From Citrifermentans bemidjiense Bem (GTDB lineage Bacteria > Desulfobacterota > Desulfuromonadia > Geobacterales > Geobacteraceae), in contig NC_011146.1 of assembly GCF_000020725.1 (NCBI RefSeq), positions 1,177,501-1,241,500 of the forward strand: DNA of 64,000 bases, in the 5' to 3' direction. This document shows positions 1 to 64,000 of the stretch, in pieces. The translations under genes and the position numbers were made by a program. Under the pieces are notes generated by a model. That model was not told where the DNA came from. It saw only the letters and a program-made list of their open reading frames with translations, and did no database searches. Numbering within the stretch: the stretch's first letter is position 1; the number at the start of each line of letters is the position of its first letter.

Positions 1-84
1 GGAGTTAGTTGTCAATTGACTTGTCAGTTGTCGATTGCTTCTGGGGTATGCATAGCAGCATTGATCGATTTACAGTTTTTTTAT
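1..84 (+). other. 16S-23S internal spacer, 3' end
   Basis: This stretch lies immediately upstream of the 23S start and must be the tail of the rRNA spacer. It is AT-rich and contains overlapping copies of GTCAATTGAC/TTGTCAGTTGTC-type sequence that can fold locally. No tRNA can be recognised in the part that is present; tRNA genes of this operon, if any, lie outside the window. Confidence 0.6.
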
Positions 85-3042
<2,958 letters not shown>

Positions 3043-3176
3043 AAAAAATTCTTAGAGAGGGGGGTGGGACTCCCACCCCCCGATCATAAACTGCTAGCAA
3101 CCAAAACCTACAAATCACGAAGATGCAATTGTGGAGAAATATATTGCGAGAGCCGTAAAGGTTTGAGCTAAGAGTT

Positions 3177-3294
<118 letters not shown>

Positions 3295-3301
3295 ATTTAA
3301 T

Positions 3302-3338
3302 AAAAAAGCCCCGTCAGAATATCCTGACGGGGCTTTTT
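3302..3338 (+). terminator. Rho-independent terminator of the rRNA operon
   Basis: A ten-base-pair GC-rich stem (GCCCCGTCAG / CTGACGGGGC) with a six-base loop is flanked by A6 and T5. It lies eight bases after 5S and ends the operon. Confidence 0.95.
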
Positions 3339-3516
3339 GCTGTCAACTCCCGCAATGCCATGACACTACTCACCGCCGATCCCTCCCCAGCAAGTCTCGG
3401 AACAGCACAAGCCTCTCTGTTTAGCATTGCAACTTTCACATAATTGCCCTGGTCTGAAGATTGGTTTCCACTTATAATTGAATCTGCCCATTCTAAGCTA
3501 AAGGCAGGTATGCACT

Positions 3517-3753
3517 ATGAGGAGAGCCCCAGGATTCTTCCGACAGCCAGAGTTTCAGATATTTCTCTTCTGTCTCATATTCTCTCTGTTCAACTGGCCA
3601 TTCCTGGCAGTGGCCAGCAACAGTGGCTTTAAGAGACTGTTTATCTATCTCTATGGGCTCTGGTCTCTTTTGATACTCTCGTTGTTTTTCCTGCAAAAGA
3701 GTATCCGCGCCAAAAATACCAAAGGTGCTGACACTCGCAAGGGAGGTGGCTAG
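3517..3753 (+). CDS. Small two-helix membrane protein preceding a symporter-kinase fusion
   Basis: A 78-residue protein with two hydrophobic segments, about residues 13-31 (FLFCLIFSLFNWPFLAVA) and 40-60 (LFIYLYGLWSLLILSLFFL), and a basic, glycine-rich tail. It ends two bases before the start of the symporter-like sensor kinase, so the two are very likely co-transcribed and possibly translationally coupled. The size and two-helix layout resemble the small accessory subunits (DUF4212/DUF485 type) encoded next to sodium:solute symporters, but I do not recognise a specific family. Inference: it associates with the SSS domain of the kinase. The start ATG has only a weak ribosome site (GGCAGGT). 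Confidence 0.6.
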   Translation: MRRAPGFFRQPEFQIFLFCLIFSLFNWPFLAVASNSGFKRLFIYLYGLWSLLILSLFFLQKSIRAKNTKGADTRKGGG

Positions 3754-3754
3754 T

Positions 3755-6700
3755 ATGCTTACTCCCTTTAGCCTCATCGTCGTGTGCAGCCTCTATATGG
3801 TCGCCTTGGTCGTTGTCGCCCTCTGGGGCGAACGTAGGGCCGCCGCCGGCAAAGACCTCTGCAACAACCCCCTCGTCTACGCGCTGTCACTGACCGTGTT
3901 CCACACCGCCTGGACTTTCTATGGCAGCGTCGGAAAAGCTGCTTCCATGGGCATGATCTTTCTCACCGTATATGTCGGGGCCACGCTTTCTGTCATGTTG
4001 TGGTGGCTGATCCTGCGGAAGATGGTGAGGATAAAGAATATCTACCGGATCACCAGCATCGCAGATTTCATCTCTCTTCGTTACAGCAAGTCAACTGCTC
4101 TAGCTGCCTTGGTGACTATCATCTGCATCTTCGGAGCAGTCCCGTATTTCTCCCTTCAGCTCAAAGCTATACTGGCGACCTTCGACCTTATCACCGGTTC
4201 CTCCGGCGCCTTCTGGAAGCACCTTAACATCGGGCTCTTTATCTGCGCTTTCGTCATCTTGTTCACCATACTGGTCGGCGTGAGAAAGCTTGTGCCTACC
4301 GAACGCCACCAGGGAATGGTGGTTGCGATGACTGCTGCAAGTATAGTGAAGCTGGTTCCGTTCCTCGCAGTCGGAGCCTACGTAACCTACAGCATGTACG
4401 GAGGCTTCGACGATGTATTCAGTCGTTTTGCTCAAATACCGGCCAGCACCACCCTTACCTCAACACAGTGTACTCCCTCCTTTTACGCCTCCTGGACTAC
4501 TTACATGCTGCTTTCCACGTCGAGCGTGATGTTCCTGCCGCGACAATTTCACATGGCGGTAGTTGAGAACGTCGACGAGAAGCACATCCTGACCGCCATG
4601 TGGCTCTTCCCACTGTATATGCTGCTAATCAACCTCTTCGTCATGCCGGTAACGTTGGCCGGCCTTCTGGCTGGGTACCCGGCGCAGCAGGCAGACAATT
4701 TCATACTCATGCTGCCGCTTGCCAATGGGCAAGGGGTGTTGTCGCTGCTTGTGTTCCTGGGCGGATTCTCGGCAGCGACCGGATTGATCATCATCGGATC
4801 TATGACTATTGCTACCATGGCCACCAATCATCTGCTGTTACCGGTCATCGAGTCGGTGACATTCTTGCGCGGTCTCAAGCAGTATCTGCTTCAGTGCCGT
4901 TGGCTCACCGTCGCCCTGCTGGTCTTCGCCGGATATTGGTTCCAGGGAGTGGTGGGGGAATTCTTCATCTTGGTCGACATCGGCGTCCCTTCCTTTGCCG
5001 CTGTGCTGCAATTGGCTCCTGCAATAATCGGCGGGCTGTACTGGAGAAAAGGGAACCTGGCCGGAGCATTTCTCGGTATGGCAGCAGGTTTCCTGCTCTG
5101 GATGTACACATTGATATTGCCGGCCTTGGTGCAAGGCGGGTTGCTAAACCACGCCATATTGGGTGACGGCCTATGGGGAATAGGATGGCTCCGTCCGGAG
5201 CATCTTTTCTATGTAACCGGGTTGGACGCGGCAAGCCATTCCGTATTTTGGAGCATGTTCGTAAACGTTACCCTGTACATCTTCGGATCGTTGTTCTTTG
5301 CACAGGACCTTCAGGAGCGCAACACAGCCGAGAAGTTTGTTGGTGCGCTAGACATAGGCCCCACGCCCGGACCTTCAGGCATGGAGGCCGGAATCGATCT
5401 GGCAGCCAAGATGAAGGAGATAGAAGAGCTTTACAGTCAATACTTTCCTCCGGAGAAATCATCCGCGATGGCCGGAGCGTGTCTTTCGACCTTGAGGATG
5501 GAACGAAAGAGCAGGATCTCCGTGGCCGAGCTGGCCGAATTGTACAACGAGGCGCAGATCATACTGGCGAGTGCAATAGGCGCTGCGGCAGCACACAGGG
5601 CTTTCATAAAGAGCCGTGTCATTTCCGAGCAAGAGCAAAGCACCTTGAAGCAGGTCTATGCCGACATGATTGCCGAGCTGAAAATGGCCCCCTCCGATCT
5701 TAAGAGAAGGATCGACTACCACCGGGAACGGGAGCAACTGCTGAGCCTGCAAGCACAAGAGCTGGAAGAGAAGGTAAGGGAGCGGGACCAGGAAATAATG
5801 CAGCGGCGGATTGCCGAACAGGCACTCAGAGATTCGGAGCGGCGCTTGGCTGACATAATCGATTTCCTTCCCGATCCGACCTTTGTCGTCAATGCACAAG
5901 GAGCGGTCGTCATTTGGAACCGCGCCGCAGAGGAGTTCACCGGTGCCAAGGCCGAAGCTATGCTGGGTAAAGCCGGTAACGAGTGCGCCATCCCCTTCTA
6001 TGGAATGAGACGACCGCTGCTACTCGACATGGTGCTGGCCCCGTGGCGGGCTGAAGAGATCAAGCCGCTGTATGTGCGGCTCGTCGTCGAAGGGGGCAAA
6101 ATAATCGGCGAGGGCCCGGTAAAAAGCGCCTCTCGCCCCCACGCTTATACCATGGCAATGGCAGCACCTTTGTATGACTCTGAGGGGGAGGTGATTGCGG
6201 TGATCGAATCGGTACGGGATATCACCGAACTGAAGGAGGGAGAAGACGAGCTGAAGAGGCACCGCGCCCACCTAGAGGAGTTGGTTCGTGAGCGGACAAT
6301 GGAGCTGTTGGTAGCCAAGGAGCGGGCCGAGGTGGCAAACCAGGCGAAAAGCGCCTTCCTCTCCAGCATGAGCCACGAGCTGCGCACTCCCCTAAACGCC
6401 ATACTGGGGTACGCCCAGATCCTGAAGCGGCAGGACAACCTGACGGATGCACAACGGCAACAGCTCGAAATCGTGCGCGGCTGCGGCGAGCATCTGCTTT
6501 CGCTCATAAACGACGTCCTGGATATGGGTAAGATCGAGGCCCAGAAAATGGAACTTGCAGAACTCTCCTTTGATCTCTCCGCCCTACTGGGACAGGTGTT
6601 CAGCATCGCCAAGGTGAAGGCGGATGAGAAGGATCTGGGATTCAAGTACGAGGAACTGAATCGTTTGCCGCGGGCCGTGCGGGGGGACCAGCGTAAACTC

Positions 6701-7726
6701 AAGCAGATCTTGCTGAACCTGCTTTCCAACGCGGTGAAATACACGCACCGCGGCTGTGTAACTGTTCGTGTGCGTTACCACTCGAGCACCGGCGTATTCG
6801 CATGCGAGATAACGGATACCGGCACCGGGATCCCCAGGGACAAGCTCGGTATCATTTTCGAGCCGTTCGTACAGTTGGCGGATGGGGGACAGATCCGGGA
6901 GGGAACCGGCTTGGGGCTCTCGATCACCCGGCGCCTGGTGAGCCTGATGCATGGACAGGTCACGGTGGAGAGCGAACCCGGTGCAGGAAGCACCTTCAGG
7001 GTGGAACTGCCGCTGCCGACGGTGACGGAAGGCGAGATCTCCCGAGCGGCGGCCGGGCAGGCAATCTCCGGCTACCAGGGGGAGCGCAGGAGTATCCTCA
7101 TCGTCGATGACAATGTCACCAATGTCTCGATGCTGGTAGCCCTGCTGGAACCCTTGGGCTTTCAGATCAATACCGCGGAGAACGGGCGGGAAGCACTGAG
7201 TAAGGCAATGGAGCAAAAGCCCGATCTCGTGCTGCTGGACTTGGTCATGCCGGAGATGGACGGGCTGGATGCTGTCCGGGAAATGAGGCGGCACCGGGAA
7301 CTGGACTTGACCAGGATCATCGGGACCTCGGCGACGGTGACCGATAGCGTCCGCAGGAACATGTTTTTGCGGCAGTGCGACGACTTTATCGGCAAACCGG
7401 TTCCACTTGAACTGCTCCTGGACAGGATCGCTTTCCATTTGAATGTGAGATGGGAGGTGGCTGCGGCCAAAATAGCGGCGACAGAGCACGGCGAGAAACA
7501 GGAACGGGAGGAAGCGGTCGAGGCTCCTCCTTTTGCAGAGCTGAAGCAGCTTCACAAACTGGCGTTGATGGGGGACATGCAGGGAGTCCGATCCTGGGCC
7601 GACCGTCTTGAGGAGCAGGAGCCAAAATACAGCCGTTTTGCCGACATGTTGCGTGGCCTTGCCGGCGAGTTCAGGGTAAAGGCCATACTTGCGCTGGTGG
7701 AGCAGCAGATGAGAGAGTCGTCGTGA
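3755..7726 (+). CDS. CbrA-like hybrid sensor: sodium:solute symporter fused to PAS, histidine kinase and receiver
   Basis: A 1323-residue membrane sensor. Residues about 1-505 form an SLC5/SSS-type transporter with many hydrophobic helices. A helical linker follows (530-690), then a PAS domain from about 699, a HisKA domain with the H-box SHELRTP near residue 873, a HATPase with the N-box LLSNAVKYT near 987 and GTGLGLS, and a C-terminal receiver (about 1112-1235) with DD, phospho-acceptor D in LLDLVMPEMDG, T/S and K. The architecture is that of CbrA/PutP-type transporter kinases, which couple substrate binding or transport to phosphorylation; the substrate is unknown. An upstream GTG at 3725 is also open, but the ATG at 3755 follows a strong GGGAGGT, so it was chosen. 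A REP-like repeat and a second kinase gene follow. Confidence 0.93.
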   Translation: MLTPFSLIVVCSLYMVALVVVALWGERRAAAGKDLCNNPLVYALSLTVFHTAWTFYGSVGKAASMGMIFLTVYVGATLSVMLWWLILRKMVRIKNIYRITSIADFISLRYSKSTALAALVTIICIFGAVPYFSLQLKAILATFDLITGSSGAFWKHLNIGLFICAFVILFTILVGVRKLVPTERHQGMVVAMTAASIVKLVPFLAVGAYVTYSMYGGFDDVFSRFAQIPASTTLTSTQCTPSFYASWTTYMLLSTSSVMFLPRQFHMAVVENVDEKHILTAMWLFPLYMLLINLFVMPVTLAGLLAGYPAQQADNFILMLPLANGQGVLSLLVFLGGFSAATGLIIIGSMTIATMATNHLLLPVIESVTFLRGLKQYLLQCRWLTVALLVFAGYWFQGVVGEFFILVDIGVPSFAAVLQLAPAIIGGLYWRKGNLAGAFLGMAAGFLLWMYTLILPALVQGGLLNHAILGDGLWGIGWLRPEHLFYVTGLDAASHSVFWSMFVNVTLYIFGSLFFAQDLQERNTAEKFVGALDIGPTPGPSGMEAGIDLAAKMKEIEELYSQYFPPEKSSAMAGACLSTLRMERKSRISVAELAELYNEAQIILASAIGAAAAHRAFIKSRVISEQEQSTLKQVYADMIAELKMAPSDLKRRIDYHREREQLLSLQAQELEEKVRERDQEIMQRRIAEQALRDSERRLADIIDFLPDPTFVVNAQGAVVIWNRAAEEFTGAKAEAMLGKAGNECAIPFYGMRRPLLLDMVLAPWRAEEIKPLYVRLVVEGGKIIGEGPVKSASRPHAYTMAMAAPLYDSEGEVIAVIESVRDITELKEGEDELKRHRAHLEELVRERTMELLVAKERAEVANQAKSAFLSSMSHELRTPLNAILGYAQILKRQDNLTDAQRQQLEIVRGCGEHLLSLINDVLDMGKIEAQKMELAELSFDLSALLGQVFSIAKVKADEKDLGFKYEELNRLPRAVRGDQRKLKQILLNLLSNAVKYTHRGCVTVRVRYHSSTGVFACEITDTGTGIPRDKLGIIFEPFVQLADGGQIREGTGLGLSITRRLVSLMHGQVTVESEPGAGSTFRVELPLPTVTEGEISRAAAGQAISGYQGERRSILIVDDNVTNVSMLVALLEPLGFQINTAENGREALSKAMEQKPDLVLLDLVMPEMDGLDAVREMRRHRELDLTRIIGTSATVTDSVRRNMFLRQCDDFIGKPVPLELLLDRIAFHLNVRWEVAAAKIAATEHGEKQEREEAVEAPPFAELKQLHKLALMGDMQGVRSWADRLEEQEPKYSRFADMLRGLAGEFRVKAILALVEQQMRESS

Positions 7727-7737
7727 GCCCGCAAAAA

Positions 7738-7790
7738 GGGGACAGGCACCTGCGGAGAAAGGGGGACAGGCACCTGCGGAGCCAGTCCCC
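7738..7790 (+). repeat. REP-like palindromic repeat, duplicated arm
   Basis: GGGGACAGGCACCTGCGGAG occurs twice in direct orientation (7738-7757 and 7762-7781). The second copy runs into CCAGTCCCC, so GGGGACAGGC and GCCAGTCCCC form a hairpin with one mismatch. A related hairpin is at 45701-45742. It looks like a dispersed intergenic element rather than a simple terminator, since no T-run follows. Confidence 0.7.
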
Positions 7791-7826
7791 GGGGATATCG
7801 GCGAAAACCTTTGCCGGAGAAAAGAT

Positions 7827-9152
7827 ATGAACGCCATCATCGCACAGCCAAAAGATCACGCGGCCGCCATCCTGGTTATAGACGACGACGCCAACAACCT
7901 CGCCATCGTTTCCTCTTTGTTGCAGGAGTACAGCTATACCATCTATGTGGCGGAGGATGGCGAGAGCGGCATCAGGCGGGCGCTTTTAACCCGGCCCGAT
8001 CTGATCCTGCTGGATGTGCTCATGCCTGGCATCGACGGTTTCGAAACCTGCCAGAGGCTCAAGGCCGTGGAAGCGACTCGCGACATCCCGGTTATCTTCA
8101 TGACTGCGCTGGCGGAGATGGACCAGAAGGTAAGGGGATTCGACGCCGGGGCTGTGGACTACATAATCAAGCCTCTTCAGCGCGAGGAAGTCCTGGCCCG
8201 CGTGGGGGTGCATATCCACCTTCGTCACCTGGCAAAGGAACTGCAGGAAACCAACGCGTCGCTTGAGAAGCGGGTTGAGGACCGCACGGCGAGCCTTGCC
8301 AGCACAAACGATGAGTTGCAGAAGGAAATCGCGGAAAGGAAGCTGGCAGAAGAGGCACTTGCCATTAAGCAGGAGCAGTTGGAGGCATTGAACCTGAGTC
8401 TGGAGCAACGAGTGATTGAGGAAGTGGAAAAAAATCTTCAGAAGGACCGTCTGTTGTTCCAGAATACGCGGTTGGCAGCGATGGGTGAGCTCTTGAACAA
8501 CATTGCACATCAGTGGCGCCAGCCGCTTAACAAGATCGCGTTATTGATCCAGGGCTGCCTGTATGAGTCCAATGAAGGGAAACTGGAACACGAATCTTTT
8601 AAAAGCTGTGTGAATAGATGCATGGAGCATATCACCTATCTGTCGAATACCATCAACTCATTCCAAAGCTTCTTCATGCCTGAGGGTGAGCCTGGTAAAT
8701 TCGACCCTTGTGAAACAGTGGAGAAGTCGCTGGCATTAGTCCGGAGCAGCTACGAGGAAAATGGCATCTCCGTCAGGATCATGAACAATGGGTCAGTGCC
8801 GATGATGGGGTTTCGCAACGCATTTTCTCAGGCTGTTTTGAGCATACTCAACAACGCCCAGCAGGTGTTGCTGGAACGCGGCACGCCGCAACGGTTGATC
8901 GAGGTGGAGTGCCTGTACCGAGACGGCAAAAATATCGTCACGATCAGCGACAACGGCGGCGGGATCGACGAAAAGATAATTGGAAAGATTTTCGATCCTT
9001 ATTTCACCACCAAGTTCAAAGCACAAGGGACCGGCTTAGGGCTTTACATGGCCAAAATGATCATCGAAAAGAACATGGGGGGCAGACTTTCCGCACGCAA
9101 CACACAGGCAGGAGCCGAGTTCACCATCGAACTTCCATTACCGGACAGCTGA
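7827..9152 (+). CDS. Receiver-histidine kinase (REC-coiled coil-HATPase)
   Basis: A 441-residue soluble two-component protein. An N-terminal receiver (about 14-127; LVIDDD, phospho-acceptor D in LLDVLMPGIDG, T in FMTAL, K in IIKP) is joined through a coiled coil (about 130-215) to a histidine kinase. Its H-box has the HQWRQPL form near residue 227, followed by a HATPase with DNGGGID and GTGLGLYMAK. Kinases with HQWRQP boxes are common in deltaproteobacteria. It lies 100 bp after the symporter kinase, so it may relay or tune that sensor's phosphorylation, but an independent input is possible. A hairpin at 9194-9228 follows the stop codon. Confidence 0.92.
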   Translation: MNAIIAQPKDHAAAILVIDDDANNLAIVSSLLQEYSYTIYVAEDGESGIRRALLTRPDLILLDVLMPGIDGFETCQRLKAVEATRDIPVIFMTALAEMDQKVRGFDAGAVDYIIKPLQREEVLARVGVHIHLRHLAKELQETNASLEKRVEDRTASLASTNDELQKEIAERKLAEEALAIKQEQLEALNLSLEQRVIEEVEKNLQKDRLLFQNTRLAAMGELLNNIAHQWRQPLNKIALLIQGCLYESNEGKLEHESFKSCVNRCMEHITYLSNTINSFQSFFMPEGEPGKFDPCETVEKSLALVRSSYEENGISVRIMNNGSVPMMGFRNAFSQAVLSILNNAQQVLLERGTPQRLIEVECLYRDGKNIVTISDNGGGIDEKIIGKIFDPYFTTKFKAQGTGLGLYMAKMIIEKNMGGRLSARNTQAGAEFTIELPLPDS

Positions 9153-9193
9153 AAGCACCCGCGCGTTTAATGGCGGCAATGCTTGTGGCAAAG

Positions 9194-9228
9194 AAAAACC
9201 CCGCATCCGGCAAGGAGGCGGGGTTTTT
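9194..9228. terminator. Bidirectional terminator between a kinase gene and lon
   Basis: AAAAACCCCGC and GCGGGGTTTTT form an 11-bp stem with a 13-base loop. Poly-A on the left and poly-T on the right let it act for both convergent genes. Confidence 0.9.
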
Positions 9229-9250
9229 AGTGCGGGGTAGAAAAGGGCGG

Positions 9251-11653
9251 TTACTTCGAAGCGAAGGCGACCTTGTACACGTCCTTATACTCCCTGGCGA
9301 AGTGGACCTCCAACCCCTCCTTGAGGTAGTCGGGAAGTTCCGCGAAATCCTTCTTGTTCGCTTCCGGGAAGATCAGCACCTTCAGCCCGGCGCGCCGCGC
9401 CGCTATGGTCTTTTCCTTCACCCCGCCGATGGGGAGCACCCGCCCGGTCAGGGTCAGCTCTCCCGTCATGCCGAGCTTCTTCCTTACTGGCCTTCCCTGC
9501 ATCATGGATATCAGCGCCGTCGCCATGGTGACCCCTGCGGAAGGGCCGTCCTTGGGGGTGGCGCCGGCGGGGACGTGCAGATGCACGAAGTGCGTATCGA
9601 AGTAATCCTCCGCCGCACCGTACTCCTTGAGATGCGCCATGACGAAAGAATAAGCGATCTCGGAGCTCTCGATCATGACGTTGCCCAACTGCCCCGTCTG
9701 CCTGAACCCCTTGCTCTTGCTCGCCATCGCCGTCGCCTCGATGGGGAGGGTGGCCCCTCCCATGCTGGTCCAGGCGAGCCCGGTGACGACCCCCGGGACC
9801 CCCTCGAAGATCTCTTCGGTGCTGAACACCGGCTGACCCAGGTATCCCGGAAGGTCTTTCCCGGTGACGACGACTGGCTCGCTGCGCCCGGTCGCGAACT
9901 CCTTGGCTGCCTTGCGCATCAGCTTCTTGATGCGGTTTTCCAGTGTGCGCACGCCCGCCTCGCGCGCCCAACCGTCGATGAGCGCCGCCAGCGCCTCCTT
10001 CCTGATGGTCACCTGCCCGTTCTTGAGCCCGTGGTTCTTGAGCGCCTTGGGGATCAGGTAGCGCCTGGCTATCTCCATCTTCTCCTCCAGCACGTAGCCG
10101 GAGAGCCGGATCACCTCCATCCGGTCCAGAAGCGGCGCCGGGATGGTGTCCAACTGGTTGGCCGTGGCGATGAAAAGGACGTTGGAAAGGTCGAAGGGGA
10201 CGTCCAGGTAGTGGTCGCGGAAGGATCCGTTTTGCTCGGGGTCCAGCACCTCTAGGAGGGCGGACGCGGGATCCCCCTGGAAGGAGGCCCCGATCTTGTC
10301 GATCTCGTCCAGCATCAGCACGGGGTTGGACGACCCGGCGCTCTTCATCGCCTGCACGAACTTGCCGGGCATGGCGCCGATGTAGGTACGGCGGTGCCCC
10401 TTGATCTCCGCCTCGTCACGCATCCCTCCCAGGGAGAAGCGGTAGAAGGTCCGCCCCAGGGCATCGGCGATGCTCTTGCCGATGGAGGTCTTGCCGACCC
10501 CCGGGGGGCCGACCAGGCAGAGGATGGAGCCGGAGATGTCCCCCTTCATCTTTCCCACCGCGATGAACTCGGTGATGCGGTCCTTCACGTCGTTCAACCC
10601 GTGATGATCGCGGTCCAGAATCCTGCGGGCCTTGTCGATATTGTAGGAATCCTTGCTGTACTTCCCCCAGGGAAGGATGGTCAGCCAGTCGAGGTAGTTC
10701 CGCGTCACGTGGTATTCGGCGGAGGCGGGCTCCAGCAGCTTGAATTTTTCCAGCTCGTCGGTCACCGCCCGCTGCGCCTCGGGGTTCAGCTTCAACTGCT
10801 TGAGCCGCTCCTCGAATTTCTCGACCTCCGCGGTCTTTCCTTCCTTTTCCAGCCCCAGTTCCTTCTTGATCGCCTTCAACTGCTCCCTAAGGAAGAACTC
10901 CCGCTGCTGCTGGCTGATCTTCTCCTCGATCTGCTTGGTGATCTTGGTCTGCAGCCTGGAGACCTCCAACTCCTTCTTGAGCAGGTTCAGCACCATGTCG
11001 ATCCGTTTGCGGACGTCGAAGGTCTCCAGCACCTGCTGCAGTTCCTGCCCGTCGGCCGAGGTGAGGCTGGCGGCGAAATCGGACAGCCTGCCGGGGTCGT
11101 CCAGGCTGGAGCGCCCCAGGAACAGCTTGATCTCCTCCGAGTAGAGCGGGTTGATCTGGACCAGTTCCTTCAGGGTGCTGATGACCGCCATCGAGTACGC
11201 CTTGAGCTCGGGGTTCACCGATAGCTCCGTGCCGTACTGGTAGGCTACGTTGGCAAAGAGAACGCCGGAGTTGTCGTCCAACTCCCGGATGGAAAAGCGG
11301 TCCAGCGTGTTGACGAGGAACTGCACGCCGTCTTCGTCGGCCTGCATGATCTTCACGATCTTTCCCGCCACCCCCACGCCGTGCAGGTTGGCCGGCCCAT
11401 CCGGCTTCTCCGGGTCTTTCACCAGCGCAAGGCCTATGGCGCGCGCCGGGGTCTCCATGGTCCGCTTCACTGCCTGCACCTGTTGCGGGTCTTGAACGGC
11501 CATCGGGATCAGCATGTTCGGGAATGCCGGCCGCGGCCGCAGCGGTATGATCGGCAGCCCGGCCGGGAGTACTTCTGAGGCAAGCACCAGCCCGCTGCTT
11601 TCGGTGTTGTCGTCGGTTTCTGCTTCCAGTACCTCTATATTTTTCTGGCTCAT
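9251..11653 (-). CDS. lon: ATP-dependent protease Lon
   Basis: Lon degrades misfolded and regulatory proteins in the cytoplasm. The 800-residue protein has the N-terminal substrate-binding domain (about 25-220), a helical linker with coiled coil, an AAA+ module with Walker A GPPGVGKT near residue 382 and Walker B VLMLDEIDKIG, and the C-terminal serine-lysine protease domain with catalytic Ser in KDGPSAG near 705 and catalytic Lys in GGVKEKTIAARRAG. A longer open frame begins at 11701, but the ATG at 11653 has a TAGGAG ribosome site nine bases upstream, and the product then starts in typical fashion just before the Lon N domain. Single-gene unit with its own promoter candidate and a shared terminator. 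Confidence 0.97.
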   Translation of the reverse strand: MSQKNIEVLEAETDDNTESSGLVLASEVLPAGLPIIPLRPRPAFPNMLIPMAVQDPQQVQAVKRTMETPARAIGLALVKDPEKPDGPANLHGVGVAGKIVKIMQADEDGVQFLVNTLDRFSIRELDDNSGVLFANVAYQYGTELSVNPELKAYSMAVISTLKELVQINPLYSEEIKLFLGRSSLDDPGRLSDFAASLTSADGQELQQVLETFDVRKRIDMVLNLLKKELEVSRLQTKITKQIEEKISQQQREFFLREQLKAIKKELGLEKEGKTAEVEKFEERLKQLKLNPEAQRAVTDELEKFKLLEPASAEYHVTRNYLDWLTILPWGKYSKDSYNIDKARRILDRDHHGLNDVKDRITEFIAVGKMKGDISGSILCLVGPPGVGKTSIGKSIADALGRTFYRFSLGGMRDEAEIKGHRRTYIGAMPGKFVQAMKSAGSSNPVLMLDEIDKIGASFQGDPASALLEVLDPEQNGSFRDHYLDVPFDLSNVLFIATANQLDTIPAPLLDRMEVIRLSGYVLEEKMEIARRYLIPKALKNHGLKNGQVTIRKEALAALIDGWAREAGVRTLENRIKKLMRKAAKEFATGRSEPVVVTGKDLPGYLGQPVFSTEEIFEGVPGVVTGLAWTSMGGATLPIEATAMASKSKGFRQTGQLGNVMIESSEIAYSFVMAHLKEYGAAEDYFDTHFVHLHVPAGATPKDGPSAGVTMATALISMMQGRPVRKKLGMTGELTLTGRVLPIGGVKEKTIAARRAGLKVLIFPEANKKDFAELPDYLKEGLEVHFAREYKDVYKVAFASK

Positions 11654-11682
11654 GATGACACTCCTAGCGGATGATTTATTAA

Positions 11683-11711
11683 AAGCTAAGCATCGCGGCA
11701 CGAGCTGTCAA
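11683..11711 (-). promoter_or_regulatory. Candidate sigma-70 promoter of lon
   Basis: On the minus strand TTGACA is followed after 17 bases by TAGCTT, about 30 bases before the lon start codon. The -35 box is perfect; the -10 box is weak. No sigma-32 consensus (CTTGAA/CCCCAT) is visible. Confidence 0.4.
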
Positions 11712-11969
11712 CCGTGCTGCCGCTACAAATTGCGGCTGCCGTCCCAACTGCGGAGAATGCCGCCGCCGGTTTTGAATGGCGGGTGCAATAGGCCGCTTAG
11801 AGAAGTAAGGCAACGTAAAGGTGACATAGCCGACGGTAAAGAATAAGAGCCAGTGAAGATAACGGCGCGGCGCCGGTTGATATTTTCATTCGATGCTGTA
11901 CACCAATACAGGTGTCTCGCCGGCACTGACAACAAAACGACATCTGCTCACAGCAGGGAAGGAGAGAAG

Positions 11970-12650
11970 ATGAAAATACTGATGGTACTGACCTCGCATG
12001 ACAAGCTCGGCAATACCGGTGAGCAGACAGGTTTCTGGCTCGAAGAGTTCGTCGCTCCTTACTATGTCTTTAGGGATGCTGGAGCCAGATTGACCATTGC
12101 TTCGACAAAAGGAGGGAAGCCTCCCATCGATCCTAAGAGTGATCTCCCAGAAAACCAGACAGAGGGGACCAGGCGCTTTGCCAAGGATCAGGCCGCTCAG
12201 GCTGAACTTGCCAACAGTATCAGTCTTAGCGCCGTTTCCGCCGAAGAGTACGACGCCGTATTTTATCCCGGCGGGCACGGTCCCCTGTGGGATCTCGCCG
12301 TCAACCCCACCTCGATCTCCTTGATCGAGAAATTTGCCAGATCCGGGAAACCGGTGGCCGCGGTCTGCCATGCCCCGGCTGTGCTGGCGGATGTAAGGGG
12401 TGGGGATGGCGAGTACCTGGTGAAGAACAAACGGGTGACCGGGTTCACCAACTCCGAGGAACGGGCGGTCGGACTGACCGAGGTGGTCCCCTTTCTCCTG
12501 GAGGACCGGCTGAAGGATCGGGGGGCCCTCTTTGGCAGCGGCGCGGATTGGCAGCCGTATGTGCAGGTGGACGGCAAGTTGGTCACCGGACAGAATCCGG
12601 CATCGTCCGCGCCCGCAGCCCAGGCCCTGCTCCAACTGTTGCAGAGCTGA
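11970..12650 (+). CDS. DJ-1/PfpI-family (type 1 glutamine amidotransferase-like) protein
   Basis: A 226-residue protein of the DJ-1/PfpI superfamily, closest in pattern to the Hsp31/YDR533C-like members that act as glutathione-independent glyoxalases or chaperones. The nucleophile-elbow Cys is in AVCHAPAVL with the following His, and the family features GGHGPLWDL and TGQNPASSAPAA are present. The ATG at 11970 is preceded by GGAAGGAGAG and is favoured over an in-frame upstream codon at 11853. It lies 31 bp before a pirin gene on the same strand, suggesting a small stress-related operon. Catalytic activity cannot be decided from sequence. Confidence 0.85.
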   Translation: MKILMVLTSHDKLGNTGEQTGFWLEEFVAPYYVFRDAGARLTIASTKGGKPPIDPKSDLPENQTEGTRRFAKDQAAQAELANSISLSAVSAEEYDAVFYPGGHGPLWDLAVNPTSISLIEKFARSGKPVAAVCHAPAVLADVRGGDGEYLVKNKRVTGFTNSEERAVGLTEVVPFLLEDRLKDRGALFGSGADWQPYVQVDGKLVTGQNPASSAPAAQALLQLLQS

Positions 12651-12681
12651 ACCGTGAGCGTTGCGGTAAACGGAGGAACTA

Positions 12682-13611
12682 ATGACTGAATCCATACGCA
12701 AGATCAGGAAGGTCTGGAAGAGCGAGCCCACCATCGAGGGGGCCGGGGTGCATCTGAAACGCGCTTTCGGCAATTACCAGGTCCCGATGTTCGACCCCTT
12801 CCTGCTGCTGGACGATTTTCACTCGGATGACCCGGCGCATTATCTGAAGGGGTTCCCCTGGCACCCGCACCGCGGCATCGAGACCATTACCTATGTGCTG
12901 CAGGGGAGGGTGGAGCATGGCGACAGCATGGGGAACAAAGGGGTGATCGAGCCGGGCGACCTGCAGTGGATGACTGCGGGGAGCGGCATCATCCACCAGG
13001 AGATGCCTAAAGGCGACAGCGACAACCGCCTGTGGGGATTCCAGCTCTGGGCCAACCTCCCTGCCTCGCACAAGATGATGACGCCGCGTTACCAGGGGAT
13101 CCTGGCCTCAGAAATCCCCGAAGTCACCATGAACGGCATCAAGGTGAAGGTGATCTGCGGCCACGCCGGCGGGGTCGAGGGGCCGGTGCGGGACGTGATA
13201 GCCGACCCCGAGTACCTGGACGTCACCGTCCCCGAACAGGCCATTTTCACCCACACCATCAAGCGCGGCTACACAGCGCTCGCCTACGTCATCGACGGAG
13301 AGGCGTACTTCGACGGGGAAAGAAACGCCTTCGGGCACGACGTGGTGGGGGTCAACTACTTCGATCTGGAGAGGCGCTGCGAGTGCGGACCGGAAAACCT
13401 CATCCTTTTCAGCGACGGCGATCTGGTGTCGGTGACCACGCAGTCGAAGCCGGTCCGCTTCCTTCTGATCAGCGGCAAGCCGATCGGGGAGCCGGTGGCG
13501 TGGTACGGCCCGATAGTGATGAACAGCCAGGAGGAACTGCAGCTTGCTTTCGAGGAGTTGGAGAAGGGGACCTTCGTGAAAAAGGGGAGCGAAAAGCGGG
13601 ACACCCTGTAG
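12682..13611 (+). CDS. Pirin family protein (bicupin)
   Basis: A 309-residue pirin. The N-terminal cupin carries the metal ligands in WHPHRGIET and EHGD plus IIHQE, matching Fe-binding pirins such as E. coli YhhW, some of which have quercetinase activity. The C-terminal cupin (about 180-300) lacks an obvious metal site, as usual. The start has a good GGAGGAA site. It is probably co-transcribed with the DJ-1-like gene upstream; the stop codon lies inside the stem of the terminator that follows. The substrate is unknown. Confidence 0.88.
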   Translation: MTESIRKIRKVWKSEPTIEGAGVHLKRAFGNYQVPMFDPFLLLDDFHSDDPAHYLKGFPWHPHRGIETITYVLQGRVEHGDSMGNKGVIEPGDLQWMTAGSGIIHQEMPKGDSDNRLWGFQLWANLPASHKMMTPRYQGILASEIPEVTMNGIKVKVICGHAGGVEGPVRDVIADPEYLDVTVPEQAIFTHTIKRGYTALAYVIDGEAYFDGERNAFGHDVVGVNYFDLERRCECGPENLILFSDGDLVSVTTQSKPVRFLLISGKPIGEPVAWYGPIVMNSQEELQLAFEELEKGTFVKKGSEKRDTL

Positions 13612-13627
13612 GGTGTCCCGCTTTTTT
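13595..13627 (+). terminator. Terminator after the pirin gene
   Basis: A 13-bp perfect stem AGCGGGACACCCT / AGGGTGTCCCGCT with a two- to three-base loop is followed by T7. The pirin TAG stop falls within the loop and descending arm. It may also protect the convergent OmpA-like gene ending at 13635. Confidence 0.93.
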
Positions 13628-13634
13628 TCGGGGA

Positions 13635-14321
13635 CTAGTTGTTGCCGCTTTCCTGCGCCTTGAGCTTCTCGTTCGGGGTCAGCTCGATCTGCACCCGGCG
13701 GTTCAGGGCCCGGTTGGCGTCGGAATCGTTGGGAACGGCCGGACGGCTGGAGCCGTACCCTATGGCTGCCATCTTGGCACCCGGGACGCCTTGGGAAACC
13801 AGGTAGTCGCGGACACGGTTGGCGCGCCTTTCGCTTAACGGCTGGTTGACGGCGTTGCTGCCGGTCGAGTCGGTGTGCCCTTCAATGGTGATGGTGGTCT
13901 GGGAGTCCTTAAGAGTGCCGGCGGCCCGGCTCAAAGCGTCCTTCGCTTCCGGTTTCAGGGCGTCCTTCCCCAAGTCGAACAGGATGCCGGACGGCAGCGC
14001 GACGTACACCTTGTCGCCGTCGCGAACCACCTCGGCTTCGGGCATGCTCTTTTTGAGCGCCACTGCCTGGCGGTCCATGTACTGGCCGACCGCGCCGCCG
14101 ACCACTGCGCCGGTAAGGCCACCGATGGCTGCATTCCTGCCGCGGTGCGACTTGCCCCCGAGGAGAGCGCCTGCACCGGCGCCCAGTGCCGCTCCGCCCA
14201 ATGCGCCGATACCGGTCCTCTTGAACTCGTAGCTTCCATCCGGGTTCGTAGCGCAACCGGTTGCTAACAGGGCAACCGCTGACATTCCAACAATCAGTTT
14301 TACGATCCAACGTGCTCTCAT
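13635..14321 (-). CDS. OmpA-family lipoprotein with glycine-zipper segment
   Basis: A 228-residue outer-membrane lipoprotein. A lipoprotein signal peptide ends in the lipobox LLATGC (Cys near residue 23). A glycine-rich, zipper-like region (about 37-82; GALGGAALGAGAGALLGG) could insert in the membrane. The C-terminal OmpA domain (about 110-220) has the peptidoglycan-binding signature TITIEGHTDSTGS with NQPLSERRA and NRRVQIEL. It probably anchors the outer membrane to peptidoglycan. The ribosome site is AAGGAGA. It appears to be transcribed alone. Confidence 0.92.
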   Translation of the reverse strand: MRARWIVKLIVGMSAVALLATGCATNPDGSYEFKRTGIGALGGAALGAGAGALLGGKSHRGRNAAIGGLTGAVVGGAVGQYMDRQAVALKKSMPEAEVVRDGDKVYVALPSGILFDLGKDALKPEAKDALSRAAGTLKDSQTTITIEGHTDSTGSNAVNQPLSERRANRVRDYLVSQGVPGAKMAAIGYGSSRPAVPNDSDANRALNRRVQIELTPNEKLKAQESGNN

Positions 14322-14440
14322 TGTTCTCTCCTTGTGTAGTGTAATGTGGGCTCGGACTGGAAAAACATATCACTGCCAAGCCCAAGATCAACCCTGACAT
14401 AGAATGCCGCAGCTAACTCTACTTCCGCTCAGACAGTGGG

Positions 14441-15295
14441 CTAGCCGGCGGTTTGCAACAGAAACTTCTCGATGATGCTGAATGTGACTTGCGGCTTTTC
14501 TTCCTGAGGGTTATGACCACATTCCTCGATCACCTGCAGCTTCGACCCGGGTATGGCGGCTTCCAGCCTGGATCCCTGGGACAGGGGTACGATCTGGTCG
14601 TGACGCCCCCAAAGGAGCAACACCGGGAGCGCGAGGTCCCCGTACCGGGCCGTTATCTCTTCCTGGTCCACCGGAACCAGCGAGCGGCAGGTTTCGACCA
14701 GGGCGCGCTTGGCGTCCCGGTTGCGATAGCAGGGGGCGTAGCGCGCGATGTGCTCACGGTCGATGAGGCGTTGGTCGTAGTAGGCCATCTTCAAACCCAC
14801 CTTGATCCAGATATCCGGCGCGTACAGTGCGATGAAAAGTGCGGCGGCGAGACGGTTCTCGAAGATCTCGGCCATGAGCGGCAGCCGTTGGAGGTACCCC
14901 GGACCGCCCATTATCACGAGGGCCGAGATGGCGTCGGCATCCCCCTTGATCATGGCCTCGACGGCTGCGACCAGTACCACCGCACCACCGAGAGAGTGAC
15001 CCACGAGCGTCGCCCCCCGGAGTCCCGCGCGATCGATGAAGCAAAGAAGCCTCCGGCTGTGTCCCCTGATGGAGTAGTCCGCTTCCCGTGGCTTGGCGGA
15101 TTCCCCGGATCCTAAAAGATCCAGGAGGTAGACCGTGTACCTGTCGGCAGGGAACAGCGGAACCAGGTCCTTCCAGGTTTCGGAACGGGCTGCAAGCCCG
15201 TGAACCAGGACGATCTTGCGGGGACCGGTGCCGTAGCTGCGGTAGCGGAGGGTTTCACTGGGGGAGACGGGGCATGCCCCGAGCGGCGAGTTCAT
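14441..15295 (-). CDS. Alpha/beta hydrolase
   Basis: A 284-residue alpha/beta-hydrolase fold enzyme of the HGXX...GHSXGG type. Catalytic residues can be read as Ser in VGHSLGGA, Asp in LWGRHDQIVP and His in EECGHNPQEEKP; the oxyanion-hole motif is VLVHGLAARSETW. No signal peptide is seen, so it is cytoplasmic. The start is uncertain: ATG at 15295 and TTG at 15304 are both open, and neither has a clear ribosome site. The substrate is unknown; esterase or lactonase-like activity would fit. It lies downstream of the candidate RNA gene, separated by a terminator. Confidence 0.85.
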   Translation of the reverse strand: MNSPLGACPVSPSETLRYRSYGTGPRKIVLVHGLAARSETWKDLVPLFPADRYTVYLLDLLGSGESAKPREADYSIRGHSRRLLCFIDRAGLRGATLVGHSLGGAVVLVAAVEAMIKGDADAISALVIMGGPGYLQRLPLMAEIFENRLAAALFIALYAPDIWIKVGLKMAYYDQRLIDREHIARYAPCYRNRDAKRALVETCRSLVPVDQEEITARYGDLALPVLLLWGRHDQIVPLSQGSRLEAAIPGSKLQVIEECGHNPQEEKPQVTFSIIEKFLLQTAG

Positions 15296-15356
15296 GGCAG
15301 GCAAGTGTAGCAGAATCTTTCCGAAGGCGGCAGTCTAAAGTGAAAGAATTAAGGCA

Positions 15357-15616
15357 TAAAAAAGCCCGATGAGAGTTCACCGGGCTTTTCGAGAAAAAAT
15401 AACTGGCGTTCAGTGAGGACCCTGCTCAATCCGTGGAGGTGTTTTTGTTTGCTGCTACTGCTAACACCTTTTTCAGGTCTTTTTATGCCCTAACGGATGA
15501 GATTTAAGAGCCTGTTCGGCTTGGCCTCTTGAGCGCCAGTTACCAACCCCTGATGCCGCTTCATGTATCAGGAGTTGTTTCGTGTTTCGTTGTTGAGGTT
15601 GTTGCTTCCCTCCATA
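15357..15616 (-). ncRNA. Candidate structured small RNA, unassigned
   Basis: This 400-bp gap between two divergent genes holds a minus-strand unit with a promoter (15623-15651) and a terminator whose T6 run faces the minus direction, yet no plausible protein gene. The segment 15399-15542 folds into nested long-range helices: TAACTGGCG with CGCCAGTTA as the outer stem, CTCATCCGT with ACGGATTGAG as the middle stem (one bulge), and AGGTGTT with AACACCT at the top, plus a side hairpin AGCC/GGCT in the 5' strand. An extra 5' hairpin (CTCCTGAT/ATCAGGGG) precedes it. The rod-with-internal-loop layout recalls 6S RNA, but no conserved 6S sequence was verified, so the family is left open. Two short frames (15 and 24 codons) on the same strand are not convincing genes. 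Confidence 0.45.
15358..15389 (-). terminator. Terminator of the candidate small RNA
   Basis: GCCCG...CGGGC with an inner TGA/TCA extension forms a compact hairpin. On the minus strand it is followed by T6. No plus-strand gene ends before it, so it must serve a minus-strand transcript that stops upstream of the hydrolase gene. Confidence 0.8.
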
Positions 15617-15622
15617 AGAAAC

Positions 15623-15651
15623 ATTTTACTCCTTGCGTTTTCGAGGATCAA
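15623..15651 (-). promoter_or_regulatory. Promoter of the candidate small RNA
   Basis: Minus-strand TTGATC and TAAAAT are separated by exactly 17 bases (4/6 and 5/6 matches to the sigma-70 consensus). Predicted start of transcription is near 15615. Confidence 0.55.
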
Positions 15652-15701
15652 CACCTTTGTTAGACCTAACGCTTGCCGCACTTAATGAGTTGTAAAAGGA
15701 G

Positions 15702-17111
15702 ATGGATGTGCAACGCGTACTGATGATCAGCACCAACAGCGAAACCGTTCCCCAGCCGACGGTCCCAATCGGGGCAGCCTGGGTGGCCGAGGCGTTGCGC
15801 CTGTCGGGGTTCGAGGTGCAATTCCTCGACCTCTGTTTCCAGAAGAAGCCCCTTGCCGCTGTCGAGGACTCCCTCCGCGCCTTTCGCCCCGACGGGATCG
15901 GGCTCTCCATCCGCAACCTCGACAACTGCGACTTCCTCTCTCCCCAGTCGTACCTTCCCGCAGTCAAGGAGATGGTCGATTTCATCAAGACCGTCAGCCG
16001 CGCGAGGACGCTGGTGGGGGGGGCTGGGGTAAGCCTGATGCCGCTGCAGGTGCTGGAGTACCTGGGACTGGATCATGCCGTGGTGGGGGAGGGGGAGCAC
16101 GCAGCGCCCGCCTTTTTTCGTGCCGCGAGCGTCGCCGACGCCTGCCGGGTACCGGGGGTGGTATCCACGCATGGGAGCATGCCGAAGCCGCCGCAGCTGT
16201 CGAACGAGTTCGTGCCGCCGCGGCCCCACAGCTGGGTGGACACGCGGCGTTACCTGGGGATGGAGCCGGTGCTCCCGGTCCAGGGGAAAAGAGGGTGCGC
16301 CAACCGCTGCCTCTACTGCACCTATCACAACGTGGAGGGAGAGGCCTGGCGCATCAGGGAACCCGCGGCCGTGGTCGAGGAGATGTTAAGCGCGATGCGG
16401 CACACCGGCGCCAGGGAATTCGAGTTCGTCGACAGCGTCTTCAACGAGCCGCCGGGGTACCTCGAACTACTGCTGGAAGAGATCCTCAGGAGGGGGGTGC
16501 GGGCGCGCCTCAGCGTCTCATCGCTATCTCCCAAGGGGCTTACCCGCGACCAGGTGAGGCTCATGGAAAGGGCGGGGATGACCTCGCTGGTCATCACCCC
16601 GGAAAGCGCTGCCGACGCCACGCTCGCTGGCTTGGGAAAAGGGTTTGGCGAGGCGGATGTGCATCGTGCGGCAGAGATTCTCTCCGGCTCCAGCATCCGC
16701 GCCCTCTGGTGCTTTCTCGTGGGCGGCCCCTCGGAGAACGGGGAGAGCGTGGCTAAGACGGTCCGCTTCGTGAACCGGCTCCCTCGCAAGGAGAGCGCCT
16801 ACATCACCACCGGGATCAGGATCTACCCCGGCACCGGCGTGCACCGCCTGGCGCTGGAGGAGGGGATGGTCGAGCCGGAACAGAATCTGCTGCACCCAGC
16901 CTTTTATTTCACCAGGGAACTGACCCCGCAAAAGACCATGGAGATGCTGCAACGGGGGGTGTCCGATCTCTCCCGGTGCATCTTCCCTTCGGAGGCCAAC
17001 GAGAAATCGCTTGGCATGCTGCGCCGGCTAGGGACCCTGCTCCGTTTGCCCACCCCCTTTTGGCGCTACGCGGGGTACGCCAAAAGGATTTCCCCCGGCA
17101 GCAGGCGGTGA
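15702..17111 (+). CDS. B12-binding-type radical SAM protein
   Basis: A 469-residue enzyme with an N-terminal cobalamin-binding-like Rossmann domain (about 1-150; PIGAAWVAEALRLSG, GGAGVSLMP) and a radical SAM barrel carrying the 4Fe-4S motif C-x3-C-x2-C at about residues 199, 203 and 206 (GCANRCLYC). The classical DxHxxG cobalamin ligand motif is not evident. Such proteins typically perform methylations or ring rearrangements at unreactive carbons. The start ATG follows AAAAGGAG. It is the first gene of the polyketide cluster running to 21077. Its substrate is unknown; the context suggests tailoring of the polyketide or a lipid. A partner with a similar layout is encoded at 21121-22539 on the other strand. 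Confidence 0.85.
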   Translation: MDVQRVLMISTNSETVPQPTVPIGAAWVAEALRLSGFEVQFLDLCFQKKPLAAVEDSLRAFRPDGIGLSIRNLDNCDFLSPQSYLPAVKEMVDFIKTVSRARTLVGGAGVSLMPLQVLEYLGLDHAVVGEGEHAAPAFFRAASVADACRVPGVVSTHGSMPKPPQLSNEFVPPRPHSWVDTRRYLGMEPVLPVQGKRGCANRCLYCTYHNVEGEAWRIREPAAVVEEMLSAMRHTGAREFEFVDSVFNEPPGYLELLLEEILRRGVRARLSVSSLSPKGLTRDQVRLMERAGMTSLVITPESAADATLAGLGKGFGEADVHRAAEILSGSSIRALWCFLVGGPSENGESVAKTVRFVNRLPRKESAYITTGIRIYPGTGVHRLALEEGMVEPEQNLLHPAFYFTRELTPQKTMEMLQRGVSDLSRCIFPSEANEKSLGMLRRLGTLLRLPTPFWRYAGYAKRISPGSRR

Positions 17112-17214
17112 CTGTCAGCCGTCGGACCTCCGGCAGAAAAAAATTTGTATGTTACAATCCTGCATGGTTCGCCCGGGATGCCGGACGACAAAATGACCTC
17201 CAGGGGGCCCTTCC

Positions 17215-18069
17215 TTGCATTCAATCCACCGTCGGAACCTCGCTGAAACCACACCTGAACCTACGTCTCGCCATGCCGCTTCCCTTCCTGCCGGCTGGCT
17301 TTTGCCGCTTTTGCTGCTGGCCATCACCACGTTCTTCATGGACCCCCTCCCCGCGCAGGGGGCTCCCGTACCGGTCCGTTTCGCCGAGGGGATGGTGCGC
17401 GGGTTCCTGGAGCTGTCGGATGCCGACGGCAAGCGCATCGCCTCCGGTGATTTCCTGCAGGTTCCCCGTGGGGGGGAGCTCAAGTGCCGCACCGTGCTCT
17501 ATTTCAAGGACGGGTCGCTGCACGACGAGTCTGCAGTCTTCACCCAGGAGCGGAACTTCCTGATGAAGAGCTATCACCTGATCCAGAAGGGAAAGGCTTT
17601 CGCGGAGGAAATGGAGGTCTCCCTCGACCGTGCCGGCGGCGGCAAGTACCGGGTGAGCGTTGGGAAACAGGGGCACGAGAAGGTGCTGGAAGGAACGCTT
17701 GACCTGCCGCTCGACGTGTACAACGGGATGGTCCCGACGGTGCTGAAGAACCTCCCCAAAGGGGCCAGGGAGAAGATCCACATGGTTGCCTTCACCCCCG
17801 CCCCCAGGGTGATCGAGCTCGACATGGTACCGGACGGGGAGGATCGGGTGCTGGTCGGCGACCTGGAGAAGAGCGCCGACCACTACGTGCTCAAGCCAAA
17901 ACTCGGCCTGTTGAAGCTCCCCGCGGCGCTTCTGGGGCGCACCCCGCCGGACAACCACATCTGGACCATCACCAAAGACGTCCCCGCCTTCGTCAGGTTC
18001 ATGGGACCGCTGGCGTTCGGTGGCCCGATCTGGCGCATCGAACTCGCCAGCCCGCGCTGGCCCAAATAG
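17215..18069 (+). CDS. Putative exported protein of unknown function in the polyketide cluster
   Basis: About 284 residues. A twin-arginine-free basic N-terminus and a hydrophobic stretch (WLLPLLLLAITTFF, about residues 28-41) followed by AQGA suggest a signal peptide cleaved near residue 49. The mature part is hydrophilic and beta-rich in appearance, without a motif I recognise. The start is uncertain because the only in-frame option upstream of the signal peptide is TTG at 17215, with an AGGGGG stretch before it. It lies between the radical SAM gene (103 bp upstream) and the methyltransferase gene (23 bp downstream), so it probably belongs to the same operon and may bind or carry the product in the periplasm; this is inference. 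Confidence 0.65.
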   Translation: MHSIHRRNLAETTPEPTSRHAASLPAGWLLPLLLLAITTFFMDPLPAQGAPVPVRFAEGMVRGFLELSDADGKRIASGDFLQVPRGGELKCRTVLYFKDGSLHDESAVFTQERNFLMKSYHLIQKGKAFAEEMEVSLDRAGGGKYRVSVGKQGHEKVLEGTLDLPLDVYNGMVPTVLKNLPKGAREKIHMVAFTPAPRVIELDMVPDGEDRVLVGDLEKSADHYVLKPKLGLLKLPAALLGRTPPDNHIWTITKDVPAFVRFMGPLAFGGPIWRIELASPRWPK

Positions 18070-18092
18070 CAAACCGTACGAGGAACCCGGGC

Positions 18093-18800
18093 ATGCCATT
18101 TACGCCGCGAAAACGAACCGGGCTGGAGTTTCTGGATCTCCCCGCCGACGTCTGCAGCGAGGAGGAACTGGAGGGGACCCTGGCGGACCTGAGGGTGGTG
18201 AACCGCTACCTCGGGGACACCAGGGCGCTCTTGAAGCACCTCTCCGCGCAGATAGACGGTAACGAGGCGGTGAGCCTGCTGGATGTCGCCACCGGGTCGG
18301 CCGATCTCCCGGTTGCCGTTGCCGACTGGGCGAGGAAGAGGGGAATCGGGATCTCCATGACCGGGGTGGACATCAACCTCCGCAGCATAGACATAGCCCG
18401 CAAGGTGACGGCCGGTTACCCGGAGATCACGCTCAAGGTAGCCGACGCGCTAGCGCTTCCCTTCCCGGACCGAAGCTTCGATTACGTCGTCTGCAGCAAA
18501 ACGCTGCACCACATGAAAGACCAGGAGGCGGTCTCACTGATCAGGGAGATGCTCAGGGTGGCAAGGCGTGGCTACCTCGTCATCGACCTGAGAAGAAGCT
18601 GGATAGCCTACGGGTTGATCTACCTTTTGACCCGGATCTTCACCAGAAACCGCATCACCCGCTACGACGGCCCGCTCTCCGTGCTGAAATCGTTCACCGC
18701 GGCTGAGCTTGCCGACCTGGCCTCCAAAGCGGGAGCCGGCTCTTTCACCATCAGGCGGGAGCCGTTCTGGCTGCTGGTCCTCTCGGGGGAAATCGGATGA
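18093..18800 (+). CDS. Class I SAM-dependent methyltransferase
   Basis: A 235-residue methyltransferase. Motif I reads LLDVATGSADLP near residue 65, an acidic residue follows in GVDIN (motif II), and LPFPDRSFDYVVCSKTLHH is the post-motif region. A hydrophobic stretch (WIAYGLIYLLTRIF) near residue 170 suggests membrane-associated substrates. The N-terminal pattern resembles methyltransferases encoded beside bacterial type III polyketide synthases. The stop overlaps the next gene's start by four bases (ATGA), implying translational coupling with the U32 protein. Inferred role: O- or C-methylation of the phenolic product. Confidence 0.85.
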   Translation: MPFTPRKRTGLEFLDLPADVCSEEELEGTLADLRVVNRYLGDTRALLKHLSAQIDGNEAVSLLDVATGSADLPVAVADWARKRGIGISMTGVDINLRSIDIARKVTAGYPEITLKVADALALPFPDRSFDYVVCSKTLHHMKDQEAVSLIREMLRVARRGYLVIDLRRSWIAYGLIYLLTRIFTRNRITRYDGPLSVLKSFTAAELADLASKAGAGSFTIRREPFWLLVLSGEIG

Positions 18801-20014
18801 AATTTTCCGTCGCCACAAACTTCCAGCCCGACCTGATTACCGCGATCAAGGGGTATCCGGTCTCCGAACTCTTCGGCAAACTCCCCTCCGACAGCGTGGG
18901 GGGCGGCCGCGCCTCGTTCATGCTGGCCCCCCTGGGACAGGAGCAGTTCCGGGCCCACGTGAGGGAAGCGGGGAAGAACGGGATCGGCTTCAACTACCTG
19001 ATCAACCCCGCCTGTATGGACAACCGCGAGTTCACCCGGCAAGGGCAGGCGGCTCTCGACCAGCTCCTGGATTTCGTGGACGGCTGCGGCGTCACCGCGG
19101 TCACGGTTTCGCTTCCTTTCCTGCTGCCGATCATCAAGAAACGGCATCCGCGGCTCAAGGTGCGTGTCGGCGTCTACGCCCGCGTCGACTGCGTCGCCAA
19201 GGCCCGCTTCTGGGAGGATCTCGGGGCGGACTGCATCACGCTGGAATCCATCGCCATCAACCGCGACTTCGGCATGCTGCAGGCGATACGACAGGCGGTG
19301 CAACTGGAGCTGCAGCTCATCGCCAACTCCAACTGCATGATCTTCTGCCCGCTGTCGGGGCAGCACATGGTGAACCTCTCGCACGCCTCGCAGAAGGGGC
19401 ACGCCAGCCGCGGCTTCATGATCGATTACTGCGCGCTCAGGTGCTCGGCGCAGAAACTGGCCGACCCTTCCCTGTACCTTCGTTCCGAGTTCATCCGGCC
19501 GGAAGATCTGGGGAGCTACACCGAACTTGGCTTTAACTCTTTCAAGATACTGGAGCGCGGCGCACCGACCCCGGTCCTTGTCGAGCGGGTCCGCGCCTAC
19601 AGCGAAGGACGGTTCTCCGGAAACCTGCTGGACCTGATCCAGCCTTACGGATACAAGAGAGAACCGGGCAAGGGGAAGGAGCGGCTGAGCGGCCTGCGCA
19701 GGTTCGCCCGGTACTTCCTGCGCCCCGGCGTGATCAATTTCGCCGGGTTGGTCCGGCTGAAACGGCTGGCGGAGAAGCGGGGGCTCATCGAGGAGCTGGA
19801 AGGTACGCCGGTCTATCTGGATAACGGGAAGCTGGATGGGTTCCTGGCGGGCTTCCGGGGGATCGACTGCCGGAAGACGGATTGCGCGCGCTGCGGCTAC
19901 TGCGCCGCCTGGACCGAGAAGGCGGTGCGGGTGGACCCTCTCTACCGCGACGAGATGCTGCGACTGTACCGCGACGCTTTCGACGAAATGTATTCCGGTG
20001 AATTGTGGGACTGA
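18797..20014 (+). CDS. U32-family Fe-S protein with extra C-terminal cysteine cluster
   Basis: A 405-residue member of the peptidase U32 superfamily (TIM-barrel-like N-terminal part; ADCITLE, NSNCMIFCPLSG). Known U32 members include UbiU/UbiV, Fe-S proteins that hydroxylate ubiquinone precursors without O2, and RlhA/YegQ-type RNA hydroxylases. Four cysteines suited to a 4Fe-4S cluster occur as C180-x3-C184 and C212-x3-C216; this spacing differs from that of UbiU. A second group, C358-x4-C363-x2-C366-x2-C369, lies near the C-terminus and could bind another cluster. The gene is embedded between the methyltransferase (4-base overlap) and the type III polyketide synthase (13-bp gap). Inferred role: anaerobic ring hydroxylation of the polyketide. 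Confidence 0.85.
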   Translation: MKFSVATNFQPDLITAIKGYPVSELFGKLPSDSVGGGRASFMLAPLGQEQFRAHVREAGKNGIGFNYLINPACMDNREFTRQGQAALDQLLDFVDGCGVTAVTVSLPFLLPIIKKRHPRLKVRVGVYARVDCVAKARFWEDLGADCITLESIAINRDFGMLQAIRQAVQLELQLIANSNCMIFCPLSGQHMVNLSHASQKGHASRGFMIDYCALRCSAQKLADPSLYLRSEFIRPEDLGSYTELGFNSFKILERGAPTPVLVERVRAYSEGRFSGNLLDLIQPYGYKREPGKGKERLSGLRRFARYFLRPGVINFAGLVRLKRLAEKRGLIEELEGTPVYLDNGKLDGFLAGFRGIDCRKTDCARCGYCAAWTEKAVRVDPLYRDEMLRLYRDAFDEMYSGELWD

Positions 20015-20027
20015 GGGGGGATCTGTC

Positions 20028-21077
20028 ATGAACAGCAATGTCTTCGTGGGCTCCATCGCCACCGTCGTCCCGCCGTTTTCGGTGGACCAGCAGGCGGCGG
20101 CGGCGCTGATCAAGTCGCATTTCAAGGAAAGCCTGACCGCGCGCGGCCTTGGGCTGATTCGCGCCACCTTCAACCATCCCAGCATCAAGAAAAGGCATTT
20201 CGCCGTCGACACCCCGGCGCAGATCTTCACCGAGACTCCCGATGAGCGGGTAGAGCGTTTCACGGAGCAGGCGGTCCGGCTGGCAGAGCAGGCGGTGCTG
20301 CGGGCGCTTGATAAGGTGGGGGTGGGGGTGAGGGAGGTGAACGGGCTGGTGCTGAACACCTGCACCGGCTACATCTGCCCCGGCCTTTCCAGCTATGTCG
20401 CCGAGCGCCTGGGGCTTCGCTGCGACGCGAGGCTGTACGATCTGGTCGGAAGCGGCTGCGGCGGAGCGGTCCCCAACCTGCAGGTGGCCGAGTCCATCTT
20501 GAGGACGACCGGGGGCATCGTGGTGAGCGTCTCGGTCGAGATCTGCAGCGCCGCCTTCCAGATGGGGAACGACTTAAGCCTCATACTCTCCAATGCGCTC
20601 TTCGGCGACGGCGCCGCGGCAGCTGTTCTCTGGGAGAAACCGGCCGGTTTCGAGTTGGTCGCCTCCGCCGGACGCTACGTGCCGGAAGAGCGCGAAGCAA
20701 TCCGCTTCGTGCACCGGCAGGGACAGCTCCACAACCAGCTCTCCACCGACCTCCCGGAGCTGGTAAGAAAGGCCGCGGCTGAGGTGGTAGGCGATCTTCT
20801 GGGAAGACATTCCCTCTCCATCGGCGACATCGGCGGCTGGGCGCTCCATACCGGCGGTGAAAAGATCGTGAACGCGGTGCGGGACGAGATCGGGATCGAC
20901 GAATCGAAACTATGGGCGACCCGGAAGGTGCTGGAACAGTACGGCAACATGTCCTCGCCCACCGTCTGGTTCGTGGTGGATGAACTGCTGCAGAGCGGAT
21001 TGCGCAAGGGGGAGTGGTGCGTGATGCTCGCCTACGGCGCCGGTCTTTCCGCGCATGCCTATTTGCTGAGAGGCTAA
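20028..21077 (+). CDS. Type III polyketide synthase (chalcone synthase-like)
   Basis: A 349-residue thiolase-fold enzyme that would extend an acyl-CoA starter with malonyl units and cyclise it to a resorcinol or pyrone. The catalytic triad is intact: Cys144 in VGSGCGGAVP, His274 in ALHTGG and Asn307 in YGNMSS. The length is usual for bacterial members. The ATG at 20028 follows GAGGGGGG, so the longer open frame starting at 19836 is rejected. It is the last plus-strand gene of the cluster, with methyltransferase and U32 protein directly upstream. Product and starter are not predictable from sequence; long acyl starters and phenolic lipids are typical of bacterial homologues in such clusters. 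Confidence 0.93.
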   Translation: MNSNVFVGSIATVVPPFSVDQQAAAALIKSHFKESLTARGLGLIRATFNHPSIKKRHFAVDTPAQIFTETPDERVERFTEQAVRLAEQAVLRALDKVGVGVREVNGLVLNTCTGYICPGLSSYVAERLGLRCDARLYDLVGSGCGGAVPNLQVAESILRTTGGIVVSVSVEICSAAFQMGNDLSLILSNALFGDGAAAAVLWEKPAGFELVASAGRYVPEEREAIRFVHRQGQLHNQLSTDLPELVRKAAAEVVGDLLGRHSLSIGDIGGWALHTGGEKIVNAVRDEIGIDESKLWATRKVLEQYGNMSSPTVWFVVDELLQSGLRKGEWCVMLAYGAGLSAHAYLLRG

Positions 21078-21082
21078 AGGCA

Positions 21083-21107
21083 GGGGCTGGGGGCTAGGGG
21101 CTGGGGG
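21083..21107. repeat. G-rich tandem repeat
   Basis: Three near-identical units of GGGGCTGG/GGGCTA type lie between the convergent synthase and radical SAM genes. The four runs of four to five G could form a quadruplex. No terminator hairpin is visible in this gap. Confidence 0.6.
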
Positions 21108-21120
21108 ATAGGCAGAACCT

Positions 21121-22539
21121 TCAAAAACGGTGGCGGGAGCGGAACTGGTCGCCTAGGAACCAGCCGCGTACCAGGTCCAGGTTGTTGAGCAGCACCTTCA
21201 GCGCTCCCTTTTCTCTTCTCCTGACGAAATAGTTGCCGACGAACATCTGCGGACTGAAAAATGCCTTCATGTTCTCCCAGTTCATGATGCGGTTCAACTG
21301 CCGGTTGGTGAGGTGCCTGGTCCTCACGTTGCACATGAATCCTGTGTAGCGCTCCAGCCGGTCGGGGTTCGTGACCAGCCCCTGTTCCAGCAATTCCTGC
21401 CGGATCCGCGTGCCGGGGTACGGCGTGACGCACTGCACGTAGGGGAGATCGACGTGCAACCGCCGCGAGGCGCGAAAGACCTCCCGGATCTCCTCCCGTC
21501 CGTCGCCCGGGTTCCCGACGATGAAGCCCCCCATGACGCCGATGCCGTGCTCGCGCAGACGGCGCACGGCCTGATCCGTTTTCTCCCTGATATCCCCCTT
21601 CTGAAACATGGCGAGTGTTTCCGGCAACACCGACTCGATCCCCAAGAACACCATGGCGAAGTTGGCCTCGGCCAGCGCCGGTATCAACTCTGGGTCGGCG
21701 ACGATGCCGGCCACGGATGTCTGCACCAGGTACTCCATGCCGTTGAGCCCATGCTCCACGATCGCGCGGGCGAGACGGGTGAACCGGGGCGGGTCGAGTG
21801 TGATGTTGTCGTCGACGATCAGCACACTTTGCGTTCCCCGCCGCTTAAGCTCCTTCAGGTCGGCGATCACCCGCTCCTGCGCATGGCAGCGAAAGTTCGC
21901 GCCATACATGCCGGTTATGGAGCAGAAGGTGCAGGTCATGGTGCATCCGCGCGAGGTTTCCACGCAGTCGAGTTTGCGGTCGAAATAGGTGAAGCTGTCG
22001 AGAACGCGCGCGTCCCGTGCCGGCAGCGGCACCCGTTGCAGATCGAGCAGTTGGTTGGTCGGGTTGTGGCGGAAGGTCCCCTCGTCGGACCAGGAAAGAG
22101 CCGGCACCGCCGCCAGGCTCAAATCCCCTTCAAGCGCGTCGACGAGCGCCGCGAACGCCTGCTCTCCTTCGCCTCGTATCAGGTAATCGAAAGGGGGTAC
22201 GGCCGGACCCGAGGTGAGTTCGAGATAGGACAAGGTGGCGTGGTACCCCCCCAGCACCAGCTTCGCGCGCGGCACAGTGTTGCGGCAGATCTCCATCACG
22301 GTCAAAGCGCTCCGGTACTGGAAGCTCATGCTGCTGATGCCAATTACCTGCGGCTGGAATTCGGCAAGGAACGCCTCCAGCCAGGGGCGGATGTTCCGGT
22401 GCACCAGCACCAGGTCGACGATCTTCACCTCGTGTTCGGAAAGCTCCGCCGCGAGCGAGCATAGCCCCAGGTTCGGAACCTTGATGATGCGGTGGAAGTT
22501 GTTTGCCGCGTCGGGCATGGCCAGCAGAAGAATCTTCAT
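21121..22539 (-). CDS. B12-binding-type radical SAM protein, second in cluster
   Basis: A 472-residue enzyme. The N-terminal B12-binding-like domain (about 1-140) includes VPNLGLCSLAAEL and LVLGGYHATL; the radical SAM domain has C199-x3-C203-x2-C206 (GCTMTCTFC), IVDDN and GIES. It belongs to the same broad group as the gene at 15702 but is not a close copy. It is transcribed towards the polyketide synthase, with a 43-bp gap between the two stop codons. Possible activities are radical methylation or another carbon-skeleton modification of the pathway product. The start ATG at 22539 fits the domain start well; its ribosome site is weak. Confidence 0.83.
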   Translation of the reverse strand: MKILLLAMPDAANNFHRIIKVPNLGLCSLAAELSEHEVKIVDLVLVHRNIRPWLEAFLAEFQPQVIGISSMSFQYRSALTVMEICRNTVPRAKLVLGGYHATLSYLELTSGPAVPPFDYLIRGEGEQAFAALVDALEGDLSLAAVPALSWSDEGTFRHNPTNQLLDLQRVPLPARDARVLDSFTYFDRKLDCVETSRGCTMTCTFCSITGMYGANFRCHAQERVIADLKELKRRGTQSVLIVDDNITLDPPRFTRLARAIVEHGLNGMEYLVQTSVAGIVADPELIPALAEANFAMVFLGIESVLPETLAMFQKGDIREKTDQAVRRLREHGIGVMGGFIVGNPGDGREEIREVFRASRRLHVDLPYVQCVTPYPGTRIRQELLEQGLVTNPDRLERYTGFMCNVRTRHLTNRQLNRIMNWENMKAFFSPQMFVGNYFVRRREKGALKVLLNNLDLVRGWFLGDQFRSRHRF

Positions 22540-22720
22540 GTGCGTCCTTGACAGGGGGGGGGATTTTAAAACCTAAACATTGTAATGGGTTGATAGCCGT
22601 TGGCAACGCAATTGCCCTTGCAGGACAGCTCTGAATTGTGCAGGTATTTGATCTACAGTAAAATTTCCGCCAGAACCAAACCGTGGAGCAGAGGACGCCG
22701 TCGCGGTCGGGAGGTGGATC

Positions 22721-22876
22721 ATGGGAGAAGGCGATGCTAGAAAAGAGGAAGCTCCGGTCGTCATGATTGTAGAGCGGCGCCGGCAAAGACAGGTGGAACT
22801 GAGCTCCGCAGAAATCATGAAGATCCTCAGGAAAAGGTCACTCAAAGGAGGCAGGAGGAACCCCGAAGAGAGCTGA
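22721..22876 (+). CDS. Small basic protein, 51 residues
   Basis: An ATG with a GGGAGGTG ribosome site opens a 51-residue frame. The product begins MGEGDARKEEAPVV, has a charged helix-prone middle (ERRRQRQVELSSAEIMKIL) and a basic tail, with no hydrophobic segment or cysteine. It is backed by its own terminator 45 bases after the stop codon. I do not recognise it. A small nucleic-acid- or protein-binding regulator is possible but unsupported. Confidence 0.5.
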   Translation: MGEGDARKEEAPVVMIVERRRQRQVELSSAEIMKILRKRSLKGGRRNPEES

Positions 22877-22921
22877 AGGAAATCTCACCACTAAGACAAT
22901 TAAAGAGCAGCTAACAATGGA

Positions 22922-22969
22922 CCCCCGTGCCACTGTAAAAGAACAGATGGTGCGGGGGCTTTGTTTTTA
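22922..22969 (+). terminator. Terminator after the 51-residue protein gene
   Basis: An 11-bp stem CCCCCGTGCCA / TGGTGCGGGGG (two G-U pairs) with a 15-base loop is followed by CTTTGTTTTT. It separates the small gene from polyphosphate kinase. Confidence 0.8.
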
Positions 22970-23066
22970 TTCGAGGAGCCGCAGCCATTGTATCAGCCTG
23001 AGAGGTTGTCATTGCTTGATAGTATGTAAGAATATTTCATTCCTAGAACCCCGGAGATCAAAGGCA

Positions 23067-25535
23067 ATGGAGACCAAAAGCGTCGTTCCCAAAGATGAGC
23101 CCGAAGTGGAACTCCTGCAGTTAGCAGAGGAAGCTGAAAAGACTCCTGTCAGTACTCTCGAATTTCCTGCCATTACGCCCCCCGCCAGTGAACAGGATGC
23201 CCCCGCAGAAGCGATAGTGGACGCCCTGACTGTTGCATCGGCCGAAACCCCTGCCAAAAATAGCGGCACCAAGAAGAAAGCTCCCAAGGCAAAGGCCCCG
23301 AAATCGGATTCGGCCGGCGGGCGGGGCGGCAAGGCGAAGAGTGCCAAGTCCAAGGCGAACAAGCAAAAAACGGCCAAGGCGAAGGGCGCGGCAAAAGGAG
23401 CCGTCGCTCCAAAGCCGAGCGAGCCCGAAGCCGAGTTCGACTTGGGCGACAGCCAATGGTATCTGAACCGCGAGCTGACCTGGCTTGAATTCAACCGGCG
23501 CGTGCTGCACGAGGCGATCGACGAGCGGACGCCGCTTTTAGAACGGCTGAAGTTCGTCGCCATCGTGAGCGGCAACCTGGACGAGTTTTACATGAAAAGG
23601 ATCGGCGGCCTTAAGCAGCAGATCGGGGCTGGGCTGCACGAGCTCACCCTGGACGGCCGCACCCCTCTGCAGCAGGTGACCGAGTGCCGCAGCATGATCC
23701 GCGAGATCGAGGCGCAGAAAAGGGACGCCTTCAAGGCGGCGCTGCAGCTCCTGGAGACGAAAGGGATCGTCATCGAGAGCTACGCCACCCTCTCCGTCAA
23801 GGAAAAGAAGCAACTGCGCGAGCATTACTACGCCAACATCTATCCACTTTTGACCCCTCAATCCATCGACCCGGCGCACCCGTTTCCCTTCATCTCCAAC
23901 CTCTCGCTCAACCTGCTGGTCGCCCTGCGTTACCCAAAGGCGCGCGAGACGTCCCTGGCGCGGGTCAAGGTCCCGGTAGGCCTCGGGACGCCGCGCTTCA
24001 TCAGGGTAGGAAAGGGGGATCACTTCATCCCGCTCGAACAGGTGATGATGAACAACCTGGACATGCTCTTTCCCGGCATGCTCATCGTCTCCTGCGAGAT
24101 CTTCCGGGTCACCCGCAACGCCAACACCGAGAAGGACGAGGAAGAGGCGGACGACCTGATGGCGATGATCGAGTCGGAGCTGAAGGAGCGGAAGTTCGCG
24201 CCGATCGTGCGGCTGGAGGTGGGGGCCGGGATGGAGCCGCTGCACCGCGGACGGCTGGCGGCGGAGCTGGAGCTGGACGAGGCAAACGACGTCTTCGAGG
24301 TGCAGGGGATGCTCGCGCTCAGGGACCTGTTCGAGATCTCGAAGCTGGACTACCCGCGCCTGCACGACCCGCCGCATCATCCCATCGACCACCCGCAGCT
24401 TCTGGCCTCGCGCAACATCTTCCACACCATCCGGGACGCGGGGGCGATCCTCTTGCAGCACCCCTACGTCTCCTTTTCCACCTCGGTAGAGAGGTTCCTG
24501 CGCGAGGCGGGGACCGACCCCAAGGTGCGCGCCATCAAGATGACCCTGTATCGCACCTCCAGCCAAAGCCGGATCATCGACGCCCTGATCCTGGCGGCAC
24601 AAAACGGCAAGCAGGTGGCCGTGGTAGTGGAGCTGAAGGCGCGCTTCGACGAGGCGGCCAACATCCGCTTTGCCGAGCTGATGGAGGAGGCGGGGATCCA
24701 CGTGACCTACGGAGTGGTGGGGCTTAAGACCCACTGCAAGGTGATCCTCGTGGTGCGGCAGGACTACCAGGGGCTGCGCCGCTACGTCCACGTCGGCACC
24801 GGCAACTACCACACCGAGACCGCGCGCATCTACAGCGACATAGGGCTCATCACCTGCGATGAGGTGATCGCCCAGGACGTCACCGAGCTGTTCAACTACT
24901 TAACCACCGGGTTCTCGGCCAAGCGCAACTACCGCGCCGTCATGCCCGCTCCCAAACTGCTCAAGAAGGCGCTCTTGGCGCGGATTGAACGGGAGGTGGC
25001 GCTGCACCTGGAGAGCGGCGGCGGGGTGATCCAGTTCAAGATGAACGCGCTGGAGGACGGCGACATAGTGAAGGCCCTCTACCGGGCCTCCATGGCGGGG
25101 GTGAAGGTCGATCTCTACGTGCGGGATACCTGCAGGCTGAGACCCGGCATCCCCAGGCTTTCGGATCATATCCGCGTGGTCAGCATCGTCGGGCGCTTCC
25201 TGGAACACGCCAGGCTTTACTATTTCCGCAACGGTGGAGCGGAGGAATATTTCATCGCCTCGGCGGACGCCATGAAAAGGAACCTGGAGGCGAGGGTCGA
25301 GATCCTTTGCCCGGTCACGGCTCCCGAACTTATCGCCGAACTGCGTGCGGTCTTCGACTGTTACGACGCCGACCACCGCTCCGCCTGGGACATGCAGCCC
25401 GACGGCAGCTATCTGCAGCGCAACCCCGCAGAAGAGGAAAGCGGCGAGGGGACGCACCAGATGCTGATAACGCAGGCACAGAAAAGGTTGAAGGAATCGC
25501 TGAAGCAGAAGAAAAAGTCTTTGCAGCAACGGTAA
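23067..25535 (+). CDS. ppk: Polyphosphate kinase 1 with lysine/alanine-rich N-terminal extension
   Basis: PPK1 polymerises the gamma-phosphate of ATP into polyphosphate. The 822-residue protein contains the full catalytic core from about residue 127 (WYLNRELTWLEFNRRVLHEA). The two conserved histidines are near residues 555 (KTHCK, the autophosphorylation site) and 574 (YVHVGTGNYH), 19 apart as in the E. coli enzyme. Unusual is the first 125 residues: an acidic Pro/Ala stretch, then residues 64-113 rich in Lys, Ala and Gly, histone-tail-like. The ATG at 23067 has GGAG 11 bases upstream; an upstream in-frame start at 22917 lies inside the preceding terminator and is rejected. Confidence 0.95.
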   Translation: METKSVVPKDEPEVELLQLAEEAEKTPVSTLEFPAITPPASEQDAPAEAIVDALTVASAETPAKNSGTKKKAPKAKAPKSDSAGGRGGKAKSAKSKANKQKTAKAKGAAKGAVAPKPSEPEAEFDLGDSQWYLNRELTWLEFNRRVLHEAIDERTPLLERLKFVAIVSGNLDEFYMKRIGGLKQQIGAGLHELTLDGRTPLQQVTECRSMIREIEAQKRDAFKAALQLLETKGIVIESYATLSVKEKKQLREHYYANIYPLLTPQSIDPAHPFPFISNLSLNLLVALRYPKARETSLARVKVPVGLGTPRFIRVGKGDHFIPLEQVMMNNLDMLFPGMLIVSCEIFRVTRNANTEKDEEEADDLMAMIESELKERKFAPIVRLEVGAGMEPLHRGRLAAELELDEANDVFEVQGMLALRDLFEISKLDYPRLHDPPHHPIDHPQLLASRNIFHTIRDAGAILLQHPYVSFSTSVERFLREAGTDPKVRAIKMTLYRTSSQSRIIDALILAAQNGKQVAVVVELKARFDEAANIRFAELMEEAGIHVTYGVVGLKTHCKVILVVRQDYQGLRRYVHVGTGNYHTETARIYSDIGLITCDEVIAQDVTELFNYLTTGFSAKRNYRAVMPAPKLLKKALLARIEREVALHLESGGGVIQFKMNALEDGDIVKALYRASMAGVKVDLYVRDTCRLRPGIPRLSDHIRVVSIVGRFLEHARLYYFRNGGAEEYFIASADAMKRNLEARVEILCPVTAPELIAELRAVFDCYDADHRSAWDMQPDGSYLQRNPAEEESGEGTHQMLITQAQKRLKESLKQKKKSLQQR

Positions 25536-25637
25536 ACCGCTAGCCACGGAGAGCACCTCACGGCGGCTCATGGGTGACAGCGGAAGCGAAAAGAGCTAGC
25601 ATGTTGTGGTGCTCAACACAAAACAGGGGAGACTCAG

Positions 25638-25913
25638 ATGGGGCCGAAAGAAACAAATGTCTGCGCAGGCGATCACGAGCATCACATCTGCTACCTGCAC
25701 AGTAAGGGAAAAGTTGAAGAGGTGGAGAAACTGACTGACAACCCGACGGTGACCTGCTCTATTTGTCTGGTGAACGCCAACTCGCCTGACAACGTCTGCT
25801 CGCCCACTACGCTGGGAGGAGGGTTCCAGTACTCACACATGCAGTACAGCAAGAAGATCATCTGCGAAAGTATCGTCCCTGACACAGGGGCCGGGAAAAA
25901 GAAGGAAGAATAG
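25638..25913 (+). CDS. Small Cys/His-containing protein of unknown function
   Basis: A 91-residue soluble protein preceded by GGGGAGA and followed by a strong terminator, so it is likely a real single gene. It has an N-terminal Cys/His group (C9, then HEHH and C18), a CSIC pair (C-x2-C) in the middle and further cysteines, which would suit metal or Fe-S binding. The tail is Lys/Glu-rich. No family is recognised. Confidence 0.6.
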   Translation: MGPKETNVCAGDHEHHICYLHSKGKVEEVEKLTDNPTVTCSICLVNANSPDNVCSPTTLGGGFQYSHMQYSKKIICESIVPDTGAGKKKEE

Positions 25914-25946
25914 AACTTCCACCTTTCATGATCATAGCTCGCGCAC

Positions 25947-25976
25947 AAAGGCCGCAGTCACCTGCGGCCTTTGTTT
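25947..25976 (+). terminator. Terminator after the Cys/His protein gene
   Basis: AAAGGCCGCAG / CTGCGGCCTTT forms an 11-bp stem with a four-base loop, followed by TGTTTT. Confidence 0.92.
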
Positions 25977-25990
25977 TGCACCTCTAATAG

Positions 25991-26020
25991 AAAAGGCGGC
26001 CCCGAATCCGGGGCCGCCTT
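25991..26020 (-). terminator. Terminator of the hybrid cluster protein gene
   Basis: AAGGCGGCCCCG / CGGGGCCGCCTT forms a 12-bp stem with a four-base loop. On the minus strand it is followed by TTTTC. It lies 67 bases after the hcp stop. Confidence 0.9.
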
Positions 26021-26044
26021 CTTACGTCATGGTTCTTGGTTTTC

Positions 26045-26077
26045 CTCTGTGAACCTCTGTGTCCCTCTGTGGTGAGG
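26045..26077. repeat. Short tandem repeat of CCTCTGTG
   Basis: Three spaced copies of CCTCTGTG (CCTCTGTGAA, CCTCTGTGTC, CCTCTGTGGTG) lie between the hcp stop codon and its terminator. No function is apparent. Confidence 0.6.
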
Positions 26078-26087
26078 GCCGTTGGTT

Positions 26088-27722
26088 CTAGCCGAGGATC
26101 TGCTTCAGGTCGCCTTCGGCGGTCCCGATCGGCCCGATGTTGAAGTTCTCAACCAGGAAGTTGAGGACGTTCGGGGTGATGAAGGCCGGCAGGCTCGGTC
26201 CGAGCTTGATGTTCTTCACGCCCAGGTGGAGCAAGGTGAGGAGGATCGCCACCGCCTTCTGCTCGTACCAGGAGAGGATGAAGGAGAGCGGCAGCTCGTT
26301 GACGCCGCAGTTGAAGGCGCCGGCGAGAGCCACGGCGATCTGGATCGCGGAGTAGGCGTCGTTGCACTGGCCGATGTCCAGAAGGCGCGGGATGCCGCCG
26401 ATGTCGCCGAAGTCGAGCTTGTTGAAGCGGTACTTGCCGCAGGCAAGAGTCAGGATGACGCAGTCCTTCGGAACATTCTCGGCGAACTCGGTGTAGTAGT
26501 TACGGCCGCTCTTCGCGCCGTCGCAGCCGCCGATCAGGAAGAAGTGACGGATGTCGCCTGCCTTGACCGCCGCGATGACCTTGTCGGCCACGCCGAGCAC
26601 CGCGTTGTGTCCGAAGCCGGTGAGTATCTCCTGGCCGAGGTTCTCTTCGAAGCCGGGAAGCGCGAGCGCCTTCTCGATGACCGGGGCGAAGTCCATGCCG
26701 TTGATGTTCTTGACGTCCGGCCACTGTACCAGGCCCCAGGTGAAGAGGCGGTCTTTGTAGCTTTCGGCCGGGCGCTGGATGCAGTTGGTGTTGAAGATGA
26801 TGGCGCCGGGGAAGTTGACGAATTCCTTGGCCTGGTCCTGCCATGCGCCGCCGAAGTTGCCTGCCAGGTGCGCGTACTTCTTGAGGCCGGGGTAGCCGTG
26901 CGCCGGGAGCATCTCGCCGTGGGTGTAGATGTTGATCCCTTTGCCTTCGGTCTGCTTCAGGAGCTCTTCCAGCATACGGAGGTCGTGGCCGGAAACGAGG
27001 ATCGCCTTGCCCGCCTTGGTGCCGAGCTGTACCGGGGTCGGTACCGGGTGGCCGAAGCTGTCGGTGTTGGCTTTGTCGAGGAGCTCCATGGTCACCAGGT
27101 TGATGCGGCCGCACTCCATGGCGAGGCCGACGAAGTCCATAAGGCCGAGGGTCAGGTCAAGGGTGGCTGCCAGCGCCTTGTGGGTGAAGGCGTAGATCTC
27201 GTCGTTCTCGCGGCCGATCACCAGCGCGTGGTGGGCGTAGGCTGCGTAGCCTTTCATCCCGTAGACGATGATTTCCTGGACCGATTTCACGTCCGCATCG
27301 ATTGCGTCAGACTTGACCCCGTGGGCGGCGCCCAGGGCGACCAGCTCGGCGGTTGAGGTTGCGGTGAATCCCTTGGCGGCTTCGGGGACCGCGCCGGCGT
27401 AGGCGCCGCCGTTGGCCTGCTCGAAGAGGGTCTGTGCTTTCTCGAGCAGCGTGGCGCCTTTGCGCACCAGCTTGGCGACTTCCTCAGCGCTGAAGTCTAC
27501 GTTGGTGACCGTGGTGAAGAGGCCGTCAATCATGAAGTGGTCGATCTCGGCGTTCTTCACGCCTTTGCCGCGGGCCTTGTCCGCCCAGAAGGCGATCCCT
27601 TTCATGGTGTAGACCAGCAGGTCCTGCAGTGCCGCTACGTCCGGCTGTTTGCCGCAGACGCCTACCTTGGAGCAACCACCGTTTGCAGCCTGTTCGCACT
27701 GAAAGCAGAACATGTTTTCCAT
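26088..27722 (-). CDS. hcp: Hybrid cluster protein (hydroxylamine reductase)
   Basis: Hcp reduces hydroxylamine and, in current models, nitric oxide in anaerobes. The 544-residue product has the N-terminal 4Fe-4S motif C-x2-C-x8-C-x5-C (FCFQCEQ...GGCSKVGVCGK) typical of the short class found in Desulfovibrio. Hybrid-cluster ligand regions are visible in GHDLRML, THGEMLPAHGYP, NTNCIQRP, GCDGAK and KYRFNKLDFGDIGGIPRLLDIGQCND. Two starts compete: ATG at 27722 (GGGGG five bases away) gives the canonical N-terminus; ATG at 27794 (GGGAG site) would add 24 residues (MKNLIKNLFGFSTST...). The first is preferred by family length. A CRP/FNR-type operator lies upstream, consistent with nitrosative-stress control. 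Confidence 0.95.
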   Translation of the reverse strand: MENMFCFQCEQAANGGCSKVGVCGKQPDVAALQDLLVYTMKGIAFWADKARGKGVKNAEIDHFMIDGLFTTVTNVDFSAEEVAKLVRKGATLLEKAQTLFEQANGGAYAGAVPEAAKGFTATSTAELVALGAAHGVKSDAIDADVKSVQEIIVYGMKGYAAYAHHALVIGRENDEIYAFTHKALAATLDLTLGLMDFVGLAMECGRINLVTMELLDKANTDSFGHPVPTPVQLGTKAGKAILVSGHDLRMLEELLKQTEGKGINIYTHGEMLPAHGYPGLKKYAHLAGNFGGAWQDQAKEFVNFPGAIIFNTNCIQRPAESYKDRLFTWGLVQWPDVKNINGMDFAPVIEKALALPGFEENLGQEILTGFGHNAVLGVADKVIAAVKAGDIRHFFLIGGCDGAKSGRNYYTEFAENVPKDCVILTLACGKYRFNKLDFGDIGGIPRLLDIGQCNDAYSAIQIAVALAGAFNCGVNELPLSFILSWYEQKAVAILLTLLHLGVKNIKLGPSLPAFITPNVLNFLVENFNIGPIGTAEGDLKQILG

Positions 27723-27869
27723 CGTTTCCCCCTTTTTCTCATTGTTGTTGGTTGAGGTCGAAAATCCAAATAAGTTTTTGATCAAGTTCTTCATCCATTC
27801 TCCCTGGGCGTTTTATCTTCGGCCGTACCTGGTTGCCCGGGTGACGGGTGCCGTCTTTCGATGGACCCA

Positions 27870-27910
27870 CATTAACGGCAAATGTGGAGCCGGACCTTGA
27901 CCTAAGTCAT
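27870..27910 (-). promoter_or_regulatory. CRP/FNR-superfamily operator and -10 box upstream of hcp
   Basis: TTGACCTAAGTCAT (27897-27910) is a near-perfect dyad, TGAC-N4-GTCA, of the type bound by FNR/DNR/HcpR-like regulators. On the minus strand TAATGT at 27870-27875 is centred 31 bases downstream of the dyad centre, the spacing of a class II activated promoter (operator near -41.5). The predicted transcript has a leader of about 140 bases before ATG 27722. Confidence 0.6.
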
Positions 27911-28002
27911 AAAACTAAGATTCTGGCTATCGGGATCTTTTTTGTCTTTTGGCTGGGCGGAGAGGGGGAGGGGGAGAGGAAGCGGAGCTTCCCGTTGCCT
28001 TG

Positions 28003-28028
28003 CGTTCCCAAGCTGGAGCTTGGGAACG
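28003..28028. repeat. Palindromic intergenic repeat, CGTTCCCAAGCT family
   Basis: A perfect 12-bp inverted repeat CGTTCCCAAGCT / AGCTTGGGAACG with two loop bases. No T-run follows, so it looks like a dispersed REP-like unit. It sits in the gap between the hcp control region and the gene at 28115. Confidence 0.75.
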
Positions 28029-28070
28029 AGAAAAATAAGTCTATTTATGTTGTTTTGGTTGGGGGGCTAA

Positions 28071-28105
28071 GCTCCCTCCCCAGCGGGGAAGGGTTGGGGT
28101 GGGGG
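28071..28105. repeat. G-rich intergenic repeat, CTCCCTCCCC/GGGGAAGGG family
   Basis: GCTCCCTCCCC pairs with GGGGAAGGG and runs into TTGGGGTGGGGG. It is distinct from the neighbouring palindrome at 28003 and abuts the stop codon side of the gene ending at 28115. Confidence 0.6.
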
Positions 28106-28114
28106 AAGGGTGTT

Positions 28115-28387
28115 TCAGTGGACGATGCTGCCCACCATCGCATGGTAGATGTCTGGGCGCACGACGAACTGCAGGCTCGAAGAGGTGGCGGTGCCGAAGG
28201 CGATGGCCTGCTCGCCTCCGATGGAGTTGTTGAGGTTGTAGATCGGGCGCAGATTGAAACCCAGGCGTACCAGGTCCGCCTCGAACACCGGCCCGTATTT
28301 GGCGGCCAGCTCGGCTACTCGATCCCAGGTTCCCAGCATTTCCAGGGGTATGGCTACCCCGTTTGCTACACGTATTAAGTCCGACAT
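28115..28387 (-). CDS. Small protein of unknown function
   Basis: A 90-residue protein starting MSDLIRVANGVAIPLEMLGTW. The ATG at 28387 is preceded by AAGGAG at six bases; an upstream open start at 28432 lacks one. It has no signal peptide or membrane segment. I do not recognise the family. It lies 62 bp downstream of the MFS transporter gene on the same strand and could share its transcript. Confidence 0.6.
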   Translation of the reverse strand: MSDLIRVANGVAIPLEMLGTWDRVAELAAKYGPVFEADLVRLGFNLRPIYNLNNSIGGEQAIAFGTATSSSLQFVVRPDIYHAMVGSIVH

Positions 28388-28449
28388 GGCTTGCTCCTTG
28401 TCCCTGCTGATAGGGGACATATCGGCGGCCATGTCCGGAACTTGAGGGC

Positions 28450-29682
28450 TCAGCTGCGCAGCGCGTCCAACCTTGCTACGGCGTTTTTTGCGTTGCAGGT
28501 TCCCTCAGCACAAAGCGTTAGCGCCTTCAAAAGGAACAGCCCCAGGCAGAGAAGCCCCATGATCAACAGCACCACCCCGACCCAGCCGTGCCGGGCCCAG
28601 AAGAGCCCGCCTACGGTGCCGGAGACGCTCGATCCCAGGTAATAGAAGAAGAGGTAGAGAGACGCCGCCTGTGCCCGGGCGCTTTTCGCCCTGCTCCCGA
28701 CCCATGCCGAAGCGATGGTGTGGGCGCCGAAGAAGCCGCAGGTGAAAACGCCGATTCCGGCAACGACGGTGGGGACGTCATGGGCCAGCGTGATCAGCGC
28801 CCCGGCAACCATGGTGGCGATGGTGAGAAAGAGCATGCGGCTCCTTCCGAAGCGCTCCACCTGCCCCCCCACCATGGACGAACTGAAGGAGCCGAGCATG
28901 TAGACCAGGAAGATGAGGCTCACCAGCGACTGGCTCAGGTAATAGGGTGAGCCCAGGAGCCTGAAGGTGATGTAGTTGTAGAGCGTAACGAAGCTCCCCA
29001 TGATGAGGAAGGAAATGCCGTAGAGGCAGAGAAGCCCCGGGTCCTGCAACTGCTTGAAGAGCGAGGTGAAGAAGTAGCGCGCGGCGAAGGGCCTTTGCTT
29101 GAAATTCTCCGAAGGGGGGAGCGACTTGGCAAAGTACAGGCTCAGCAGCAAGCACGCTACCCCGATCACGGCCAGGGCGGAGCGCCAGGAGACCAACTCG
29201 GTCATGGTGGCGGTGAAGATCCTTCCGGTCATGCCGCCGATGGCGTTGCCGCTTATGTAGAGGCCGATGGCGGAGGTAAGGGACGCAGGGGCGATCTCTT
29301 CGCTCAGGTATGCCATCGCCACCGCCGGAAGCCCCGCGAGCACCACCCCCTGGACCAGCCTCACCGCGACCAGTTCGGGGAGGGTGGAGGTCTGCGAGGT
29401 GACGAACGCCAGGAGGGAGGTGGCGACCAGCGAGGCCACCATCACCTTCTTTCTACCCATGGTTTCCGAGATGGTACCGGCGAAGAGCATGGCGACGGCG
29501 AGGGCGCAGGTGGTTATCGAGAGCGGCAGGCTCCCCCAGGCGGCGGCGACCCCGAATTCCCGGGAGAACTCGGGCAGCAGCGGCTGCACGTCGTAGAGCG
29601 TGATGAAGGTGACGAAGCCGGCCATGAAGAAAGCGAGGTTGATCTGCCGGTATCTCTTGGTTCCGCTTTTTATCGATCCCAT
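28450..29682 (-). CDS. MFS transporter, YnfM-like drug/solute exporter
   Basis: A 410-residue inner-membrane protein with 12 predicted helices. The motif-A-like loop between helices 2 and 3 reads AGTISETMGRKKVMV, and a second related loop GGQVERFGRSRMLF lies between helices 8 and 9. The pattern is that of YnfM/AraJ-type proton-driven exporters; the substrate is unknown. It is divergent from a LysR-type regulator gene with a 208-bp gap, the classical layout for local control. Confidence 0.88.
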   Translation of the reverse strand: MGSIKSGTKRYRQINLAFFMAGFVTFITLYDVQPLLPEFSREFGVAAAWGSLPLSITTCALAVAMLFAGTISETMGRKKVMVASLVATSLLAFVTSQTSTLPELVAVRLVQGVVLAGLPAVAMAYLSEEIAPASLTSAIGLYISGNAIGGMTGRIFTATMTELVSWRSALAVIGVACLLLSLYFAKSLPPSENFKQRPFAARYFFTSLFKQLQDPGLLCLYGISFLIMGSFVTLYNYITFRLLGSPYYLSQSLVSLIFLVYMLGSFSSSMVGGQVERFGRSRMLFLTIATMVAGALITLAHDVPTVVAGIGVFTCGFFGAHTIASAWVGSRAKSARAQAASLYLFFYYLGSSVSGTVGGLFWARHGWVGVVLLIMGLLCLGLFLLKALTLCAEGTCNAKNAVARLDALRS

Positions 29683-29824
29683 GGTCCTGTACCACCCTTC
29701 CTGCGCAGTGTTCGCTCACCATCTTTCAAATCAAGCTGTTCTAGCTCTCCGGGGGACTTGCTCTCGGCGCTTCCGCGCTTCACCCTCCGCCGGACGATCG
29801 CTCTCATTGGAACGACTATATCGG

Positions 29825-29852
29825 TTGCTTCACAATAAGAAAAATATATAAT
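29825..29852 (+). promoter_or_regulatory. Candidate promoter of the LysR-type regulator
   Basis: TTGCTT and a perfect TATAAT are separated by 16 bases, 38 bases before the regulator start. The surrounding AT-rich stretch is the likely shared control region for the divergent transporter. Confidence 0.55.
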
Positions 29853-29890
29853 ATTTATCGCTTTGATAGCTAACGCTTATGGAGGATCGG

Positions 29891-30793
29891 ATGGACGTCA
29901 GGCAATTGAGGTATTTCATCGAGGTGGCCAAGGTGAAGAATTTCACCAAAGCCGCGGAGGCGCTGCACATAGCGCAGCCGGCGGTAAGCATGGCGGTGAA
30001 GAAGCTGGAGCAGGAGCTGGAGCTCTCCCTCTTCAACCGGCAGGACAAGAAGGTCTCGCTCACCGCGGAGGGGGAGATCTTCCTTCCGCATGCAAAACGC
30101 ATCCTCGACGATCTGAGGGCGGCCGAACTGGAGATGGCGGAGCTGAAAGGGCTCAGCAAGGGGGAGGTGAGGCTCGGCATCCCCCCCATGATCAGCGCCT
30201 ATTTCTTCCCCGACATCATCCGGGACTTCAAGAAAAGCTACCCGCAGCTGCACCTTTCGGTCTTGGGCGAGGGGGCCTGGCGCATCCAGAAGATGATCGG
30301 TCAAGGGGAGCTGGACATGGGGGTGGTGGCGGGGGGGAACTTCCCTGAGACGCTGGAGGTGCGCCGCTTCCTGCGGGAGGAGATCGTGATCTGCGTGCCG
30401 CCGGATCACCCCTTCGCCCAGCGTAAGTCGGTGAGCCTCGTGGAGTTCATCCGGGAGCCGTTGGTCTTCTACAAGGAGGGGTACTACATTCGGGAGTTCT
30501 TCCTGGAGGTGCTGAAAGGGGCCGGGAGCGCGCCCAATATCGTCTTCGAGACCAACCTATTCTCTCTGGTGAAGTCGCTGGTGCGAAACGGCACCGGGAT
30601 CTCCATCTTCCTCAGGATGGTGGTGGCGGCCGACACCGACCTGGTCGCGGTCCCCTTCGACCCGCCGCTGCACCTGGACCTCCTGATCGCCTGGAAGAAG
30701 GATACCTATCTCTCCCTTGCCAACCGCGCCTTCGTCGACTTCCTGCTGCAGCATGCGGCGGAGGAGTGGCGCAGCCAGGCGGAAACCGGCTGA
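29891..30793 (+). CDS. LysR-type transcriptional regulator
   Basis: A 300-residue regulator with an N-terminal winged helix-turn-helix (MDVRQLRYFIEVAKVKNFTKAAEALHIAQPAVSMAVKKLE) and a C-terminal periplasmic-binding-like effector domain (about 90-295). The ATG at 29891 has GGAGGA seven bases upstream and is preferred to the ATG at 29879. It probably controls the divergent MFS gene; LysR regulators usually need a small ligand, unknown here. Its stop lies four bases from the stop of the convergent CheB-like gene. Confidence 0.92.
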   Translation: MDVRQLRYFIEVAKVKNFTKAAEALHIAQPAVSMAVKKLEQELELSLFNRQDKKVSLTAEGEIFLPHAKRILDDLRAAELEMAELKGLSKGEVRLGIPPMISAYFFPDIIRDFKKSYPQLHLSVLGEGAWRIQKMIGQGELDMGVVAGGNFPETLEVRRFLREEIVICVPPDHPFAQRKSVSLVEFIREPLVFYKEGYYIREFFLEVLKGAGSAPNIVFETNLFSLVKSLVRNGTGISIFLRMVVAADTDLVAVPFDPPLHLDLLIAWKKDTYLSLANRAFVDFLLQHAAEEWRSQAETG

Positions 30794-30797
30794 GCGG

Positions 30798-31367
30798 CTA
30801 AAGCGGGTCCAGGATCTCCTTTAATTTGGCGGCGATCTTTTGCGGGGGGAGCACGAAGTCGACGGCGCCTGTGTCGGCGGCCGCTTTCGGCATGCCGTAG
30901 ATGGTGGAGGATTGCTGGTCCTGCGCCATGGTGACCCCTCCTAGCCGCTTGATGTGCCGGATCCCCTCGGCGCCGTCCTTTCCCATGCCGGTCAGGACGA
31001 TGCCGACCAGCTTCCCTTTGAGCTGCCGGGTGAGCGAGAGCATGGCGACGTCGGCGGCCGGCTGGACGTAGTTGACGCGCGGCCCCTCGCAGAGCACGAC
31101 CCGCTGGTTGCCGTTCAGCCTCAGGTGAAACCCGCCGGGGGCCAGGTAGATCCTGCCGCTTCTCAGGAACTCCTGGTCCTCGGCGAGCGTTACCGGCATG
31201 GAGGCGACCGCGTCTAGCCCCTGGGCTATGCGGTAGTCCATCTGCGGCGTGATGTGGAGCACCACGACGAAGGCCGCATCGAGCGCCGGCAGCTCCCGGA
31301 ACAAGGCCTTGAGGGTCAGCGGCCCACCGGTGGAAACTCCGATGACCACCAGGTTTCTAGCGCTCAT
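30798..31367 (-). CDS. Stand-alone CheB-type methylesterase domain
   Basis: A 189-residue protein consisting only of the CheB catalytic domain; the receiver domain is absent. The triad residues are visible: Ser in GVSTGG, His in VLHITP and Asp in TGMGKDGAEG. It would demethylate or deamidate receptor glutamyl residues without direct phosphorylation control. It is the last gene of the chemotaxis operon and overlaps the preceding receiver gene by 11 bases, suggesting that this single-domain receiver acts in trans as its regulatory partner (inference). A full-length CheB is encoded in the same operon at 36040-37131. Confidence 0.9.
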   Translation of the reverse strand: MSARNLVVIGVSTGGPLTLKALFRELPALDAAFVVVLHITPQMDYRIAQGLDAVASMPVTLAEDQEFLRSGRIYLAPGGFHLRLNGNQRVVLCEGPRVNYVQPAADVAMLSLTRQLKGKLVGIVLTGMGKDGAEGIRHIKRLGGVTMAQDQQSSTIYGMPKAAADTGAVDFVLPPQKIAAKLKEILDPL

Positions 31368-31752
31368 AGTCCACCGGGGTGTTCAAAAGGGTAAGGTAGT
31401 ACTCAAGCGATTCGATCAGCTGGTCCGGGCCGAAGGGCTTGGTCATGTAGTCCGAGACGTATTCCTGCAGACCGTCCATCTTGCTGTCCGGCTCCCCCAT
31501 CCCGGTGAGCATCACGACGATGTTCCCGTCGTAGAGCCCCCGGTCCACCATCTCCCTGATGGTGTCCCAGCCGTCCATGCCGGGCATCATGATGTCCATC
31601 AGGATGATCCCCTTGAATCCAGATTCCAGGTGCTTCAGGCACTCGGGGCCGCTGGCCGCCATGGCCAGGTCGAGTTGCGCCGAGTTGCAGATTATCTCGA
31701 CCGATGCCCGTACGTACTCGTTGTCGTCCACGATCATTATCCGGTTATTCAT
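31357..31752 (-). CDS. Single-domain response regulator
   Basis: A 131-residue CheY-like receiver with acidic pocket (IMIVDDNEY), phospho-acceptor Asp in ILMDIMMPGMDGW, Thr in VMLTGMG and Lys in TKPFGPDQL. No output domain. The ATG at 31752 with AGGAAGG is preferred to an in-frame GTG at 31758. It lies between a hybrid kinase (12 bp upstream) and the stand-alone CheB domain (overlap), so it may receive phosphate from that kinase. Confidence 0.92.
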   Translation of the reverse strand: MNNRIMIVDDNEYVRASVEIICNSAQLDLAMAASGPECLKHLESGFKGIILMDIMMPGMDGWDTIREMVDRGLYDGNIVVMLTGMGEPDSKMDGLQEYVSDYMTKPFGPDQLIESLEYYLTLLNTPVDYER

Positions 31753-31764
31753 GTTCACCTTCCT

Positions 31765-34161
31765 TTATGCTGTGGCGGATATATCCGCTGGGTCCTTGAC
31801 TCGCCGCGAGCTTCTCGTTACCAGCCTGGCCATCGCCTCGTCCAGCGGCGCCTGCACCGCCAGGAGGAGGTCCGAGCCGAGCATCTCCCCGATCTTGCCC
31901 ATGAACTGTTCCAGGGTGAAGGGCTTGGCCAGGAAGATGGCGTCCTGCCGCTGGCTCTCGTCAAGCGGCAGGAGCCCCGCGCTGTAGCCGGAGATGTACA
32001 GTACCGGCAGCCCCGGGTAATTTTCAAGCAGTTTTTCGTAGAGCTCCGGTCCGGTCATCTCGGGCATGACCACGTCGGTCGCCAAAAGGTCTATCCTCTG
32101 CTGCTCCTTGGCAAGTTCCAGCGCCCGGGCCGGGCTTTCGGCCGCCAGGACCGCGTAGCCGAAGGAGGAGAGAAGCTCCTCTGCCACCTCGCGGATCATG
32201 ACGTTGTCCTCGACCAGGAGGATGGTCTTCCCCTTTCCCGCGGCGGGCGGGATCGCGGCGCGCGAGGGGGAGGCCGTGACGGGGTCGGCGCTGCTGGAAC
32301 TGGCGGGGAGATAGATCCCGAACCTGGTCCCCTCTCCGGGGCGGCTCTTGACGTCGATGCAGCCGCCATGGCGCTTGACGATGCCGTACACAGTGGCGAG
32401 CCCGAGGCCGGTGCCGCGCCCGGTCTCCTTGGTGGTGAAGAACGGCTCGTACATGTGCCTGAGCGTCTCCTCCGCCATGCCGCAGCCGTCGTCGGAAAAG
32501 GCAAGCAGTATGTAGTGCCCGGGCTTCGCTACCGGGTGCTGCCTGTGGAACTCATCGTCCAGTATCAGGTGCCCGGTTTCGACGCAGATCGAGCCGGTCC
32601 CGTCGATGGCGTCCTGGGCGTTCAAAAGGAGGTTCAAAAGCACCTGCTCCAGTTGCCCCCGGTCCGCCTGCACCTTGGCGGCCCCCGGGGAAAGCCGCAG
32701 GTCGATGGTGACGTTGTCCCGCGCGGTGGCACGCAGGATGTCCCTGAAGGAGGCAATCACCTCGTTCAGGTCCAATAGCTCCACGTGGAGCGCCTGTTTG
32801 CGCCCGAAGGAGAGGAGCTTCTGGGTCAGATCCCCCGCCTTCTGGGCCGCCTGGCTCATGGCGTCCACCATGCGCGCCTGGGTGCTTCCCGCGGGGCAGT
32901 ACTGCTGCAGCATGTCGGCGTAGACTATGATCGGCGTCAGCAGGTTGTTGAAGTCGTGTGCCACCCCCGCCGCCAGTTGCCCCACGGCCTCGATCTTCTG
33001 GCTGTGGCGCAGTTGATCCTCCAAAACCCGCCTGCCGTCGTCGGCCCTGACCCTTCCTATGGCAATCCCGGCCAGGTGGGCCGCCGACTCCATGAGGCGC
33101 AGGTCGTCGTTGCCGGGGGCGCGGGGCTCGCGGTGATAGACCGCCAGGGTTCCGAGCAGGATGCCGTTGGAGGCGAAGACCGGCTCGGACCAGCAGGCGG
33201 AAAGCCCCGCATCCCGGGCGGGCTGGAACCCGTTCCAGTACGGGTGCGACTCCAGATCCTCCACCACTACCCGCTGCCTGAGGAACGCGGCGGTCCCGCA
33301 GGACCCTTTCCCCTGGCCGATCCGCAGGCCGTGCACCGCCTGGTTGTAGGCCTCGGGAAGCGATGGGGCGGCGCCGTGGCGCAGCCTGGTGCCGGATTCG
33401 TCCACCAAAAGGACCGAGCAGAGCGCACCCGGGATCTCCTGCTCTACGTACCTCACCACGCACCCCAAAAGCTCGTCGAGCGAGGCGTCCGTCGCTATCC
33501 GCTCCAGGGTGTTCAGCCGGCAGCGCTCCCTTTGCTCGCTGCGCTTTCTCTCGGTTATGTCCCGGGCGATGGCGAGTATCTGGGTCTTCATCTCGCCCTC
33601 CAGCAGGCGGGAATGAACCTCGACCGGAACGGCAGCCCCACCTTTGGTGAGGTAGACGCTTTCGAAGGTCGCCTCTTTCGATTCCCTCAGCCCGTTGACG
33701 ATAGCCTCGAACCGGCCGCCGTATTCCGGCGGTTCGATCTCCTGCAGCCGCATCCCCGCCAGTTCTTCGCAATCGTACTCCGTGAGCCGGCAGAGCGCCT
33801 GGTTGAAATGGAGCAGCCGCCCCTCCTCGTCGACCTGCAGGATGCTGTCGTTGGCGGCGTCGATCTGGGCGGCCTTTATCGCCAGTTCCGCCTTCTGCCC
33901 CTCCACCATGAGCTGCGCCTGCTTCAAGCGGTCCAGGTGCCGGAACAAAAGGGTGGTGAGGGCCAGGATCAGCAGGCACAAAACCAGCGTCAGCAGCGAA
34001 TGCTGCAACGGGTGGCCGAGCAGCAGTTGCGCGCCGCCATCCGCAGCTACCGACATCTTCGCGGTGTCCCCCAGGCCGGAGATGCACAATACCGCGACGA
34101 CGATGATCCCGACGGTGATGCCAATGCGCGCCTTGAGTTGTCCGATGGAAAGGCGGCTCAT
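31765..34161 (-). CDS. Hybrid sensor histidine kinase (TM-PAS-GAF-HisKA-HATPase-REC)
   Basis: A 798-residue membrane kinase. Two hydrophobic segments (about 14-33 and 54-72) bracket a very short periplasmic loop. A PAS domain (about 95-205), a GAF domain (about 220-370; [14 protein letters not shown]), HisKA with [14 protein letters not shown], HATPase with [16 protein letters not shown] and [11 protein letters not shown], and a C-terminal receiver ([19 protein letters not shown]) follow. The start overlaps the preceding kinase gene by four bases. Sensing is probably cytoplasmic through PAS/GAF. Confidence 0.93.
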
Positions 34162-35930
34162 ATGTCGTAACTCTCCGGATGATCGGGTTTGGCTTCCTCC
34201 GGCGCATCGCCGGCGGGGTTAAGCGTAAAGAAGATGGTGGTCCCTTGCCCCTTGCCGGGGCTCTCGGCCCAGATCCTGCCGTCGTGGTTGGCGATGATCC
34301 GCTTGCAGATGGCCAGCCCCAGCCCTTGCGTGTTCACGTCCTGGCGGGCCGGATCGGCCTTGAAGAACTCGTTGAAGACCAGGGCCAAGTGCTCCTGGTC
34401 CAGCCCCTCGCCGTCGTCCTGGACGCAGACCTGCACCATGCCGTCCATGGGCGCGGCCCCCAGCACGATGTGCCCGTTGGCACGGGCGTAGCGCGCGGCA
34501 TTGGTGAGCAGGTTCCTGAAGAGCAGTGAGAGCTGTTCCGCGCTTCCCAAGACCCACAGGTCGGCGGGGATGTCGTTGTGGCAGGTCACGCCGCGCAGCG
34601 CCAGGGAGTCCGCGACTTCGCCGCACGCGAACTCCGCCGTGCCGGCGAGCCTGACCGGGATCAGCTGCGGGCGGCCGGACGAGATCCGGACCAGGTCCAG
34701 GGACTTCTCGGCCAGCCCCTTGATCTGGTTTGCGCACTGCTGGCAGATCTCCAGCATTCTCCTAAGCCCCGGGTCGTCCACCTGTTTCTCAATCATGGGG
34801 AGCAGGGCGAACAGGGGGGTAAGCGGGGTGTTCAGGTCGTGGTTCAGCTGGATCATCAGCGACTCTACCATCCGGGATTGGTGCATCTGCGCCGCGAGTC
34901 TGCTGTTCTCCATCTCGGCCTCCTTGCGCTCCGTGATGTCCAGGATGACGCCGACCAGCCCGGCGGGGGTCCCCTTCTCGTCCCGGAAAGCCGCCTTGTG
35001 GAAGAGCACGTCGTGCAGGGTGCCGTCCGCATACTTGACCTGCGACTCGTAGATCTGCGTTCCGGAGCTTTCCATGATGACCTGGTCCATGCGCTGGTAC
35101 TGCTCCGCCAGCTCCCTGGGCCAAAGGTCAAAAACCGTCTTCCCCAAAAGCTCCTCGCTCGGCACCCCCACGTACTCCTGGAAGGCCTTGTTGCAGAGGT
35201 TGTAGCGCCCTTGGGCGTCCTTGGAAAAGATCGGGCTGGGTATGGTGTCCAAAAGCAGCTGCTGGAAGGCGAGCTGCTGCTGTGCCGCGATCTCGCTTTT
35301 CTTGCGGACCTGGATCAAAAGCACAGCCATAAGGACGAAGATCGCTGCCAGCATCACGCTGATGGCGCGGATTTTCAGGTTGATGCTGTCGTAGCGGGCC
35401 AGGTACTCGCTCTGCTTCACCCCCACGAAGAGGGCGCCGATGGTCTTGCCGTGCATGTCCCGCACCGGGTCGTAGGCGGTGAAGTAGGGGATGCCGAGGA
35501 TATCGGCCTCGCCGCGGTAGCTGGTTCCCTCGCCGAAGATGGCCTGATAGGCGGGGCCGATCATCTTTGTCCCTATCGCGCGGGTGCCGTCGGACCGCAT
35601 GATGTTGGTGGCGACCCGGATGTCTCCCATGAAGATGGTGGCCCTGCTCCCGGTGATGGCGAAGATGCGGTCCGGAATCTCGTTGTTGTCGTTCAGGACG
35701 TAGTAGTCCCCGACGTAGAGCTTGCCGTCCTCGATGCGGAAGTTCCTGCCGCGGCGCGCCATCTGCTCCCACAGGGCCGACATGCTGCTTTCCTGCTGCC
35801 TGGTGGCCTGGCGCACGGCCTCCTCCCGGATCTGCCCGAGCATGAGGTGGCTTGACGCCATCATCACCAGCGCGATGCTCACCGCGCTGAGAAGGACGAC
35901 GACCGGTATTTTGCTTGTTGGTATCCTCAA
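34158..35930 (-). CDS. Membrane sensor histidine kinase (single Cache-PAS-HisKA-HATPase)
   Basis: About 590 residues. A first membrane helix (VVVLLSAVSIALVMMASSH) is followed by a periplasmic sensor of single-Cache type (about 40-190; SRATIFMGDIRVATN, GIPYFTAYDPVRD), a second helix (VMLAAIFVLMAVLLI), PAS (about 235-355), a HisKA box with LNHDLNTPLTP and a HATPase ending GLGLAICKRIIANHDG. No receiver is attached, but hybrid and single-domain receivers are encoded next to it. The long upstream open frame to 36107 runs through an intergenic repeat, so the TTG at 35930 behind GAGGAAA is chosen; the start is uncertain. Confidence 0.88.
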   Translation of the reverse strand: MRIPTSKIPVVVLLSAVSIALVMMASSHLMLGQIREEAVRQATRQQESSMSALWEQMARRGRNFRIEDGKLYVGDYYVLNDNNEIPDRIFAITGSRATIFMGDIRVATNIMRSDGTRAIGTKMIGPAYQAIFGEGTSYRGEADILGIPYFTAYDPVRDMHGKTIGALFVGVKQSEYLARYDSINLKIRAISVMLAAIFVLMAVLLIQVRKKSEIAAQQQLAFQQLLLDTIPSPIFSKDAQGRYNLCNKAFQEYVGVPSEELLGKTVFDLWPRELAEQYQRMDQVIMESSGTQIYESQVKYADGTLHDVLFHKAAFRDEKGTPAGLVGVILDITERKEAEMENSRLAAQMHQSRMVESLMIQLNHDLNTPLTPLFALLPMIEKQVDDPGLRRMLEICQQCANQIKGLAEKSLDLVRISSGRPQLIPVRLAGTAEFACGEVADSLALRGVTCHNDIPADLWVLGSAEQLSLLFRNLLTNAARYARANGHIVLGAAPMDGMVQVCVQDDGEGLDQEHLALVFNEFFKADPARQDVNTQGLGLAICKRIIANHDGRIWAESPGKGQGTTIFFTLNPAGDAPEEAKPDHPESYDI

Positions 35931-35985
35931 GTCTTTCCTCAGCTCAACCGGCCATGCCGCTTCATACCGATGCCTCTGTCCATTC

Positions 35986-36008
35986 CCCCTCTCCCTCTGG
36001 GAGAGGGG
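35986..36008. repeat. Intergenic hairpin repeat, CCCCTCTCCC family
   Basis: A perfect 10-bp stem CCCCTCTCCC / GGGAGAGGGG with loop TCT, continued by CGGGGTGAGGG. It sits in the 109-bp gap between cheB and the Cache kinase, the only large gap within the operon, and resembles a widespread dispersed repeat rather than a terminator. Confidence 0.7.
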
Positions 36009-36039
36009 CGGGGTGAGGGCGCCTTTTTCTTGCCGGCAG

Positions 36040-37131
36040 CTACACCCTGAAACTTCTCCTGCCGTGCGAGGCAAGCCAGGCGATGAGCCGCCCCGCGATC
36101 TCCTCAAGCGGCACCACTTCGTCGACGCCGCCGCGGGCGATCGCCTCCTTCGGCATACCGAAGACGACGCAGCTCTCTTCGTCCTGGGCGATGGTTCTCG
36201 CCCCCGCCGCGTGCATCTCCAGCATCCCGGCGGCGCCGTCGTCCCCCATGCCGGTCATGATTATTCCCAGGCTGTTGGCGCCGGCGCAGTTGGCCGCGGA
36301 GCGAAAGAGCACGTCCACCGAGGGGCGGTGCCGGGAGACCGCAGGGCCGTCCCCCAGCGCCACGGTGTAGTTGGCGCCGCTTCTGGCCAGCATCAGGTGG
36401 CGGTTGCCGGGTGCCACGTAGGCATGCCCCGGCAGCACACGCTCCCCGTGCTCCGCCTCCTTCACCGCCAGTTGGCAAAGCCCGTTCAGGCGCGCCGCAA
36501 AGGTCTTGGTGAAGGTCTCCGGCATGTGCTGGGTCACCAGTATCCCCGGGCAGTCTGGGGGGAGCGCGGCGAGGAAGGTCTTCAGCGCCTCGGTCCCGCC
36601 GGTGGAGGCTCCGACCGCGATCACCTTCTCCGTGGAGGAGAAGTGGTCCCGCCGGTTGGGGAGGATCGCGTCGGCGGAAAGCTTCCCGGTGACGGGTTGG
36701 AGCTCTCCTCCCCGCGCCCCTTTCCTCCTGCGCCCGGAGAGATAGGCGCAGCGGATCTTCTCGGTCAGCTCGCCGGCGTACTCCATGATCCCGCTGCGGA
36801 TGTCGATCTTCGGCTTGGTCACGAAATCGAAGGCTCCCATCTCCAGCGCCTTGAGCGTCACCGCCGAGCTCTTTTCGGTGAGCGAGGAGACCATGACCAC
36901 CGGCATGGGGCGCAGCCGCATCAGCTTTTCCAGGAAGACGAGCCCGTCCATCTTCGGCATCTCCACGTCCAGGGTCAGTACGTCCGGGTTCAGCTCCTTG
37001 ATCCGCTGCCGCGCCGCCAGCGGGTCGGGCGCCGTGCCGACCACCTGCAGGTCCGGCTCGGCGTTGATGATCTCGGTGAGCAGCGAGCGTATCAGTGCGG
37101 AATCGTCTACTATGAGAACCTTTATTGCCAT
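36040..37131 (-). CDS. cheB: Chemotaxis response regulator and receptor methylesterase CheB
   Basis: A 363-residue full-length CheB: receiver domain (about 1-125; VLIVDDSA, phospho-acceptor Asp in [13 protein letters not shown] in VTKP), a linker and a methylesterase domain (about 165-355) with Ser in GASTGG, His in [10 protein letters not shown] and Asp in [10 protein letters not shown]. It removes methyl groups from, or deamidates, receptor glutamyl residues for adaptation after phosphorylation by CheA. The start ATG directly abuts the cheD stop codon. Confidence 0.96.
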
Positions 37132-37683
37132 CTATCCTCTTGCAGCGGGAAGATCCCGCATCCTTTTCACCCAGGCCTTTCCGGTCCGGGGGAAAAACAC
37201 CAGTTTGCGGGGGCAGCAATCCCCCAGGTCCGACGCGACTACCGGTATTCCCTCCTGCCTCAGGTACTCCAGGGCGAAGGAGGCGTTGCTGGCGCCTATG
37301 TCCGTGGCCATAGCCATCACGCGCCCGGCTCCGAAGACCTTGGCGGCCAGCCGGCTCCGGTTGCTCCCCAACTGCTCCAGTTGCTGCAAAAGCAGCCTCA
37401 TGGCGCAGCTGCCGTAGCGCGCGCAGCAGTTGCTGCTGCAGGCGCGGGAGCAAGGGGAGGCGCTTCTTCCCTGCAGAAGTTCCGGGAGCATGAAGTGGTT
37501 CATCCCTCCCACCCCGAGCTCTATGTCGTAGAGGCATACCGAGACGCAGGAGCCGAGCACGGTGGTGATGGCGATGGGGTCGGCCGTGGCTAAGCATTCC
37601 CCGGCGACGATCTTGACGGCCACCGTGCCGAATTCCGGTTCGAAATAGCTACCCCTGCCGGATTGCCGCTCCGCTAGCAGCAT
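37132..37683 (-). CDS. cheD: Chemoreceptor glutamine deamidase CheD
   Basis: CheD deamidates receptor glutamines and can interact with CheC. The 183-residue protein has the catalytic Cys in TVLGSCVSVCLYD and His in GVGGMNHFMLP. An inserted cysteine-rich stretch (SRACSSNCCARYGSCAMR, about residues 78-95) is unusual and raises the possibility of a metal site or redox sensitivity. A further CC pair lies near residue 157 (DLGDCCPRK). The start has GAAGGGAG. It lies between cheR and cheB in the operon; no cheC is seen. Confidence 0.93.
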   Translation of the reverse strand: MLLAERQSGRGSYFEPEFGTVAVKIVAGECLATADPIAITTVLGSCVSVCLYDIELGVGGMNHFMLPELLQGRSASPCSRACSSNCCARYGSCAMRLLLQQLEQLGSNRSRLAAKVFGAGRVMAMATDIGASNASFALEYLRQEGIPVVASDLGDCCPRKLVFFPRTGKAWVKRMRDLPAARG

Positions 37684-37694
37684 CGCTTCTCCCT

Positions 37695-38546
37695 TCAGCC
37701 TCTAAGCGTGTAAGCCGTGGTGCCGCAGAGCTTGAACAGCTCCTGGGTGTGATGAAAGCTTTCCGAATGCCCGACGAAGAGCAGCCCGTCGGGGTTCAGC
37801 ACCCGCGCGATCCTCTTCAGGATGGCGTGCTGGGTCTCCCGGTCGAAGTAGATCATCACGTTGCGGCAGAAGACGAAGTCGAACTTGCCGTGGATGGGCC
37901 ACTTCTCGTCCAGAAGGTTCAGGCGCCGGAAAGTGACCGGCCGCCGCAGCTCTTCCTTCACCCGGGCGAACCCGTCGTTTTTCCCCTCGCCCCTCATAAA
38001 GAAGCGCTTGCGCAGGTGCAGCGGGACCTTGGCCAGCTGGTCGATGGGGTAGATCCCCTGCCTCGCCTTGGCGAGCACTGCGGTGTCGATGTCGCTGGCC
38101 AGGATGTCGAGCCCCGACGAGTCGTCGAGCGCCTCCAGCGCCGTCATGGCGATGGAGTAGGGTTCCTCGCCGCTGGATGAGGCGCAACTCCAGATGGAGA
38201 CCGGGCGGCCGCCGCGTTTTGCCAGGCGCTCCGCCAGCATCCGGAAGTGGTGCGGCTCCCGGAAGAACGAGGTCATGTTGGTGGTGAGGGCGTTGATGAA
38301 CGCCTCCGACTCCTCCTCGTCCCCCAGCTCTACCAGCCTCAGGTACTGGGCGAAGGATTCCAGCCCCCGCACGCGCAGCCTGCGCGCCAGACGGCTGTAG
38401 ACCATGTCGAACTTCCCCGGCGCCAGGGATATCCCGGCCATGCGGTAGATGAGCCCTCGCACGCGCGCGAAGTCGTCATCGGTAAGCGTGTAGTGGAACG
38501 CATCCGGGAGGGAGGCGAACCCCCCTCCCGAAAAGCGCCGCTCCAC
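37695..38546 (-). CDS. cheR: Chemoreceptor glutamate methyltransferase CheR
   Basis: CheR uses SAM to methylate receptor glutamyl residues. The protein (about 283 residues from this start) has the N-terminal helical domain (YTLTDDDFARVRGLIYRM) and the SAM-binding domain with WSCASSSGEEPYS, then ILASDID, FVFCRNVMIYFD and GHSES. The open frame extends to a TTG at 38582 without a ribosome site; a GTG at 38546 preceded by AGGA is preferred, leaving a 20-bp gap after the receptor gene. The receptor encoded just upstream ends in a pentapeptide that such CheR proteins can dock on. Confidence 0.93.
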   Translation of the reverse strand: MERRFSGGGFASLPDAFHYTLTDDDFARVRGLIYRMAGISLAPGKFDMVYSRLARRLRVRGLESFAQYLRLVELGDEEESEAFINALTTNMTSFFREPHHFRMLAERLAKRGGRPVSIWSCASSSGEEPYSIAMTALEALDDSSGLDILASDIDTAVLAKARQGIYPIDQLAKVPLHLRKRFFMRGEGKNDGFARVKEELRRPVTFRRLNLLDEKWPIHGKFDFVFCRNVMIYFDRETQHAILKRIARVLNPDGLLFVGHSESFHHTQELFKLCGTTAYTLRG

Positions 38547-38566
38547 GCTTTTTTCCTGCTGCGTTC

Positions 38567-40321
38567 TCAGAATTCCTTCCAATCGTCGTCAAGCTCGGCT
38601 ACCTCGGCCGTCGCGGCAGCCGCAGCCGCCTTGACCGGCCGCTGTTCCCGCGGCTTTACCCCCGCCGCGGTGAGCGCCCTTCCTTTTTTCTCGGGGGCCT
38701 TCTGCCTGGCCGCAAGGCCGGCAGCGGCCTTGCGCTTCTCCGCGGGCGCCTGGGCCTTGGGCGAGCTTTCCAGGGTGAAGCGGGCCACCACCTGCACCAG
38801 CTGCTGGGCCTGCTCTTCGAGCGATTCCGCGGCGGCAGCGGCCTCCTCGACCAGCGCCGCGTTCTGCTGGGTCACGTCGTCCATCTGGGTGATGGCCGTG
38901 TTCACCTGCTCGATGCCGCTGGACTGCTCCAGCGAGGCGGCGGAGATCTCCGCCATGATGTCGGTCACCCGCTTGATGCTGGTGACGATGTCCTGGGTGG
39001 TGCGCCCGGCCTCCTCGACCAGGCGGCTGCCGTCCTGGACCTTCCCCACCGAGTCCTCGATCAGGGCCTTGATCTCCTTGGCCGCAGCGGCGCTTCGCTG
39101 CGCCAGGCTCCTCACCTCGGCCGCGACCACGGCGAAGCCTCTCCCCTGCTCTCCCGCGCGCGCCGCCTCGACGGCGGCGTTCAAGGCCAGGATGTTGGTC
39201 TGGAAGGCGATGCCGTCGATGACCCCTATGATGTCGGAGATCTTCTTGGAGCTGTCCGTGATCGACTCCATGGTGGTGACCACCCGGTTGATCACCTCGC
39301 CCCCCTTGACCGCGACGCCGCTGGCGTTGATGGCGAGCTGGTTCGCGGCCTGGGCGTTGTCAGCGTTCTGCTTCACCGTGGAGGTGAGCTCTTCCATGCT
39401 GGAGGCGGTCTCCTCCAGGGCGCTTGCCTGCTCCTCGGTGCGTTGAGAGAGGTCGGCGTTGCCTGCCGCTATCTCCTCGGTCGCAGTGGCGATCGATTCG
39501 GCGCCGTTTCTCACCTCACCCACGATGCGGGCGAGACCCTCGTTCATCTCGGCGAGCGAACCGAGAAGTTCCCCGGTCTCGTCCTTGCTCTTCACCTCGA
39601 TGTGGGCGGTGAGGTCGCCCGCGGCGATCCGCTTCGAAGCGGCGATGGCCAGGTCCAGCGCCTCCTTGATCTTCCTCGCCACGAACCAGGCGAAGGCGAA
39701 GATGACGAGCGACAGCCCGAAGGTCGCGCCGATGATCTGCCACTTCATCTTGTTCATCTCGGCGGTCACGTTGTCGACGTAGATGCCGCTTCCCACGATC
39801 CAGCCCCACTCCTTCATCAGCATCACGTAGGAGATCTTCGGGACCGGGACCGTGGAGCCGGGCTTGGCCCACATGTAGTCCACCACCCCTTCGCCCTTCT
39901 CCTTGCAGACGTTGACGAACTCGACGTAGAGCTTCTTGCCGTTGGGGTCCTTGTTGTCGTACTGGGTCTTGCCGACCATCTCCGGCTTGATGGGGTGCAT
40001 CAGCACCTTGGTGTCGAGGTCGTTGACCCAGAAGTACTCGTTCCCCTGATAGCGCATCTCGGCGATCTGCTTCAGGGCGTCGGCCTGCGCCTGCTGCAGG
40101 GTCTTGGCCCCCGCCTTGTAGGAGTTGTAGTTTTCGGTCAGGACGTCGTAGGCTACGTCCACCACGGCCTTCGTGGCGCCGATCTTCTCGTTCATCAGCT
40201 TGTTCTGCACGAAGGGGAGCACGTAGAACATCACCCCCAGCACCATCATCACGATGGTCGCCACGGAAATGCTGAGAATCTTGGTCAAAATTTTCCAGTC
40301 CCTGAACGCGGTCGCTTTCAT
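38567..40321 (-). CDS. Methyl-accepting chemotaxis protein with single Cache sensor
   Basis: A 584-residue transmembrane receptor: first helix (about 12-31), periplasmic single-Cache (sCache_2) domain (about 32-190; [31 protein letters not shown]), second helix (about 195-215), HAMP, and a signalling coiled coil whose tip has [16 protein letters not shown]. Such Cache domains often bind small organic acids, but the ligand is not predictable. After the signalling domain comes an Ala/Lys/Pro-rich flexible linker ending in the C-terminal DWKEF, which fits the x-[FYWH]-x2-[FYWH] CheR-tethering pentapeptide. The gene overlaps cheW by four bases. Confidence 0.95.
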
Positions 40322-40842
40322 ATGTTCACCACCTCTTTTTGAATGTTTTCCGTGCTATGGTCCACGATCTGCAGCTCCTCGCTGCCGATCAGCTTCTCGA
40401 TATCCACCAGGATGAGCATCTCGTCGTTCAAGGTCCCGAGCCCCGTGATGTAGCGGGTGTCGAGGGCGGCGCCGAGCTCCGGCGGCGGCTTGATGCTCTG
40501 CGCCGGGAGCGCTACCACGTCCGAGACTCCGTCCACCACGATCCCCACCACCTTACCCAGCACGTTGATGATGATCACCACTGTGAACTCGTGGTAGGTG
40601 GCCTCCCCGACGTTGAACTTGATGCGCAGGTCCACGATCGGCACGATCACCCCGCGCAGGTTGATCACCCCCTTGATGAAGGCGGGGGTGTTGGCGATGC
40701 GGGTGACGCAGTCGTACCCCCTGATCTCCTGGACCTTCAGGATGTCGATCCCGTAGCTCTCGCTTCCCAGCGTGAAGGTGAGGTACTCCTCCGCCCCCTC
40801 CAACCGTGTCTCTTGCTCGACGCTGCCGTGAGCTGTCTGCAT
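40318..40842 (-). CDS. cheW: Chemotaxis coupling protein CheW
   Basis: CheW links receptors to CheA in the signalling array. The 174-residue protein is a single CheW/SH3-like domain with [22 protein letters not shown] and the conserved stretch [16 protein letters not shown]-terminal extension of about 20 residues is charged. The start has a strong AAGGAGG site. It is placed between cheA and the receptor gene it presumably serves. Confidence 0.95.
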
Positions 40843-40864
40843 AGTTTTTCTGCCTCCTTTCTCC

Positions 40865-42919
40865 TTAAAGCTTCTTGTGCATCAGGAACAACTCGGTCAG
40901 GTCGAGGATGAGCGCGACGCGCCCGTCCCCGAGGATGGTCGCTCCCGCGCTCCCCTCGACCCGCCGGTAGTTCGTTTCTATGCTCTTCACCACCACCTGC
41001 TGCTCGTCCAAAAGCGCGTCCACGAGGATGGCCCCGCGCTCCCCGTCCCCCTCCACCATTATCAGTATCCCGTGTTCGGGCTCGACCACTTGGGACTCCA
41101 GGTTGAAGATCCGGTGCAGCCTGATGATGGGGAGGTATTCTCCCCGCACCTGGACCACCTGCCTGCCGTTCACCGTTTTCAGCTGGTCCGGCTTGGGCTG
41201 CAGCGACTCGATCACCACGTTGATGGGGATGATGAATTTCTCCCCCCCCACGGCGACGGTGAGCCCCTCCAGGATGGCGAGGGTGAGCGGGAGGCTGATG
41301 GTGAAGCGCGAGCCCATCCCCGCTTCGGAGGCGATCTGGACCCTGCCGCCTATGGACTGCACGTTCTTCAGCACCACGTCCATCCCCACGCCGCGCCCGG
41401 AGACGTCGGTCACCTCCTCGGCGGTGGAGAACCCCGGGGCGAAGATGAGCTGCCAAACGTCGTCGTCGGTCATGGAGTCGGAGCAGGGGATGCCGCGCTC
41501 CTGCGCCTTGGCGAGTATGCGCCCGCGGTTCAGCCCCGCGCCGTCGTCGATCACGTCGATGACGATCCTCCCCCCCACCTGCGAAGCCCGAAGCTGCAGG
41601 GTCCCGCCAGGCTCCTTGCCGTTGGCAAGGCGCGCCTGCGGGGTCTCCAGCCCGTGGTCCAGGGCGTTTCTTACCAGGTGGGTGAGCGGGTCGGCGATCT
41701 TCTCGATGAGCCCCCGGTCCAGCTCGGTCCCCTCTCCTGTGGTCCTGAACTCCACCTGCTTGCCGAGCTTTCCGGCCAGTTCGCGCACCAGGCGGGGAAA
41801 ACGGCTGAAGACCATGCTGATGGGGACTAGCCGGATCGACATCACGCTCCCCTGCAGGTCGCGGGTGTTGCGCTCCAACTGGGCCAGCCCCTGCTGCAGC
41901 GCCTGGTGCAGGATGGGATCGAGGCCCGCGGCTGTCTGCGCCAGCATGGCCTGGGTAATCAGCAGCTCCCCTACCTGGTTGACCAGCTGGTCCACCTTCC
42001 CCACGTTGACCCGGATGGAGGACTCGGCCTCCGCCCCGCGCCGCCCGAAGGCGCCCGGCGCCAACTCGTTAGCGTCGTAGGCGCGCCGGCCGGGGTGGGC
42101 GGGGGGGACGGCTTCGGGAGCGCCGTCAGTCTTCGCGGCCTCTGCGCGCCGCTCCTGCCACGGCAGCTCCTCGACCTGCAGCTGTTCCTCTTCGGCGACA
42201 AACATGAACGCCTCAACCAGCTTTTCTCTGCCGGCCGGCGAGGCGAGGGTAAATTCCCAGCGCGTGACGCAGCGCAAGGGATCGAGATCTTCCAGCTCCG
42301 GCGTTTCGGCGAGGTACGCCCGGCAGTGGAATTCCCCTTCAAGCGCAAGTTCGGAGAGCTCGGAGACGATGCTCTCGATGCGGATGCCGCGGTGGAAGAT
42401 CTCCGGATCCGGGGAGAAGGTGAGCCGGTAGCGGACGGGGAGGGGGGAGGCCTCCTGCTGCGGAGCCTGCTCCGTTGCGGGTTGCAAAGCGCCGCTGTCG
42501 TTTGCGCCTGGTTTCGCCAGTTGCTGCAGCTTGGCGCGCACCTGGTCGATAGCCTCCTGGCACACCGGCTTTCCTTCCCGGTGGCCGGCAAGCTGCATGG
42601 ATATGGCGTCGCCCGCCTCCAGGAACAGGTCGATCATCTCCGGCCGGAAGGGGATCTCGTGGTTTCTCAAAAGGTCGAGCAGCGACTCCATGACATGGGT
42701 CACCACCGTCATGTCGTCGAAGCCGAAGATGCCTGCCCCACCCTTGATGGAGTGGGCGGCGCGGAAGATGGCGTTCAACTGCTCGTGGTCCGGCTCGCAG
42801 TCTCCAAGCGCTATGAGGATCTGCTCCATCTCGGCCAAGTTCTCGGCGCATTCCTCGAAGAAGACCTGGTTGAAGCGTTTGAGATCGATGCCGTCTTGTT
42901 CTCCATTGGGAGTGGTCAT
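40865..42919 (-). CDS. cheA: Chemotaxis histidine kinase CheA
   Basis: A 684-residue kinase. The P1 HPt domain carries the phosphorylated His56 in [12 protein letters not shown]2-like domain (about 165-260), the P3 dimerisation helices ([16 protein letters not shown]), the P4 ATPase ([25 protein letters not shown]) and the P5 CheW-like domain (about 545-684) follow. The frame is open to 43012, but the ATG at 42919 behind AAGGA starts close to P1 and is preferred. It receives signals via CheW and would phosphorylate CheB; no CheY is encoded directly next to it except the receiver at 31357. Confidence 0.96.
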
Positions 42920-42971
42920 GCTTGATTCCTTACCTGCCTCGTTATCTCGACCGGGAGTCCCCGGCGTTTCG

Positions 42972-43289
42972 TCAAAGGGATGGCAATACGGAGAACGTTT
43001 CGGAAAAACCAAGAAGGGATACCTGGGCCGCTAGTTCCGGCCCCAGCTGGCAGGCTGCGGGTGTGATGCCGTGCCGCCTGAGGTCCTCCAGGAAAAGGGC
43101 CAGCAACTGGCAGCCGCAGGCGTCGATCCGGTCCACCTGGCGGAGGTCCAACTCTGCCTGTTCCGCTTTCCGCTCCACAAGCTCGGTCAGCCGGCAAACC
43201 AGCGCCCGGTGGAGCTCCGCTGCCTCTTCACGGGAGCAGCTCCCCTGGAATGTGATGTGGTTGTCATTAACAAATACTATTTCAGTCAA
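42972..43289 (-). CDS. STAS-domain protein at the head of the chemotaxis operon
   Basis: A 105-residue STAS (anti-sigma-factor-antagonist-like) protein. In SpoIIAA-type proteins the loop reads DSSG with a phosphorylated Ser; here it is IDACGCQLL, so neither position is Ser or Thr and phospho-switching by the usual mechanism is unlikely. The only start is TTG at 43289, with GGAG ten bases upstream, suggesting low expression. It lies 52 bp upstream of cheA and directly downstream of the sigma-28 promoter. STAS proteins occur in some chemotaxis clusters; the role here is unknown. Confidence 0.8.
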   Translation of the reverse strand: MTEIVFVNDNHITFQGSCSREEAAELHRALVCRLTELVERKAEQAELDLRQVDRIDACGCQLLALFLEDLRRHGITPAACQLGPELAAQVSLLGFSETFSVLPSL

Positions 43290-43378
43290 TTTATCCGGTC
43301 TCCATTGGAGTTACGGCCGTATGGCTTTTCTTGGCCGTATTGTAAGTCATTATAAGCAACCGTTGTTTTATGGCTTCT

Positions 43379-43405
43379 TCATCGGCAAAGGGGGCGAGAA
43401 CTTTA
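43379..43405 (-). promoter_or_regulatory. Sigma-28 (FliA) promoter of the chemotaxis operon
   Basis: On the minus strand TAAAGTTC and GCCGATGA are separated by exactly 11 bases. The consensus is TAAAGTTT-N11-GCCGATAA, so 14 of 16 positions match. It lies about 90 bases before the STAS gene start and would tie the operon to flagellar late-gene expression. Confidence 0.8.
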
Positions 43406-43688
43406 ACCCATTTTCGTTTTCTCCCACATTCGTAACACCAATGTAACCATTAGAGATATGTACTACCTAAATGAAGCCTTCCCCTCCCTTGGCTGGCCTG
43501 CGCGCCGCAGCGTTTCGGTCCGCGAAGGCGGGAGGGGCCAGGGGGGTGGGGGGGCTTTTTCCGCTGGATCGAAACACGGGGGGGAGATGGGAGGAACATG
43601 GACGGGAAAGAGGCAGTGAGACTGGTTGGGAAAGGGAAGGGGCAGGGGCAGCCGGCGCAGGATCAAGCCCCGGCGCCGGTCGGGGAGG
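43406..43688. other. Intergenic region without recognised gene
   Basis: Between the chemotaxis promoter and the end of the GT2 gene the sequence is G-rich on the plus strand, with runs such as CCAGGGGGGTGGGGGGG. Open frames on both strands (67 and 85 codons) have Pro- or Gly-rich, low-complexity products and no ribosome sites; I call none of them. No clear terminator for the GT2 gene is visible. Confidence 0.5.
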
Positions 43689-44459
43689 TCAGGAGTTGAG
43701 GGACCTGGAGCGCAGCTTTTCGAGCTGAACCAGGGTGTCCTGCTGGCGGCCTACGTTGAGCCTGATCTTGACCAGATCGCCCAGCATCTGCAGCGAGTCC
43801 AGCGCGGGGTTCACTTTTGAGGCGGTGCAGTTTCTCCACCGGATCGGGACCTCGGCGACGCTGTAGCCGTAGCGCCTGGCGAGCGCCAGGATCTCGACGT
43901 CGTAGGCGAACCGGTCTATGCGGGCCTGCCGGAAGAGCCGGCGGGCGACCTCGCCGTGGAACAGCTTGAACCCGCACTGGGTGTCGGCGAACTCGTCGGT
44001 GATCAGGAGCCGGACCGCTTTGTTGAACAGCCGCCCCATCCTGCGGCGCCAGGGGGGCTGCGCCTCGACCACGTCGCTTTGCGGCAGCGCGCGCGAGCCG
44101 ATGGCGATGTGGTGGCTGCGTGCGGCGAGGAGCCTTTTCAGGGTCTCCAGTTCCTCGATCGGGGTGGAAAGGTCGGCGTCGCTCACCAGCACCAGCTTCC
44201 CCCGGGACGCCTGCACCCCCTGCCTGAGGGCATACCCTTTGCCCCGGTTCCGGGGATAGCTGATCAGCCTGAGCCCCGGCATCCGCTGGGCCAATTCCCG
44301 CACCAGCGACGCCGTGCCGTCCGTGCTGCCGTCGTCGACCACCACGACCTCCGCCTCCAGTTGCTTGGCGGCGAGGTAGGCCTGGATCTTCCTAAGCGTT
44401 GCCGGCAGTCTCTGTTGTTCGTTGTAGGCGGCGATGACAATGGTCGTTTCCGGAAGCAT
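43689..44459 (-). CDS. Glycosyltransferase family 2, dolichyl-phosphate glucosyltransferase-like
   Basis: A 256-residue cytoplasmic or membrane-associated GT-A enzyme. It starts TTIVIAAYNEQQRLP, has the nucleotide-sugar site VVVDDGSTDGT and LVSDADLSTP (DXD-like), and lacks transmembrane helices. The pattern is that of ALG5-like polyprenyl-phosphate glycosyltransferases. The ATG at 44459 follows AAGGAGG at five bases. It is the last gene of the minus-strand Tad arm; it could glycosylate the pilus or another surface polymer via a polyprenyl carrier (inference). Confidence 0.87.
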   Translation of the reverse strand: MLPETTIVIAAYNEQQRLPATLRKIQAYLAAKQLEAEVVVVDDGSTDGTASLVRELAQRMPGLRLISYPRNRGKGYALRQGVQASRGKLVLVSDADLSTPIEELETLKRLLAARSHHIAIGSRALPQSDVVEAQPPWRRRMGRLFNKAVRLLITDEFADTQCGFKLFHGEVARRLFRQARIDRFAYDVEILALARRYGYSVAEVPIRWRNCTASKVNPALDSLQMLGDLVKIRLNVGRQQDTLVQLEKLRSRSLNS

Positions 44460-44491
44460 GGCAACCTCCTTCGTACGCTGGGCCACGTGGT

Positions 44492-45685
44492 CTAGTCGGC
44501 ATACTCCTTCCAGTACAGCCCGGTCTGGGCGTTGAACTTGGTGGTGCTGTCAGAGTCCTCTAAGCTCCCGGTGAAGGCGCTGTCGTCGTCCCAGAGCACC
44601 CCCTCCGGCATCAGTATCCGCGCCACTACCGTCTTCTTTTGCAGGGTGCGTGTCCCGATGGCGGCCTTTTTTTCCCGTTTGCCGGCCTCGTAGATGGTGA
44701 GGGTGAAGCTCGCTTGCGCAGCACTTGCCGTCTCCGGCTCGGCGCTGAAGATGTAGACCCCTTCACCCGCCCTTTCGATCACAGCTTCCCTGGTCCGTTC
44801 GTCCCTCTTGGCGGTGACCGGCGCCACCTGCTGCAGGCGCCGCGCCTCCGCCTTGGTGGGAGTCCGGTCGCGCCGGGAGCGGGGGAATTCCCTGAAGGCG
44901 ATCGAGAGCTTCACCCCGCCCCCCGCGACCGTCAGCTTCAGGTCTCCCTGCAGCGCGGCGAAGCTGGTGCCGCGTTCGTGGGCGCGCTGTTGCTGCGCCT
45001 TGTCCGGCTGCCGCTTCACGGCTGGTTCCGGCCGCGGCCGCGGCGCCGCCCGCTCCAAGCCGAGCGCTGCCGGCTGGGGCCGCTCCCGCGAGGCCTGCAT
45101 CTGCGGGGGGCTCTCTTGCGCTGCCTGCATCTGCGGATGAGCCTCCGTCGCTACTTGCGCCGGCTCGGCGTCTTTTCTTTCGGGCGCAACCGGCGGCGCC
45201 TCCGCCGGGGGGGCTGTTCGAGCGGCGGGTGCCGCTGCCCGCGTGGGGGCGGTGGGCGGTTTGGGCGGAGGCGACGCCGGGGCCTTGACGGCAAGCGACG
45301 CTCTTTGTTCCGGGCGTGTTCCGTGCTCTGGAGCCGGGTGCGGCGAGCTTGGAGCCGCGATGCGCAATACCATCGGCGCGGCCGGTACAGCCTTGGCGGG
45401 TAAGGCCTCGGGGGGGGCTTCGGGGCGCTTTGCCCCAAGGGGCCGCTGCCGCTGGGGGCGCGGTTTGACTGTTGCGGCAGGTGCGGCCTGCGGTGTCGCC
45501 TGGAGCGGGGGGGGAACTGCTATCGGAGTGAACCACAGGATGTCCAGCCGGGTCTGCGCCCCGAGGGGAGGCTCGATATGGGAGCTGGAACTAAGGACGA
45601 GGAAAAGCACCCCGTGCAGGAAGAGCGACGCGCACAGGGAGCCGGTTTCGTCGCAGCAGCGCTTTTTGTGGGAGCTCTCGGTCAT
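44492..45685 (-). CDS. Proline/alanine-rich membrane-anchored protein, TonB-like layout
   Basis: A 397-residue protein with an N-terminal anchor helix (LCASLFLHGVLFLVLSSS, about 17-34) and a long Pro/Ala/Arg/Gln-rich periplasmic stretch (about 55-240), then a folded C-terminal domain of about 150 residues. This layout is that of TonB-type energy transducers, but the C-terminal domain lacks the usual TonB signature, so the function is not assigned. A short repeat (Q-M-Q-A, twice: HPQMQAAQES, PPQMQASRE) occurs in the linker. The ATG has GGAG upstream. It follows the Tad genes on the same strand and could span the envelope as part of that system. Confidence 0.6.
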   Translation of the reverse strand: MTESSHKKRCCDETGSLCASLFLHGVLFLVLSSSSHIEPPLGAQTRLDILWFTPIAVPPPLQATPQAAPAATVKPRPQRQRPLGAKRPEAPPEALPAKAVPAAPMVLRIAAPSSPHPAPEHGTRPEQRASLAVKAPASPPPKPPTAPTRAAAPAARTAPPAEAPPVAPERKDAEPAQVATEAHPQMQAAQESPPQMQASRERPQPAALGLERAAPRPRPEPAVKRQPDKAQQQRAHERGTSFAALQGDLKLTVAGGGVKLSIAFREFPRSRRDRTPTKAEARRLQQVAPVTAKRDERTREAVIERAGEGVYIFSAEPETASAAQASFTLTIYEAGKREKKAAIGTRTLQKKTVVARILMPEGVLWDDDSAFTGSLEDSDSTTKFNAQTGLYWKEYAD

Positions 45686-45700
45686 GGTGGCGGCTCCGGG

Positions 45701-45742
45701 GGGGACAGGCTACTTTTTGAAATCAAAAAGTTGCCTGCCCCC
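45701..45742. repeat. REP-like hairpin overlapping a stop codon
   Basis: GGGG-A-CAGGC-T-ACTTTTTGA folds on TCAAAAAGT-T-GCCTG-C-CCCC, 18 pairs with two mismatches. It shares the GGGGACAGGC arm with 7738-7790. The stop codon and last residues of the membrane protein gene (45723) lie inside it, so the element has supplied that gene's C-terminus. Confidence 0.75.
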
Positions 45743-47278
45743 CTTTGAGTTGCAGTGCCTGGTACTGCACCCTCAGTCGTTCGTTCCCGGGGGCCTTCTT
45801 GACGAAGATGGTGGCGACCGGGTCCGCATAGATGAGCGCCCAGTCCTTTTCCTTGAGCAGGAACCTGGTGAGCCTGGAGTCGGTCTCGAACAGGATCCAG
45901 GTCACCCGGTACTTCTCCAGCACCGATTCCCACCCGTTTTCGAAGCGGATCACCTGGTTGTACTCTCTGAGCCGGTCCGAGCCGTACATGTCCAGCCGAC
46001 CGTCGATGAAGACCCTGTAGCTAGGAAAGCCGCGGTATATGAGGTAATCCCCGAACTCGTCGCTGTTGAACATGTTGCCGCTTATCTTTTGCCGCATCAG
46101 GAACTCGCAGGCGGCGACCGGTTTCTCGGCGGCGTCGAAGGCGTGGGAGGGGCGGCCGTAGATAAGCGAGACGGCGACAGCGAAGGCGGCGGCCCAGGGC
46201 CAGAAGCCGCCGGCGCGCTCGTCGATGCGGGACAGGCGCTCCGAGCGCTCCCGCAAAACGCGCGCCGCGGTCCCCCCGCGCTGCGCGATCTCGGTCACCC
46301 CCCTGGCGATGATGGGGGCGCTCACCAGCGCGAAGAGCGGAATGTAGCGCACCGCGTAGAGCGCCATATAGCCGAAGCCAAGCATCAGCATCAGCTCGGT
46401 CGGCTCCGGCCCCTTGCGCCAAAGCGCCAGCACGCCGACGGCCAAAAGCAGCAGGTACTTGAACGGGAGCTGGTCGTGGAAGTCCGGGGTAAGGAACTCG
46501 GAGACGTTGTTCATCAGGTAGGTTTCCGTGGCCAGCCGGAACGGGAAGAGGAGCAGGCGGTACCCGTAGGGGTTGATGAGGGCAGCGGCCAGGCAAGCGC
46601 CGGTCGCGATGGAAAGCTGCGTCAGCTTCCGGCGCAACGCCCCCCGCTCGGGATCGGGGGCCAGCGCCAGGGACGCCATGTTCCCGGCGAGGTAGGCCCC
46701 GAGGAGGATGAACCCCGCCATGAACCCGCCGTGCAGGTTGGCCCAAAGGAGCATGAGGGGGGGAGCAGATAGAGGTCGTTGCCGCGCTCCCGGTGCCAGG
46801 ACTCTATCAGGTGGTGGAAGATCACCAGCAATAGCAGCGAGAAAAGATGCGGCCGCGCCAGCCAGTGCAGCTGGGAGGAGGCGAGGGCCAAAAGGGTGAC
46901 GGCGCTGGCGAGAAGGACGCCGGCGTTGGAGTTCCGCAGCGACCAGAAGAGGAGGTAGCCGGTCAGCGCCAGGAGCAGGGCCGACCCCGCGACGATCCCG
47001 CTCATCCCGAGCATCCGGTGCGTCGCGGCCATCAGTACCTCCGAGAGCCACTCGTGCGCGATCCAGGGTATGGGGGGAGAATGCAAAGAGAAGCTGTCGA
47101 AGCGGGGAACTGCGCCGGTAGCGAGGATCAGTTCGCCGGCCCGGATGTGATAGCCGGTGTCGCCGTCGCTTAATAGCGAGGATTTTGCGGTGAAATACAG
47201 GGAACAGAGGACCGTGATGAAGAACAGGTCGCCCACCGATGGGATCAGCCTATGTGCGAGTGAGGGCTTTCTTTCCAT
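45723..47278 (-). pseudogene. Polytopic membrane protein broken by a frameshift in a G7 tract
   Basis: Two overlapping frames encode halves of one protein. The upstream half (from 47278) has residues 1-174 with several helices (LFFITVLCSLYFTAKSSLLSDGDTGYHIRAGE...) and ends in the correct frame at NDLYLLPP. The downstream half continues as LMLLWANLHGGFMAGF in another frame to 45723. The break is at a run of seven G (plus strand, 46755-46761); one additional G would restore a continuous protein of about 518 residues. The two halves together look like a polytopic protein with a C-terminal soluble domain (FRVFIDGRLDMYG-like segment). It may be a true pseudogene, a slippage-prone phase-variable gene or a sequencing error. 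Function unknown; position within the Tad arm suggests surface assembly. Confidence 0.75.
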
Positions 47279-47359
47279 GTCAGCTGGGTCCTTTGTCTTT
47301 ACCGTGGGCGGGGGGGCGCAGCAGGTCGCATGGGAAGATCGCCCGTGACGCGGTTAACC

Positions 47360-47701
47360 TCAGCCGACGTCCACCTCGTCGCCGCAACTGGTCCGGGAAA
47401 GGGCGATGGTACCTGCCGGAAGCTCCAGGGCGCTCCACGCTTTCGGGAAGATCCGGGTCATCCGCCCCGGTTTCAGCTGCCCCACCGTCGCGACCACGCG
47501 CTGCGAGCGGTCCAGGAATACAACATCGATCGGGAATCTCATGAAGAAGGTGTGCACGCCGCGGCAGGGGCGGATCAGGAGCCCTTCCCCCATCGGCAGC
47601 TCGTCGCGCTCCAAAAGCCCTCTGCTGCGCGAAAGCAGCGTCTCCGCCGCGACGACCCTGCCGGCCAGGGTGCGGCCGGTGCTCTTGTTGATCGCCCTCA
47701 T
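47360..47701 (-). CDS. DUF192 family protein
   Basis: A 113-residue protein of the DUF192 family, recognised by SRSRGLLERDELPMGEGLLI, RGVHTFFMRFPIDVVFLD and the C-terminal ALELPAGT. Many homologues are exported; this one has no signal peptide. The function of the family is unknown. DUF192 genes are often found near Tad/type II secretion-like loci, as here, just after tadC and the small membrane peptide. Confidence 0.88.
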   Translation of the reverse strand: MRAINKSTGRTLAGRVVAAETLLSRSRGLLERDELPMGEGLLIRPCRGVHTFFMRFPIDVVFLDRSQRVVATVGQLKPGRMTRIFPKAWSALELPAGTIALSRTSCGDEVDVG

Positions 47702-47742
47702 CCGGGCCTCCGGGAACTGCCAGAAATCCTGCGCGGGATTGC

Positions 47743-47773
47743 CCTTGCCGGCCAGGCAAAAGCGCCGGCAAGG
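47743..47773. other. Perfect hairpin between DUF192 and small peptide genes
   Basis: CCTTGCCGGC and GCCGGCAAGG form a 10-bp perfect stem with an 11-base loop. No T-run follows on either strand, so it is more likely an RNA processing or stability element than a terminator. Confidence 0.6.
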
Positions 47774-47782
47774 GGTGGGGGA

Positions 47783-47869
47783 TCACTTCTTCTTGGCCTG
47801 TTGCACGTAGCTCAGTGCCAACTGGACGGAAATGATGAGCAGTATGAAAGTGTTGAAGTCGATTTTCAT
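47783..47869 (-). CDS. 28-residue single-helix membrane peptide in the Tad operon
   Basis: An ATG preceded by AAGGAGGTGATC, a perfect complement to the 16S 3' end, opens a frame of 28 residues. The product is a short acidic/basic N-terminus, one hydrophobic helix (FILLIISVQLALSYV) and a Lys tail (QQAKKK). It lies 54 bp after tadC on the same strand. Such strong translation signals argue that it is real. A role as a small subunit or regulator of the Tad inner-membrane platform is an inference. Confidence 0.65.
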   Translation of the reverse strand: MKIDFNTFILLIISVQLALSYVQQAKKK

Positions 47870-47923
47870 GGGATCACCTCCTTGGCTGTTCGATTTAGCT
47901 CCTGGGCCTACGGTTCCCGCGCC

Positions 47924-48832
47924 TTACTGGAAAATCTTGCCCAACTTGACCACCGCCGGTCCGAGAATGACCACGAGCAGTGCGGGGAAGATGAACATGA
48001 TCAGTGGGAAGATCAGCTTGATGGTGGTCTTCGCGGCGGCCTCCTCTGCCATCTGCCTTCTCTTGGTCCTGAGTTCGTCGGAGAAGGTGCGCAGGGCATG
48101 GCTTAGGCTGGTCCCGAAACGCTCGGCCTGGGCGACCATGGTGGTGAAGGAGCCGATGTCCTCGACCCTGGTGCGCACCGCCATGTCCTTCAACGACTCC
48201 ACGCGCGGCTTGCCTGCCCTGACCTCCATTGTCACCTGCCTGATCTCGATCGCCAGTGGGTTGTCCCGGAATTGCGGGGTCTCGGTGGTTCGAATCAACG
48301 CCGCATCGATGCTGAGCCCCGCCTCGACACAGAGGGTGACCAGGTCGAGGATGTCCGGCAGGGGGTGAAAGATCTCTAACTGGCGCGCCTTCACCTTAAG
48401 GTGGAGCCAATAGGTGGGAGCGAGGTAGCCGATGATGCTGAAGAAGGCCGTCGCCAGGAGGGTCTGGGTGGTGAAGAAGGTACGGCTCGTAGTCGCGACC
48501 GCGAGGAGGCAGATTAGGGGGAGCACCCCAGCCAGTAGGAGCTTGGCCCCGAGGAAGCGGTAGACGGCATCCTTGCGAAAGCCGGCGGCAACGAGGGCTT
48601 TCACGTACTTCGACTCCTCCTTTTGGGGGAGCTTCACCTTCTCGCCGATCTTCGCGAGCTTGTAGGCCCAGGTTCCCGACGGCACCATGCCTGTCTTGGC
48701 GCTTTGGGGGCGAGGGAAGAATTCTTCCAACCTTTGGGCCACGGCGCTCTTGCTGAAGAAGGCGTAGTGGCAAAGGATCGCCGACACGAGCAGGACCGAC
48801 GCGAACACCGAGAAAACGACCAGGTAGAGCAT
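47924..48832 (-). CDS. tadC: Tad pilus platform protein TadC
   Basis: A 302-residue polytopic inner-membrane protein of the type II secretion F family (GspF-like domain about 160-290; LPDILDLVTLCVEAGLSIDAAL, ERFGTSLSHALR). With TadB it forms the platform that Flp pilins are assembled on. An in-frame GTG at 48841 is possible, but ATG 48832 has AGGTGG at five bases. It is tightly linked to tadB (9 bp). Confidence 0.93.
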   Translation of the reverse strand: MLYLVVFSVFASVLLVSAILCHYAFFSKSAVAQRLEEFFPRPQSAKTGMVPSGTWAYKLAKIGEKVKLPQKEESKYVKALVAAGFRKDAVYRFLGAKLLLAGVLPLICLLAVATTSRTFFTTQTLLATAFFSIIGYLAPTYWLHLKVKARQLEIFHPLPDILDLVTLCVEAGLSIDAALIRTTETPQFRDNPLAIEIRQVTMEVRAGKPRVESLKDMAVRTRVEDIGSFTTMVAQAERFGTSLSHALRTFSDELRTKRRQMAEEAAAKTTIKLIFPLIMFIFPALLVVILGPAVVKLGKIFQ

Positions 48833-48841
48833 GGCAGCCAC

Positions 48842-49804
48842 CTATATCCTGATTCTGACGATCTTGCGTATCACGAGAAACCCGATTATCTGCATGGCGG
48901 CGGCGCCGGCCAGGACATACAGCCCCAGCGGTTCGCGGATGAGTGCCCGCTCGTAGTTTGGGTTCAACACGCTGAAGATGCCGAAGGTGGCTATAGGGAG
49001 CGCCGCCAGCACGTAGCCGGAGAGCCGCCCCTGTGCCGTGTAGACCTGTACCTGGCGCCGTATCTTGAGCCGCTCCCTGATGGTCATCGCCAGCTTGTCC
49101 AAAAGCTCGGAGAGGTTCCCGCCTATGTCGCTGTTGATGGCGACCAGGGTGGTGAAGAACCTGAGGTCGAGGCTGTCGATCCTCTCGTTCATCCTCATCA
49201 GGGCGTCCACCATCCTGAGACCCAGTTGCTGTTGCTCGTAGGCTGTCTTGAACAAGGGGCCTACCGGGGAGGGGACCTCCTGCCCGACCAGTTGGATGGC
49301 GGTCGGGAAGGAATGCCCGGCCCTCAGCGAACGGGCGGCGATGCTCAGGGCGTCGGGAAACTGCTCGGTGAACTTGATGCTGCGTCGCTCCGTCTTCACC
49401 CGGAGCATCAGTTCAGCGACGAGCAGTACGACCACCGCGGCGAGGAACCCGACCAGGGGAGATTGCGTCTTCAACCCCAAGAGGATGGCCAGACCGAGCG
49501 CCGCCGCCATGGTGGATCCAAGAAGCAATGAGGCGGAAAGCTGGATGCCCGCCTGCTCCAGACGCTTCCCCAGGGTGCGCATCTGAGGCGCCCGGGTGAG
49601 GAGCTCCGAGGCTCGTTCCGCTTCCCTGCTGATCACCGAAAGGAACTCCTCCGGGATCTCCCCCTGCCTCTCGCCTGCCATGGTCTGCAGCCGTCTTTTC
49701 AGCACCGTCCTGCCGGACGTCTGCCGTTGCGCGAGGTAGAGAAAGGCCGCCAGGAAGACGCCGAAGGCCGCCAGGAATATAAGCGCCACGATGGGATAAA
49801 GCAT
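48842..49804 (-). CDS. tadB: Tad pilus platform protein TadB
   Basis: A 320-residue inner-membrane GspF-family protein. The N-terminal anchor (VALIFLAAFGVFLAAFLYLA), two central helices (about 95-130) and a C-terminal pair frame the conserved cytoplasmic part FPDALSIAARSLRAGHSFPTA and NERIDSLDLRFFTTLVAI. It partners TadC and the ATPase TadA, whose genes flank it with gaps of about 10 bp. Confidence 0.94.
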   Translation of the reverse strand: MLYPIVALIFLAAFGVFLAAFLYLAQRQTSGRTVLKRRLQTMAGERQGEIPEEFLSVISREAERASELLTRAPQMRTLGKRLEQAGIQLSASLLLGSTMAAALGLAILLGLKTQSPLVGFLAAVVVLLVAELMLRVKTERRSIKFTEQFPDALSIAARSLRAGHSFPTAIQLVGQEVPSPVGPLFKTAYEQQQLGLRMVDALMRMNERIDSLDLRFFTTLVAINSDIGGNLSELLDKLAMTIRERLKIRRQVQVYTAQGRLSGYVLAALPIATFGIFSVLNPNYERALIREPLGLYVLAGAAAMQIIGFLVIRKIVRIRI

Positions 49805-49813
49805 GCGGGGCTC

Positions 49814-51127
49814 CTAGTTCTCGAACATGATGGCGGGGAGCTCGAACCCGTAGAGCTTGAAGCGCTCGGCAAAGCGCGGCCTCACCCCGGTGGCGCGGAA
49901 TTCGCCGATCACGTTCCCTTGCCGGTCGATCCCCTTTTGCAGGAACACGATGATGTCGTGCATGACGATGGTGTTCCCCTCCATCCCGGTGATCTCGGAG
50001 AGTTTCACCACCTTCCGGGTCCCGTCGGAGAAGCGGACCAGTTGCACCACCAGGTCTAGGGCCGAGGCCATCTGTTCCTTGATGGCCCTCTCCGGAAGGT
50101 CCAGCCCGGCCATAAGGACCATGGTTTCCATGCGTGAGAGGGCGTCGCGGGTGGTGTTGGCGTGGACCGTGGAGAGCGAGCCGTCGTGGCCGGTGTTCAT
50201 CGCCTGCAGCAGGTCGAGCGCCTCGCCGCCGCGCACCTCGCCGATGATGATTCGATCCGGCCGCATCCTCAGCGCGTTTTTCAGCAGGTCACGCGAGGTC
50301 ACCTCGCCGCGCCCCTCAAGGTTGGGGGGCCTGGTTTCCAGCCGCACCACGTGCTCCTGCTTCAGGTTCAGCTCGGCCGAATCCTCGATGGTGATGAGCC
50401 GCTCCCCCCCGGGGATGAAGGCGGAGAGGACGTTCAGGAGGGTGGTCTTGCCGGTGCCGGTACCCCCGGAGATCAGGATGTTGAGCCTCGTCTGCACCGC
50501 CGCCTCCAAAAGCTCCGCCATCCTCTGGTCCAGGGCCTGCAGCTTGATCAGGTCCCTCATGACCAGCGGCTCCAGCCCGAAGCGCCTGATGGAGAGCACA
50601 GGGCCGTTCAGCGCCAGGGGGGGGATGATGGCGTTCACGCGGGAGCCGTCGGGAAGCCTCGCGTCGACGTAGGGGGAGGACTCGTCGATCCTTCTCCCGA
50701 TCTTGGAGACGATGCGCTCGATTATTTGCATCAGGTGCGCGTTGTCCCGGAAGCAGACCTCGGTCTTTTGCAGCTTCCCCCCCTTTTCGATGTAGACGTT
50801 GGAGCTGTCGTTCACCAGGATGTCGGAGATCTGGTCGTCGGCCAGAAGAGGCTCGAGCGGCCCGAGGCCGAAGGTCTCGTGCTGGATCTCCAGCACCAGC
50901 CGGTCCCTCTCCATCTGGTTCAGCGGGACCCCCTCGCCGACGATGAGGTTCTCTATTACGCCGCGGATCTGGCTCACCATCTCGTTGTTGCGCATCAGGT
51001 CCATCTTGGCGAGGTCGATGCTGTCGATCAGGCGGCGGTGGATCCGGGTCTTCATCTCCTTGAAGAGTTCCGATTCCGTCGCTGCCGGACCCTGCACCGC
51101 CTGAGGCTTGATACCATCGAGCAGCAT
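49814..51127 (-). CDS. tadA: Tad pilus assembly ATPase TadA/CpaF
   Basis: A 437-residue secretion ATPase that powers Flp pilus assembly. Walker A is [13 protein letters not shown], the Asp box and Walker B region read [11 protein letters not shown] and [14 protein letters not shown], and the His box is STVHANT. The N-terminal domain ([21 protein letters not shown]) is typical of CpaF. The ATG at 51127 behind GGGGGAGA is chosen over a longer frame to 51157. Confidence 0.96.
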
Positions 51128-51185
51128 GATCTCTCCCCCTTGCCCGGAGCGCCGCAAAAAGTGTGCGGCGCCGGGCGTCTCCCGG

Positions 51186-52307
51186 TCAGCGCTTCACCCG
51201 CTCCGCCAGCCCCTGGATTGCCTTGCTCACCGGGGACTTCGGCTGAAGCTTCACGACCGGCATACCCTTGTTGATGGAATCGACGACGTCCGCGTATTCA
51301 TTGGGGATGGCCTGGAATACCGGCATCCCCAGCACCTTCTCGGCGTCCTTGAGCTGGATGTCCGACTTGGGGAGGTACCTGTTGATGACGAGCTTCACCC
51401 TTTCTCCCCCGAGCCCCTTTCTCTCCAGGGCGCTCAGGTACCTCTTGGTGTTCTTGAGGCCGGGGAGGCTCAGCGTGGTGGTGAACAGGATCAGACTCGC
51501 ATTCTGGAAGATGGCCATGTTGCAGCCGGCCAACTGCCCCACGCAATCGACCACCACGTACCTGAAGATCCCCCTGAGCATCTCCATGACGCGTTGGACC
51601 TGCTCGGCCGTGATGCAGACCGCCTCGTCGACATCGGCAGGCTCGGTGAGGATGAAGGGGCCGGAGGCGTGCCTGGTCATGACGCCCATCAGGAAGTTCG
51701 CGTCCAGCCGGTCCACGTTGGTGGTGACGCTGGAGAGCGTGTAGGCGGGATTCACGTTGAGGAAGGTGTTGACGTCGCCGGCGTCCAGGTTCAGGTCGAC
51801 GAGCGCCACCTTGGTGTCGTCGCTGGCGAGGGCCGCGGCCAGGTTAACGGCGACGGTGGTGGTACCCATGCCGCCGATGGGGTTGTAGACGGCGATGATC
51901 TCGCCGTGGGGGCGCTCTTCCGGGGTGCCGGCGAAGAGAAGCCTGCTCACCTTCTGCAGCGACTGGATGAGTTCCTCATGCGCTATAGGGCGCAGCAGGT
52001 ATTCGACCGCGCCGGCCCGCATCAGCGCCAGGAACCACTCCACGTTCTTCTCCGAGGCGCAGGCGATCACCGAGGCGCGGGGATACTGCGCCGTGAGCGC
52101 CTTGATGTCCTTGATGCCGCGCTCCATCTCGTCGACGCCGAGGAAGACCACCTGCAGCGCTCCTTTTTGCGACTTGCGCTCTTCGGCCAGGTGCTCGACC
52201 GATCCGGCCATGGTAATGCTCTCCGAGAAGCTCTTCAGGGAAGAGAGGATGGCGCTGCGCGATTCCTGGTCCCGCTCGATGACGGCTATGGAAAATTCGG
52301 AAGTCAT
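51186..52307 (-). CDS. tadZ: Tad localisation protein TadZ/CpaE
   Basis: A 373-residue protein with an N-terminal receiver-like domain (about 1-125; [23 protein letters not shown]) and a ParA/MinD-like ATPase domain. The deviant Walker A reads [10 protein letters not shown], lacking both signature lysines; this is known for TadZ proteins. The switch region [15 protein letters not shown] is present. It directs the Tad machine to its place in the cell. It lies between the secretin and tadA genes. Confidence 0.93.
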
Positions 52308-52369
52308 AACGTTAGCCCCTTGGCCGAAGCGCCGCTGCCTTGAACGCTTCGGCGGTCATGCGTGGACCC

Positions 52370-53725
52370 TCACTTTCCTCCCCGCGGGATCCAGTCGTAT
52401 CCCTTCTCCTCCTCGGGAGTAACGGCGTCGGTGGGGAGCTTGGTCGCGACCCCTGCGGGAGTGGGCTTCACTATCTTCGGCGTGATGAAAAAGACCAGGT
52501 CCTTTTCCCGGATGTCTTTCTGCGAGGAGCGAAACAGCGCACCGAGGATCGGTATGTCCCCCAAAAGGGGGATCTTGGACATGTTCTTGATCTGCTCTTC
52601 CTGGAGCAGGCCCGCCAGAACCAGGCTCTCGCCGTCCCGCAGTTCCACGTCGGTGCGGACGTCCCTGGTGTCGATGATGGGGTAGCCGTTGACCGCTAGG
52701 GTCCCGGCGATGCTGCTTACCTCAGCCGGGTCGATCTTCAGGTTGATCAGGCCATTTTGCAGCACCTGCGGCTTGAACTTGAGCTTCACCCCAACCGTCT
52801 CGAAGACGATGGACGAGGTGGACGCCCCGCCGGTCGAGATCAGCACGCTGTAGGGGATCCTGCTCCCGGCGAGGAAATTCCCCTCTTCGCCGCTTTTCAC
52901 CAGCAGGTTGGGCTCGGCGAGGATCTTCGCGAGCCCCTTGCTGCTCAAGGCCTGGAGCACGGCGCCGATCCCCGCTGGGAAGTAGGAGACCCCGACGTTG
53001 AAGGCGTTCAGCGGGTCGAACCCCCCAATGCCGGGGATGTTCCCAACGATCCCGTTCCCCTCGGTGGAGGTGAACCTTGTGGGCGTCGATTCGGTGTTGC
53101 GGCTGGTGCCGCTGGGGGCTCCCACCAGGTTCGTGAACCCCTCGGCCGTCCTACCCTTCACGATGGCGCTGAGGCCGAGCCTTTTCAGCGAGGTCCGGTC
53201 CACCTGCGCCACCTTGACCTGCAGCAGCACCTGTTGCGGCTCGTCGACGGTGATGTGGTTCAACACCTTCGCGGAGTACGCCTTGGCGATCTCCTCGGCC
53301 TTCTTGCCGGTCATCTCGTTGGCGACCTTGCCGGAGAGGATCACCGTGTCCTGGGCGTACTGGACGCTGATGTCGTCTTTGGGTGCGTAGTCCCTGATCT
53401 GGGACTCGATCGCCTCCCGGTCCCCCACCACCCGGACATCGAAAAAGGTGGGCTTGTCGTTGTTCTCCTCCCACACGATCAGGTTGGTGGAGCCGATTTT
53501 CTTGCCGTTGATGAGAAGCTGGTTGCGGCGCAGGGGATCGGGGACGTCGATCACGTCCTTGTCGGTAATGTTGACGTAGCGGGCCGGGTTCTTCAGGTTG
53601 AGAACCACCCCCCGGTTGACGATCACGGTGGTCGGGACGCCGGCTGTTGCGGTCGCCGCCTCGACGAGAAGGCCGAGGCAGAAAAGCAGGAAGGCCAGGC
53701 ACGGTTTTGAGGGGATGCATCTCAT
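52370..53725 (-). CDS. cpaC: Tad outer-membrane secretin CpaC/RcpA
   Basis: A 451-residue secretin that forms the outer-membrane pore for the pilus. A signal peptide ends near AAATATAG (about residue 29). An N-terminal pilus-assembly domain (VNRGVVLNLKNPARYVNITD) and a BON-like domain (about 100-165) precede the secretin domain with VELRDGESLVLAGLLQ and KDLVFFITPKIVKP. The start has GAGGTAGCCC. It lies between cpaB and tadZ, the usual order. Confidence 0.94.
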   Translation of the reverse strand: MRCIPSKPCLAFLLFCLGLLVEAATATAGVPTTVIVNRGVVLNLKNPARYVNITDKDVIDVPDPLRRNQLLINGKKIGSTNLIVWEENNDKPTFFDVRVVGDREAIESQIRDYAPKDDISVQYAQDTVILSGKVANEMTGKKAEEIAKAYSAKVLNHITVDEPQQVLLQVKVAQVDRTSLKRLGLSAIVKGRTAEGFTNLVGAPSGTSRNTESTPTRFTSTEGNGIVGNIPGIGGFDPLNAFNVGVSYFPAGIGAVLQALSSKGLAKILAEPNLLVKSGEEGNFLAGSRIPYSVLISTGGASTSSIVFETVGVKLKFKPQVLQNGLINLKIDPAEVSSIAGTLAVNGYPIIDTRDVRTDVELRDGESLVLAGLLQEEQIKNMSKIPLLGDIPILGALFRSSQKDIREKDLVFFITPKIVKPTPAGVATKLPTDAVTPEEEKGYDWIPRGGK

Positions 53726-53765
53726 GGGCTACCTCGCTCGCTGCGGGATTGTTTGGGCATCGGGA

Positions 53766-54641
53766 TTATTCGGCGTACTGCTTGGAAACCTTCTCGGTTC
53801 CCCGGACGATGTCCAGGGTGTAGCTTGGGCGCGGCGGGGGAGTCCTCATCGCGGCGGCGGACCTGGGCTCCCTCTTTGCCGGGGGAGGGGGGTGCAGCGT
53901 GGCGACCTTCACGGGAAGCGCGCTGCCGTAGAGCACCTTTCCTATGGTGGCTCCCTTGGAGTCGACATGGGAGCTGTCGGAAATGTTGCGCAGCAAAAGC
54001 TGCAGCGAACCCTTGCTGGCGGAGAGGACCAGCTTTTCCGCATCGTCCGGGACGAGGTCGAGGGTGACCGTCGGGACCACGACCGGTTTTCCCTCCTTCT
54101 GGTCCGTCACCTGCCCGGTGGCCAGGATGGGGACGTTTTCCAGTACGATCTTGCTGATGTTCTCCTTCTCGTTGCCTGGAACCGGCGTGGTAACGATCAC
54201 ATCCACGCGGTCGCTCGGGGTTAGAAAACCTGCCACTCCCGCCACCTCGTTCACTGCCACCGTCACCGCACGGTGCCCCTGCGGCACGACGTAGGTCATG
54301 AAGCCGGCTCCCGGTGCGCCGGACCTGGGCTTTAGCTTTGCCTCGGTGACCGCGTCGCCGCCGGTTATGGGGCGGATGGCAACGCGGTTCGCCACCGCTT
54401 CGATACCCCGGGCGCTCCCCGGGGGGATGCTGTCCTTGGGCCAGGAGGCGACCTTGAGCTGCGCTGGGGTGATCGCGGTCCCGATGGGGATGTCGACTGC
54501 GGCGACCACTATCCTTTGGGGCTGGGCCGCCTTGGCGCTTTTGACCTCCTGCTGCAGGAAACTGTAGGCAAGCCAAGCGGCCATCGCCGCGAAGAACAGC
54601 GCGAACACCGAGACGAGAATTACCGCTTTAGGGCGAGTCAT
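53766..54641 (-). CDS. cpaB: Tad pilus assembly protein CpaB/RcpC
   Basis: A 291-residue periplasmic protein with an N-terminal anchor (VILVSVFALFFAAMAAWLAYSF) and an SAF domain (about 43-110; IVVAAVDIPIGTAITPAQL, GDAVTEAKL). The following domain (about 115-235) contains the conserved HRAVTVAVNEVAGVAGFL and DRVDVIVT. It is thought to support secretin function. The start has GGAGAAAAGGA. A pair of palindromes lies about 110 bases upstream. Confidence 0.93.
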   Translation of the reverse strand: MTRPKAVILVSVFALFFAAMAAWLAYSFLQQEVKSAKAAQPQRIVVAAVDIPIGTAITPAQLKVASWPKDSIPPGSARGIEAVANRVAIRPITGGDAVTEAKLKPRSGAPGAGFMTYVVPQGHRAVTVAVNEVAGVAGFLTPSDRVDVIVTTPVPGNEKENISKIVLENVPILATGQVTDQKEGKPVVVPTVTLDLVPDDAEKLVLSASKGSLQLLLRNISDSSHVDSKGATIGKVLYGSALPVKVATLHPPPPAKREPRSAAAMRTPPPRPSYTLDIVRGTEKVSKQYAE

Positions 54642-54747
54642 GTCCTTTTCTCCTCTTTACATGCAGCGAAAGGGTGCCCGGAGCGGCAGCGTGGGTGCGC
54701 GGCACGCATTTCCGGGCCCCCGGGGCAGATCCTTCATGACGTCGTAT

Positions 54748-54771
54748 GGAAATTTCCGTGGCAGTTGCCAC
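54748..54771. promoter_or_regulatory. Two abutting palindromes upstream of cpaB
   Basis: GGAAATTTCC (10 bp, perfect) is directly followed by GTGGCAGTTGCCAC (14 bp, perfect arms with two central bases). Neither is a transcription terminator. Their place between the pilin terminator and cpaB suggests an operator. Confidence 0.4.
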
Positions 54772-54853
54772 TGAAAGACTTTTTCTCGTGAGGGACAAGC
54801 TATGGGGAACAGGCGGTCTCATCGCTTCTGCTCCCGTTTGTGACATGGGTGGA

Positions 54854-54897
54854 AAAAGATCATCTGCAAGGGAGGTTACCCTCCCCTTGCAGATGAT
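54854..54897 (-). terminator. Terminator or attenuator after the Flp pilin gene
   Basis: ATCATCTGCAAGGG pairs with CCCTTGCAGATGAT, extended by AGG/CCT with one bulge, 17 pairs in all; on the minus strand ATCTTTTTCC follows. It lies 21 bases after the pilin stop and would make pilin mRNA more abundant than the downstream assembly genes. Confidence 0.9.
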
Positions 54898-54917
54898 GAT
54901 GTGTTACGAACTGGAGC

Positions 54918-55112
54918 CTATTTGCCAGACTCTAGGCGGTCGCTGACATTGCAGAACACCTTGTTGGTTTCGTCACCAAGGTTTTTTAGCGCCGCTATGA
55001 CCACTATCGACATTAGAACGAGTATCAAAGCGTACTCGACCAACCCCTGACCGTTGGTATTCTTCAGGACCTGTTTCGCCTTGCTGCACATCCTTTGTAG
55101 TTTTCTCGACAT
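54918..55112 (-). CDS. flp: Flp/Fap-type pilin
   Basis: A 64-residue major pilin precursor. A short basic leader is followed by the prepilin peptidase site NG|QGLVEYAL, with Glu at +5 and Tyr at +6 of the mature form as in Flp pilins, then a single helix ILVLMSIVVIAALKNLG. Mature length is about 43 residues. The ATG at 55112 has AAAGGAGG at eight bases; a longer frame to 55190 is rejected. It heads the minus-strand Tad arm and has its own terminator and a sigma-54-like promoter. Confidence 0.95.
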   Translation of the reverse strand: MSRKLQRMCSKAKQVLKNTNGQGLVEYALILVLMSIVVIAALKNLGDETNKVFCNVSDRLESGK

Positions 55113-55191
55113 GTTGGGACCTCCTTTTTGGGTTGATGGACAACTGCTTCTTCCTGCCGACAGCTGGATGTTTTCACCCGCGCTTGCCACC

Positions 55192-55205
55192 GCTTACCTG
55201 TGCCA
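55192..55205 (-). promoter_or_regulatory. Sigma-54-like promoter of the Flp pilin gene
   Basis: On the minus strand TGGCACAGGTAAGC has a perfect -24 element TGGCAC and the invariant GC of the -12 element at the right spacing; the bases before the GC (AA instead of TT) deviate. It lies about 80 bases before the pilin start. Confidence 0.45.
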
Positions 55206-55525
55206 CCTGGACCAAAAGAACCTCTTCTAGCATTAAAATGCGGCCCTCTTGGGGACTCCGGAAACCGGCCAAAAACTAATTAATGCAAGATAACTAATTT
55301 ATCGATTTGCAGTACTACGGTGCCGCATGGAATCTGCAAGCACATTTTTTTATTGCCACTACTGCAAAACCATTGGCGAAGATTGTCGGTGTCTCTTCGT
55401 GAAATTAACATGTTAGGAGACCGCTCCGCCCCAGGTAGGATGTCGCTTGCCATCAGTCCCGACTGGTGCCACAGGGAGGTGCCGTCCGTGTCATTTCTAA
55501 TAATCGTTTCCGACATCGGTTCCAA
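55206..55525. other. AT-richer intergenic region between divergent Tad arms
   Basis: Apart from the promoters at either end I see no gene here. Two opposing open frames of 81 and 69 codons overlap almost fully, have no ribosome sites and no recognisable product. The base composition is richer in A+T than the neighbours, as expected of a control region. Confidence 0.5.
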
Positions 55526-55553
55526 TTGACATTTGCAGGTGCCCCCATATACT
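55526..55553 (+). promoter_or_regulatory. Sigma-70 promoter of the TadE-TadG operon
   Basis: A perfect TTGACA is followed after 16 bases by TATACT, 33 bases before the first start codon. The same pair of hexamers with the same spacing occurs at 58437-58464. Confidence 0.7.
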
Positions 55554-55586
55554 TCCTCAATTAGTAAATTTTAATAAGGTGGCGGC

Positions 55587-56027
55587 ATGGACAGGAAAGG
55601 GCAGAGCACGGTTGAGTTCGCATTGACGGCAGGGATTTTGTTGTTCCTGCTCATCGTGCTGGTCGACTTGAGCGTGATGCTCTACGTGAACCTCACCATG
55701 CAACACGCGGTCCGGCAGGCGACGCGGCTGGCAGTGACTCACGAAGGTTATAGCAAGGAGGAACTGATCCGCGATATCCAGGAGGACTCGAACGGGCTCT
55801 ATGAAAAAAACGCCCTCGCGGACCAGAAGCCGATAGTGACGGTGGTAACGCCTTCGGCTACGGAGCCTCCTGCCGGAGTCACAGCCGCGGATACCGGGGA
55901 GCCGGGAGAGCTGATTACCGTTTCGCTTAAGTATTCCAGGCCGCTGCTTACCCCTTTGTTCAGATCCTTTTTCCCCGGGGGCGCTTACGAGTTCACCGTA
56001 CGCTGCACCATGAAGAAGGAACCCTAG
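55587..56027 (+). CDS. tadE: TadE-family pseudopilin
   Basis: A 146-residue minor pilin-like protein. The prepilin-type site is KG|QSTVEFAL with Glu at +5, followed by one helix (AGILLFLLIVLVDLSVMLYV). The rest is periplasmic. TadE-type pseudopilins are needed for Flp pilus formation. The start has AAGGTGG. It is the first of four plus-strand genes divergent from the main Tad arm. Confidence 0.9.
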   Translation: MDRKGQSTVEFALTAGILLFLLIVLVDLSVMLYVNLTMQHAVRQATRLAVTHEGYSKEELIRDIQEDSNGLYEKNALADQKPIVTVVTPSATEPPAGVTAADTGEPGELITVSLKYSRPLLTPLFRSFFPGGAYEFTVRCTMKKEP

Positions 56028-56035
56028 GAGCAGAC

Positions 56036-56536
56036 ATGGAACTGCGTGCCGACGCCAGGCGAAACCAGGCGGGCCAGAGCGTGGTGGAACTGGCTTTCGT
56101 GCTGCCGCTTTTGATTCTGTTCATCCTCGGCGTCGCCGACCTATCCCGCGCCATTCACGCCTACAGCGCCATCGTCAACCTGAGCAGGGAGGGGGCCAAC
56201 CTCGCTGCGCGCACCACCATGGATGCAGCGACCATCATGAACACGCTGGCGGCAGGCGCTCTCCCGCTGGCGCTCGATAAACAGGGGATGATGTACCTGA
56301 CCGAGGTGGAAGAGGTTTCCGGCTCCACTACCATCAGGTCGCAGCTGGGGTGGAAGGGGGGGAGCGGCTTGCGGAGCCGGATTAATGGCCACTCGGTCGC
56401 CGACGCTTTGAGCGGCATCGAACTGGAACCCGGGCAAAAGGTTTTGGTCTTCGAGGTGCTGTACCGGTATGACAGCTTCTTCAAGTCGGGCGCCGGTGGA
56501 TTTGCGCCGGTGCTTCACTCACAAACCATCTTTTAG
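56036..56536 (+). CDS. TadE-like pseudopilin, second copy
   Basis: A 166-residue protein of the TadE/TadF type. The processing site is AG|QSVVELAF with Glu at +5, followed by the helix VLPLLILFILGVADLSRAIH. The periplasmic part has no recognised motif. It starts eight bases after the first tadE stop, so the genes are co-transcribed. It probably corresponds to TadF by position. Confidence 0.88.
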   Translation: MELRADARRNQAGQSVVELAFVLPLLILFILGVADLSRAIHAYSAIVNLSREGANLAARTTMDAATIMNTLAAGALPLALDKQGMMYLTEVEEVSGSTTIRSQLGWKGGSGLRSRINGHSVADALSGIELEPGQKVLVFEVLYRYDSFFKSGAGGFAPVLHSQTIF

Positions 56537-56548
56537 CAGGGGCGGGAA

Positions 56549-57622
56549 ATGAAGATCCTTCAGGGGCAACCCAAGGGGCAGATACTGCTCCTCGCCGCCT
56601 TGGCAGTCGATGCCGGCAGGGCATACGGGGTGAAGGCGAAGCTCCATGCTGCGGTCGACGCCGCAAGCTATGAGGCGGCCAAGGCCCTGGCACAGGGGGA
56701 AGATGAGGACGACATGAAGGAAAAGGCGAGCGAGGCTGCGTTCGACTACTTCAGGGCGAACTTCCCATCTGACTATTTCGGAGCGCAGTGCAGCGGACCG
56801 GAATTGGAGCTGAGCGAACGGAAGTCTGAACAAAAGATGCGCGCCCTCTCCGTTTCCGCCACAGCGAGGCTCCCAAACATCTTTGCCGGGATCCTCGGCT
56901 GGAAAAGCATCGATCTTCCCGCCCGGTCGCGCGCGGTCAGGAAAGATGCCGACGTGGTGCTGGTGCTGGAGTCCTCGGACGCGCTTAGGGACTCGTTCCC
57001 CCAGGTGAAGCAGCGGGTTGCCACCTTCAGCGACCGCTTCAGCCAACACGATGACCGGATGTCGCTGGTGACTTTTGCCGCGGGAGCCGACCCGGTAATT
57101 TCCATCTGCGGCGTCTATAACCCCGCAAAAGACCGCCCCGGAGCGGGAACTTTCAACTGCGGCAGTGGGTATCAGAAAAGCAATTTCGCCAAAGCCTTTC
57201 TGGAGCTGAGTCCGCAGATGGCTGCCGCCGCAGCGGCCCCCGAGGATGCGATGAAGCAGGCGCAGGCCCAACTGGACGGCCTGAGGAGCGACCTGCGGGC
57301 GAAGAAGAGGGCGATAGTGCTTTTGGCAAGCGATGTAGCTGCAAGCAACATTAAAGAAGAGACCGCCGCTACGGCTCGCAAGGAGAAGGTATTCATCCAT
57401 GCGGTGGAAATCGCGGGATCCCTGAAGGCAAGCACACCGGCCGGGGCCGCTAACGGTCGGAGCGGAGGCGAGAACATGAAGCGGCTCGCCAACAGCAGGG
57501 ACTCCGGAGCCCACGAAAAGGAAGAACCAACCGGCTCGTACTGCGCAGCGACCGACCTGCAGCAGTTGGAGCTGTGCCTGGAAAAGATCGCCAACGGCAT
57601 GACCGTGAGCATCGAGCAGTAA
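56549..57622 (+). CDS. TadG-like protein with von Willebrand A-type domain
   Basis: A 357-residue protein related to TadG. The N-terminal signature VDAGRAYGVKAKLHAAVDAA is followed by a vWA-like domain (about 130-350; DADVVLVLESSDALRD, RMSLVTFAA). The usual N-terminal helix is short: only about nine hydrophobic residues (ILLLAALAV) stand before VDAGRAY, where TadG normally has around 20. That looks like an in-frame loss within the helix and could impair membrane insertion. The start has GGGGCGGG. It is followed by a Crp/Fnr-type gene. Confidence 0.82.
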   Translation: MKILQGQPKGQILLLAALAVDAGRAYGVKAKLHAAVDAASYEAAKALAQGEDEDDMKEKASEAAFDYFRANFPSDYFGAQCSGPELELSERKSEQKMRALSVSATARLPNIFAGILGWKSIDLPARSRAVRKDADVVLVLESSDALRDSFPQVKQRVATFSDRFSQHDDRMSLVTFAAGADPVISICGVYNPAKDRPGAGTFNCGSGYQKSNFAKAFLELSPQMAAAAAAPEDAMKQAQAQLDGLRSDLRAKKRAIVLLASDVAASNIKEETAATARKEKVFIHAVEIAGSLKASTPAGAANGRSGGENMKRLANSRDSGAHEKEEPTGSYCAATDLQQLELCLEKIANGMTVSIEQ

Positions 57623-57670
57623 GCTGGCGAGGAAGCAAGGTGCGGCGAGGCTGCACCGGCGGGGGGGCGT

Positions 57671-58387
57671 GTGCAAGCAGAGGGCGAAAAGGGCATAGAG
57701 GAATCCGGCCGAACAAGGCTTTTGCGGGCGATCCCGCTCTTTTCTTGCCTGGACCCACTGGAGTTCTCGGAGGTCCAGCGCAGGATAATGGAGAAGCGCT
57801 TTCACAAGAACCAGGTTGTGCTTCTCGAGGAGGACACTGCAAACTACATGTACATAGTTTATGGAGGCAAGGTCCGTGTAGTTCACCTGGGAAGCGAGGG
57901 GAGCGAGAGGATCCTTGCCGTCCATAAACGCGGGGACGTCTTTGGCGAGATGGCGCTGCTCGATGCCAAGACGGCCCCGGCAACGGTCATCGCCATGGAG
58001 GACGCCGAAATCGGGCTCCTTTCCAAGGAAACCTTCGATACCTTCTTCCTCGGCAATCATAGGGTGCTGTTGCAACTGGTCGCGATCCTTTGCCGCAGGC
58101 TAAGAGAGGCCCAACTAGTGCTCAAAGCGATCACCCTACCCGATGCGGAACAAAGGCTGCGCTCGATTCTGAACCATTTGAGCCAGTTGCACGGGGTGCG
58201 TGATGCCCGAGGGATTGTGATCGCCTTGAGGCTCACTCACAAGGAACTCGCGGGATACACCTCGGTTTCGCGGGAGACAGTGACCAGGCTGTTGCACCGG
58301 ATGGTCCTGGAAGGCGATCTGGAGATGCTGCAGAACCGAACCATTCTACTCAAACCGGGATTCAGGCAGAAAGCGCAGCTGCTTTAG
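57671..58387 (+). CDS. Crp/Fnr-family transcriptional regulator
   Basis: A 238-residue regulator with an N-terminal cyclic-nucleotide-binding-type beta-roll (about 25-145; GDVFGEMALLDAKTAPATV resembles the phosphate-binding cassette) and a C-terminal helix-turn-helix (LTHKELAGYTSVSRETVTRLLHRM). No FNR-type N-terminal cysteines are seen. The start is GTG at 57671 with a G-rich site. Its place between the Tad arm and the polysaccharide locus makes it a candidate regulator of either; the target is not shown by the sequence. Confidence 0.88.
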   Translation: MQAEGEKGIEESGRTRLLRAIPLFSCLDPLEFSEVQRRIMEKRFHKNQVVLLEEDTANYMYIVYGGKVRVVHLGSEGSERILAVHKRGDVFGEMALLDAKTAPATVIAMEDAEIGLLSKETFDTFFLGNHRVLLQLVAILCRRLREAQLVLKAITLPDAEQRLRSILNHLSQLHGVRDARGIVIALRLTHKELAGYTSVSRETVTRLLHRMVLEGDLEMLQNRTILLKPGFRQKAQLL

Positions 58388-58436
58388 TTGGGCGGAATAC
58401 TGCCAGTTCGGTGATTGAAGTCACAACTGCTGTGCC

Positions 58437-58464
58437 TTGACATGGCCAGGGGGGTAATTATACT
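58437..58464 (+). promoter_or_regulatory. Sigma-70 promoter of the polysaccharide operon
   Basis: TTGACA and TATACT are separated by 16 bases, identical in both boxes and spacing to the promoter at 55526. The predicted start is near 58471, leaving a leader of about 130 bases before ATG 58602. Confidence 0.7.
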
Positions 58465-58601
58465 TTCGATTGTTAAAAAAAACTAAGACAATTGCCGTCT
58501 TAGTTCATCCATATGTCGCCGGTCGCAATCCTGACAAAATCGTTCAAGAGAGTAAAACAGACGAAGCGGACCGGCATTTAGATGCCCGAGCGAGGCAAAG
58601 C

Positions 58602-59738
58602 ATGGCTCGTGAAAGATGGATACAACAGGTGTTGTGGCGTTTCTTGCCATGGCGCAGAAAGGCAAGGGAAACGTTGCCAAAGGGGTTGCAACCGGAAACC
58701 CGCTTCCGGCAGCAACTCATCCAGGAGCGGAAGCGGGCCGAGAGGGCGAACAAGCCGCTTTTGGTCATGCTCGTCAACCCTGACTGTGTCGCAGCCCGCG
58801 GGGAAGCGGATTCGGTTGTCGGCTGCGTGGGGAGGGGGCTCCAAAGCTGCCTGCGCGAAACGGATATCTGTGGAGTGCTTAACGACGGAGCCCTGGTTGG
58901 GGTGATCCTGACGGAGATCTGGGTTGACGACCTCGACAAGGTGAAGAAAGCGGTGGCCAGAAAGGCGCGGGAGAAGCTGAGCCAGCTATTCGAAGACGAG
59001 GTAGCGCGGCGCGTAACCATCAGTTTCCGCATCTATCCGGAAAGCGGTGGCAAAAGCGGCGCCTTCGACATGATCTTTTATCCCGAGCAGGTGGAGAAGA
59101 GTATCGAAGGGACGGCAGGTGAAATAGCCAAGCGTGGGCTGGACCTCCTTGGGAGCGCAACGGGGCTGGTGCTGCTCGCCCCCGCTTTCGCACTGATCGC
59201 ATCGGCCATCAAGTTAACCTCAGACGGGCCGGTCTTTTTCCAACAGCAACGGATCGGTTGCAACGGCAGGAAGTTCAAGCTTTTGAAGTTCCGCACCATG
59301 TATATCGGCAACGATGACCAGATCCACCGTGACTACGTCAAGCTGCTGATCCAGGGTAAGGTCGCCGAGGAGCAGGGAGGGGTCTTCAAGATCACCGTGG
59401 ACCCCAGGGTTACCCCGATCGGGAAGGTGTTGAGGAAGTACAGCCTGGATGAGCTGCCGCAGCTTTTCAACGTGCTGAAAGGGGAGATGGCCCTGGTGGG
59501 ACCGCGACCCCCGATCAGCTATGAACTGGAGCATTACAGCGGGTGGCAGCGCAACCGGCTGATCGGCAAAAGGCCCGGCATAACCGGTGCGTGGCAGGTG
59601 AGCGGTCGCAGCAGCACGACCTTTGACGAAATGGTACGGCTCGACCTCAGGTATTTGAAGGGGTGGAGCCTCGCGCTGGACTTCAAGATCCTGCTGAAGA
59701 CACCGCTGGCCGTTCTCAAGTGCAAGGGCGCCTACTGA
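58602..59738 (+). CDS. Polyprenyl-phosphate sugar phosphotransferase with degenerate GGDEF-like N-terminus
   Basis: A 378-residue initiating enzyme for polysaccharide synthesis. The C-terminal half is a bacterial sugar transferase (about 170-378): a single helix (GLVLLAPAFALIASAIKL), then GPVFFQQQRIGCNGRKFKLLKFRTM, KYSLDELPQLFNVLKGEMALVGPRP and PGITGAWQVSGR. The N-terminal part (about 30-165; FRQQLIQERKRAERANKPLLVM, RETDICGVLNDGALVGVIL) has the fold pattern of a GGDEF domain but no GG[DE]EF motif. The frame is open to a TTG at 58470, but that is at the predicted transcription start; ATG 58602 with GAGG is preferred. The start is uncertain. Confidence 0.88.
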   Translation: MARERWIQQVLWRFLPWRRKARETLPKGLQPETRFRQQLIQERKRAERANKPLLVMLVNPDCVAARGEADSVVGCVGRGLQSCLRETDICGVLNDGALVGVILTEIWVDDLDKVKKAVARKAREKLSQLFEDEVARRVTISFRIYPESGGKSGAFDMIFYPEQVEKSIEGTAGEIAKRGLDLLGSATGLVLLAPAFALIASAIKLTSDGPVFFQQQRIGCNGRKFKLLKFRTMYIGNDDQIHRDYVKLLIQGKVAEEQGGVFKITVDPRVTPIGKVLRKYSLDELPQLFNVLKGEMALVGPRPPISYELEHYSGWQRNRLIGKRPGITGAWQVSGRSSTTFDEMVRLDLRYLKGWSLALDFKILLKTPLAVLKCKGAY

Positions 59739-59761
59739 GTATCGGGCGCTAAGGTGAAATT

Positions 59762-60787
59762 ATGATCAACGTCGGTATTGTCGGGTTCGGCTACTGGGGA
59801 CCCAACGTCGCCAGAAACTTCCACACTACCCCGGGTGCCAGGGTGGTAGCCGTCAGTGACGCGGACGACCGGTCGCTGGCGCGCGCTGCCCAGAGCTATC
59901 CCGGGGTGAGGATGGTGAAGGACTTCCGGGAACTGCTGACCGCGCCGGATGTCGACGTGGTCGCCATCGTCACGCCGGTCTCTTCGCATTTCGAGATCGC
60001 CCATATGGCGCTCTCCAATGGGAAGCACATCTTCATCGAGAAACCATTCACGGCGTCCACCTCCCAGGCGGAGCAACTGATCGAGCTGGCCGATCGCAAG
60101 AAGCTTAAGATCATGGTCGATCACACCTTCCTCTTCACCGGCGCGGTCAAGAAGATAAAGGAACTGATCGACGACGGGACGTTGGGGGATCTTTACTATT
60201 TCGACTCGATCAGGGTCAACCTAGGCTTGTTCCAAAAAGACGTGAACGTGGTTTGGGACCTGGCGCCGCACGATCTCTCCATCATGGACCATCTGCTGCG
60301 CCTGGAGCCTTCTGCGGTCATGGCAACGGGAGTGGCGCACTTCCAAAACCAGCTCGAGGACGTCGCCTACATCACCATTTATTTCCCAGGCAACGTCATC
60401 GCTCACCTGAATGTCAACTGGCTCTCTCCGGTCAAGATAAGGACCACCCTGATCGGAGGACAGAAAAAGATGCTGGTCTGGAACGACCTAGTAAGCGATG
60501 AAAAGATACGTGTCTACGACAAGGGGGTCGAGGGACTGGACTGCCTGGGTACCGACTCCAAGGAAAAGGCATACGGACTGAGGTTGAGTTACCGTAGCGG
60601 GGACATGTGGGCCCCGAGGGTCAACCAGGTCGAGGCGCTTCAGGGGGAAACGGCCTACTTCATCGATTGCATCAACAACAACATCACCCCGAAAAACGAC
60701 GGTAGCGCGGGACTAAGGGTGGTCAGGATACTGGAGGCGATCAAGAAGTCTCTGGCCAAGGGAGGAGCACTAGTCCGCCTGAACTGA
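59762..60787 (+). CDS. Gfo/Idh/MocA-family sugar dehydrogenase (WlbA/WbpB-like)
   Basis: A 341-residue NAD(P)-dependent oxidoreductase. The Rossmann motif is VGIVGFGYWGPNVARN and the family EKP motif is IFIEKPF with a following catalytic-region pattern WDLAPHDLSIMDHLL. With the acyltransferase and aminotransferase downstream it forms the WbpB-D-E/WlbA-B-C trio that converts UDP-GlcNAc-uronate to a 2,3-diacetamido sugar. The substrate assignment is by context. The start has AGGTGAAA. Confidence 0.87.
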   Translation: MINVGIVGFGYWGPNVARNFHTTPGARVVAVSDADDRSLARAAQSYPGVRMVKDFRELLTAPDVDVVAIVTPVSSHFEIAHMALSNGKHIFIEKPFTASTSQAEQLIELADRKKLKIMVDHTFLFTGAVKKIKELIDDGTLGDLYYFDSIRVNLGLFQKDVNVVWDLAPHDLSIMDHLLRLEPSAVMATGVAHFQNQLEDVAYITIYFPGNVIAHLNVNWLSPVKIRTTLIGGQKKMLVWNDLVSDEKIRVYDKGVEGLDCLGTDSKEKAYGLRLSYRSGDMWAPRVNQVEALQGETAYFIDCINNNITPKNDGSAGLRVVRILEAIKKSLAKGGALVRLN

Positions 60788-60807
60788 GAGGGGAAAAGGA
60801 GAAAGGA

Positions 60808-61335
60808 ATGAACGAGAATCTTGTTGCTGTTGCCGACGACGTGAAGCTCGGGGCGAACGTAAAACTAGGGAAATTCATCAACCTGTACGGGTGCAGTATT
60901 GGTGACCACACCAAGATCGGCCCCTTCGTAGAAATCCAGAAGAATGCGGAGATCGGGAAGAACTGCAAGATCTCCAGTCACAGCTTCATCTGTGATGGTG
61001 TGGTGATCGAAGACAATGTCTTCGTCGGTCACAACGTGACCTTCATCAACGACCTGTATCCGAGGGCCACCACCTCCTCCGGCGAACTGCAGGTTGAGGC
61101 GGACTGGGCCTGCATCAGGACCACCATAAAGAGAAATGCCTCCATAGGCTCCAGTTCCACCATCCTTTGCGGTGTCACTGTCGGCGAACACGCCATTGTC
61201 GGTGCCGGAAGCGTCGTCACCAAGGACGTTCAACCCTACAGCATCGTGGCTGGCAATCCCGCAAGACTGCTGCGTACCATCCCCAAGGAGACTGATGATG
61301 AAAGTGCCATTTCTCAACCTCAAAGCACAATATGA
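60808..61335 (+). CDS. Hexapeptide-repeat N-acetyltransferase (WlbB/WbpD-like)
   Basis: A 175-residue left-handed beta-helix acyltransferase. Repeats such as VKLGANVKLGKFINLYG, CSIGDHTKIGPFVEIQ and ASIGSSSTILCGVTVGEHAIVGAGSVVTKDV are clear. It would transfer acetyl from acetyl-CoA to an amino-sugar nucleotide. The start has AAAGGAGAAAGGA. Its 3' end overlaps the aminotransferase start by 38 bases. Confidence 0.88.
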   Translation: MNENLVAVADDVKLGANVKLGKFINLYGCSIGDHTKIGPFVEIQKNAEIGKNCKISSHSFICDGVVIEDNVFVGHNVTFINDLYPRATTSSGELQVEADWACIRTTIKRNASIGSSSTILCGVTVGEHAIVGAGSVVTKDVQPYSIVAGNPARLLRTIPKETDDESAISQPQSTI

Positions 61336-62398
61336 CTCCATAGCACATGAGGTGGAACAGTCGATCCGGGAGGTGCTCTCCACCTGTGCCTTTTCCGGCG
61401 GACCCTACGTGCAGAAGTTCGAGGAGGAGTTCGCTTCCTTTTGCGGATGTAAGTGGGCGGTCGGGGTAGGCAGCGGGACCGACGCGCTTTGGCTCGCCCT
61501 GCTGGGATTGGGGGTGCAACCTGGTGACGAAGTCATAACCGTCCCCAACAGCTTCATAGCGACAGCGGAGGCGATCTCCCTTTGCGGCGCGCAACCGGTC
61601 TTCATAGATGTTGGCGAGGATAGCTTCACCATGAATCCGGCCCTTCTGGAGCAGGCGATCTCACCGCGCACCCGGGCCATCATCCCGGTGCACCTCTACG
61701 GGCAGGCGGCGGACATGGATGCCATTCTTGCGATCGCCGACAGGCATGGCATCCCTGTTGTGGAGGACGCCTGCCAGGCTCACGGAGCGGAGTACAAGGG
61801 GCGCAGGGCTGGCTCGATGGGGATTGCAGGGTGCTTCAGCTTTTACCCCGGCAAAAACCTGGGCGCCTACGGCGAAGCCGGCTGTGTGGTCACTAAGGAC
61901 GAGGACCTGGCTAAGAAGCTAAGGATGCTGCGCGATCACGGACAGTCCCAAAAGTACTATCACCAACTGGTGGGGATCAATGGTCGTATGGACGGCATCC
62001 AAGGCGCGGTCCTCAGCGCGAAGTTGAAATACCTCGATTCCTGGAATGCGTTCCGGCGCACGCATGCCTCTTTCTATCAGGAGGCGCTGGCCGAAGTTCG
62101 GGCGCTAAGGATTCCCAAGGAGATGCCTTATGCCAAGCATGTCTACCATGTATTCGCGGTGCGCTCGCCGGACAGGGAGGGGCTGAAACAGGCGCTTAAC
62201 GCCAGCGGTGTTGAGTGCGGGGTGCATTATCCCGTTCCGATCCACCTTCAGCAGGCTTATGCCGGCCGCGGCGAAGGCGAGGGAAGCTTTCCCGTGGCTG
62301 AACGCGTCGCGAAGGAGCTACTGTCTCTCCCAATGTTCCCGGAGTTAACGACGGAGCAGGTCAGCTACATCTGTGACCAAATCAAGCGGTTCCACTAG
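61298..62398 (+). CDS. DegT/DnrJ/EryC1-family aminotransferase (WlbC/WbpE-like)
   Basis: A 366-residue PLP-dependent sugar aminotransferase. The PLP lysine is in SFYPGKNLGAYGEAG, and the family motifs VGVGSGTDALWLAL, VPNSFIATAEAI and VEDACQAHGA are present. It would aminate a 3-keto sugar nucleotide. ATG 61298 has AAGGAG at seven bases; another ATG three bases upstream is possible. It overlaps the acyltransferase gene, indicating coupled translation. Confidence 0.92.
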   Translation: MKVPFLNLKAQYDSIAHEVEQSIREVLSTCAFSGGPYVQKFEEEFASFCGCKWAVGVGSGTDALWLALLGLGVQPGDEVITVPNSFIATAEAISLCGAQPVFIDVGEDSFTMNPALLEQAISPRTRAIIPVHLYGQAADMDAILAIADRHGIPVVEDACQAHGAEYKGRRAGSMGIAGCFSFYPGKNLGAYGEAGCVVTKDEDLAKKLRMLRDHGQSQKYYHQLVGINGRMDGIQGAVLSAKLKYLDSWNAFRRTHASFYQEALAEVRALRIPKEMPYAKHVYHVFAVRSPDREGLKQALNASGVECGVHYPVPIHLQQAYAGRGEGEGSFPVAERVAKELLSLPMFPELTTEQVSYICDQIKRFH

Positions 62399-62403
62399 TT
62401 CAT

Positions 62404-63444
62404 ATGGCCAATCTCACAGTGAAGCTGATAGACCCCCTGAAGGATGCGGGGGTGAGCCACTGGCTGGAACGCTGCCGGGAGACGACGATCTTTCACAGTG
62501 CCAGCTGGGCCAGGCTTATGGTCGACAGCTATGGTTATCATCCCCTCTACTTTATGTTGTACGACTCGGGTACCTGCCGTGGCTGTCTCCCCGTGATGGA
62601 GGTCGACAGTGTATTCACCGGCAAGCGCGGCGTCTGCCTTAGTTTTGCCGACTACTGTGGCGCCATTGTGGAGGGCGTGGACGATTTTGCGCTGCTGCTG
62701 CAAGCGGTACTGGATTACGGCCGCTCCAGGAGATGGCGCTACGCCGAGTTCAGGGGAGAGGCGCGCCTGGTAAACGAGAGGGCGAGCGAGGTGTATGCGC
62801 ACCACCTGATTGAACTCTCGCCGGATGAGGAGCTGATGTTGTCGCGGCTGAGAAAAAGCACTGCGAGGAGCATTCACAAGGCGGTCAAAGAGGGGGTCAC
62901 TGTCGCTATCGGAACCTCGCTCCAGGAAACACTAGAATACTACCGGCTGCATTGCCTGACCCGCAGGCGCCAGGGGCTCCCGCCGCAGCCTAGGCGGTTC
63001 TTTGTTAACCTGCACCACCACCTTATCGGGAGAGGGCTCGGATTCACTGCTATTGCCCGGCAAGGTGACGCCACGGTGGCGGGTGTTGTCTGCCTCCACT
63101 TCGGTATGAACGCCATTTATAAATACGGCGCCTCCGACATCGAGCAGCAGCAATTGCGCGCCAACAACCTGCTGTTTTGGGAGTTGATCAAGAAGTGCGG
63201 TCGCGACGGTTTCCGTTTCCTGAGCCTGGGCAGGACCGATCCCAAAAACGAAGGGCTGTTGAACTTCAAAAACGGCTGGGGCGGGAACATGAGCGATCTC
63301 AATTACTACCGGTACGATTTCACTTCCGGCTCATTCGTAGCCGGTGAAGTAACGAACCTGGAGCCGTACCGGCAGTTGCTCAGGAAGTTGCCCGTGCCAC
63401 TGCTCCGGGCACTCGGGACGCTGGCTTACCGCCATCTTGGCTGA
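62404..63444 (+). CDS. FemAB-like GNAT-fold protein of polysaccharide locus
   Basis: A 346-residue protein of the FemAB-related, GNAT-fold type often encoded in exopolysaccharide/exosortase loci. Markers are FHSASWARLM near residue 30, LRKSTARSIHKA near 155 and FLSLGRTDPKNEGLLNFKNGWGG near 275. Family members transfer amino acids or acyl groups, but the substrate here is unknown. It begins five bases after the aminotransferase stop with no clear ribosome site, so translation is probably coupled. Confidence 0.82.
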   Translation: MANLTVKLIDPLKDAGVSHWLERCRETTIFHSASWARLMVDSYGYHPLYFMLYDSGTCRGCLPVMEVDSVFTGKRGVCLSFADYCGAIVEGVDDFALLLQAVLDYGRSRRWRYAEFRGEARLVNERASEVYAHHLIELSPDEELMLSRLRKSTARSIHKAVKEGVTVAIGTSLQETLEYYRLHCLTRRRQGLPPQPRRFFVNLHHHLIGRGLGFTAIARQGDATVAGVVCLHFGMNAIYKYGASDIEQQQLRANNLLFWELIKKCGRDGFRFLSLGRTDPKNEGLLNFKNGWGGNMSDLNYYRYDFTSGSFVAGEVTNLEPYRQLLRKLPVPLLRALGTLAYRHLG

Positions 63445-63488
63445 GAGCTGGCAGGACTCCCATGCTGGGAGAAAGAGGGGGGGTACTA

Positions 63489-64000
63489 ATGAGAGCGGTA
63501 ACGATTGCCTTTTTTGCTATCTTGACCATAACCACCGGCTGCGTTTCCCGGACAGCGGTCCCTGCAGTGACCCCGCAGCCGCCTGCATATGCCATGAGCG
63601 AATATCGTATTCAGCCAGGGGACCTGCTGGACGTGAAGTTTTTCTACAACCCAGAGCTCAACGAATCCCTCACCGTTCGCCCGGATGGCCGCATTACGCT
63701 GCAGTTGGTAAATGATGTCGTGGCTGCGGGGCTAACGCCTGCCGAACTCACGATGAACCTGACCAAAGCTTACGCCCCGGAACTCACCAGCCCCAGGATC
63801 GCGGTCATCGTGAAGACCTCTGTGCTGGAGCGGGTTTTTGTTGACGGTGAAGTGTTCAAGGCGGGCCTAGTTAATTTGGTAGGCCCGACGACGGTGCTGC
63901 AGGCTATCTCCCAGGCCGGCGGCATGAAGGACTCTGCCAAGTCCGGTGAGGTGCTTCTGGTCCGCAAGGCGGCAGATAACTCGACACAGGTGATGCGGCT
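63489..64000 (+). CDS. Polysaccharide export lipoprotein (Wza-like), cut by the window end
   Basis: The first 170 residues of an outer-membrane export protein; the gene continues beyond the window. A lipoprotein signal peptide MRAVTIAFFAILTITTGC places the lipid-modified Cys at 18. The polysaccharide export domain begins at YRIQPGDLLDVKFFYNPELN, with VRPDGRITLQLVNDV, and is followed by a SLBB-like segment (VFVDGEVFKAGLVNLVGPTTVLQAISQAGG). The start ATG has GAGGGGGGG upstream. It would form the export channel of the polysaccharide made by the upstream enzymes. Confidence 0.92.
   Translation, partial: MRAVTIAFFAILTITTGCVSRTAVPAVTPQPPAYAMSEYRIQPGDLLDVKFFYNPELNESLTVRPDGRITLQLVNDVVAAGLTPAELTMNLTKAYAPELTSPRIAVIVKTSVLERVFVDGEVFKAGLVNLVGPTTVLQAISQAGGMKDSAKSGEVLLVRKAADNSTQVMR

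Follow-up and report, generated by a model that had tools for sequence, protein, structure and literature searches.

The srsABC operon of Streptomyces griseus combines a type III polyketide synthase (PKS), a methyltransferase and an FAD oxidoreductase. A type III PKS, a methyltransferase and a ring-modifying redox enzyme are likewise the shared parts of the mycobacterial and Streptomyces polyketide quinone operons, the Planctomycetota operons and the locus described here, except that this locus lacks the FAD enzyme, carries a U32 Fe-S protein in that slot and adds two B12 radical-SAM genes. It would work like an srs or polyketide quinone operon with the U32 protein in the place of the FAD enzyme. 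A second precedent comes from RNA modification, where TrhO is the O2-dependent partner of TrhP and both are found in one organism. The dual character of tRNA hydroxylation, served by the U32 protein TrhP and by an O2-dependent enzyme of another family, is described in PMC6599085. Common to that system and ours is a U32 protein matched with an unrelated O2-dependent enzyme for what would be one hydroxylation; the substrate there is RNA, whereas here the U32 protein and a flavin aromatic monooxygenase (FMO) are alternatives in different genomes.

UbiU-UbiV hydroxylate without O2 and can stand in for the flavin enzymes UbiIHF (PMC6747719, PMC10470549). They pair as a heterodimer in which each chain has one cluster, on a CX6CX16CX38C pattern in UbiU and CXnCX12CX3C in UbiV (PMC6747719). 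The same papers present O2-free ring hydroxylation as rare chemistry with an unsettled oxygen donor (PMC10470549) and U32 proteins of established function as few (PMC6747719). Our U32 protein resembles UbiU-UbiV of Escherichia coli in its U32 domain, its Fe-S cysteines and its apparent replacement of quinone-pathway flavin monooxygenases. It differs in being the product of one gene, with a central CX3CX27CX3C and a C-terminal CX4CX2CX2C pattern, and in belonging to a polyketide pathway, whereas UbiU-UbiV serve an isoprenoid one. The locus has one U32 gene only, with no second, adjacent one to form a UbiU-UbiV-like pair, and no UbiT-like (SCP2) gene was found among the eight genes scanned there by Pfam. 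A limited literature search found no paper linking a U32 protein to a type III PKS.

The window, meaning the whole 64,000-nucleotide stretch of DNA analysed, contains a tight run of methyltransferase, U32 and type III PKS genes with a B12 radical-SAM gene on each side. Rereading the sequence confirmed to the base what the first-pass annotation had reported: the methyltransferase and U32 genes overlap by 4 bases, a 13-base gap separates the U32 stop codon (20012-20014) from the PKS start at 20028, and radical-SAM genes stand at both ends. Its claim of an intact Cys144-His274-Asn307 in the PKS was also correct, as these residues align with the catalytic Cys-His-Asn triad of chalcone synthase (HMMER). 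The features are as follows.

15702-17111, + strand: rSAM1, B12-binding radical SAM protein (Pfam radical-SAM and B12 domains, NCBIfam TIGR04072)
about 17215-18069, + strand: predicted exported protein between rSAM1 and the methyltransferase, start uncertain
18093-18800, + strand: SAM-dependent methyltransferase, UbiE-like (Pfam)
18797-20014, + strand: U32 protein, 405 aa, proposed O2-independent ring hydroxylase (Pfam, cysteines, predicted fold)
20028-21077, + strand: type III PKS, 349 aa, C144/H274/N307 (Pfam, HMMER alignment)
21121-22539, - strand: rSAM2, B12-binding radical SAM protein, BchE/HpnJ/HpnR-like (radical-SAM and B12 domains)

The PKS, scanned in its 5'-extended frame, exceeded the gathering cut-offs of three chalcone-synthase-type Pfam models (75.8, 62.6 and 51.7 bits), including those for the N and C domains of chalcone/stilbene synthases (51.7 and 75.8 bits, each with a cut-off of 27). 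An identity as DpgA, the 3,5-dihydroxyphenylacetyl-CoA synthase, was rejected (NF042429, 164.8 bits against a cut-off of 425). The methyltransferase matched Methyltransf_25 (61 bits) and Ubie_methyltran (49.8 bits) in Pfam; the names UbiE and MenG were discarded, its scores lying far below those models' cut-offs. The best NCBIfam match of rSAM1 is TIGR04072, "lipid biosynthesis B12-binding/radical SAM protein", which it resembles over positions 1-432 of 443; it differs in scoring 347.3 bits, just under the equivalog cut-off of 360, and in having a type III PKS as partner, and we do not transfer the name. Elsewhere in the order its counterparts adjoin the PKS as either a window type (56-98% identity) or a divergent type (32-37%). 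The other radical-SAM protein, rSAM2, reached no NCBIfam model cut-off and is 68-98% identical where present next to the order's PKS orthologues. Both genes occur in 15 of the 17 PKS clusters read in the order, and they accompany the PKS whichever of U32 and FMO is there.

A profile score over the cut-off, a predicted U32 barrel and conserved candidate Fe-S cysteines place the central protein in the U32 family. It matches PF01136 genuinely though weakly (28.7 bits, cut-off 22.4), over residues 87-222 and profile positions 4-132 of 233; no NCBIfam model matched. An AlphaFold2 model is a TIM barrel (pTM 0.83, mean pLDDT 78.7) whose top PDB match is the U32 peptidase 5D88 (Z 18.8, rmsd 3.3, 221 aligned; next Z 15.9). 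Eight cysteines, four central (C180, C184, C212, C216) and four C-terminal (C358, C363, C366, C369), make up two predicted 4Fe-4S clusters. In the PKS-linked group, of which 21 members were aligned, all eight are invariant; among 43 family members, C180, C184, C216, C363 and C369 are present in 43, C366 in 42, C358 in 41 and C212 in 32. Neither the UbiU nor the UbiV cysteine pattern is present. In a tree whose long branches leave the placing of UbiV unsure, the 43 family rows form one side of a 100/100 split; on the other stand UbiU, UbiV, TrhP and RlhA of E. coli and the two other U32 proteins of the same genome, which are encoded megabases away and group with these four. We reject orthology with any of the four E. 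coli proteins; rows L142 and L145, taken in a wrong reading frame, were left out of both this tree and the cysteine alignment.

Among 141 genomes of the order, 30 hold a PKS orthologue at E ≤ 1e-60. A U32 orthologue occurs in 25 of the 141, and all 25 carry the PKS orthologue (24/24 without G094, whose U32 was counted on 33 residues at the edge of a contig). Four of the five PKS genomes without U32 have an FMO gene, placed beside a methyltransferase, and none of the 25 with U32 has one (P = 1.8e-4, relatedness ignored), at identity thresholds set after viewing the match lists (orthologue level in the order; in the phylum, 45% for U32 and 35% for FMO). The fifth, G110, has neither. A 28-residue U32 fragment in a genome with no PKS (G095) and an FMO piece in one where no PKS was found (G109) stand outside the counts, and the FMO of G119, split over two overlapping frames, was counted as FMO. 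In this first PKS clade the two enzymes do not share one slot: the FMO-methyltransferase pair is on a different contig from the PKS in G052 and about 25 kb from it in G119. In the genome of the window, the G065 FMO has no counterpart at E ≤ 1e-10 and the PF01494 matches are weak (best 33.5 bits). Among 16 loci that lack U32, none shows a remnant of it at E ≤ 1.

The PKS tree, which includes 23 of the order's 25 U32 genomes (G028 and G034 are absent, and the 144-residue PKS fragment of G110 was omitted), places FMO on four separate tips. The label needs 4 changes (bootstrap 4-4), of which well-supported branches alone force 2, and a single FMO clade is rejected (p-AU 2.1e-8); a sign test on independent pairs, with 3 supported pairs, had no power (median p 0.5). 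The FMO genome G085 is sister to the U32 genome G082 (95/87), and its methyltransferase nests within those of U32 genomes (100/99), indicating that the same methyltransferase partners either enzyme. One U32 genome (G078, L059) retains the relic of a deleted FMO gene: a stretch of its start (60 bp at 82%, 6.8e-10) and one of its end (43 bp at 84%, 5.2e-5) lie collinear directly before the methyltransferase, where an FMO-bearing relative has its gene. The same scan of reversed loci gave no matches. A second candidate relic, 50 bp before the methyltransferase and in the right direction in G058 (L051, 17708-17745, E 0.027), is at chance level apart from its position, because a match at an unrelated place in the window reaches E 0.008.

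Across the phylum, 32 of 395 genomes have a PKS. U32 of at least 45% identity occurs in 11 genomes, all with a PKS (P = 1.6e-13), and FMO of at least 35% in 3, next to a PKS in each; 18 of the 32 have neither at these thresholds. In a second PKS clade, U32 and FMO alternate in one slot, YceI-PKS-[U32 or FMO]-methyltransferase, with U32 in G363, G497, G204 and G383 and FMO in G362, which is sister to the U32 genomes G403 and G442 (99/100). FMO and methyltransferase lie in one frame in G217. The second clade yielded no FMO relics, and one 22-bp match lay elsewhere at E 0.03. Loose thresholds weaken the exclusivity: G288 and G358 combine a PKS with distant U32 and FMO-like matches, G312 has a distant U32 together with an FMO-like match of 24% near its PKS, and in Omnitrophica G142 a U32 and a FAD_binding_3 protein adjoin the PKS (this genome was labelled "none" in the first PKS tree despite its U32 gene, and U32 in the second-clade tree). 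PKS orthologues of 49-67% outside the order, in G147, G200, G460, G471 and G478, have neither enzyme at the thresholds used; together with G110 they suggest that the hydroxylation may be dispensable or carried out by other means. The first-pass annotation had proposed a search for type III synthases whose neighbouring flavin monooxygenase gives way to a U32 gene, and that search was positive in two distant PKS clades; the deletion relic backs the replacement idea as well. It had also named two outcomes that would count against it, and the data go the other way on both: U32-synthase linkage is conserved, and the U32 protein groups apart from the tRNA/rRNA-modifying proteins.

We propose that the product of the cluster is a type III polyketide lipid. 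In this scheme the PKS would join an acyl starter and malonyl units into a resorcinol-like phenolic ring; the U32 protein, which has both predicted clusters on one chain, would then put a hydroxyl on that ring without O2, with prephenate, suggested for other U32 proteins, as a candidate oxygen donor. The UbiE-like methyltransferase would methylate the ring to give a hydroxylated, methylated phenolic lipid that could be oxidised to a polyketide quinone, and the radical-SAM proteins perhaps alkylate or shape the lipid part. The U32 protein would thereby do the job of the group A flavin monooxygenase of sister genomes. We assign a probability of about 0.72 to this reading, in which U32 is a single-chain, O2-independent ring hydroxylase replacing FMO in a type III polyketide lipid pathway that leads probably to a polyketide quinone.

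The alternative that deserves most weight accepts the enzyme set and disputes the quinone: the product may instead be an alkylpyrone, a C-methylated resorcinol or another envelope phenolic lipid, and we rate this at somewhat under even odds. Among solved PKS, the alpha-pyrone synthase Pks11 is the nearest in sequence (117 bits), and several known products of type III PKS are alkylresorcinols (PMC10896814). Exchange with aromatic flavin hydroxylases, however, fits a hydroxylated ring. YceI-like proteins bind isoprenoid quinones, and their presence in second-clade operons also speaks against a non-quinone product. It is unlikely that U32 belongs to the pathway as something other than the ring hydroxylase, whether as an Fe-S reductase or electron-transfer partner or by placing oxygen elsewhere than the flavin enzyme does. 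G478 keeps PKS, methyltransferase and radical SAM without U32 or FMO, and the C-terminal four-cysteine motif resembles an extra cluster outside the UbiU/UbiV pattern; yet U32 occupies the place of FMO in two PKS clades, and, to our knowledge, group A flavin hydroxylases share no function but hydroxylation with the U32 proteins characterised so far, which disfavours such a role.

Chance, acting through few and incomplete genomes with patchily distributed accessory genes, is a quite improbable source of the apparent complementarity. The first clade has only 4 FMO genomes and the second 3, mostly draft assemblies, but G065, G085 and G119 are 99-100% complete, and the G078 relic and the same-slot swap are independent of absence calls. 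Least credible of all is an incidental linkage in which U32 is an RNA modifier or peptidase. The U32 members RlhA and TrhP do hydroxylate RNA (PMC10470549), but co-occurrence with the PKS is complete in both the order and the phylum sample, and the separation of the six RNA- and UQ-type rows in the U32 tree leads us to reject the RNA-modification reading.

If U32 is the proposed hydroxylase, the aromatic lipid or quinone of such clusters may form without oxygen, and phenolic lipids and quinones credited to aerobic pathways can arise in anoxic sediment. The likely substrate of this single-chain family would be the PKS-derived ring, sister operons with the flavin enzyme in the U32 slot point to the reaction to seek, and one chain may prove more tractable as a model than UbiU-UbiV. 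We consider evenly balanced the broader claim that single-chain U32 proteins with two Fe-S clusters are a novel class of aromatic hydroxylase independent of O2, repeatedly swapped with flavin monooxygenases in type III polyketide lipid pathways phylum-wide. Through it anaerobes could produce polyketide quinones, which may serve them as respiratory carriers in addition to menaquinone. The anaerobic setting of the pathway is something that we infer; a COX1-superfamily gene is present in 45 of the 50 genomes examined (48 with the PKS; G035 and G041 without a PKS orthologue) and absent in G092, G503, G147, G200 and G471. It occurs in all 7 FMO genomes, and O2 tolerance tells little about the swap because most U32 genomes have it too.

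The first-pass annotation was silent on the exported protein. It matched no Pfam or NCBIfam model, its AlphaFold2 model (mean pLDDT 44.6) is useless, and a lipid carrier is our guess at its role; it is found in 8 of the 17 loci compared, at 66-95% identity.

Re-reading of the sequence reproduced the first-pass annotation in its gene set, 4-base overlap, 13-base gap and catalytic residues. Pfam confirmed the B12-binding radical-SAM proteins at both ends of the cluster (rSAM1 and rSAM2), the U32 domain and the type III polyketide synthase (PKS), and showed the methyltransferase to be UbiE-like. The window lies inside one contig of 4,615,150 bases. Its U32 protein shares 98% identity with the Citrifermentans bremense protein and 75-77% with the proteins of Geomonas species. 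One further gene separates rSAM1 from the methyltransferase:

17215-18069, a putatively exported protein with no family match

In other clusters, DUF2147 or YceI-like proteins lie close by.

The U32 gene accompanies the PKS. Across 141 genomes of the order (G and L numbers denote genomes and loci of our comparison sets), a U32 orthologue occurs in 25 (63-100% identity over aligned pieces; G094 is counted from a piece of 33 residues at the end of a contig) and a PKS orthologue (E<=1e-60) in 30, and all 25 U32 genomes carry the PKS. G035 and G041 (same genus) have neither; G095 has a 28-residue U32 fragment and no PKS orthologue. Of the 17 PKS clusters examined in the order, 15 have both radical-SAM genes; the exceptions are L070, whose contig stops at the PKS, and L055, from whose contig rSAM2 is absent.

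The proposal was that the U32 protein takes the place of an O2-dependent flavin monooxygenase (FMO) beside the PKS, and the order bears this out: the 30 PKS genomes comprise 25 with U32, 4 with FMO, 1 with neither and 0 with both. Those without U32 are G052, G065, G085, G119 and G110, the last with a PKS fragment on a 3.4-kb contig. A 400-residue flavoprotein adjoins the methyltransferase next to the cluster in G065 and G085; the G065 protein matches FAD_binding_3 at 166.5 bits, and the FMO is, judged by its sequence, a group A aromatic/polyketide flavin hydroxylase. Searched with the G065 protein, the 141 genomes gave strong matches only in G065, G052, G085 and G119, plus a fragment in G109, a genome in which no orthologue of the PKS turned up; a 28% match in G055, a genome without the PKS, was left out of the count. 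The FMO also adjoins the methyltransferase in G052, on a different contig from the PKS, and in G119, about 25 kb from it. The G119 gene (L078:7481-8697) consists of two overlapping frames beside the methyltransferase, reflecting a frameshift or an assembly error.

Mapped onto the PKS tree, the FMO label requires four changes, of which the well-supported branches force two, and a constraint keeping the four FMO rows together was rejected (p-AU 2.1e-8). G085 (FMO) is sister to G082 (U32) with support of 95/87, and the same partner occurs with either enzyme, since the G085 methyltransferase nests among those of U32 genomes (100/99). G078, a U32 genome of the same genus as G085, retains collinear FMO remnants immediately before its methyltransferase, from the start (60 bp, 82%, 6.8e-10) and the end (43 bp, 84%, 5.2e-5) of the gene, with a weak 24-bp match between them that partly overlaps the second; the remainder is lost. 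Reversed loci in the same scan gave no FMO match at E<=0.05. The U32 gene of G078 lies on the opposite side, beyond the methyltransferase and a DUF2147 gene. These remnants indicate that this lineage once had an FMO in the same place and then lost it.

Partner genes (rSAM1 and the methyltransferase) were exchanged too among genomes with orthologous PKS and U32. In the window (15702-18800), the rSAM1 of window-type genomes is a separate lineage, about 34% identical to the other type, and the window-type methyltransferase is likewise separate, at about 30% identity to its counterparts in the remaining genomes whose PKS and U32 are orthologous.

A second PKS clade, 26-33% identical to the window PKS and its own clade at 100/100, shows the same swap in the same slot: the order YceI-PKS-U32-methyltransferase in G363, G497, G204 and G383 is matched by YceI-PKS-FMO-methyltransferase in G362 (YceI domain Pfam-confirmed in four loci, G497, G383, G362 and G442). 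G362 is sister to G403/G442 (U32) at 99/100. Among 395 genomes sampled from the phylum, 32 have a PKS (E<=1e-20); U32 at an identity of at least 45% occurs in 11, our own included, all 11 with PKS. Distant U32 matches carried no PKS excess (4/34 versus 17/350 without U32; P=0.10, co-occurrence P values here ignoring relatedness and a sign test on independent pairs being without power). In the 10 other close-U32 genomes, U32 directly adjoins the PKS in 5 (G383, G363, G497, G204, G423), is separated from it by a methyltransferase in 2 (G299, G503) or by a large gene that we guess to be exporter-like in 1 (G479), and lies elsewhere in 2 (G403, G442). Three of the 395 genomes (G316, G362, G217) have an FMO at 35% identity or more, the PKS directly adjoining in all three; in G217 (L199:7574-9577) FMO and methyltransferase form a single 667-residue open frame beside the type III PKS. 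At L134:5292-8262 an rSAM2 orthologue (71%) adjoins a very different type III PKS (27%), which suggests a wider association between rSAM2 and type III PKS products.

Counter-evidence comes from G147, G200, G460, G471 and G478, which have PKS orthologues (49-67%) and in which neither U32 nor FMO was found at E<=1e-10. At loose thresholds G288 and G358 each combine a PKS with remote U32 and FMO-like proteins, and G312 pairs a distant U32 with an FMO-like stretch of 24% identity; Omnitrophica genome G142 has, together with U32, a FAD_binding_3 protein beside its PKS. A Pyr_redox_2 flavoprotein adjoins rSAM1 and PKS in G200 (L193:12877-14049), possibly a third solution. The claim that the pathway is anaerobic stands in softened form, given that 45 of the 50 genomes examined carry a COX1-superfamily gene; that superfamily also includes NO reductases.

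The predicted fold of the U32 protein is a TIM barrel (pTM 0.83), its top solved-structure match being the U32 peptidase 5D88 (Z 18.8; next 15.9). Invariant in 21 aligned members are barrel cysteines 180, 184, 212 and 216 and, near the C terminus, 358, 363, 366 and 369; two sets of four suggest two 4Fe-4S clusters in one chain, whereas UbiU and UbiV hold one each, with other cysteine spacings (PMC6747719). A 49-row tree splits the family from E. coli TrhP and RlhA at 100/100, against the alternative that it is a tRNA/rRNA-modifying orthologue; the same split sets apart E. coli UbiU, UbiV and two own paralogues. One group of 22 rows (96/95) contains the PKS-adjacent members together with five others, including G403, G442 and two Omnitrophica; no PKS was found at the loci of other branches.

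While linkage, same-slot replacement, relic, cysteines and fold come from sequence, the mechanism is proposed by analogy with UbiU-UbiV: the U32 protein would hydroxylate the PKS-derived ring without O2. PMC10470549 describes UbiU-UbiV as hydroxylating ubiquinone precursors without O2, also in place of flavin monooxygenases, with prephenate a possible oxygen donor. Our best guess for the product is a polyketide quinone or close phenolic lipid, because precedents include those of Streptomyces griseus and Myxococcus (PMC10896814). Among the papers that our searches listed, none joined U32 with type III PKS. Replacement of an O2-dependent enzyme by U32 is a principle already known for ubiquinone, and also for tRNA. 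What appears to be new is the polyketide setting, the form with two clusters in one chain, and the repeated exchange in nature.

Relatives of the window U32 at 43% identity occur in Candidatus Omnitrophica (L049:428-1648, L050:295-1515); G142 has its type III PKS (E 1e-60) on another contig than U32, and the other genome has weak matches only (best 2e-9). The wider family also includes tandem U32 pairs in a UbiU-UbiV-like arrangement at L115:5226-11430 and L118:2928-9201, where no PKS was found. These pairs, preceded by a Pyr_redox_2 flavoprotein, a LuxE-like acyl-protein synthetase and a LuxC acyl-CoA reductase (Pfam: L115 only), would represent another uncharacterised U32 pathway.
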